From: a bacterium
GTDB taxonomy: Bacteria; Patescibacteriota; Saccharimonadia; Saccharimonadales; SZUA-47
DNA: 36,915 bases
Assembly: GCA_030427445.1 (NCBI GenBank)
Contig: JAUIBQ010000009.1
Coordinates: forward strand, 1-36,915
Direction: 5' to 3'
Part shown: one piece after another, positions 1 to 36,915 of the stretch
How the letters are laid out: each line of letters begins with the position of its first letter
Position numbering within the stretch: position 1 is the stretch's first letter
Translations under genes and position numbers: made by a program
The notes under the pieces: generated by a model
What the model was told of the DNA's origin: nothing
Database searches by the model: none
What the model saw: only the letters and a program-made list of their open reading frames with translations

Positions 1-20
1 GCGCTACTTTACTAAAGTGC

Positions 21-49
21 TTGATTATTGTATCGCTTTGTGTTAGCAT
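21..49 (+). promoter_or_regulatory. sigma70-like promoter TTGATT-17 bp-TAGCAT upstream of the response regulator
   Basis: TTGATT at 21-26, 17-bp spacer, TAGCAT at 44-49. Confidence 0.45.
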
Positions 50-63
50 AAGCACTATCATGG

Positions 64-143
64 ATCCCGTTAATGCTAATTCGCCTTACACGGTTCAGCA
101 AGAAAAATTCCCATGGAATTAATAAAAGGAGCATTAACGGGAT
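64..143 (+). promoter_or_regulatory. 5'UTR with 14-bp perfect inverted repeat (64-77 / 130-143) overlapping the start codon of the response regulator
   Basis: ATCCCGTTAATGCT (64-77) vs AGCATTAACGGGAT (130-143); nested hairpin AATTCC-CAT-GGAATT at 106-120. Confidence 0.7.
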
Positions 144-537
144 GGATGAAAACACAAACCAAAACCCAACAAAAAAAGTACTACTCGTAGAAGACGATGA
201 CTCACTAGCATCAGTCTATACAACACGTTTCCAAGCAGAAGGCTTCTCTGTACAACGTGTCGCAAACGGAGAAGATGCTCTCTCGGCAGCTATTTCTTTC
301 CGACCTGACATCGTTTTACTCGATGTGATGATGCCGAAAGTTTCAGGCTTTGATGTATTAGACATTTTTAGAAATACGCCAGAGACAGCAAACGTTAAAG
401 TAGTGATGCTTACTGCATTATCTCAAGAAGCTGACAAAGCTCGCGCCGATGAACTAGGTGTCGATGACTACATGGTGAAATCACAAGTTGTAATCGCAGA
501 CGTAGTAGAGCGTGTGAAGCACCACCTCGGTTTGTAG
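142..537 (+). CDS. stand-alone receiver-domain response regulator (CheY-like)
   Basis: KVLLVEDDDS, DIVLLDVMMP, VMLTA, DDYMVKS motifs; start moved from the ORF-track 73 to ATG 142, preceded by AAAAGGAG. Confidence 0.9.
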   Translation: MDENTNQNPTKKVLLVEDDDSLASVYTTRFQAEGFSVQRVANGEDALSAAISFRPDIVLLDVMMPKVSGFDVLDIFRNTPETANVKVVMLTALSQEADKARADELGVDDYMVKSQVVIADVVERVKHHLGL

Positions 538-559
538 ATTTTAAAGAAGTAGTGCAGAA

Positions 560-588
560 GGGGACATGCAAATGTCCTCTTTTTATAT
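560..588 (+). terminator. intrinsic terminator after the response regulator
   Basis: GGGGACAT-GCAA-ATGTCCTC stem-loop followed by TTTTTATAT. Confidence 0.8.
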
Positions 589-592
589 ATCA

Positions 593-621
593 TTGACAAA
601 AACGCTAATGTTTGCTATAAT
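593..621 (+). promoter_or_regulatory. perfect-consensus promoter TTGACA-17-TATAAT
   Basis: TTGACA 593-598, spacer AAAACGCTAATGTTTGC, TATAAT 616-621; 26 nt identical to 8821-8846. Confidence 0.9.
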
Positions 622-652
622 TACTACAGTAAATAGCAAAATAAAAAATAAA

Positions 653-1723
653 ATGAGCCCAGAATTTACACATATCCAAGAACCAGATTTAGAATACGCT
701 GAGCGTATGAGGTTTGGGGGACATACAGATGGAAATCTTACTAAGTATAGTGGGCTACCAGAAAGTGGAGTTTTTGATGCAAAGCATTTCCTTGACACGG
801 CTTTAATTGCTTCAAGCGAAGTGCAAGATGCTGCCAATGGCGGAGATTTGTCACTATTTGATCAAGATACACAAGAAAAACTAAAAGATGGAAGTCTGCG
901 TCTCGCAGGCGAAGGTGTCCCAAAAGCCATTGAGCATGCCAAATTCGATAAAATGCTTCTAATGGCGGTAGGAGAAGTGGCATTTAGGGATTACGTAGAT
1001 AAAATAATGATTGTAAATTCTGAGCTCAAAGATGTGGCTACAGAAGAAAATAATATGCTAGAACTAGCTAGTAGATACGGTCTAAGTGAAGACCAAGCTT
1101 ATATATTTGCTCCTATTGTTGAGCCTGAGCAAGAGCCTAGGTCTGTAGACGATATAGTTGGAGATATCCTAGGAGATTCTGATGATTATTATAGCCGCTT
1201 GTTCACGGACACTGATGAAGATTTTAACAAAAATCGTAGCACAGAATCTGCGGCAGTGAGTGGAGATACTGGTATAAGAACAGTGACCGATGATTCAGAA
1301 CAGGATGCCATATCTGCACTAGAACATATTCAAGATTTTGTGATAAAAGATGAGGTAGATCATTATGCAAGAGAATATGGCATTAAGAATGCGAAGGAAA
1401 AAGTAAAACTTATTCGAACAAATGCTGAATTACGATACAAATTAGCGAAAGGTTTATTGCGAAAACTTGAAGGTCTGGTAGGCGGTTCGTCCTTGCCAGA
1501 GAGGGTTGGAAGAGTTGATGAAATGAAGTCACCTGCAAGGCAATATGGCAAAAACGCAACTCTTCCCAGCCGTGATTATGTGGTAGCTTTGAGTCTATCA
1601 ATGCTAGATGGAACTTTTGATAACACAAGTACTGATACAGAACCTAAAAATACTCCTTTAAGCATGCGAACACATGGGCAGCATAGAGGTGTGGCTCGTG
1701 CTCTACTGTTCAACGAATATTAA
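653..1723 (+). CDS. hypothetical acidic protein
   Basis: long ORF downstream of a consensus promoter; ATG 653 preferred because the 566 start lies inside the upstream terminator. Confidence 0.75.
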   Translation: MSPEFTHIQEPDLEYAERMRFGGHTDGNLTKYSGLPESGVFDAKHFLDTALIASSEVQDAANGGDLSLFDQDTQEKLKDGSLRLAGEGVPKAIEHAKFDKMLLMAVGEVAFRDYVDKIMIVNSELKDVATEENNMLELASRYGLSEDQAYIFAPIVEPEQEPRSVDDIVGDILGDSDDYYSRLFTDTDEDFNKNRSTESAAVSGDTGIRTVTDDSEQDAISALEHIQDFVIKDEVDHYAREYGIKNAKEKVKLIRTNAELRYKLAKGLLRKLEGLVGGSSLPERVGRVDEMKSPARQYGKNATLPSRDYVVALSLSMLDGTFDNTSTDTEPKNTPLSMRTHGQHRGVARALLFNEY

Positions 1724-1739
1724 AATGTATAATTAAGAT

Positions 1740-2012
1740 TTACTCGACAGTAACTTCAGTACGAGGGACTGTTTTGCCGGTAAAGTTCTTTTTGCGGCGG
1801 CTAACGAATTTAACGATACCGTCTTTAGCTGCGTGAATAGTGTAGTTTCGGCTCATGTATGTGCCGTCACCTGATAATTTAGTTTGACCAACTTGGCGAA
1901 CGATAACTTCGCCTTTGTTTACTTTTTGACCACCAAAGCGCTTAACACCGAGTCTCTGGCCTGGACTGTCGTGGACATTTTTAGCGGTTCCGCCCGCTTT
2001 CACATGTGACAT
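1740..2012 (-). CDS. rpmA: 50S ribosomal protein bL27
   Basis: KAGGTAKNVHDSPGQRLGVKRFGGQKVNKGEVIVRQVGQT...HAAKDGIVKF. Confidence 0.93.
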   Translation of the reverse strand: MSHVKAGGTAKNVHDSPGQRLGVKRFGGQKVNKGEVIVRQVGQTKLSGDGTYMSRNYTIHAAKDGIVKFVSRRKKNFTGKTVPRTEVTVE

Positions 2013-2027
2013 ATATGTATACCTCTT

Positions 2028-3244
2028 TTAACGCTTTTCTAGTACAAGTAGCTCGCGTCCGACTACCTGGTTGTCACGGTGATAAATAAGGTCTTTATTC
2101 TCAACGTGTTTAAACTCCAAACGAGTATAGCCTAAATCAGACAAATAATCAAGCACTTTAAGGTGTAAAAACTCCCGATGACCGCGCCACGTCGGTACTG
2201 CCAGACAAAGTTTTGTACCTGGCTTAATCTGCTTGCCAATGTTTTCTAAAAATTTGTGGTGCAATGAATTAACTTCAGTCATGATTTTAGATAGCTGATC
2301 AGACGGGGGAAGGGTGGAGAGCGGTTGCCCGAGATAAGTTTCACAGGCTACGGATTCAAGGATGTTAGCCTCAATCCACTGTTTATTGGTGGCATCTCCT
2401 TGACGTAAAGATAGAAGTGTACCAGGGTAATCATATTTTTCTGCTAACCAATTGATGTTTCCTTGCGTGTAGTCAATCATTCTCTGGTCAATATCGGTAC
2501 CATGCACAAAATAACCCATCAATAAGGCCTCCTGTACAAGTACGCCCGTTCCACAAAAGGGGTCAAGTAAGTGATGCTCACTTTGAGGATTTATATCTTC
2601 GTGATGTTTAGCGAGGTTAACAATGATCTGAGCGAGTTTAGGCGGAAGCATGCCGACTTTTGCATCGCGCATTGGTCGTTCACGGTCACGAGCTGAGTAT
2701 GCGTCGATATCTTGGATTGAGTTTGTTTGAGCCAAGTAGGTTTTTTTACCATCGCTGACGACAAGTAACTCCAGCATTGTGGGCCTGTCAGTTTGTTATA
2801 GAGTACGGTTGCGGCGTTGAGCTCAAGGCCGTCGTGAGGAACCATGCGGACAGAGTTGCCAGCTTTTTTAACGGCTTTTTTTATATTTAGTGCTGTGCGA
2901 GCGATATCTTTTTTGTGAACGCCGTGACCAAACACACTGATACCGAAGGTAAGTTTGCCATCGATATGCTCAGCATACTCGGGAGTAGACGAGACGAGTT
3001 CTCGGTCAATTTTACGCCAATCGTTCGGCAGCTCACGTAAGATTTTAGCCGTGCGCACTGTTCCACCAAGCCGTTTGAACTCTACATCATCAGGCTGCAG
3101 TGTTAGAAGGGCATGGCTGCCAAAAGGCTGCACTGCTTCCGCGCCATAGAGGCTTTCTAGTTCTGCAAGACCAAGCGCTGGTTGACGCCCAAGAATGGCG
3201 ATTGTCTGGAATTGGTTACTCATTACCTGATAGTATAAAGGCAA
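2028..3244 (-). pseudogene. Trm11-like/THUMP-type RNA methyltransferase split by an apparent frameshift near 2780
   Basis: N-terminal half in ORF 2591-3244 (to ...VLYNKLTGP), C-terminal half in ORF 2028-2777 (LELLVVSDGKKTYLAQTNSIQDIDAYSARDRERP...LDPFCGTGVLVQEALL); the two read as one protein if 1 nt is added. Confidence 0.7.
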
Positions 3245-3254
3245 GTATTATTTT

Positions 3255-4337
3255 ATGAAACCGAAGTCAATAAAATTCTGGGTCAATATCATCACTGCGG
3301 CAGCACTGATAATGGCATTTATATTTGCTCGAGGGCAAATAGTCGACGCTTTTAAGACTTTTGGATCTCTCAACCTTATCTGGTTAGTTCTAATCATCCC
3401 GATTCAGATTGGTAACTATTTTTCCGTCTCAAAGTTCTACCAAAGCTACCTTAAGTCACTGGGTGAAAAGATTCGCCTATGGGAGCTCTACAAAGTAGGT
3501 CTTGAGATGAATTTCGTTAACAACGTATTTCCTTCGGGCGGAGCGAGCGGGTTTGGGTATTTGAGCTTACGGCTTAAAAAGCTTGGAGTCCCAGGGTCGA
3601 AGTCGGCGCTACTTCAGACATCAAGACACATGTTAACGTTCCTATCATTTATTGTATATCTACTGTTAGCGCTTGTACTGCTGTCTGCATTTGGTTCTGC
3701 TAGTCGCTTTATTGTGTTAGTTGCGACTTCTTTATCTTCGTTTATCGTGTTTTTAACTCTTGTTCTGATCTATATCATTAGCAGTGAAGAGAGAGTAACG
3801 TCATTTACGGCTGGTATCCCAAAGTTTATAAATAGTGTATTCGGGTTTTTCCATAAGGAGAACAAACGTTTAATAAATATCGAAAAAATAGAAGCTTTGT
3901 TTAAAGATTTGCACAAAGATTATGTTCAGGTTCGTAAAGATTGGCGGAGTTTACGTTACCCGTTTTTCTGGGCCTTAATGATGAACTTCACAGAAATTTT
4001 GACGATTTTTGTCGTGTACCTGTCATTCGGTGAGTTAGTTAACCCGGGTGCAATCATCGTTTCATATGCGGTGGCAAACATAGCAGGGCTGTTCGCCATA
4101 TTACCGGGCGGTATCGGTGTGTACGAAGGCCTCATGACTGGTGTAATGACATCAGCGGGAGTCAGGCAAGGTCTTGCACTATCCGCAACGGTGGTCTACC
4201 GTGTGCTAAATATGGGCCTATTTTTACCTATAGGATACTTCTTCTACACGAGAGCACTTGCAGAAGGCGACGTGCCACCTGAGTCTCTTAAAGATGCGAC
4301 GTACGACGAAGACACACTACATATTGAGGACGAATAG
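3255..4337 (+). CDS. lysylphosphatidylglycerol synthase TM region / UPF0104 (YbhN/AglD-like) membrane protein
   Basis: multi-TM protein with NNVFPSGGASGFGYLSLRLKKLG and LPGGIGVYEGLMTG motifs. Confidence 0.8.
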   Translation: MKPKSIKFWVNIITAAALIMAFIFARGQIVDAFKTFGSLNLIWLVLIIPIQIGNYFSVSKFYQSYLKSLGEKIRLWELYKVGLEMNFVNNVFPSGGASGFGYLSLRLKKLGVPGSKSALLQTSRHMLTFLSFIVYLLLALVLLSAFGSASRFIVLVATSLSSFIVFLTLVLIYIISSEERVTSFTAGIPKFINSVFGFFHKENKRLINIEKIEALFKDLHKDYVQVRKDWRSLRYPFFWALMMNFTEILTIFVVYLSFGELVNPGAIIVSYAVANIAGLFAILPGGIGVYEGLMTGVMTSAGVRQGLALSATVVYRVLNMGLFLPIGYFFYTRALAEGDVPPESLKDATYDEDTLHIEDE

Positions 4338-4339
4338 TC

Positions 4340-5461
4340 ATGGATATGCTTCCTAGCGAAATGGTTTTTACGCCGTCAGAGTTTGTCGCTGAGTATAACG
4401 CAGCTCTCGAAACAGTTTTTCCAGTTGTTGTGATTGAGGGTGAGCTCTTAAATTTCAAAGTCGCTCAGAATAAATGGGTATACGCAGACATCGCAGACGA
4501 TGAATCAAAGATTCGGTTATTTGGATCGGTCTATAAATTACAGCACCAGGTGTCAGATGGTATGAGAGTGAAAGTGTTGGCTCAACCCCGCTTGCATCCA
4601 CAATACGGATTGAGCTTGAATTTCGAAATAATCACTCCGTTAGGAGAGGGGAGTATTAAAAAAGCTGCTGAGGAGCTTGCTCTTAAACTATCAAAAGAAG
4701 GTTTATTCGATGAATCGCGAAAACGGACACTACCAAAATACCCAACGAGAGTGGGTCTTGTTACGTCACTTCAATCAGCGGCATACGCAGACTTTACAAA
4801 AATTATGAACGCACGATGGAGTGGTGTAGAAGTTATCGCCCATCAGTCGACGGTGCAAGGAGATAGTGCGCCTGGAGAACTGTGCAGAGCGATAGAGACT
4901 TTGAACACACATACTCCTGAGCTCGATGTGATTGTGCTGGTGCGAGGTGGTGGTAGCCCTGAAGACCTTCAGGCATTTAGCGCAGAATCTGTGGTACGAG
5001 CAGTTGCACAGTCACGAGTACCGACACTTGTCGGTGTGGGACACGAAATCGATATTTCTCTAAGCGAAATGGCTGCAGATGTCGCTGCTTCCACTCCGAG
5101 TAATGCTGCTGAGCTTTTATTCCCGGATGCACGTGATGAACTACGTAGCCTAAGCGCAAAATCAGAGATGTTGCAACGTTCTATTATCTCCGCGCTTGAG
5201 CATTGTACTCGATATGTAGATGAGCAAAAAACTGAGCTAAGAGAACTAGTAAACGACGCATTAGAACGCAGAGAAACATTTGTTGAGTCTAAGAGGCAGT
5301 TTATGCGCACTACAAATCCAAAAGTCATCTTGTCGCGAGGCTATGGCATGCTAACCGATATACAGGGAGCAGTAGTCACAAGTGTGAAGGGTATAGATAT
5401 GAAAAACGACTACACATTGGCACTTCAAGATGGAGAAGTAGTAGTGAAACGAGTAAAATAA
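4340..5461 (+). CDS. xseA: exodeoxyribonuclease VII large subunit (short form)
   Basis: OB-fold N-terminus plus VGLVTSLQSAAYADF, IVLVRGGGSPEDLQAF, PTLVGVGHEIDISLSEMAADVAASTPSNAAEL. Confidence 0.93.
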   Translation: MDMLPSEMVFTPSEFVAEYNAALETVFPVVVIEGELLNFKVAQNKWVYADIADDESKIRLFGSVYKLQHQVSDGMRVKVLAQPRLHPQYGLSLNFEIITPLGEGSIKKAAEELALKLSKEGLFDESRKRTLPKYPTRVGLVTSLQSAAYADFTKIMNARWSGVEVIAHQSTVQGDSAPGELCRAIETLNTHTPELDVIVLVRGGGSPEDLQAFSAESVVRAVAQSRVPTLVGVGHEIDISLSEMAADVAASTPSNAAELLFPDARDELRSLSAKSEMLQRSIISALEHCTRYVDEQKTELRELVNDALERRETFVESKRQFMRTTNPKVILSRGYGMLTDIQGAVVTSVKGIDMKNDYTLALQDGEVVVKRVK

Positions 5462-5471
5462 GGAGCAGTCC

Positions 5472-5666
5472 ATGGCAAAAGTGATCAAGAAAACGTACGA
5501 AGAACTACAGGCAGAACTCGAAGAAGTACTGGCTAGTATTCAGAACGAAGATGAAAAAGGTAATCTCACGGAACTTCTTGCGCTCTATGAAAAAGGCGAA
5601 AAGATCCTCGAGCAGATGCAAGATCACTTGGAAAACGCAAAAAACACAATTAAGAAGATTCAATAA
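5472..5666 (+). CDS. xseB: exodeoxyribonuclease VII small subunit
   Basis: 64-aa helical protein directly after xseA. Confidence 0.85.
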   Translation: MAKVIKKTYEELQAELEEVLASIQNEDEKGNLTELLALYEKGEKILEQMQDHLENAKNTIKKIQ

Positions 5667-6178
5667 TGACAGCGTTCTTATTTGGCCTGGCGATTGTGTT
5701 GCTTTTTGCCTCTGCGGTGGGGTTCGGTGCGCCGTTTTTACCGACGCTGCGTAAGAGAGTTGAAGACGCAGTTGATTTGCTTGATCTACAGCCTGGTCAA
5801 ACGATGCTTGAGCTAGGTTCAGGAGACGGGAGATTGCTGAAAGCTGCTGCTAAGCGCGGTATTTACGGTATAGGGTACGAGATAAATCCACTTGTGTACC
5901 TTTACTCAAAAATTATCTGCTTTCCTGAGAGGAAATACATCAAAATCTACCTGAAAAACTACTGGAAAGCTGATTTACCAAAGGCCGATGGCGTCTATGT
6001 GTTTCTGCTCCAGCCGTACATGGCGAAGCTTCATAAATTTCTAGTGGAGTATCTAAAAAAACATAATAAAACGTCCATACCGCTCGTGAGTTTTGGATTC
6101 TTTATTGAAGGCAAGAAGCCGATTAAAGATGAAAACGGGATGTTGCTGTATAAGATTACAGTTAGCGATAAACTCTAA
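5666..6178 (+). CDS. class I SAM-dependent methyltransferase with N-terminal TM segment
   Basis: MLELGSGDGRLLKAAAKRG SAM motif; start overlaps xseB stop (TAATG). Confidence 0.75.
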   Translation: MTAFLFGLAIVLLFASAVGFGAPFLPTLRKRVEDAVDLLDLQPGQTMLELGSGDGRLLKAAAKRGIYGIGYEINPLVYLYSKIICFPERKYIKIYLKNYWKADLPKADGVYVFLLQPYMAKLHKFLVEYLKKHNKTSIPLVSFGFFIEGKKPIKDENGMLLYKITVSDKL

Positions 6179-6233
6179 GATCTAAGGGGTTGTTACTGCT
6201 TACGCTACGTAGTAAAATACCTCTCAAGTAGAT

Positions 6234-6983
6234 ATGAATCCAAACAACCAACAAAACCAACCGTTCCAGCCATCTGTACCACCACAGGCTCAAGCACAGT
6301 TTCAACAGCAGGGAACTGTTTCAGGGTCTATGCTTCCACATACGCCGAGCAAGCTTCCGCTTATATTGGCAATAGTTTTCGGCATGTTATTCATACTAGC
6401 TCTAGTGTTTGGACTATGGGCATTTACTGAGCGACAAGATTACAAAGATAACTCAGATGCTAAGTCCGCAGTAGCTGTTGAGGCTGCATTAGCCGAGCAG
6501 AAAGATACACTAAGCGCTGAGTTTGCTGAGCAGGCGAAAGAGCCGTTCCTCACATATAACGGTCCAAGCACATATGGCTCATTTAGTTTTGAATACCCAC
6601 GCACATGGAGCGTCTACGTAGAAGAGTCGTCTAACTCAAGCGACCTCTACAACGTCTATATGCATCCAAACGAAATTCGTGATATTGGCGACAGAGAAGC
6701 CGAGCATGCATTCCTGCTTGAGGTCGTAGGCAACGAATATGAGCAAGAGGTCAGCAGGTTAGCTTCGCAAGTTGAACGAGGCGATCTATCTTCAGCGGCG
6801 TATCGACCTGAGAAAGTGTTATCTACGCTTGGTATTAAAGTGAAGGGCGAGCTCGACAACAATACTAACGGTACGAGAGTGTACCTACCGATCCGAGATC
6901 GCACGCTCATCCTCACTACAGAGACCGATAACTACGTAGCAGACTTCGAGCGCATCCTTACGACGCTTACGTTTACTCCATAA
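6234..6983 (+). CDS. hypothetical membrane-anchored protein with Q/P-rich cytosolic N-terminus
   Basis: single TM segment (LPLILAIVFGMLFILALVFGLWAF) followed by extracytoplasmic domain. Confidence 0.7.
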   Translation: MNPNNQQNQPFQPSVPPQAQAQFQQQGTVSGSMLPHTPSKLPLILAIVFGMLFILALVFGLWAFTERQDYKDNSDAKSAVAVEAALAEQKDTLSAEFAEQAKEPFLTYNGPSTYGSFSFEYPRTWSVYVEESSNSSDLYNVYMHPNEIRDIGDREAEHAFLLEVVGNEYEQEVSRLASQVERGDLSSAAYRPEKVLSTLGIKVKGELDNNTNGTRVYLPIRDRTLILTTETDNYVADFERILTTLTFTP

Positions 6984-7049
6984 TTTTCGTTCTTCTGCAA
7001 GCACTCAAGCTGGTATACTATAAGTAAATAAAGAGGGGAACAACGCAGG

Positions 7050-7676
7050 GTGAATACTGCTGAGATTGAATCATTTTCGCGACAACTACTCGCGCCACTT
7101 CATGCATTAAAACTTGATGCAGAATATCGTGAGAACACTTTTGCAGTGTCTCAGGCAAAGCTTGCACTAGATGTAGTGGAGTCAGTCACGTTACTCCATC
7201 GGCTTGATTCTCGGCAGACCCAGCTAGAGCTTGAGCCGGTGCACCTAGGCGATATTATCGTGCGTGTACTTGCATCATTGAGAGAATATTTCGGCGAGAT
7301 GCAGATAGACTATGAGCTGGACTTTCAAAAGGGTGTGCCGCTTGTAAATTCTGATAGGCATGTTATTGAACACGCACTAAAAATGCTCCTCTACGGTGTG
7401 CAGTCACTCAATGCGTCCGGTGCAGTCATTTCAATAAAAGCTCACAAAGATAAAGATAACAACGTGAAATGTATCGTTGGAGCACGAGCACTCGACACAC
7501 AGAAAATCACGTTGCACACATCGCTCCATACACAGTCAACTTCTGTAAGTTCGGCCGTAGATACATCTCGCCAGTTACTTCGTGAAGTGGGCGCAACATT
7601 GCGCAAAACTCAAACCAAACAACACAAAGGCTTTGCTGTATCGATCCCAGCCTCAGAGCAGCTTATGTTGGTGTAG
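7050..7676 (+). CDS. degenerate soluble histidine-kinase-like protein
   Basis: HATPase-like layout DRHVIEHALKMLLYGVQSL but N-box Asn and G-boxes not recognisable; GTG start after GAGGGG. Confidence 0.5.
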   Translation: MNTAEIESFSRQLLAPLHALKLDAEYRENTFAVSQAKLALDVVESVTLLHRLDSRQTQLELEPVHLGDIIVRVLASLREYFGEMQIDYELDFQKGVPLVNSDRHVIEHALKMLLYGVQSLNASGAVISIKAHKDKDNNVKCIVGARALDTQKITLHTSLHTQSTSVSSAVDTSRQLLREVGATLRKTQTKQHKGFAVSIPASEQLMLV

Positions 7677-7679
7677 CTC

Positions 7680-8063
7680 ATGGAATATATCGTAGTCGAC
7701 TGCACGGACGCAGGAAAAGTGATTAAACAAGAGATAAAAAAGCACGGTTGCAAGGTGTTATTAGTACGTTCAAACCAGCAAGCAATACAAGCACTTGATA
7801 CGCATATTGATACACTTCGCTGTGTGATTATCGACCCGTTTTTGCTGCATAACTCTACCTTTGAGTTCTTATACGAGATGCGTTCATACGCTGATATGTC
7901 AAAGCTGAAAGTCATAGCGTATTCATCGCGCAACCTGCCCAAGTCTCTTACCAGCTCTCTTGATTGGAAGCTACTGGATATTAAAAAAGTGTTTTATAAA
8001 TCAAATGATAGTGTGGCGACTGTCTGCCGACAGGCATTACAAGCGCTTAAAGCAGAGGTTTGA
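7680..8063 (+). CDS. divergent receiver-domain-like protein
   Basis: CVIIDPFLL, VIAYSS and VFYKS positions match receiver Asp, Ser/Thr and Lys. Confidence 0.55.
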   Translation: MEYIVVDCTDAGKVIKQEIKKHGCKVLLVRSNQQAIQALDTHIDTLRCVIIDPFLLHNSTFEFLYEMRSYADMSKLKVIAYSSRNLPKSLTSSLDWKLLDIKKVFYKSNDSVATVCRQALQALKAEV

Positions 8064-8067
8064 TCAG

Positions 8068-8766
8068 GTGCCGCAGGCTATTTCAACTGAAGCGATAATA
8101 CTTCGTCGCGTGAACTACGGCGAGGCGGATCGAGTTGTGACGTTCATTACTGCTGCTCATGGGCAAGTTAGTGGCTACGCCAAGGGTGTACGGAAACAAA
8201 AAAGTAAGCTGGCGGGAGGCTTGGAGCTTTGTATGCTGAGCGAGATTAGTTACTTACCGAGTAAGCGGGCAGATGGGTTAGCCACGATTACTTCTACTCG
8301 TATGAAAGAGTTTTATGACGAAGTAGTGAAGGATTATGATGTATTGCAGGATGTATTCTCGCTCCTTAAAATCGTCGATAAAGCTTCAGAGTTTGAAGAG
8401 TCACCGCTGTTATTTACGCTTAGCATCGAGCTTTTACGAGGACTTAACGCAAATCCAGCGTCTACAGCAGTGGAGTTGTGGTTTTTGATTCGGCTTTCAT
8501 CTCTGCTAGGCCAAGGTTTTCAGCTACAGTCTCCACTAAACGCTGAAAAGTTTAGTAATGAAGCGATGTACCAGTTTGATTTTGAGCAAATGGGTTTCTT
8601 GGAATCAGATAACGGCAATGTTCTGCCAAAAGATATAAAACTCCTGAAAGTTATGTCAGTCGCAGAAACTCCGAAAAATCTAGGAAACATCGTCGGTATA
8701 GACGAATCGTTGAATAGGGTAGAGCACGTCTTAAAATACCTGAAGCAACAGCTCGAACAGCTATAA
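8068..8766 (+). CDS. recO: DNA repair protein RecO
   Basis: STEAIILRRVNYGEADRVVTFITAAHGQVSGYAKGVRKQKSKLAGGLE; GTG start. Confidence 0.88.
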   Translation: MPQAISTEAIILRRVNYGEADRVVTFITAAHGQVSGYAKGVRKQKSKLAGGLELCMLSEISYLPSKRADGLATITSTRMKEFYDEVVKDYDVLQDVFSLLKIVDKASEFEESPLLFTLSIELLRGLNANPASTAVELWFLIRLSSLLGQGFQLQSPLNAEKFSNEAMYQFDFEQMGFLESDNGNVLPKDIKLLKVMSVAETPKNLGNIVGIDESLNRVEHVLKYLKQQLEQL

Positions 8767-8820
8767 ACTATCACGTGTCCCGTTTGGCTTGAGATAACAG
8801 GAGTTAGCTTCTTAATGTGA

Positions 8821-8849
8821 TTGACAAAAACGCTAATGTTTGCTATTAT
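8821..8849 (+). promoter_or_regulatory. strong promoter TTGACA-17-TATTAT, duplicate of the one at 593
   Basis: TTGACAAAAACGCTAATGTTTGCTAT identical to 593-618. Confidence 0.85.
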
Positions 8850-8878
8850 ATATTGTGTAATAACAAATTATTTCAACT

Positions 8879-9082
8879 ATGAGCAAAAATCACATACAAA
8901 CACACCCAACAAGACCGATGATTACAATGCCGGATAGTGCCTTAGAACGTAAAATTGATATTGTAGATAAGAGCGCATCAGCTGCGATTATCGATTTATC
9001 ACAAGGTTCGATGCCTGATCCATACTTCGGCCACAATGACGAAGCGGATAGAATTCGAGACTTAGGAAAGGGAGCAAACTAA
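8879..9082 (+). CDS. hypothetical small protein
   Basis: 67-aa ORF downstream of strong promoter. Confidence 0.55.
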   Translation: MSKNHIQTHPTRPMITMPDSALERKIDIVDKSASAAIIDLSQGSMPDPYFGHNDEADRIRDLGKGAN

Positions 9083-9083
9083 G

Positions 9084-9599
9084 ATGTCAGATACAGATGA
9101 AATCAGGAAGAAGTTCATAGAGCCCGGTTTTGGTGAAACGGAGCCTTTAGCAACCGAAGATGCCACAGGACGCTTAGCTGAAGTTATTGAATTGCCTCTT
9201 AAGAAAGAGAGTGCTTCGGAATCATTAAGTCCTGTACAGTCAGGTGCACCTGAGCAATTGGACTCAGATCCGACACCAGCTCATGGTGGTCCGCGACCCG
9301 CTGAAGATGACATTCGAGATGCAATTTCTCAATCAGAAGGAGAAGTAGCGTTAGCGAAACACGACTTTGCAAGAATTGCTGATACAGTTCTTAACGCTGC
9401 AGGCGTAGTTAAACGTGCATTTTCAGCAAAGGAACCTGCAAACGGGTGGAAGACTCACGGTGAAACATCTAAAAAAGCTTCTGAACCAATGAAAAAAGAT
9501 AGAGAAACTAGTTACAAGCCGCCAGTGGCAGTGCCTGGCACTAACCAAAGCGATCCACGATTGAGTAGAAACGTGCCACGCAAGGGACTTCTTAAGTAA
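9084..9599 (+). CDS. hypothetical protein, likely disordered
   Basis: 171-aa E/P/S/K-rich ORF 1 nt after the previous stop. Confidence 0.6.
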   Translation: MSDTDEIRKKFIEPGFGETEPLATEDATGRLAEVIELPLKKESASESLSPVQSGAPEQLDSDPTPAHGGPRPAEDDIRDAISQSEGEVALAKHDFARIADTVLNAAGVVKRAFSAKEPANGWKTHGETSKKASEPMKKDRETSYKPPVAVPGTNQSDPRLSRNVPRKGLLK

Positions 9600-9614
9600 T
9601 ACTTTTTCTAAAGG

Positions 9615-9644
9615 TTTGTTCGAATAGTAAAAATAGTTTATTCT
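9615..9644 (+). promoter_or_regulatory. candidate promoter TTGTTC-17-TATTCT upstream of glyS leader
   Basis: hexamers with 17-bp spacing; predicted start about 9651. Confidence 0.5.
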
Positions 9645-9654
9645 ATAGCTTAGT

Positions 9655-9720
9655 ATGAAATCTATTCGTATGAGTTATATGTGTACGGTGAATAGTGGCT
9701 ATGGCCTCGGCCTACTTTAA
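9655..9720 (+). other. candidate leader peptide ORF MKSIRMSYMCTVNSGYGLGLL upstream of glyS
   Basis: in-frame ATG (9655 or 9670) to TAA 9718-9720; three GGC Gly codons close to the stop. Confidence 0.35.
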
Positions 9721-9770
9721 TTTTCCCCAGAAAAACCATATAACTTTTATAAATATCAAGGATAGACTAA

Positions 9771-11066
9771 ATGAGCAACGAACAAAAACAACCAACATTA
9801 GAAGACATCGTAAGCCTATGCAAGCGCAGAGGGTTTATTTTTCAGGGTTCTGAGATTTACGGAGGCCTCGCAGGTACTTGGGACTACGGTCCACTCGGTG
9901 TACAGTTGAAGAAGAATCTTCAGGATTTATGGTGGAAGACATTTGTTGAGTCGCGTGATGACATGGTGGGGCTTGATGCGGCGATTTTGATGAATCCGAA
10001 GACATGGAAGGCAAGTGGTCATGTTGATACGTTTACAGACCCACTTGTAGAGTGTTCAGAATGTAAAGGTCGTTTCCGTGAGGATAAACTCGATGATCCA
10101 AATAAATGTCCGAACTGCGGCAAAGAGAATACATTTGGTGAAGCTCGGCAGTTTAACTTGATGTTCGAGACGACAGCTGGGCCTGTAGCATCTGATGAGA
10201 ATAAAGTTTTCCTGCGTCCAGAAACTGCACAGGGTATATTCACAAACTTTAAGAACGTTGTAGATACACTCTACCCAGAAGTGCCGTTTGGTATCGCACA
10301 GATAGGGAAGGCTTTCAGAAATGAGATTAGCCCGCGTGACTTCGTGTTCCGCTCTAGAGAGTTTGGACAGATGGAGATTGAATATTTCATCAGAGAAGAG
10401 AACTGGAAAGAACTATTTGAGCAGTGGCAGAGTGACATCAAAGATTTCCTGAGTGAAGCCGGTGTCGACATGAGTAAGGTGACTGAAGAGGAGGTCGAAG
10501 GTGAAGACCTCGCTCACTATTCAAAACGAACAATCGACTATGAGTTTGAATACCCACATGGATCTGACGAGCTCCTCGGACTTGCCTATCGTACTAACTT
10601 CGACCTTGGAAACATCGAGCGAGAATCAGGAAAATCAATGGTTTACCGACCAAAAGACGGATCCGAACCGTTCGTACCACACGTGATTGAGCCAAGCTTC
10701 GGGGTAGAACGACTCGTCATGGCGGTACTAGTCAGCGCATATCGCTACGATGCGGAGAATGAACGAATCGTCCTACAACTCCCACCACACATCGCACCTG
10801 TCAGATACTGTGTATCACCGCTCCTTAAAAACAAACCAGAGCTTGTGAGTAAGGCTCGCGAAGTCTATCAGGCGTTACGAAACAAGGGTCACTCAGTGAT
10901 GTGGGATGACAACGGAAACATCGGTAAGCGATATCGTCGCCAAGACGAAATCGGTACACCAGAGTGTATCGTCATCGATTTTGAAACACTGGAGAACGAC
11001 ACAGTCACCGTTCGAGACCGTGACACTACCGAGCAAAAACGCATCGCTACAACAGAACTGTTTTAA
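9771..11066 (+). CDS. glyS: glycyl-tRNA synthetase (alpha2 class)
   Basis: GFIFQGSEIYGGLAGTWDYGPLGVQLKKN, FLRPETAQGIFTNF, PSFGVERLVMAVL. Confidence 0.97.
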   Translation: MSNEQKQPTLEDIVSLCKRRGFIFQGSEIYGGLAGTWDYGPLGVQLKKNLQDLWWKTFVESRDDMVGLDAAILMNPKTWKASGHVDTFTDPLVECSECKGRFREDKLDDPNKCPNCGKENTFGEARQFNLMFETTAGPVASDENKVFLRPETAQGIFTNFKNVVDTLYPEVPFGIAQIGKAFRNEISPRDFVFRSREFGQMEIEYFIREENWKELFEQWQSDIKDFLSEAGVDMSKVTEEEVEGEDLAHYSKRTIDYEFEYPHGSDELLGLAYRTNFDLGNIERESGKSMVYRPKDGSEPFVPHVIEPSFGVERLVMAVLVSAYRYDAENERIVLQLPPHIAPVRYCVSPLLKNKPELVSKAREVYQALRNKGHSVMWDDNGNIGKRYRRQDEIGTPECIVIDFETLENDTVTVRDRDTTEQKRIATTELF

Positions 11067-11081
11067 ATAAGAGATAACACT

Positions 11082-11675
11082 TTAGAAAGATGAGCGAGTA
11101 GATCCTGCTTGAAGTTCGAACATATATACCCGTTCTTGTGCATTTGAGAATGTTAGACCATACCCTACGGTTTGGGATGCTTTGATTCTGTCTAATTGCT
11201 CATCAGTGAGAGAAGTCAAAGGTGATGTGATGTCACTGTAGAGTTTGTTTTCTTTTCTGCTGGGCACAGAGGCATAGCCTAGTTTGGTTGCGATAATAAG
11301 GCCATTACTTCTTGAGTCTCCGTGCTCAAGCTCTACGTCTTGTGAGGAGGGATAGCGTGCGACTTCGTGAAGATAAAGATTACCTATATCTGAAAGCTGA
11401 ATGAGCTCGACTCCTAATTCGTTTTCAAGCCTCGTGTGTATAGTTTTATCGATGTATTCTTTATAGTCGGTAAGGTTTTCAAAGTACCTCAGCTGGATGC
11501 GAAACGAAGAGACGAAATCAAAAATCGACGTAGGGTCGGTTACTGGCTCAAAGGCACTTCTTAATAGAGGTATGTTGACGAATCGTCCAATCGCTACAGC
11601 ACCTATTGGAGCGATCATTTTTTTAATAAATTCTTCTCTACTTAAGTATGGATTAAGTGTTTCGTCAATTTCCAT
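11082..11675 (-). CDS. hypothetical protein
   Basis: 198-codon ORF on minus strand between glyS and a divergent gene. Confidence 0.6.
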   Translation of the reverse strand: MEIDETLNPYLSREEFIKKMIAPIGAVAIGRFVNIPLLRSAFEPVTDPTSIFDFVSSFRIQLRYFENLTDYKEYIDKTIHTRLENELGVELIQLSDIGNLYLHEVARYPSSQDVELEHGDSRSNGLIIATKLGYASVPSRKENKLYSDITSPLTSLTDEQLDRIKASQTVGYGLTFSNAQERVYMFELQAGSTRSSF

Positions 11676-11768
11676 TAGATATATATCATCACAGAACTCG
11701 TTTTCATCAAAGCATAACCAGTTGCCATCACGTTTTGTTCGTAGAAGTAATCAGGGTATGATAAACGC

Positions 11769-12086
11769 ATGAGATTAGAGCAGTGTGAATCTGGCGTGTT
11801 CAGAGTGTGGCTAGTTGAAGAAGACATCAAACAATTGTCGAAATCATTTGGTAACTCACTATTTTCGTATGCAAATACGTTGATGGGGTTTATTAGTATG
11901 GGAGTAGATGAAGAAGATTTGGATCATGCTGAAGTGAATACGGGTAGCATAGGTATAACTCTATCTGATGTTGATAGAGAGTCTTTCCCAAGGATTATCA
12001 CGAGAGAATTTATACAGCCAGTGGGCTGTATAGACGAATTTGGTGGTTCAATATTTATTGATTTGGAAGAAGAAGCTACTGTATGA
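11769..12086 (+). CDS. hypothetical protein
   Basis: 106-codon ORF, ATGA overlap with next gene; TATGAT 6 nt upstream of ATG. Confidence 0.6.
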   Translation: MRLEQCESGVFRVWLVEEDIKQLSKSFGNSLFSYANTLMGFISMGVDEEDLDHAEVNTGSIGITLSDVDRESFPRIITREFIQPVGCIDEFGGSIFIDLEEEATV

Positions 12087-12622
12087 GAGAGATAGAAATT
12101 AAAGCTAAAGTACAAAATGCGGTGAAACTGAAAGAAGTTATTCAGATAAATGGTGTGAAATTAGGTCAAGCAATAAAACAGCATGACGTCGTATACTGTT
12201 TGCCTGGTTCTATTGAAAATCATAAAGATGCAGTATGGATGAGAATTCGAACTGAAAACGATGTAAAGCACATCTTGACTCTGAAGCGGTCGGTCGAAGG
12301 ACACTTAGATAGCATCGAGCATGAGACTGTAATTGAGGATGCTGATGAGATGACAGCTATCCTAAAACAGATGGGCTATGTGATGTATTCTGATTTAACT
12401 AAAACAAGGCAAAAAGGTAAGCTGGATGATATCGAGATATGTCTCGATCATGTTGATGGGTTGGGTGATTTTGTTGAAGCTGAAAAACTTGTAGCAGACA
12501 CTGAAAACGGTGACGATGTGAGAGCGGAGCTATGGAGTTTTTTTGAAAACCTCGGAATTGATAAAAAATCAGAAGTTTTCAAAGGATATGACGTACTTGA
12601 GCGAGAAGCCAGAGATGAGTGA
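12083..12622 (+). CDS. CYTH-domain protein (class IV adenylate cyclase/thiamine triphosphatase superfamily)
   Basis: MREIEIKAKV N-terminus, WMRIRTEN, ILTLKRS, DIEICLDHVDGLGDFVEAEKL. Confidence 0.87.
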   Translation: MREIEIKAKVQNAVKLKEVIQINGVKLGQAIKQHDVVYCLPGSIENHKDAVWMRIRTENDVKHILTLKRSVEGHLDSIEHETVIEDADEMTAILKQMGYVMYSDLTKTRQKGKLDDIEICLDHVDGLGDFVEAEKLVADTENGDDVRAELWSFFENLGIDKKSEVFKGYDVLEREARDE

Positions 12623-12661
12623 TAGAAAAGGTATACTAGATATAGAGGAGACGAACTAGTT

Positions 12662-13297
12662 ATGATGAATATTACTAAATTTGGACATTCGTGTGTTTTA
12701 GCAGAGACACCAGATAGAATTGCGCTTTTTGACCCAGGAGCCTGGTCAGATAGAGATGCAATACTACACATAGAACACATTGATAGAATTATCTACCCAC
12801 ACGAGCATGGCGATCATATTGACGCTGAAATACTCAAAGAATTAGTAGAGAAACATCCTGATGTGCATGTAGTGTGTCATGATGACATTGAAAAAATCAT
12901 AAGAGAAAATGGATTGGATATGACTGTTCGTGGTGAAACACAGTGCACTGTGCCGTTTAATTCCAGTCATGAGAAATTGCCAGTCCCAGGAGTCAATGCA
13001 CCAAGTCAACGAGGGTATCATTTCAAAGAGTTTTTCACTCATCCAGGAGATAGCCAAAGCTTCAGCGAGACGAAGTTCGTGCTTGCAATGCCTTTTATTG
13101 GGCCTTGGGGTAAGACAGGTGACTCGATTGATAAAGTTCTCGAGCTAAAACCAAAATATGTACTGCCCATACATGACTGGCATTACACCGATGAAGCTAA
13201 GACATGGTTGCAAGGCATGCTAAAAAATGTACTCGAGCCTCAAGGGATTATCGTTTTAGATAACGAGAATGGGAAGAAGATAGAAATCGATGTCTAA
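12662..13297 (+). CDS. MBL-fold metal-dependent hydrolase (UlaG-like)
   Basis: KFGHSCVLAE, LFDPGAWSD, HEHGDHIDAE, LPIHDWH. Confidence 0.85.
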   Translation: MMNITKFGHSCVLAETPDRIALFDPGAWSDRDAILHIEHIDRIIYPHEHGDHIDAEILKELVEKHPDVHVVCHDDIEKIIRENGLDMTVRGETQCTVPFNSSHEKLPVPGVNAPSQRGYHFKEFFTHPGDSQSFSETKFVLAMPFIGPWGKTGDSIDKVLELKPKYVLPIHDWHYTDEAKTWLQGMLKNVLEPQGIIVLDNENGKKIEIDV

Positions 13298-14510
13298 AAC
13301 TGTTCCGTTTAATAAAGAAAAGGCACTGGGCATACTTGCTGAGCATGGCTCGCCTTTATATGTCTATGACGAAAAGGGAATTCGTGATAACGCACAAAAA
13401 CTTAATGATGCATTTGCATGGTCCAGTGGCTACAAAAATTATTTTGCGGTGAAGGCGACGCCTACACCGGGCATCTTGAGAGTCCTTCGCGAAGAGGGAA
13501 TGGGCTTTGACTGTAGTTCACGAAGTGAGCTTTTGCTGATGCAAGGCATGGGTGTCTCTGGGAATGACATCTTCTTCACGAGCAACAACACACCCCGTGA
13601 GGATTTCGAGCTTGCGATAGAATTAGGGGTTATCGTAAACATAGATGATCTCACGCAAGTTCCAGTGTTTCTAGATGCTTTAGGGGATAAAGAATACGAC
13701 TCTGTTGCTGTACGTTACAACCCTGGGGATGAGCATGGTGGAAATGAGATTATCGGTCAGCCTACGGAAGCAAAATATGGCATGAGTTTAGAGCAAGTTA
13801 TCGAAGCGTACGAAATGCTATCCAAGGCAAATATTAAACACTTAGGTCTTCACACCATGGTCGCATCAAACGAATTACATGAGGAGTTTTTCGTAAAAAC
13901 AGCACAGATTATAAAAAATGCGGTGAAATCGATAGAAGTAAAAATGCCAAATGCGGTGAAATTTGTGAATTTAGGTGGTGGATTTGGAATCCCGTATAAT
14001 CCTGAAGATAGCGCACTAGACTATCAAAAAATCTCAGATGGCGTGAGAAGCGAACTGGAAGAGTTGGGCGTAGAAATATACACAGAAAATGGGCGAGCAA
14101 TAACTGGCCCGTATGGCTATCTGCTCACGAGTGTCCGGTATGTGATGGAAAAATACAAAACGTATGTTGGAGTGGATGCGAGTATGCATAACCTCATGCG
14201 TCCAGGTATGTACGGAGCGTATCATCACATCTCTGTGCTAGGGAAGGGTGATGATGGAGATATGACCTATGATGTCGTCGGCAGTCTGTGCGAGAACAAC
14301 GATAAGTTTGCGATTGACCGTAGATTACCAGAAGTTGAACCGGGAGATATATTAGTAATCCATGACGCAGGGGCGCATGGCCATGCAATGGGCTTTAACT
14401 ACAACGGGTTACTTAGGAGTGCAGAAGTACTGCTTCATGAAGATGGCTCAACTGAGCTAGTACGTCGAGTCGAAACGTTTGAAGATTATTCAAGGACGAT
14501 TCAGTGGTAA
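13290..14510 (+). CDS. lysA: diaminopimelate decarboxylase-like PLP enzyme
   Basis: SPLYVYDEKGIRDNAQKL, NYFAVKATPTPGILR, GFDCSSRSEL, LGGGFGIPY, CENNDKFA, HDAGAHGHAMGFNYN. Confidence 0.85.
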   Translation: MSKTVPFNKEKALGILAEHGSPLYVYDEKGIRDNAQKLNDAFAWSSGYKNYFAVKATPTPGILRVLREEGMGFDCSSRSELLLMQGMGVSGNDIFFTSNNTPREDFELAIELGVIVNIDDLTQVPVFLDALGDKEYDSVAVRYNPGDEHGGNEIIGQPTEAKYGMSLEQVIEAYEMLSKANIKHLGLHTMVASNELHEEFFVKTAQIIKNAVKSIEVKMPNAVKFVNLGGGFGIPYNPEDSALDYQKISDGVRSELEELGVEIYTENGRAITGPYGYLLTSVRYVMEKYKTYVGVDASMHNLMRPGMYGAYHHISVLGKGDDGDMTYDVVGSLCENNDKFAIDRRLPEVEPGDILVIHDAGAHGHAMGFNYNGLLRSAEVLLHEDGSTELVRRVETFEDYSRTIQW

Positions 14511-14968
14511 AGAAGATATACGATGAGTCCATGCCTCGAAGCCAGGAATGCATGGCAAAGTGGGCTTCTCAATTCTCAGATTTGGGACAAGTTGAAGGAG
14601 ATATTGATGTTATACGCATAGGTGCTGCGGACATTTCGTATGGAGGGACTTTTGTAGTACACGCACTTGGCCGCAGACTGTTTATTGATGTGCTTGATTA
14701 TGGATGGACTTCCTATGATTTTGATCGCTGCGACGACGATGAACCCTATGGTTTTAATACGCTTATACATAACATAGCTGATCTTGATACTGGCAAAGTT
14801 TTAGCGTTAAACTATGACATTGAATGTGCTGAGGATGATTCATATCAAGGATTAGGACGATTGTTGATTGAATCAATAGACGAAAAATCATCGCTAGTGA
14901 CCGTGGTTGAGTCATGGCGGAGGTTTACAAGAGAACTTGTAGACAGATTTATGTATGATGAGAATTGA
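14504..14968 (+). CDS. hypothetical protein
   Basis: 154-aa ORF overlapping lysA stop; start codon uncertain. Confidence 0.6.
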   Translation: MVKKIYDESMPRSQECMAKWASQFSDLGQVEGDIDVIRIGAADISYGGTFVVHALGRRLFIDVLDYGWTSYDFDRCDDDEPYGFNTLIHNIADLDTGKVLALNYDIECAEDDSYQGLGRLLIESIDEKSSLVTVVESWRRFTRELVDRFMYDEN

Positions 14969-14993
14969 ATAGCTTAGTGGAAAAGCGTATAAT
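14965..14993 (+). promoter_or_regulatory. promoter TTGAAT-17-TATAAT
   Basis: -35 at 14965-14970, -10 at 14988-14993; leader of about 110 nt precedes ORF 15110. Confidence 0.7.
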
Positions 14994-15109
14994 CACTCCT
15001 CGTGACTATTGAGAGCCGACAAGAAACAGAAGTAATGATACCGGTGTTCTGTCCCGAGACTCCTGCTATGAGCAGGGTATTTTAGTCAGGTTTCGTTAAC
15101 GGTACCGTC

Positions 15110-15367
15110 ATGACTTCAGATGTATTTGTAGAATGGTTGGAGAAGCGTGTGCCTAGAATTATGCCGCTAGACCTTACGGTAGACTATGTAGGTAGTACAC
15201 AGAGAACAGTTCTTGATGCGACTGTTCGCACTAACGCAGCCAACGGGCACAGGGAGGGTGCGCTTGCTGCCACTGAGATAGCAAGTGAATATTTCACGCG
15301 TCCAACGCATTTCTTATTAAGAAGATATGTCAAAAAGGCGCTTAGACAGCACGAATTGATATCATAG
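15110..15367 (+). CDS. hypothetical small protein
   Basis: 86-codon ORF downstream of promoter at 14965. Confidence 0.5.
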   Translation: MTSDVFVEWLEKRVPRIMPLDLTVDYVGSTQRTVLDATVRTNAANGHREGALAATEIASEYFTRPTHFLLRRYVKKALRQHELIS

Positions 15368-15817
15368 ATAGTTTTTAAAAATGGGAAAAGAAGAGCTCGG
15401 GTCGCTTAAATCGTCGATAGTTTGGTTGAGCAGCTTCGGTAGTACGTTGAATTCTTTTGGATTGATAAATCCGTACTCGATAAGTTCATCCTGACCGTGC
15501 GTTGTTTGGCTCAGGTCTATGTTTTCAAAATCATCAGCGTTCGTTACTCCAAAGAAAAATTCGACGTATTGTCCTTCTGGGTCGTCGAACTGCTGCACAT
15601 AGAGTAGGCGACCAATCTGGGCTGTCACTCCGACTTCTTCTTTTATTTCTCTCGCCAAATTATCTTTTAGAGATTCGTTTGGGTCGAGATGACCACCGAT
15701 TAAACACCAAAAGTCATTCTCTGTATTGTCATTAAGATTTTTCTGCCGAACCATAAATAGCTTATCATCTTTGCGGATAATCGCTCTGCATGTCACTCGT
15801 ACGGTATGTCGTTTCAT
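15362..15817 (-). CDS. NUDIX hydrolase
   Basis: GGHLDPNESLKDNLAREIKEEVGV Nudix box. Confidence 0.93.
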   Translation of the reverse strand: MKRHTVRVTCRAIIRKDDKLFMVRQKNLNDNTENDFWCLIGGHLDPNESLKDNLAREIKEEVGVTAQIGRLLYVQQFDDPEGQYVEFFFGVTNADDFENIDLSQTTHGQDELIEYGFINPKEFNVLPKLLNQTIDDLSDPSSSFPIFKNYL

Positions 15818-15857
15818 AGGTAGTAGTATAAGCGAAAACTGCTACAATGTAGAGTAG

Positions 15858-16277
15858 ATGAGAATATTTTATACAGATGGATCTTGCAGTCCTAACCCAG
15901 GGCCTGGTGGATATGCCGTGATCGAAAACGACCAGCCAGTAGCACTAGGTAGCGACAAGAATTCTACGAACATTCGGATGGAAGCTCAAGCGCTAATCGA
16001 AGCGATGAAGTTGAGCGATGGTGAGCCTTGTGAGATACATACAGATAGCGAATTTTGGATTAATGTAATTACAAAATGGGGTCCAGGCTGGAAAGCAAAG
16101 GGGTGGAAGAAGTCTTCCAAGGGCGAGATACAGAACCTTGATCTCGTAAAAGAGGCGATGGAGATTTATGAACAATCACAGGCAAAGCTCGTGTGGGTGA
16201 AAGCACACAATGGCCACGACCAAAATGAAATGGCTGACGAGTGGGCAAACAAAGCACGGAAAGGTGTAACACTGTGA
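15858..16277 (+). CDS. rnhA: ribonuclease HI
   Basis: FYTDGSCSPNPGPGGYAV, NIRMEAQALIEAM, IHTDSEFWIN, VKAHNGHDQNEMADEWA. Confidence 0.95.
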   Translation: MRIFYTDGSCSPNPGPGGYAVIENDQPVALGSDKNSTNIRMEAQALIEAMKLSDGEPCEIHTDSEFWINVITKWGPGWKAKGWKKSSKGEIQNLDLVKEAMEIYEQSQAKLVWVKAHNGHDQNEMADEWANKARKGVTL

Positions 16278-16873
16278 TTAACGAAAACTTTGTGTTTGTT
16301 GGTGTGCTTGTGAGCACGATTTTTGCGCTGCCGTATATACTTGGAACACTAAAAGGTGACGTAAAGCCTAATAAAGCGACATGGCTTTTATTATCAGTAG
16401 CTCCGCTATTGGCAGTGGCAGGAGAAATAAACGAAGGAGTTGGGCTCCGTTCGGTCACAACATTTATGGCCGGTTTTATACCATTTTGTATATTCTTGGC
16501 AAGTTTTGTAAACAAGAAAGCATATTGGAAACTTACTAACATTGATTATGTATTCGCAACGCTATCAGTGGTCGGAATCGTGCTATTTCTAGTTAGCGAT
16601 AACGGTAAAGTCGCCATACTATTTGGACTTTTAGCTGATGCACTTGCATTTACGCCAACAATTATAAAAGGGTATAGATACCCTGAGACAGAGAATTTTG
16701 TGCCTTTCGTAGGCGGAATAATCACCTCAACAATAGGCTTGCTTATACTTGATGTGCCATCATTTGCTGGAGTAGCATTTCCGGTATACTTAGTAGCAGC
16801 AAATCTTATAATGATTTATGGCGTCGCAATTAGACCAAAAATAATGAAAACTCAAAAGGAAGCAAAAATATAA
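16274..16873 (+). CDS. hypothetical multi-TM membrane protein
   Basis: several hydrophobic segments; GTG start overlapping rnhA stop. Confidence 0.7.
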   Translation: MINENFVFVGVLVSTIFALPYILGTLKGDVKPNKATWLLLSVAPLLAVAGEINEGVGLRSVTTFMAGFIPFCIFLASFVNKKAYWKLTNIDYVFATLSVVGIVLFLVSDNGKVAILFGLLADALAFTPTIIKGYRYPETENFVPFVGGIITSTIGLLILDVPSFAGVAFPVYLVAANLIMIYGVAIRPKIMKTQKEAKI

Positions 16874-16875
16874 TT

Positions 16876-17562
16876 ATGAGTGAAAATAAAAAAAGGCGAT
16901 TCGGGTTTCGGCGTAAGAAGCAGCAAAAACAGCCTGTAAAAGTTAAGAGAAATTACGCATTTATCGATTCACAGAACTTAAACCTCGGCACACAAAAAAT
17001 GGGCTGGAAAATGGACTGGAAGAAGTTCAGGAAGTTCCTCGAAGACACATATAACGTTGAAAAAGCCTATATGTTTATAGGCTATGTGCCAGATAACGAA
17101 GACCTTTATAAGCAAATGAAAGAAGCAGGCTATACAGTCGTGCTTAAACCGACGGTAGACATGCTGATGACGAAGGAAGAGCTGGCTGTTGAGTCGCACG
17201 TAACGAAAGGGAACGCCGATGCAGAGCTTGTGTTGTATGCGATGAAAGAATTGCCGTATTACGAAAAGGCAGTCGTTGTTTCCGGGGACGGTGATTTTTA
17301 CTGTCTCGTTGAATATTTGATTAAAGTGAATAAGTTCTCTACATTGCTCACGCCTAACTCGCACTATTCGTCACTGTTAGAAAAATTCTCAAGCAACATA
17401 GTAAATATTGATTCTTTCAAAAAAGAACTTGTGTATGAGTATGTTAAGAATAAAAAACACGGACAGATAAAGTCAGGCTCGCAAAAAAATAAGAATAAGA
17501 AAAACAGTAGTTCTCGTTCAAAGAAAAGAAATCAAAAACAGCATAAAAATACTAAAAAGTAA
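16876..17562 (+). CDS. NYN-domain (LabA/DUF88-type) putative nuclease with Lys/Arg-rich tails
   Basis: NYAFIDSQNLNLG, KGNADAELVLYAM, AVVVSGDGDFYCLVEYL. Confidence 0.87.
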   Translation: MSENKKRRFGFRRKKQQKQPVKVKRNYAFIDSQNLNLGTQKMGWKMDWKKFRKFLEDTYNVEKAYMFIGYVPDNEDLYKQMKEAGYTVVLKPTVDMLMTKEELAVESHVTKGNADAELVLYAMKELPYYEKAVVVSGDGDFYCLVEYLIKVNKFSTLLTPNSHYSSLLEKFSSNIVNIDSFKKELVYEYVKNKKHGQIKSGSQKNKNKKNSSSRSKKRNQKQHKNTKK

Positions 17563-17631
17563 CAATTACAACTAATATATATCTGTTAAGTAGCTAGAGT
17601 AGTAAGTATAGGTAGTCGTGTAGCCACTACA

Positions 17632-18237
17632 TTGGTGAATAAAACGTTGAATGCACAAAGTATAAGTTTATATGCTTCATGCATGAAAAATTTTATAACC
17701 ACAGCACTCACTATCCCTCATCTCGTAGAGGGAGGAAGCTATTACGATTTACATGTTCGAGAACATCTGTTTAGGAAATCACGAGAAGAAGAGATACGAA
17801 AAAGGTGTCCAGATGATAGTGAGCGACGGTTTAAAGACAGAGATAGTTTGAGAGAGTGGTTACTAGAAGTGCCAACGGAAATGTATACGCTGCAGGAGCG
17901 AAGCTCGGAAGATCCATTGGCTGGCTTGATTTTCTACAGGCATAAGCAACATGAACTTAGTAAAAAGAAGGTGACGATGGGGATACGGTTGTACGAAGGC
18001 TACGCAGGTAGAGGTCTGTCTCGTGAGTTCTTTGCTGGTTCATTAGTTCTAAGACAGACGATAGGCGCTGATGTAGTACTTGCTCATGAGCGTGAGCGAG
18101 GAGTGGAGGAAGGCATTTGGCTTGCAGTTGAAGCGGATAATACCGTAGCGCGAGGGCTGTATGATTCACTCGGATTTGTGGCAGTAGGCCAAGAGCCAGA
18201 TACAAAGCGCATCGTCATGGAGTATGATGGTAGGTAG
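17632..18237 (+). CDS. GNAT-family N-acetyltransferase-like protein
   Basis: MGIRLYEGYAGRGLSREFFAGSLVL...WLAVEADNTVARGLYDSLGFVAVG; start uncertain (TTG 17632 or later ATG). Confidence 0.72.
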   Translation: MVNKTLNAQSISLYASCMKNFITTALTIPHLVEGGSYYDLHVREHLFRKSREEEIRKRCPDDSERRFKDRDSLREWLLEVPTEMYTLQERSSEDPLAGLIFYRHKQHELSKKKVTMGIRLYEGYAGRGLSREFFAGSLVLRQTIGADVVLAHERERGVEEGIWLAVEADNTVARGLYDSLGFVAVGQEPDTKRIVMEYDGR

Positions 18238-19233
18238 ATGAATAAGTTTCAACCAAAAGTAGTTGTGATAGGTGGTGGCACCGGCAACTATACAGTTTTA
18301 AGTGGATTAAAGCGTTATACAGAGAACATCACAGCGCTCGTTAATATGTCAGATGATGGCGGTTCAACTGGTGTGTTGCGAGATGAGCTCGGTGTATTGC
18401 CTCCAGGGGATGTTAGGCAATGTTTAGTCGCTCTGAGTGATACAAGGCGCGTGCGTGATCTTTTTACCTATCGTTTCGACCAAGGAGGTCTTAAGGGGCA
18501 TAGTTTTGGTAATCTTTTCTTGAGTGCAGTTGAGAAAATGACTGATAGCTTTGAGGAAGCTGTTTCTGTCGCGAGTGAAGTGTTGCATATCCACGGAGAA
18601 GTGGTGCCTGTGACATTGCAAAAAACAACTTTATTGGCCAAAACTAAAAAAGGTACAGAACTTAAGGGTGAGAATGTGATTGGTTCAACCGCACTTGATG
18701 CCCAGTTTCCCGAGATAACATTCGACAAAAAGGCATATCTGAACATACATGCGAAGAAGGCTATCGCTAATGCGGATGTCGTCGTCATATCTCCGGGCAA
18801 TTTGTACGGGAGCTTGGCACCTGCATTGATCGTTGATGGCATGAAACAAGCTTTGAAAACTACGAAAGCGAAAATCGTATGCATCACGAACTTAGTAACA
18901 AAGCCAGGGCAGACAGATGGGTTTAGTGTCGCTACACATGTTGAAGAGATTGAACGACTGATTGGGCAGCAGGGGATAGTAGACTTTGTTATATACAACA
19001 CTGATGAGCCGACAAAGCGCACATACGAAAAGTATGTGAAAGATAATGAGCTGTTGCTGCCGTTTGATCTGGACGATTTAGAGTCAGCTAGCTATACAGC
19101 ACTCGGTATGCCTCTAATTGATAAGTCACCAGTAGTTGTCGATAGTAGCGATAAGATTTCTCATGTGCGGACGTGGATACGCCATGACTCAGACCGTATC
19201 GCGCGCGAGATTATGAAAATCGCATTTAGCTAA
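18238..19233 (+). CDS. yvcK: YvcK/CofD-like protein (gluconeogenesis factor family)
   Basis: VVIGGGTGNYTVLSGLK, NMSDDGGSTGVLRDELGVLPPGDVRQCLVAL, HSFGNLFLSA, SPGNLYGSLAPALIVDG. Confidence 0.92.
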   Translation: MNKFQPKVVVIGGGTGNYTVLSGLKRYTENITALVNMSDDGGSTGVLRDELGVLPPGDVRQCLVALSDTRRVRDLFTYRFDQGGLKGHSFGNLFLSAVEKMTDSFEEAVSVASEVLHIHGEVVPVTLQKTTLLAKTKKGTELKGENVIGSTALDAQFPEITFDKKAYLNIHAKKAIANADVVVISPGNLYGSLAPALIVDGMKQALKTTKAKIVCITNLVTKPGQTDGFSVATHVEEIERLIGQQGIVDFVIYNTDEPTKRTYEKYVKDNELLLPFDLDDLESASYTALGMPLIDKSPVVVDSSDKISHVRTWIRHDSDRIAREIMKIAFS

Positions 19234-19252
19234 GCCCATGCTACAATAAGCG

Positions 19253-20533
19253 ATGATTATGGATAAAAAACAAATACCAGAGTATCCAAAAAACTTTTTG
19301 TGGGGCGCTTCGACCGCAGGCCACCAAGTAGAGGGCAATTGTGACGATCAGTGGTCGCGCTGGGAACATGAGAATGCCGAGCGACTTGCAGCAAATGCTG
19401 ATAAACGGTGGGGTTACGTGCCGAATTATGAAGCAGTACGCGACAGAGCAAACGACCCGCAAAACTACATTTCCGGGGCTGGAGTAGAGCACTACGAACG
19501 CTACGAGGAAGACTTTAAGCTTGTTAAAAAACTAGGTCTAAACTCTTTCCGCTTCACAGTAGAGTGGAGCAGGATCGAGCCAGAAGAAGGTGTATACAGC
19601 GCAGAAGCATTGAAACACTACCAAGATTATATCGACAAACTTATCGATATGGGTATCGAGCCGGTACTGAACATTTGGCACTGGACACACCCGACATGGT
19701 TTGAGGATAAAGGTGCATTTACGAAACGTAAAAACATCAAATATTTTATACGGTTTGTTAAGAAAATTGCTCCGTTACTTGAAAAGGTCACTTGGGTTGT
19801 AACCATTAATGAGCCGAATAATGTCGTGTGGTTTCAGTATGTGAGTGGGGAATGGCCACCAGCTGAAAAGAATAAATTTATTAAGGCAGCGAAAACGTAC
19901 ATCAACTTAGTGAGTGCCCACAAGCGTGCATATATTGAGATAAAGCGAATCAACCCGTCTGCAGAAGTGACTACCGCGCATGCGTCCTCTCTCAACAAGC
20001 CAGCTAATCCAAAATCTCTCTATCATCGATTGTCTGCATCCTTCGCAAACTATGTAGCCAACACGTGGTATTTACGACGCATTAGAAACTACCAAGATGT
20101 CTTAGGTTTTAACTACTACTTTACAAATTACATGAAAGGTCCACGACCAGAAACCGATTTTGCTAATCCTGAAAAACCACTGAATGACCTAGGGTGGTAT
20201 ATGGAACCGTACGCAGTAGCTGATTTAATAAGGAAGTTTCACAAGCAGTTCCCAAATAAACCAATAATACTTCTAGAAAATGGGTTGGCTGACAGACAAG
20301 ATGTTCAGCGCGAGTGGTGGATCAAAGAAACTATCAGAGCAATGGATGAAGTAGTAAATGAAGGCATACCTGTAGCAGGCTATATGCACTGGAGCTTGTT
20401 AGATAACTTTGAGTGGGCAATAGGCTGGTGGCCTGCGTTTGGTTTAGTAGAAGTAGACCGTGAAAATGACATGAAACGAACTATTCGTAAAAGCGCTCAA
20501 ACGTATACTGAAGCCATAAAACAACGCTCGTAA
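19253..20533 (+). CDS. glycoside hydrolase family 1 (beta-glucosidase-like)
   Basis: FLWGASTAGHQVEG, WSRIEPEEG, TINEPN acid/base, ILLENG nucleophile, HWSLLDNFEWAIGW. Confidence 0.94.
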   Translation: MIMDKKQIPEYPKNFLWGASTAGHQVEGNCDDQWSRWEHENAERLAANADKRWGYVPNYEAVRDRANDPQNYISGAGVEHYERYEEDFKLVKKLGLNSFRFTVEWSRIEPEEGVYSAEALKHYQDYIDKLIDMGIEPVLNIWHWTHPTWFEDKGAFTKRKNIKYFIRFVKKIAPLLEKVTWVVTINEPNNVVWFQYVSGEWPPAEKNKFIKAAKTYINLVSAHKRAYIEIKRINPSAEVTTAHASSLNKPANPKSLYHRLSASFANYVANTWYLRRIRNYQDVLGFNYYFTNYMKGPRPETDFANPEKPLNDLGWYMEPYAVADLIRKFHKQFPNKPIILLENGLADRQDVQREWWIKETIRAMDEVVNEGIPVAGYMHWSLLDNFEWAIGWWPAFGLVEVDRENDMKRTIRKSAQTYTEAIKQRS

Positions 20534-20651
20534 AGCATAAGTGTGATATATCGCACAAAATTTATAATTTAGCGTAACCTTATTTACAAAAACACCATAT
20601 ATTGTGTGTCTATGCATTCTTTGTGGATAATCAGTAAACAAGTGGAGAGAA

Positions 20652-20695
20652 ATGGGTAAAAGGGGGTTGATGTGGGTTAATGTGGGTAGTATTCT
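20652..20695 (+). promoter_or_regulatory. MraZ box: four (A/G)(T/G)GGG repeats with 10-bp period overlapping a promoter TTGATG-17-TATTCT
   Basis: atgggtaaaa gggggttgat gtgggttaat gtgggtagta; -35 at 20667-20672, -10 at 20690-20695. Confidence 0.85.
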
Positions 20696-20794
20696 AGTGT
20701 CAGTGGAATAATCAAGAGCTATCCAAAACAGATATCTCACCAAAACAAAAACCACTGCAAATTAAAACAACAAACATAATCACATCAAGAGGAC

Positions 20795-21154
20795 ATGGGG
20801 AAAGTAGACTATTTTGAGCGAAAGCTCGATGACAAGCGTAGGTTGACGATACCAACTGAGCTCAGATCGGAACTCGCTGCAGGAGTGGTCGTAACCCGTG
20901 GATTTGGTCAATACTTACATATGTATCCAAAGCATGTGTGGGATGAATTAGTTGAACCAAAGCTCGATGGTGACATCCTCGATGAAAGGATAGCTGATTT
21001 AAACGTTCAATTTAGAACAGGTAAGTCAGAGTCTTCATTAGATGAAAAGCAGGGAAGGGTGACGCTAGATCAGCATCACATCGCCTATGCCGGAATCGAT
21101 CGAGACGTTGAAGTGATTCGTGTAGGTAAATACTGGAGAATCGTTGCTAAGTAG
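20795..21154 (+). CDS. mraZ: transcriptional regulator MraZ
   Basis: DYFERKLDDKRRLTIPTELRSEL...VVTRGFGQYLHMYP; first gene of dcw-type cluster. Confidence 0.9.
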   Translation: MGKVDYFERKLDDKRRLTIPTELRSELAAGVVVTRGFGQYLHMYPKHVWDELVEPKLDGDILDERIADLNVQFRTGKSESSLDEKQGRVTLDQHHIAYAGIDRDVEVIRVGKYWRIVAK

Positions 21155-21605
21155 GAGTAACGACTTGTTGTTTTATATAAAAACCTATCAGGTACATTAA
21201 CAATTAGGCAAAAAAACCGAATATACGACCTTTCGAGGTTAGCTATTCGGCAGTTAACATGTGGAACAGGTGAAGGAACCCACATAAAAAAACCTTCGTA
21301 CATTTTTAGGTGTAAAACACCTCCCAAAACTCCACCTCACACATAAGTCTCTCAACTTAAAAACACTTTTTCTAAACCTCGTTGTAGCTAGATGAGAAGG
21401 AAACTTATTAGAAGATTTTTTAAATTTTCATACACAATATTTCCAAAATTCGCATCAACTACATAAAAGTAGGTTTAGCACTACAAAAACAAAAACGATC
21501 AAAAATAAAACTGTTAACTGCTGATTAGGTGACCTTGACTTAAAGCAAAAATAAAAACAAAAACAAAAATAAAATGCGAAGTCACACCAAAATCAAAAAC
21601 ATTCT
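21155..21605 (+). promoter_or_regulatory. long structured and A-rich leader between mraZ and rsmH
   Basis: CCGAATA..ACCT-TTCG-AGGT..TATTCGG (21217-21250), AGGTGT-AAA-ACACCT (21308-21322), then A/C-rich tract. Confidence 0.5.
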
Positions 21606-22481
21606 ATGCCAGAAATAGTACAGCATATACCAGTGCTGCTAGATGAGGTTTTAGAGTATCTTTCTCCTGAAGAAGGGGAATCATACCTGGACCTGACAGC
21701 GGGATATGGAGGGCATGCGACGCAAGTGTTAGCAATAACTCAAGCAGAAGCAACGCTCGTGGATAGAGATGAGAATGCTCATCACTCACTTTCTGAACTA
21801 TTTAGAGACAATAAGAATGTGCGTTTGATACAAAAAGATTTTGAGCAGGCAAGTATCGAATTAGCCGACTCAGGACAAACTTTTGACATCATACTCGCTG
21901 ATTTAGGTATTTCGTCACCGCACATTGACAACAAACAACGAGGATTCTCGATCAAACAGGATGGTCCGCTCGACATGAGAATGGACCAGGCACAAGAAAA
22001 AAGTGCTGAAACTGTCGTGAACACATATTCACAGGAGGCTCTAGCTACTCTTCTAAAAAAGTATGGCGAAGAACCAAAAGCAGAGAAAATTGCTCGTTTA
22101 ATTGTCGAAGCAAGACCGATTGCGACAACAGGACAACTCGCATCGATCGTGGCTAAAGCGTGGCCAGGGTACTCCAAAGTACATCCTGCTACACGAACAT
22201 TCCAGGCAATTAGGATCGAAGTCAATGATGAGCTTGGTCAGCTCGAGCGTAGTTTACCTTTGTGGGTAAGCTTGCTTAGTAAACATGGCCGACTCGGTAT
22301 CATAACGTTCCATTCTCTTGAGGACAGAGTTGTAAAACACTTCTTCAAAGAACATTCAGGTGATCGGTATGATGCAAAACTAGAGCTTGTTACGGCTAAG
22401 GCTATAGTAGCCGGCTCAGAAGAATTAGTTCATAATCCGCGTGCACGAAGCGCAAAACTGCGAGTCGTTAAACGCAAGTGA
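21606..22481 (+). CDS. rsmH: 16S rRNA m4C1402 methyltransferase
   Basis: HIPVLLDEVLEYLSP, YLDLTAGYGGHA, DIILADLGISSPHIDNKQRGFS, GRLGIITFHSLEDRVVK. Confidence 0.96.
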   Translation: MPEIVQHIPVLLDEVLEYLSPEEGESYLDLTAGYGGHATQVLAITQAEATLVDRDENAHHSLSELFRDNKNVRLIQKDFEQASIELADSGQTFDIILADLGISSPHIDNKQRGFSIKQDGPLDMRMDQAQEKSAETVVNTYSQEALATLLKKYGEEPKAEKIARLIVEARPIATTGQLASIVAKAWPGYSKVHPATRTFQAIRIEVNDELGQLERSLPLWVSLLSKHGRLGIITFHSLEDRVVKHFFKEHSGDRYDAKLELVTAKAIVAGSEELVHNPRARSAKLRVVKRK

Positions 22482-22513
22482 AAACAAAAACAAAGAAAGG
22501 AAGTGTAACTACA

Positions 22514-22576
22514 ATGCCAATTCAGGTAAAAACAAGTTCACGATCCTACAAAGTAAAGGTTCGAGTCGATAGATAG
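22514..22576 (+). CDS. candidate 20-aa basic peptide MPIQVKTSSRSYKVKVRVDR
   Basis: short ORF with upstream AAAGGAAG, between rsmH and the ftsL-like gene; not in the supplied ORF track. Confidence 0.35.
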   Translation: MPIQVKTSSRSYKVKVRVDR

Positions 22577-22582
22577 TTACTA

Positions 22583-22674
22583 AAACGTAACCAATTGACT
22601 GACGTTTACACGTACTCCCCACACAAAAAGGATTCATGCACTCAAAATAAGTGTGTGAATCCTAGGTAGGGGAG
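22583..22674 (+). promoter_or_regulatory. two tandem stem-loops upstream of the ftsL-like gene
   Basis: AAACGT..ACGTTT (22583-22607); CTCCCC..GGATTCATGCACT-caaaata-AGTGTGTGAATCC..GGGGAG (22615-22674). Confidence 0.65.
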
Positions 22675-22699
22675 AGCAAAAGGAAAACAAAAAACAATA

Positions 22700-23044
22700 A
22701 TGACATATCTATCAGCATCTACGATGAATCGACAGCGATACTCGTCGAAGAACAAAAACACTGTTTCATATGCGGATAAGCAAATGGGCTTAGGACCTAT
22801 TAGTAATGCTGTTATCGTGCTAATCATGGCATGTTTAATAGGGATGATTTATCTAACTCAGATTACGAAAACAAACTCATTCAGCTACGAAATAGACCGA
22901 CTTCAGCAACAACAATCTCAGCTTAAAGAAGATCAAAAAGATCTTGACCTCACGACCGCTAGACTCCGAACACTTGATTCAGAATCTGTTTCTAATGCTG
23001 CAGAGAAGCTCGTCACTACTCAACCTACAGCAACACTTCGCTAA
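22700..23044 (+). CDS. FtsL/DivIC-like septum protein
   Basis: short bitopic protein with coiled coil (YEIDRLQQQQSQLKEDQKDLDL) between rsmH and PBP. Confidence 0.7.
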   Translation: MTYLSASTMNRQRYSSKNKNTVSYADKQMGLGPISNAVIVLIMACLIGMIYLTQITKTNSFSYEIDRLQQQQSQLKEDQKDLDLTTARLRTLDSESVSNAAEKLVTTQPTATLR

Positions 23045-23082
23045 GCCTGATATATATAGCCTAAAGCGGTATACTAGTAGAG

Positions 23083-24861
23083 ATGAGTTTTCTCAGTAAG
23101 CAATCCCACCAATCGACCACATTAAAACGTATGCATATCGTATACGTATTTTTTATATTGTTTGTTTTAGTTGCAATTGGACGCTTATTTTATCTACAAA
23201 TCATAAAGCACGATTACTACAAGTCACAAGCAAATGCGAGCCAATTTCGTAGCTACGAAATACCTGCTGAGAGAGGGCAGATATTGTTCGAGAATAACGG
23301 AGAGCTACTACCTTTGGTTCTCAATGAGAGAACGTACACGGTCGTTAGTGACCCACTGATTATTTCCGATAAGGATGCTACTGCGACTAAGCTATCAGAG
23401 ATACTTGGAAAAGATAAAGGCGAAATATACGACGCTTTAGATGACGATACCGTACGGTATCAAGTGTTGGCAAGAGGGGTGAACGCAGATATAAAAGATG
23501 CAGTTGAACTTGCGATGCGTGAAGGAGAAATTGAAGCGACGTTTGCAGAGGCAACAAGTAAACGGGTATACCCATACGAAACTCTTGCATCGACTACATT
23601 AGGGTTTGTTGACGATGAGCGTGAAGGAAGGTACGGACTAGAGCAGGCGTTAAATGAAGAATTATCCGGTACTCCTGGACGAGTAAAAGCCTTAACCGAC
23701 CAGAACGGTATTCCGCTACTTGCGTCTGGGGATAATGTTTCTGTAGAGCCAATTGATGGTCAAGACATAGTCACTACATTAGATCCAACAATGCAAAAGC
23801 AAGTTGAGCTTCTCCTTGAGAAAGGAGTAAAGAATGCTAACAGTGATTTTGGTGATGTAGTTGTACTTGAAGCAAATACCGGCAAGATACGAGCAATGGC
23901 GTCATATCCTTCGTATGACCCATCAAAGTTCAGAGAAGTTGAGGATACATATCAGTTTATTAACTCGGCAGTAGCACGGCCGTTGGAGCCTGGTTCTGTA
24001 ATAAAGACGCTAACCGTAGCTGCAGCATTAGAAGAAGGCGTCGTGTATGACGGTCAAACATACTTCGATCCGAGTTTTTATGTAGTTGATGGCTACACTA
24101 TACGCAATGTCGAAGAAGACGGCGGAGCAGCGACTCGATCTATCGAAGATATCCTAAGCTTTTCTCTAAACACTGGCGCTACTTGGCTCTTGATGCAAAT
24201 GGGTGGCGGAGAGCTTAATGAGCGAGGTCGTTTAGTTTGGGAAGATTATATGGACAATAAGTACATGTTCGGGCAGACAACTGGAGTAGAGCAAGGTTTT
24301 GAAGAGACCGGAATAACGCCAGATGCTCGCAATGGTGACGCACTAAACCTACGATACGCAAACTCTTCATTTGGGCAGGGTATGACGGTGACGCCTCTGC
24401 AAATGGCTTCAGCGCTCGCTACGGCAGTTAATGGTGGAACGTATTACCAGCCTACGCTAGTTGAAGGCTACGTATCGTCTGATGGCGAGTACACTCAAAA
24501 ACAACCAGAAGTGAAACTTGATGGGATTTTCTCTGAAGACACTTCCAATACTCTTGTGCAATATATGATCACGACATTATCCAACAATAGCTATACACGT
24601 CCAGCTTTGCGTGATGGGTATAAAATCGGAGGTAAAACAGGGACAGCTGAAGTCGCGAACCCTGCTGGCGGTTACTATACCGATAGATATAACGGAACGT
24701 ACGTTGGTTTTGTAGGATTCGATAAACCAGAATACATCATCATGACTCGTGTAAATGAACCAAATATCGGCGGATATGCCGGTACAACTGCTGCGTCTCC
24801 GATATTTGTAGACGTGGCAAAACTGCTTACTGATGAGCTAAGCGCTGTGGATGGTGAATAA
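23083..24861 (+). CDS. ftsI: class B penicillin-binding protein (FtsI/PBP2)
   Basis: EPGSVIKTL (SxxK), SLN, GGKTGTAEV motifs; N-terminal TM and dimerisation domain. Confidence 0.92.
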   Translation: MSFLSKQSHQSTTLKRMHIVYVFFILFVLVAIGRLFYLQIIKHDYYKSQANASQFRSYEIPAERGQILFENNGELLPLVLNERTYTVVSDPLIISDKDATATKLSEILGKDKGEIYDALDDDTVRYQVLARGVNADIKDAVELAMREGEIEATFAEATSKRVYPYETLASTTLGFVDDEREGRYGLEQALNEELSGTPGRVKALTDQNGIPLLASGDNVSVEPIDGQDIVTTLDPTMQKQVELLLEKGVKNANSDFGDVVVLEANTGKIRAMASYPSYDPSKFREVEDTYQFINSAVARPLEPGSVIKTLTVAAALEEGVVYDGQTYFDPSFYVVDGYTIRNVEEDGGAATRSIEDILSFSLNTGATWLLMQMGGGELNERGRLVWEDYMDNKYMFGQTTGVEQGFEETGITPDARNGDALNLRYANSSFGQGMTVTPLQMASALATAVNGGTYYQPTLVEGYVSSDGEYTQKQPEVKLDGIFSEDTSNTLVQYMITTLSNNSYTRPALRDGYKIGGKTGTAEVANPAGGYYTDRYNGTYVGFVGFDKPEYIIMTRVNEPNIGGYAGTTAASPIFVDVAKLLTDELSAVDGE

Positions 24862-24866
24862 GCGTT

Positions 24867-24900
24867 AGAAGTGTTATAATTACATCTGTAAAACACTTCT
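24867..24900 (+). promoter_or_regulatory. extended -10 (TGTTATAAT) overlapped by a 9-bp inverted repeat upstream of ftsW
   Basis: AGAAGTGTT (24867-24875) / AACACTTCT (24892-24900); TATAAT 24875-24880. Confidence 0.5.
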
Positions 24901-24968
24901 GTAAAATGAAACACGTATTCACTAAAATAAATAATAAAGATACTTCCAGAGTTAGGTGTGATTAATCG

Positions 24969-26315
24969 ATGAACATGCTTGGCAATAAAAAATCGCGATC
25001 GAGAAACCCTGCTGTAGTATCACGCAATATATCGACTGTCAGGAGAAATCAAGCGAGTACGCGACAGGCCTCCAGTAAGAACAATGTTGGCCACACGAGT
25101 GCTCAAGTTGCTCAAAAGAGCAGGGAGCATGCACCTGATTATATGATACTAGTGCTTGCACTTATTTTGATAGCTGCAGGAGCGATTATTGGTTATACAA
25201 ATAGTCCTGGTCTGACGGAAGTACGAGGGTTGCCGGGTGATTTTTATACAAAAAAGCAGTTTATCGCGACAGGAATTGGTTTGGTCGCCTTTGCTATAAC
25301 TGCGAGAATGAAAATCGAAACATGGAAAATTCTCGTGAAACCAATCGCTATAACTGCAATAGTCGTCGCTTTGGCAGTACGCTTATTCGGTACTCCAATT
25401 TATGGTGCCTACAGATGGCTCGATGTAGCTGGCATATCAGTACAAGCAGCTGAGGTAATAAAGTTTGCATTAGTGATATGGCTGTCTTATTTCATCTACG
25501 ATCGAAAAAAGCACGGAGATCTGTTCGAAAAAGACCAGCTAAAAAAAGTAGCTATTATTTCTGCAGCTACGGTGTTTGTCGTTGCGGGGTTGCAAAGCGA
25601 TCTCGGGTCTGCGGCAGTGATGGTAGCGATGATTTTTAGTGCTCTTTTTATTGCAGGACTACCAATGAAGTACATCATGTATTCCGCTGTTGGTGTCGTT
25701 GTGGCTGGTGCTTTAGCAATCTTGCCTTCAGCATATCGGCTGCAACGAGTTGAAACATTCCTTAACCCTACTGCTGATTGTCAAGACGCTGGCTATCAGG
25801 TGTGCCAAGCCTTAATATCAGTTGGATCAGGAGGAGCTGTGGGGAGAGGACTTGGGAGAAGTGTTCAAGCGTACGGATATCTACCTGAAGCGCTCAGTGA
25901 TTCGATTTTTGCGATTATCGCAGAAAATACAGGGTTTTTAGGTGCTGCATTTGTGTTACTGGTGTTTTTAGAGCTTTTTAGAAGACTTCATAAAATCGCA
26001 GTCGCTTCTCCAGACACTTACAGTCGCTACTTGGTGTATATGATCCTCATATGGCTCGCTTCTCAAACAATGATAAATATAGGTGCTATGATTGGACTGT
26101 TGCCACTAAAGGGCATAACACTTCCATTAATTAGTTTTGGTGGAACAAGTATTATTTTCGTTTTAGCCGCGCTTGGAATATGTTTTAAAATATCTAGAAG
26201 CACAGATTTACGTGCGGCTCAGATGAAAGAGCTTCAAGAGGGGAGTGGGACTACAGCTAAGCGTACGACCCAGAGTGAAAGAACTTCTCAAAGAAGGGTA
26301 TATCGGAGTATTTAG
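24969..26315 (+). CDS. ftsW: FtsW/RodA/SpoVE-family peptidoglycan polymerase
   Basis: YRWLDVAGISVQAAEVIKFALV, LQSDLGSA, LISVGSGGAVGRGLGRS, LPEALSDSIFAIIAENTGF, LPLISFGGTS. Confidence 0.93.
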   Translation: MNMLGNKKSRSRNPAVVSRNISTVRRNQASTRQASSKNNVGHTSAQVAQKSREHAPDYMILVLALILIAAGAIIGYTNSPGLTEVRGLPGDFYTKKQFIATGIGLVAFAITARMKIETWKILVKPIAITAIVVALAVRLFGTPIYGAYRWLDVAGISVQAAEVIKFALVIWLSYFIYDRKKHGDLFEKDQLKKVAIISAATVFVVAGLQSDLGSAAVMVAMIFSALFIAGLPMKYIMYSAVGVVVAGALAILPSAYRLQRVETFLNPTADCQDAGYQVCQALISVGSGGAVGRGLGRSVQAYGYLPEALSDSIFAIIAENTGFLGAAFVLLVFLELFRRLHKIAVASPDTYSRYLVYMILIWLASQTMINIGAMIGLLPLKGITLPLISFGGTSIIFVLAALGICFKISRSTDLRAAQMKELQEGSGTTAKRTTQSERTSQRRVYRSI

Positions 26316-26321
26316 AATAGC

Positions 26322-27548
26322 ATGAAAAAACAACACGTATCAGTGTATCTAGTAGGAGGGGGTTCCGGTGGCCATGTCTCTCCTCTTCGAGCACTTGCAG
26401 ATGAGCTTCATGAGCAAATTGATGAAAAGTCATTGCGTATTACCTTTATGTGTGAGCGCGGAGGCATGTTTGATGAGTTGATGGATGCGCCATATATACA
26501 AAAGAAGAAGAAAGTGTTCGCAGGTAAGTTTAGGAGATATCACGGCGATTCGTTTCTGTCGCACATAACCGATGGTAAAACGATTTTACTTAATATAAGA
26601 GATTTCTTTACTTTTGCTCTAGGATGCTTGCAGTCATTCGCGATACTCCTCTTTCATCGACCAGATGTTATTTTTCTTAAAGGAGGATTTGTGTGTGTGC
26701 CCGTAGGCTTTGCCGCGAGACTCCTTCGTGTGTCTTATGTAACACATGATTCAGATGCTATACCAGGACTCGCTAATAGGCTGACTGCTAAAGGTGCAGT
26801 TAAAAACTTAGTCGCATTGGACGGATCGTATCCTTATCCAGAAGGTAAAACAGTCGTAACAGGAGTACCAATCGATACGGATTTCGCTAAGTTAATTGAA
26901 GACTCTAAGCGTGAATATCGCAAAAAACTCGGGCTACCAGAATCTGCCCTCGTACTGCTTGTGACTGGTGGTGGACTAGGTGCGCAAGGAATGAACACGC
27001 AAGTGATTGCTGCGCTGAACACACTAGCGACATCTACTGATTCAACAGAAAATACCCCAGAACTATATGTGCTGCACATCACAGGAAAAGCATTGTACGA
27101 GCAAACGTTAGATGAGTATGAGCAGACATCGCTAAGCCCTGATAAAATACACGTTATAGACTTCACCACAGATATGCTTTCTCATGTCGGAGCTGCTGAT
27201 ATAGTTGTTAGTAGAGCTGGTGCAACCGCTATTGCAGAGCTAGCGGCTGCTAAGCGTCCTTGTATATTTATTCCTGGCGCTCATTTAACTGGTGGTCAGC
27301 AGCTACATAACGCTAAAGTATTAGATAGTAAAGGTGCTGCGATTATAATTCTCGAACAAGACACTAACGGATTGGTAAAAGCTATCGCTTCACTGGCCAG
27401 TGATCCGGAGTTGAGACAATCATACGGTGGTGCAATCGCTTCTGTTGCAGTGATGGATTCTGCATCCAAGATCGTTACCATTCTCTTAGAGGTAGCAGAC
27501 TACCAAGTAGCAAGTAACCAAGAGCAAGACTCCAATGAAACTTCCTAA
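26322..27548 (+). CDS. murG: UDP-GlcNAc:lipid I GlcNAc transferase MurG
   Basis: VGGGSGGHVSPLRALADEL, FLKGGFVCVPVGFAARLL, HDSDAIPGLANRLTAKGA, VSRAGATAIAELAAAKRPCIFIPG. Confidence 0.92.
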   Translation: MKKQHVSVYLVGGGSGGHVSPLRALADELHEQIDEKSLRITFMCERGGMFDELMDAPYIQKKKKVFAGKFRRYHGDSFLSHITDGKTILLNIRDFFTFALGCLQSFAILLFHRPDVIFLKGGFVCVPVGFAARLLRVSYVTHDSDAIPGLANRLTAKGAVKNLVALDGSYPYPEGKTVVTGVPIDTDFAKLIEDSKREYRKKLGLPESALVLLVTGGGLGAQGMNTQVIAALNTLATSTDSTENTPELYVLHITGKALYEQTLDEYEQTSLSPDKIHVIDFTTDMLSHVGAADIVVSRAGATAIAELAAAKRPCIFIPGAHLTGGQQLHNAKVLDSKGAAIIILEQDTNGLVKAIASLASDPELRQSYGGAIASVAVMDSASKIVTILLEVADYQVASNQEQDSNETS

Positions 27549-28530
27549 ATCTAAAAAAGCCTCTGTTAAAAAAAACGAGGATAGACGCACGCCTAAATCA
27601 CAGCAGTCTTTGCAGAAAAATCAGTATTTTCGCAGCTCAGATTCTTCATATAGGCGTAAACAATTATCACGAGAACAAACAGCAGATTACGGACGCAGAA
27701 GTGACTCAGAATCTCGCGTAAAAACTGCTAAGGTAAAAGTGCGTAAGCCTAGAGTAAATATTTCTTCATTATTCTCCTTACTGATCCTCCTAGGAATAGT
27801 TTCTGCACTGCTATATGCTTCATCGGTCTCTACTTCGGGGTCGCGTGTGAGTATATCCGATGATTCGTTTACCTTTAGAGATTCTGATGATTACCAAGAA
27901 TTTGTCGATACCTATATTTCATCAAATATTCTATCTCGTAGTAAACTTTTCTTTCCTGTTGAAGATTTTAACACTGCATTTACGGAAGAATACCCTGAAG
28001 TCACAGCTATCAGGACAAAAGTTCCATTCGCTGACAGTAATGTCGAGGTATATATCGACACACCGAAACCGATGTTTCGTATCGAAGGCTCATCAGACAC
28101 TACCTACACTGCAAAATACATAGATGCAAACGGTTCAGTTATAGGTTCTACTGGTCTGGAAAGTGACGAAACACCTACTATACGCGTCGATTCATCAGCG
28201 TTAACTAGCGTAGGTTCACAGCTTTTAACTCGTAATGAAGTAGATATCTTACAGCTCCTCGCCAATGAAATAACCCCAGATAGTATTACTGGTTTACCCC
28301 ATGACTTCGTCGTATCTAACGCTGATCTAGACATAGCTAATGGCCGTCTTGAGGTTGGTTTTAAGAGCGTGTCATATATAGCGCGTTTTTCGACATATTC
28401 AGACGCTAGAAACCAGGTCGGAGCGCTTAAGGCTATATTGACTGAGCTATACGCATCGGAGAGCGGGGGAGAAGACCTACCTAAAGAATACATCGATGTA
28501 CGTGTGTACGAGAAAGTGTTTATTAAGTAG
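27535..28530 (+). CDS. FtsQ/DivIB-like division protein
   Basis: basic N-terminus, single TM, POTRA/FtsQ-like extracytoplasmic region; overlaps murG end. Confidence 0.75.
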   Translation: MKLPKSKKASVKKNEDRRTPKSQQSLQKNQYFRSSDSSYRRKQLSREQTADYGRRSDSESRVKTAKVKVRKPRVNISSLFSLLILLGIVSALLYASSVSTSGSRVSISDDSFTFRDSDDYQEFVDTYISSNILSRSKLFFPVEDFNTAFTEEYPEVTAIRTKVPFADSNVEVYIDTPKPMFRIEGSSDTTYTAKYIDANGSVIGSTGLESDETPTIRVDSSALTSVGSQLLTRNEVDILQLLANEITPDSITGLPHDFVVSNADLDIANGRLEVGFKSVSYIARFSTYSDARNQVGALKAILTELYASESGGEDLPKEYIDVRVYEKVFIK

Positions 28531-28712
28531 CTCTATCGTATCTACTTGTCTCGTGTTATTTACAGCAACTAGCGAGAGAGAAGCGCTCTCCTCCTCTTTC
28601 AAGGGGCGTTCGTAAAATGTTCATATACATATAAAACATACTAATTAGCAAAAAGTCAAAATATCTCATACTTAAGGGAAGAGGGGGTGGGGGAGTATAT
28701 AAAAAACTAAAA

Positions 28713-28738
28713 TCGTGAAAAAGCAAATATTTTCACGA
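28713..28738 (-). terminator. candidate minus-strand intrinsic terminator
   Basis: TCGTGAAAA-loop-TTTTCACGA; on minus strand followed by TTTTAGTTTTTT. Confidence 0.55.
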
Positions 28739-28860
28739 AATGTGTGGAAAACTATTAAAGGACATATAAAAAACGCAACATCAGCAGAATAGACATTATC
28801 CGAAAATATAAAAAGAATAAAACTTACAGGTGTAATTGCTAGTGATTATGAACAAAACAA

Positions 28861-28890
28861 GAAAAACTCCCCTAGTGCAGCTAGGTAGTT
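28861..28890 (-). terminator. minus-strand intrinsic terminator
   Basis: minus strand AACTACCTAG-CTGCA-CTAGGGGAGTT followed by TTTTTC. Confidence 0.7.
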
Positions 28891-28900
28891 AATCAACTAT

Positions 28901-29002
28901 TCATAATAGTATAGCGTCGCAAAATATACATTGTGCGACGTAATGTCTATATATAGATTTGGTGCTCTGCTCCATGATTTCTGAAAGATTTTTCTGTGTC
29001 AT
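28901..29002 (-). CDS. candidate 33-aa small protein MTQKNLSEIMEQSTKSIYRHYVAQCIFCDAILL
   Basis: ORF on minus strand between a promoter-like sequence and an intrinsic terminator; A-rich leader like neighbouring genes. Confidence 0.4.
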   Translation of the reverse strand: MTQKNLSEIMEQSTKSIYRHYVAQCIFCDAILL

Positions 29003-29115
29003 TTTGTGTTTTTATTTGTTTTATTTTTATTTCACCTGCTCCACACTATTTAGTGCTATTTATGACCTTTTGGCATTTCTGAGCCGATTTATGCGTATTT
29101 TGATGAGAAGTAATC

Positions 29116-29144
29116 ATTATAAGTATTTGTTCGTATAATGTTCA
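29116..29144 (-). promoter_or_regulatory. minus-strand promoter TGAACA-17-TATAAT
   Basis: -10 complement at 29116-29121, -35 complement at 29139-29144. Confidence 0.5.
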
Positions 29145-29164
29145 GTTAAATGAGTGAAGATGAT

Positions 29165-29839
29165 TTATGGTGACTGGAGAAGCTCTTTTTGTACGTAGAA
29201 GGTATTGAAGCCATATACGTAAGGGCCGGTTGAATATCCAAACATATTGTTTTGTGGTTCAAATACATCTCCTCGTGCATAATTGCAACTTCCTAATGTG
29301 TCACGCAACATATCCCATGTTGTTTCGTAATTACTAAGATATGTCTGGTATGCTTCTGAGTCGATGTCCAAGTTGCCATCCGGGTCATCTACAGAGTCGC
29401 CCATGAAGCGAACGCTGTATGTAGCAACCGGATACCATTCTGACATAGCCTCGAGATCTGTGATATGGTTCACTTCAGGAAAATCAGGTTGTTGGAGATC
29501 TCTTTCGCGTTCTGTGTGATAGACGTACGTATCTGGGCAGCTGGCGTCGTATTCAGAACCTGACGCAGATTCTTCCGACAACATAGTAAGTACCGTACCT
29601 ACGTCGGGATTAACTGGAAGGTTTTCATAAAGCGAGCCATTCTCATCATGTGGCTCTGATTCAAATCTTGCTAGTTCTGGTCTCGGATAATGACTATCCA
29701 TAGCCGTGATAGTAAGTGCCGTAGCTCCGCAAAGTCCGAGTAATCCTAGGTTCTTGATTAGTATACTTGATTTAGCGTATTCAAAAGTTGATTGTAGAGT
29801 TTGATATATACGCCAGGCTTCGTATGATATTTTATCCAT
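29165..29839 (-). CDS. hypothetical membrane-anchored exported protein
   Basis: single N-terminal TM (LGLLGLCGATALTIT) and acidic extracytoplasmic domain. Confidence 0.65.
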   Translation of the reverse strand: MDKISYEAWRIYQTLQSTFEYAKSSILIKNLGLLGLCGATALTITAMDSHYPRPELARFESEPHDENGSLYENLPVNPDVGTVLTMLSEESASGSEYDASCPDTYVYHTERERDLQQPDFPEVNHITDLEAMSEWYPVATYSVRFMGDSVDDPDGNLDIDSEAYQTYLSNYETTWDMLRDTLGSCNYARGDVFEPQNNMFGYSTGPYVYGFNTFYVQKELLQSP

Positions 29840-29855
29840 AAATCGTTATGGATCT

Positions 29856-30893
29856 CTACGCGTTTTCAGCTAGTGTGTACGTAGCTTTTGCAGTTCGCTT
29901 GAACTGTGGTTTACCCTGAAGGTTGAGAAGGATAGTCGTTTCTTTCACGAAGCGTCGCTTGAGAACTTGCTTCACGATTTCGTCGCGGTGAAGTGGTTCA
30001 CCTGCTTTTTCAAGTACTTCGACGATTACGTCTGCGACAGTTCCCCTTTTAAAGCCCCACTCTTTTAGAGCGTAGATACCACGTCCGACGAGTACAAATC
30101 GTTTGTCTTTGATAAGTTCGTTGTGAATTGCTTGGGTAGTGACATTTTTACGCTTGAATTCGCTGTTTTCAATAGCTTTAGCAATCTCAGAAAAGTGCAT
30201 TTGCTTCTCGTTTTCATAAAGGATAACGTAGATTTTGTCTCGGATGTTCTTCGGGTTGACCATTGGCCATTTGATAAGACCCCATCTGTTATTGAGATGT
30301 GCAATGTTCTTGCTGATACTTGCGAGTGAAGCGACTTCTTTTGCGTCTGGGTGACCCATTGACCCTGCTATTTCTTGTATAGATGCAGGTTCGCCAATTG
30401 CCTTGATCGCTTTGAGTGTATTTGTTACAGCCTCTTTGAGGTTCTTCTCGCTATATTTACTGTTGAGTGCTGCTGCTTGGTTGTAGTTATCGTTTTCGCT
30501 CAGGAATGTAACTGAAGGGATTAATTGTGCGAAAAAAGCGACTCGTGACTGATCTATTTTGCTGTTTTCGTCCGTTATCTTCCCGCTCAGTTTCTCGATT
30601 GTAGCGACACCACCGTTCTCCTCAAGAAGTTGCTCAAAAAGTGCGCTCAAGCCTTCCATGTGAGGAAGCTTCATGCCTTCTTTTTTGAGGCTTGTAATCG
30701 TCGCCTTTTCGAGCTGACGGACTCGCTCACGAGTAATGCCAAGAAGTTCACCGATTTGCTCTAGTGTCTCTTTACGCTCATATAGACCATAGCGACGTGA
30801 AATAATCTCGCGCTCTCGTTCTTTGTCGATAGCACCTAATATATCTTTAACTATTTTCTCCACCGCTACTGTTTCTTGGTTTACATCAGTCAT
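29856..30893 (-). CDS. sigma-70 region 4-like HTH fused to HARE-HTH domains; no sigma region 2
   Basis: EREREIISRRYGLYERKETLEQIGELLGITRERVRQLEKATITSLKK then HARE-like KIYVILYENEKQMHFSEIAKAIE...RFVLVGRGIYALKEWGF. Confidence 0.85.
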   Translation of the reverse strand: MTDVNQETVAVEKIVKDILGAIDKEREREIISRRYGLYERKETLEQIGELLGITRERVRQLEKATITSLKKEGMKLPHMEGLSALFEQLLEENGGVATIEKLSGKITDENSKIDQSRVAFFAQLIPSVTFLSENDNYNQAAALNSKYSEKNLKEAVTNTLKAIKAIGEPASIQEIAGSMGHPDAKEVASLASISKNIAHLNNRWGLIKWPMVNPKNIRDKIYVILYENEKQMHFSEIAKAIENSEFKRKNVTTQAIHNELIKDKRFVLVGRGIYALKEWGFKRGTVADVIVEVLEKAGEPLHRDEIVKQVLKRRFVKETTILLNLQGKPQFKRTAKATYTLAENA

Positions 30894-30914
30894 GTGATTC
30901 CTCTTATTTTTATT

Positions 30915-30943
30915 ATTGTAACACAAAAAAGATTAAAGGTCAA
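30915..30943 (-). promoter_or_regulatory. minus-strand promoter TTGACC-17-TACAAT for the sigma4-HARE gene
   Basis: complements at 30938-30943 and 30915-30920. Confidence 0.75.
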
Positions 30944-31095
30944 CATTTTGAACCCCTACCCCTCTTCTCGTGTTGTATGAACCTTATTGTACCAGTTTTT
31001 TGCGCTTCCTGCACCAAAAATGACTGTCAATACTACTACGAAACAAACTGTTCAAGCTCACAAAGAAGACGTCTTGCGTCAGAGCGTGATAATTA

Positions 31096-33414
31096 TCACT
31101 TTTTCTTTGTTTTACGAGACTTCTTTCGTCCTGATTTCTTAGCTGGAGCTTTTTCGATAAGCTCAATCGCCTGCTCTTCCGTGATATCTTCGGGTTCTGT
31201 ACCTTTAGGTATACGTGCATTTGTTTTGTCTTTTTTAAGATACGGTCCGTATGGTCCACGGACGATTTCTATGCCACTTTCAAACACTTTAATTGGCTTA
31301 CGGAACTCACGGATTTCGTCAATGACTTTCCGTGCTTCTTCTTCTGTTACAGTAAGTGGATCGTAGCCATACTTCTTTATTGAGAAGAATTCTTTATCTA
31401 TTTGCACATACGGACCAAAGCGGCCGATATTTGCTTTGATCTCCTCGCCTTTCTCGGTCTTGCCGACGACTCTTGGTAATTTAAACATCTCTGCTGCTTG
31501 CTCTACCGTGACGTTTTCAATCGATGTTCCTTCAGGTAATGGAGCAAAGCGTGGTTTCTCATCCTCATTTTCACCGTCTCCTAGCTGTAGCATCGGACCA
31601 TAGCGACCAATTCTTGCGAGGATTGGCAGGCCTGTTTTAGGGTCTTTGCCGACTTCACGAGCTTTCGCAACTTTAGATCGGTCGATGTCGTCAGAATTTT
31701 CAATCAGCTTATGGAACGGTCCGTAGAATTCACGTAGCATTTCTGACTTCTCAAGCTTATTTTCAGCGATTTTATCAAAATCTTCTTCGATGTGAGCCGT
31801 GAAATCATAATCGACAATCTGTTCAAAATGACCAGTTAAGAAGTCGCTCATCACTCGACCAATGCTTGTTGGTACGAGTTTGCCCTTATTACTACCAGTT
31901 TTCTCGCTGACATTGGTTTTCTGTACTTCTTGAGAGTTTTTGCTCAGCGATAATTCAATTGCTTCTCGTTCAACTCCTTCAGACTCACCACGCTCAGCAT
32001 AGCCACGAGCCTGTACTGTCCCTATGATTGTCGCGTAGGTACTCGGGCGACCAATACCGAGCTCTTCAAGTTTCTTTACTAAACTACCTTCTGTGTAGCG
32101 AGCTGGAGGTCGTGAGAAGGTTTCTTTTGCTGTGATGACGTCGTAGATCAACTCCTGGCCTTGTTTCATCGGAGGTAGGATATCGCTGTCTTTTGTGGTT
32201 GCGCCGTACACTCTCAAGAAACCGTCAAACTTGATAACTTCACCTTTAGCGAGGAATGTCTCCGACTTACTAGATATCTCAATCGTGACGTTGGTTTTCT
32301 CAGTGATTGCACTCGACATCTGGCTTGCGAGTGTGCGGTTGCGGATAAGGTCATACAGCTTTTGGTCGTATGAGTCGCTACTACCGACACGCTGTGATAC
32401 ATCTGTCGGACGAATTGCCTCGTGAGCCTCTTGAGCACTTGAAGACTTCGTCTTAAATTTTCGAACTTGTGAATAATCTTTGCCGTATTCTTTTTCAACA
32501 TATGAAGCGATAGACGCGATAGCTTGCGACGAAAGATTAAACGAGTCAGTACGCATGTATGTGATTTTTCCTGCTTGATATAACTTCTGAGCACTGGACA
32601 TAGTTGCACGAGCACCGAACCCTAATTTGGAGTTTGCATCTTGCTGCAGTGTTGATGTCGTAAACGGTGCTGGCGGGTTACGTTTACTAGGTGATACATC
32701 GATGTTTTTAATCGTAAATGTAGAGCTGGCAATTGATGAAAGGAAGTCGTGTGCTTCTTTCTCGCTCGCGAATTTTGTATCAAGCTCGGCTGTTACTCCA
32801 TGATCTTCGTGTAGAAATGTCGCTTTAACTTTATATTCTGACTGAGCTTCGAAGTCTTCTATCTCACGTTCACGTTCGACGATGAGGCGAACTGCTGGTG
32901 ACTGTACACGACCGGCTGATTTGCCACCCGGCACCTTTTTCCAGACCACTGGGCTGAGTTCGAAGCCGACGAGTCGATCTAGGATCTGACGAGCTTGTTG
33001 CGCTTCGACTAAGTTTTGATCAACTGTTCGTGGGTTTTTGATTGCTTCTTCAATCGCTCCCTTAGTAATCTCATGAAACACAATTCGCTTGGTAGTCTTT
33101 GGGTCAAGTCCGAGTACTTCGCATAAATGCCATGCGATAGCCTCTCCTTCACGGTCTTCATCAGTTGCGAGCCACACGGTATCAGCTTGTTTTACGGCTT
33201 TTTTAAGCTCTGTGATAGTTTTCTTTTTGTCTGAGTCTACCTCGTACGTCGTCTCGAAATTATTATCCACATCGATTGGCGGTTTGCTATTTTTGCCTTT
33301 TTTAGATATGGAGCGAATATGACCGACGCTTGAGAGTACCTTAAAATCTTTGCCCAAATACTTAGCAATCGTACTCGCTTTCGCTGGACTCTCGACGATA
33401 ACTAAATTCTTCAT
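31096..33414 (-). CDS. topA: DNA topoisomerase I
   Basis: VIVESPAKASTIAKYLG, ATDEDREGEAIAWHL, ITYMRTDSFNLS, LGIGRPSTYATII. Confidence 0.97.
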   Translation of the reverse strand: MKNLVIVESPAKASTIAKYLGKDFKVLSSVGHIRSISKKGKNSKPPIDVDNNFETTYEVDSDKKKTITELKKAVKQADTVWLATDEDREGEAIAWHLCEVLGLDPKTTKRIVFHEITKGAIEEAIKNPRTVDQNLVEAQQARQILDRLVGFELSPVVWKKVPGGKSAGRVQSPAVRLIVEREREIEDFEAQSEYKVKATFLHEDHGVTAELDTKFASEKEAHDFLSSIASSTFTIKNIDVSPSKRNPPAPFTTSTLQQDANSKLGFGARATMSSAQKLYQAGKITYMRTDSFNLSSQAIASIASYVEKEYGKDYSQVRKFKTKSSSAQEAHEAIRPTDVSQRVGSSDSYDQKLYDLIRNRTLASQMSSAITEKTNVTIEISSKSETFLAKGEVIKFDGFLRVYGATTKDSDILPPMKQGQELIYDVITAKETFSRPPARYTEGSLVKKLEELGIGRPSTYATIIGTVQARGYAERGESEGVEREAIELSLSKNSQEVQKTNVSEKTGSNKGKLVPTSIGRVMSDFLTGHFEQIVDYDFTAHIEEDFDKIAENKLEKSEMLREFYGPFHKLIENSDDIDRSKVAKAREVGKDPKTGLPILARIGRYGPMLQLGDGENEDEKPRFAPLPEGTSIENVTVEQAAEMFKLPRVVGKTEKGEEIKANIGRFGPYVQIDKEFFSIKKYGYDPLTVTEEEARKVIDEIREFRKPIKVFESGIEIVRGPYGPYLKKDKTNARIPKGTEPEDITEEQAIELIEKAPAKKSGRKKSRKTKKK

Positions 33415-33508
33415 TACGCTAAAGTATAACCTACCGGTGCCTATTATTTATAAATATGTACAGCGAGCAATGCTACATGAATTAGAGGCGACATGCAAAT
33501 TCGTTTAT

Positions 33509-34372
33509 TTATCGGAGCTCCCAGTTGCCCTGTGGTGTCTGGGAGATTCTACTATCAATCTCAAGCATAGTAAGTACTTCTTGCAGCTCTCCTAAATCCA
33601 TACCTGTTTCACTCATCAGCTCATCTGTGAGGCCGAAGCCTAAGGCTATTTTTTGTATAATCAACGTTTCTTCTGGCGAGCTTGATGAAAGGTCTAGGGA
33701 TTGTTGCTTTTTCGTATCTACCCCTAGGTCTTTCAGAAGTTCGGCTGGGTCGGTGAGTAATTTCGCACCTTGTTGGATTAGCCAGTTACAGCCAGCACTG
33801 TTAGGCTGAGTGACGTTCCCTGGTACTGCATAGATAGGGATACCCATTTCTCTAGCGTGCCTTGTAGTGTTTAGTGTGCCAGATTGGGCTGCCGCTTCAG
33901 TGACAACGACTGCATCGCTGAGTGCCGCTACGATGCGGTTACGGATAAGAAAATCTACTTTCTTCGGTTTTGGGTTTGATTCGTATTCACTCACTAACGC
34001 TCCCCAGCTCTGCTCGATTCGCTCAGCAAGTAATCGATTAGTGGCTGGGTATATGTGTTCCACATCGCTTGGCAACACTGCAATGCATACTCCTTTTGCT
34101 GTCAATGTCGCTTCATGAGCGATGGCGTCTACACCTAGTGCTAAGCCACTCACTACCACTACCCCTGCTCTACTTAACTCACTTGCCAGCTTCTCCGTCT
34201 GAGCTCGCCCGTAAGGTGAGGGCTTACGGGTACCGACAATCGCAACCCAAGGCTTACCAAGTAGTTCACCGATATTTAGCCCTTTATAGTAGAGTTGTTG
34301 CAGCGGAGCATCAATCTTCTCGAGTCGTTTTACTTTCTTTTGGATACTAGGGGTAAGCGTAAGCTTATTCAT
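33509..34372 (-). CDS. dprA: DNA-processing protein DprA/Smf
   Basis: VAIVGTRKPSPYGRAQTEKLASEL, VVVSGLALGVDAIAHEATL, VVTEAAAQSGTLNTTRHAREMGIPIYAVPGN. Confidence 0.93.
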   Translation of the reverse strand: MNKLTLTPSIQKKVKRLEKIDAPLQQLYYKGLNIGELLGKPWVAIVGTRKPSPYGRAQTEKLASELSRAGVVVVSGLALGVDAIAHEATLTAKGVCIAVLPSDVEHIYPATNRLLAERIEQSWGALVSEYESNPKPKKVDFLIRNRIVAALSDAVVVTEAAAQSGTLNTTRHAREMGIPIYAVPGNVTQPNSAGCNWLIQQGAKLLTDPAELLKDLGVDTKKQQSLDLSSSSPEETLIIQKIALGFGLTDELMSETGMDLGELQEVLTMLEIDSRISQTPQGNWELR

Positions 34373-34415
34373 TTATGACCTTTATTTGTGTAAATAACAA
34401 GATGATGTAAAGGTA

Positions 34416-34444
34416 TTGACTTAATGACATAATTTTGCTATAAT
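34416..34444 (+). promoter_or_regulatory. strong promoter TTGACT-17-TATAAT
   Basis: -35 34416-34421, -10 34439-34444; divergent from dprA. Confidence 0.85.
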
Positions 34445-34450
34445 GTCTAC

Positions 34451-35028
34451 TTGTAAGCATCGTAATGGATGTTCTTACGTACCTTTACCCCTTATTTTAC
34501 CACTACTCTCTCTCGAGATGAGTAGAGTAAAATGATATGTTTTAGAGCTGTGAATATGCCCTGTAGCTCGTTGTTACCCTCCACGAGTTGCAGACAAAAG
34601 CACATTTACTGCCTAGATAGAGGTACCAAGCTCTAAAACACTCACTGGTCACGACCTAATCTTTTGAATTAATTTGTGGCAGATGCAAGCTAGATTGTGT
34701 TTGAACGAGCGAGCAGTAGAAATTACTACTGTAAGCGAGTGAAAAGATAATATAGCGTAGCAAATGTAGCAAATTAAACTAAAGAGCTAGGTGGTGGATA
34801 GTGAATCCCCTTTAACCCCGCATCCCCCTCTCGTTTTGATTAGAGTTTTGGGCAGTGATGACGGATCAACCTTATGGATGGGCTTTCGTATGACTTTTGC
34901 GAGAACATATGAGAGATAAGCCTTCAAGGTGGGTTGAAGGGTGTAATTTTGGGATGTCCTTTGAGAGACGTCCCTAGATATGAGCTTACAGCGGTGCCCA
35001 CCCCCTCTGTAAGCTCTTATTTATTTTT
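34451..35028 (+). ncRNA. candidate large structured non-coding RNA of unidentified family; may extend to about 35150
   Basis: no credible ORF; stems include 34494-34533, 12-bp 34538-34549/34629-34640, 34561-34593, 34714-34731, 34921-34940, 34951-34974, 10-bp 34982-34991/35007-35016. Confidence 0.6.
34982..35028 (+). terminator. candidate terminator: 10-bp stem followed by TTATTTATTTTT
   Basis: GAGCTTACAG-CGGTGCCCACCCCCT-CTGTAAGCTC then T-rich tract. Confidence 0.45.
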
Positions 35029-35049
35029 GGACATCTTAAGCGGAGCCCA

Positions 35050-35131
35050 GCTACGTTCCGTAGCCTCAGAACAACATCTTAGAAAACACGTTTCCAAGAG
35101 TTGGTTCTCTTGCAGAAATCCACCGGATTTC
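35050..35131 (+). other. three further consecutive hairpins downstream of the candidate ncRNA
   Basis: GCTACG-TTC-CGTAGC (35050-35064), CAAGAG-TTGGTT-CTCTTG (35095-35112), GAAATCC-ACC-GGATTTC (35115-35131). Confidence 0.65.
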
Positions 35132-35154
35132 CTCACCCTCTAGTGGCTTTTATA

Positions 35155-35183
35155 TTTGATAATATATTATTTTGTTTTATAAT
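35155..35183 (+). promoter_or_regulatory. promoter TTTGAT-17-TATAAT
   Basis: -35 35155-35160, -10 35178-35183, 9 nt before GTG 35193. Confidence 0.75.
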
Positions 35184-35192
35184 ATATTTATT

Positions 35193-36770
35193 GTGAGAGA
35201 CTATTATAGTTATAACCCAGAACTTGCTGAATTAGTGCGTGATTCGTTTCAACGAGAAGCAAGTGATAACTCGGGAGAAGCACTTGGTACGCTCCTAGCT
35301 CGTACGTTCACTGATATAGATGATGAAGTTAGAGACTATATATACACTGAAAAACCAGGGTATATAAATACTTATGAAGAACTATTTAGCAATCTAGATA
35401 CTGGCAACGAACAGCACGTTTCCGAACAAGAGAGATCACACGAGTCAATCGCTAGACTACTAGGTATCATTAATCAATTGTCAGACTACGACAAAACTCC
35501 GCACAACCATAATGACTACTGGCATAGCGAACGAGGTAGAGCTGTTGTGGATGCTGTACTCAACGGGCCGCCATACGAGTCAAGCGAAGGGTCTATGGAG
35601 TTTGATGATACCGATTCAGACTTATTTCAAGATATACCTCGAGATCCTGTGAACTTTAGAGGTGAGCATGGTTTATTTGAACCTGAGCTGTGTAGCTGGA
35701 CGGCCAACGAAATACGTCGTTCTCTAAAAGATATATTCCAAAATATCGACGAAACTATGCCGGTAGGAGATGTGGCGTCTGAACGAATTAGAGATGTAAC
35801 ATATTTTGGCGGTCATAGGTTTATAAACGATTCAACCATTGATCGCAGAATTATTGAGCTTGCTCGTGTTTCTGGGGGTTTGAGGCTGTATGCATGGACC
35901 GACATCCCTCAAAAAGGTAGGTTATTTAAACGAGATGATTTGAGTGACGATGCGATAAATAGAGAAAAGTTCTATATAGGTCTAGCACGTGATTCATACG
36001 ACACAGACCATTCTTTGTTTATTCCTATACTTTCGAGTAGTTTAGAAGATGGATGCAGTTTTGTCTTGACAGGATCAAACCCTGAAGACATAACGTTCAA
36101 CAACCCGCAAGTACTCAGTCACTTACGCGATATTCTCGCCACAGCAGATGTATATAATGGCGATGAAGAAAACTTAGCCAGAGAGTTTCTTGATGAGATA
36201 ATTGAGGCCCTACGCTATGTCCCTGAAGGAGTTGGCTTGCAGTTGTTCTTAGAACAGCAACTATACAAACAAGTACCAGAAAGCTTGCAAGAGTTGTATA
36301 ATCTCTTGCTGGACAATGGACGGATGGCAGAGCTACCGAGAAGACAGCGCCTACTTACAACGGTCGATGGTGATGAAAAGGTTTTTAACCTTGTTGGTAA
36401 TATTTACGAACGTGAGGATGCAGATAAACAAGAAGGAAGGATAAAATATGAATTTTTCCTTGAAGATGCCGGTGTGGTGCAAGATGGTGACTTGTCAAAG
36501 CGAGTATTTAGGTTATGGCAAGGACTTGACCCAGATATTTATGAGAATGCAGTTGTAGGACCTCGCTTTTCTATAGAAATGACAGAGTTTGAAGATTTAG
36601 AAATACTGTCATATGACGCAGCTACTCATTCATATGAGGAAGCTGATGGTCAGAGTTTAGCAGTGTGTATCTACATATTGCACAAAAAACTACTAGAAGG
36701 TGTGCATGCTCATAGACGACTTGACACACGCTCTGCACGGCCACAGCATTTAAAGTGGTTTGAGACTTAA
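35193..36770 (+). CDS. hypothetical acidic protein
   Basis: about 525-aa ORF; GTG 35193 preferred over 35172 because the earlier start lies in the promoter. Confidence 0.7.
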   Translation: MRDYYSYNPELAELVRDSFQREASDNSGEALGTLLARTFTDIDDEVRDYIYTEKPGYINTYEELFSNLDTGNEQHVSEQERSHESIARLLGIINQLSDYDKTPHNHNDYWHSERGRAVVDAVLNGPPYESSEGSMEFDDTDSDLFQDIPRDPVNFRGEHGLFEPELCSWTANEIRRSLKDIFQNIDETMPVGDVASERIRDVTYFGGHRFINDSTIDRRIIELARVSGGLRLYAWTDIPQKGRLFKRDDLSDDAINREKFYIGLARDSYDTDHSLFIPILSSSLEDGCSFVLTGSNPEDITFNNPQVLSHLRDILATADVYNGDEENLAREFLDEIIEALRYVPEGVGLQLFLEQQLYKQVPESLQELYNLLLDNGRMAELPRRQRLLTTVDGDEKVFNLVGNIYEREDADKQEGRIKYEFFLEDAGVVQDGDLSKRVFRLWQGLDPDIYENAVVGPRFSIEMTEFEDLEILSYDAATHSYEEADGQSLAVCIYILHKKLLEGVHAHRRLDTRSARPQHLKWFET

Positions 36771-36783
36771 TAAATACAGTTGC

Positions 36784-36915
36784 TCATTGATCAGGGTTAA
36801 AGCAATCGATAATTTTGTGAGGATATAATCCGTTTCTGTCACAATGGCGTCGTATAGCACCGATACTGACATTATGCGCAACGACTATTATGGGTGCAGG
36901 TTGTTCAGCATCTTC
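36784..36915 (-). CDS. partial CDS (C-terminus), possibly histidine-phosphatase-like
   Basis: open minus frame to window edge: ...EDAEQPAPIIVVAHNVSIGAIRRHCDRNGLYPHKIIDCFNPDQ*. Confidence 0.45.
   Translation of the reverse strand, partial: EDAEQPAPIIVVAHNVSIGAIRRHCDRNGLYPHKIIDCFNPDQ

Follow-up and report, generated by a model that had tools for sequence, protein, structure and literature searches.

A structured RNA gene beside dprA

We analysed a stretch of 36,915 nucleotides (the window), which corresponds to contig C4 of the source genome assembly (966 kb, 43 contigs). The locus at 34416-35023, which is flanked in the window by dprA (PF02481) and topA (PF01131), is very likely a stand-alone gene for a large noncoding RNA that is independently transcribed and terminated and that represents a new family across the order Saccharimonadales; this assignment of identity, boundaries, structure and distribution rests on comparative evidence. 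A near-consensus promoter of the sigma-70 type is seen in the sequence on the + strand at 34416..34444, with TTGACT at 34416-34421, a 17-bp spacer and TATAAT at 34439-34444, and the promoter consensus TATTGAC...TTTGCTAAAAT was found in 100 of 103 homologues. The structured RNA (~575 nt, + strand) is placed at 34451..35023, its start being inferred from the -10 box and its end from an intrinsic terminator at 34982..35016 (+ strand), in which the hairpin GAGCTTACAG/CTGTAAGCTC with the near-invariant loop GCGGUGCCCACCCCCUCU is followed by a T-rich tract. Homologues ranged in length from ~270 to 590 nt.

The initial annotation had proposed the same promoter driving 0.6-0.7 kb without a credible gene, as either one large RNA or a tandem of smaller ones. 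The promoter claim held, and so did the lack of a gene (see below). The size held in part, the RNA being not quite 0.7 kb, and a single RNA was supported while a tandem was not. That the locus gives rise to one ~575-nt RNA is very likely, with the reservation that its ends are inferred from sequence alone, without transcript data.

To describe the genomic position, the flanking genes from ~120 loci were clustered and named by Pfam. The resulting gene order was RsuA/RluB-type pseudouridine synthase, der, pth, RNA, dprA, topA and a protein with sigma-70 region 4/HARE-HTH domains. The pth-RNA-dprA-topA order was constant across families, and the divergent family f35 has the same neighbours. The RNA is transcribed divergently from dprA and, in most cases, convergently with pth. 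Since it has its own promoter and terminator and lies on the strand opposite to both genes, it is not the leader of either. A subset of genomes (L019, L044, L046, L047 and others) has no dprA between the RNA and topA, and the RNA stays beside topA. Beyond the RNA, the remainder of the window holds an ORF of 532 amino acids (35172-36770) that has no Pfam match and whose cluster has 3 members in the ~120 loci.

Tests against known RNA families and for coding capacity

The initial annotation had called the locus a large structured RNA of unrecognised family and had suggested that it be checked against Rfam and by covariation in homologues. Both checks were carried out and the claim held, being supported by the lack of an Rfam match, covarying helices (P3, P4 and the terminator), promoter and terminator, synteny and order-wide spread. 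A search of the whole window with Rfam 15 (4227 models) gave 0 matches at the gathering cut-off, and relaxing the threshold to E 10 at the locus returned only unrelated families at chance level, with no SRP, 6S, tmRNA or RNase P RNA among them; thus no family was found at either gathering or relaxed thresholds. Eleven related loci likewise gave nothing against Rfam at E<=0.05. The family matches nothing in Rfam, and no description of the RNA was found in the open-licence literature searched, although one that we have not seen remains possible. Its function is unproven, and the RNA family itself is the novelty.

Individual housekeeping RNAs were also considered. The tmRNA (RF00023) and the RNase P RNA (RF00010, 217 bits) of the source genome lie elsewhere, at C40:1930-2302 and C39:30710-31069, respectively, and the locus was rejected as either. 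The SRP RNA models (RF00169 and RF01854) found no match in any of 16 related genomes, G000 among them; in the control for this search, RF00169 was detected in 11 of 14 control genomes. Searching one complete genome for the SRP core motif yielded a long palindrome as the sole good-looking match, and scanning 41 genomes with an SRP pattern produced scattered matches at chance level. Ffh/FtsY motifs were not found in genome G486; since the record has 40 kb masked, this says nothing about their absence. The model of 6S RNA (RF00013), which forms a long hairpin with a central bubble, had no match at the locus, and in 26 genomes no match exceeded its cut-off. One match below the threshold (E 2.7e-5) was observed at G012:C51:16563-16716 (- strand), close to the RNase P RNA gene of that genome.

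The + strand of the locus contains no ORF of >=80 amino acids, and no reading frame stays open across homologues. The longest start-to-stop frame had a median of 38 amino acids, and only 2-6 of 100 homologues were open through the core in any one frame. A protein-coding gene was rejected because the frames are closed in most homologues. The sequence TGTTTTAGAGCT resembles a type II CRISPR repeat. It is, however, only one strand of helix P3 in the homologues and is replaced by unrelated paired sequence in f35, and the resemblance was taken as a coincidence.

Covariation supports three helices

The minimum free energy (MFE) of 34450-35160 was -245.8 kcal/mol, compared with -179.8 (sd 5.7) in dinucleotide shuffles (z -11.6). 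The dense series of stems listed in the initial annotation held, since all the named stems are in the window and most are in the MFE fold. Three helices, P3, the long-range P4 and the terminator stem, are backed by covariation, and P3 and P4 both occur in the unconstrained MFE fold of the window RNA. All features described below are on the + strand.

At the 5' end, the P1 hairpin GTAAGCATC/GATG..CTTAC (34453..34478) is kept in homologues despite altered sequence. It is followed by the P2 hairpin ATTTTAC..CTACTC/GAGTAG..GTAAAAT (34494..34533), which is present in the sequence and fold and has a variable tip. The P3 domain (34538..34640) is closed by a 12-bp stem (34538-34549/34629-34640) that is supported by covariation. 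Among 83 homologues, 98.2% of P3 cells were paired, two-sided changes occurred at 11 of the 12 pairs, and 143 cells carried double changes vs 28 in shuffled controls. This alignment was fitted to the structure and is biased towards it; in f35, the raw sequences of P3 are wholly different and the pairing is retained. The P3 domain includes a hairpin at 34561..34593 that displays a near-invariant loop, GUUGUUACCCUCCAC (34570-34584), and is identified by loop conservation. The segment at 34642..34804, which folds as one long arm, is a lineage-specific insert missing from most homologues.

P4 is formed by a 5' strand, CCCTTTAACC (34808..34817), and a 3' strand, GGTTGAAGGG (34932..34941), as indicated by the MFE fold, pairing in homologues and covariation. 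Counted through motif anchoring without any fitting to structure, the 9-bp core of P4 was fully paired in 112 of 114 homologues, vs a mean of 87.7 and a maximum of 96 in 5000 shuffles. Its variants include CCCTTTAAG/CTTGAAGGG, GCCTTTAAC/GTTGAAGGC and CCCTTTCAC/GTGGAAGGG. In the two imperfect cases (L068 and L106), a duplicate CCTTTAA motif was likely picked. The initial annotation had instead drawn a local hairpin, CCTTCAA-GGTGGG-TTGAAGG. This is not what the homologues keep, because GGTTGAAGGG pairs long-range with CCCTTTAACC, and the local hairpin cannot form once P4 is formed.

Downstream of P4, an optional hairpin, GGGATGTC/GACGTCCC (34951..34974), is present in the sequence and fold. For pairs 1-8 of the terminator stem, 799 of 800 cells in 100 homologues were standard pairs, with several Watson-Crick types per position. 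Because the shuffles used for the covariation counts ignore kinship, significance is somewhat overestimated; the pair types are nevertheless numerous. The GUUAG sequence 5' of P3 has two alternative partners, ATTCTAAC on its 5' side or CTAAC ahead of P4, each of which was found in ~70 of 114 homologues. It is possible that this alternative pairing acts as a switch, although this is an inference.

Near-invariant C-rich and G-rich motifs

While the stem sequences vary freely, four motifs are fixed: ACCUU..ACCCC, ACCCUCCAC, GGGUGGG and UGCCCACCC. The apical loop motif ACCCUCCAC was found in 113 of 114 homologues and the terminator loop motif UGCCCACCC in 114 of 114. The pyrimidine-rich leader ACCTTTACCCC (34481..34491, + strand) is conserved and unpaired, and a motif of the ACCUU..A.CCC type was present in 108 of 114 homologues. 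A G box, GGUGGG (34928..34933, + strand; GGGUGGG in many relatives), lies 5' of the P4 3' strand and overlaps it; GGUGGG was found in 110 of 114 homologues. Conserved, unpaired C-rich loops on stable stems are a feature of C-rich-loop regulatory RNAs, and hairpins in the fold show this feature here. A 7-bp internal contact could form between GGGUGGG and the CCCACCC of the terminator loop. This contact is inferred and no more than possible, and it has no covariation support because both partners are invariant.

The RNA is distributed across Saccharimonadales

When 34400-35160 was used as a DNA query, matches were obtained in 40 of 61 genomes, the source genome included. A pattern scan of the GTDB genome set with the terminator loop recovered at least 119 stretches, nearly all of them from Saccharibacteria and with the other landmarks present at consistent spacing; the relatives bear the names Candidatus Saccharibacteria/Saccharimonadales. 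Four pattern matches outside Saccharibacteria (L051, L074, L082 and L116) lacked any other landmark and were rejected as chance.

For the P3 region we built a covariance model, R1, and rebuilt it as R2 with the divergent family f35. Within the order Saccharimonadales, R2 detected the RNA in 188 of 247 genomes, which represent 113 of 132 genera. This prevalence is a lower bound, because searches over 40 genomes had stricter filters. In an even draw of the phylum Patescibacteria, all 24 positive genomes were in the order, and none of the 348 genomes from elsewhere, of which 5 belong to the same class, was positive. Some f35 genera (g57 and g63) gave no or weak matches to R2, and the RNA may have been lost or may be more divergent there. 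There is usually one copy per genome. Apparent second copies in genome G478 both lie at contig ends and are possibly an assembly effect.

An RNA of 270-590 nt that keeps a fixed place and near-invariant loops across almost all of an order of genome-reduced epibionts, the tiny parasitic Saccharibacteria (TM7), probably has an important role. Homologues occur in family f35, for which several genomes are complete or nearly so; should cultured strains fall within it, existing RNA-seq data could be used.

Possible mode of action and alternative explanations

RNAs with C-rich loops are known from other bacteria. RNAIII of Staphylococcus aureus has conserved C-rich hairpin loops able to pair with ribosome-binding sites (PMC2837412), and the C-rich loops of sX13 of Xanthomonas pair with ribosome-binding sites (PMC3771888). 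RNAIII is ~0.5 kb long, and sX13 consists of three stem-loops and is much smaller. The Saccharibacteria RNA resembles RNAIII as a large multi-hairpin RNA with conserved C-rich loops, but no homology has been shown, it encodes no peptide, and it belongs to another gene neighbourhood and another lineage. With sX13 and similar small RNAs it shares stable stems that present C-rich loops, but again no sequence or structural homology has been shown. OLE, ROOL, GOLLD and the raiA motif are similar in being large, strongly conserved structured RNAs with their own genes; the Saccharibacteria RNA, in contrast, matches no Rfam family and is confined to one order.

We propose that the gene encodes a trans-acting regulatory RNA working through its C-rich loops, a reading that as a whole falls just short of an even chance and in which the mode of action is inferred. 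Stable covarying stems would hold up three C-rich segments (ACCUU..ACCCC in the leader, UACCCUCCAC in the apical loop and GUGCCCACCC in the terminator loop), and these segments may pair with G-rich RNA, such as Shine-Dalgarno sites, which only a minority of the mRNAs carry. The G box GGGUGGG would cap the terminator loop CCCACCC and, together with the two partners of GUUAG, may suggest open and closed states. The pairing step itself is less likely than not, as it is inferred by analogy with RNAIII and sX13 and its targets have not been demonstrated. If the loop mechanism is true, the mode of action would be of a known type, that of C-rich-loop RNAs, and the new part would be the RNA family.

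Putative targets were sought in one complete genome, G486 (940 of 1006 kb). GGAGGGT was near 4 starts vs 1.1 in shuffled sequence, a weak signal, and GTGGAGG was near 0 starts vs 1.2. GGAGG occurred near 53 starts vs 26 shuffled, which is expected of any genome that uses Shine-Dalgarno sites. Such sites are scarce: in G486 they precede 110 of 879 ORFs, while other loci have them at 36 of 594 and the window at 1 of 34. In G486, 169 of the 879 ORFs contributed to a -10 box peak at -13/-12 from the ATG, and none of them was among the 110 with a Shine-Dalgarno site. A sharp -10 box peak at -14 to -12 from the ATG was also observed for Saccharibacteria loci (L039-L157) and G486 (L178-L228). Leaderless mRNAs thus appear to be common in these genomes, which is likely but inferred from the sequence alone. 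Because leaderless-type starts are common and Shine-Dalgarno sites few, any Shine-Dalgarno target set would be small.

The main rival, which carries a weight similar to that of the loop-pairing mechanism and is likewise less likely than not, is a housekeeping RNA that acts as a ribonucleoprotein component or as an RNA machine. Its invariant single-stranded motifs would then serve as a tertiary core or in protein binding, without pairing to mRNA. In its favor, the RNA is order-wide, usually single copy and fixed beside housekeeping genes; its invariant motifs are scattered among freely covarying helices; GGGUGGG and CCCACCC are able to form the internal contact; and the G486 test found no specific target set. 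Against it, the RNA bears no signature, catalytic or protein-binding, that is typical of a known family, and the strong C-richness of its motifs sets them apart from most tertiary cores. A bolder version, that this is a new universal housekeeping RNA of Saccharibacteria replacing a job done elsewhere by another RNA, is unlikely, although standard models detected neither SRP RNA nor 6S RNA in the genomes searched. A divergent SRP RNA, 6S RNA, tmRNA or RNase P RNA is very unlikely. The SRP and 6S jobs lack an assigned RNA (in 16 of 16 and in 26 genomes, respectively), but the locus matched none of the four RNAs, tmRNA and RNase P RNA were found elsewhere in the same genome, and no conserved AGCAG/GNRA SRP core was present in the homologues inspected.

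A cis-acting, riboswitch-like leader of a neighbouring gene is largely refuted and all but excluded. The next + strand ORF in the window does start at 35172, but a conserved intrinsic terminator ends the RNA, the 532-amino-acid ORF has no Pfam family and only 3 cluster members, and in many genomes the RNA is followed by pth, which lies on the other strand, and preceded by a divergent gene. A mobile or selfish structured element, which the dispersed repeat directly downstream might suggest, can be all but ruled out as well; it is refuted for the main RNA, which is single-copy in almost every genome and has constant synteny across families, and it applies only to the downstream repeat.

A dispersed repeat downstream of the terminator

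The initial annotation had counted three last hairpins, extending to 35131, as part of the RNA. This claim failed, since these hairpins lie beyond the terminator (~35023), in a dispersed structured repeat of ~100 nt (35040-35143) that directly follows it. Copies of the repeat that are ~68-82% identical were observed elsewhere in related genomes (L233, L234, L014, L033 and L037), some of them abutting tRNA-like sequence.
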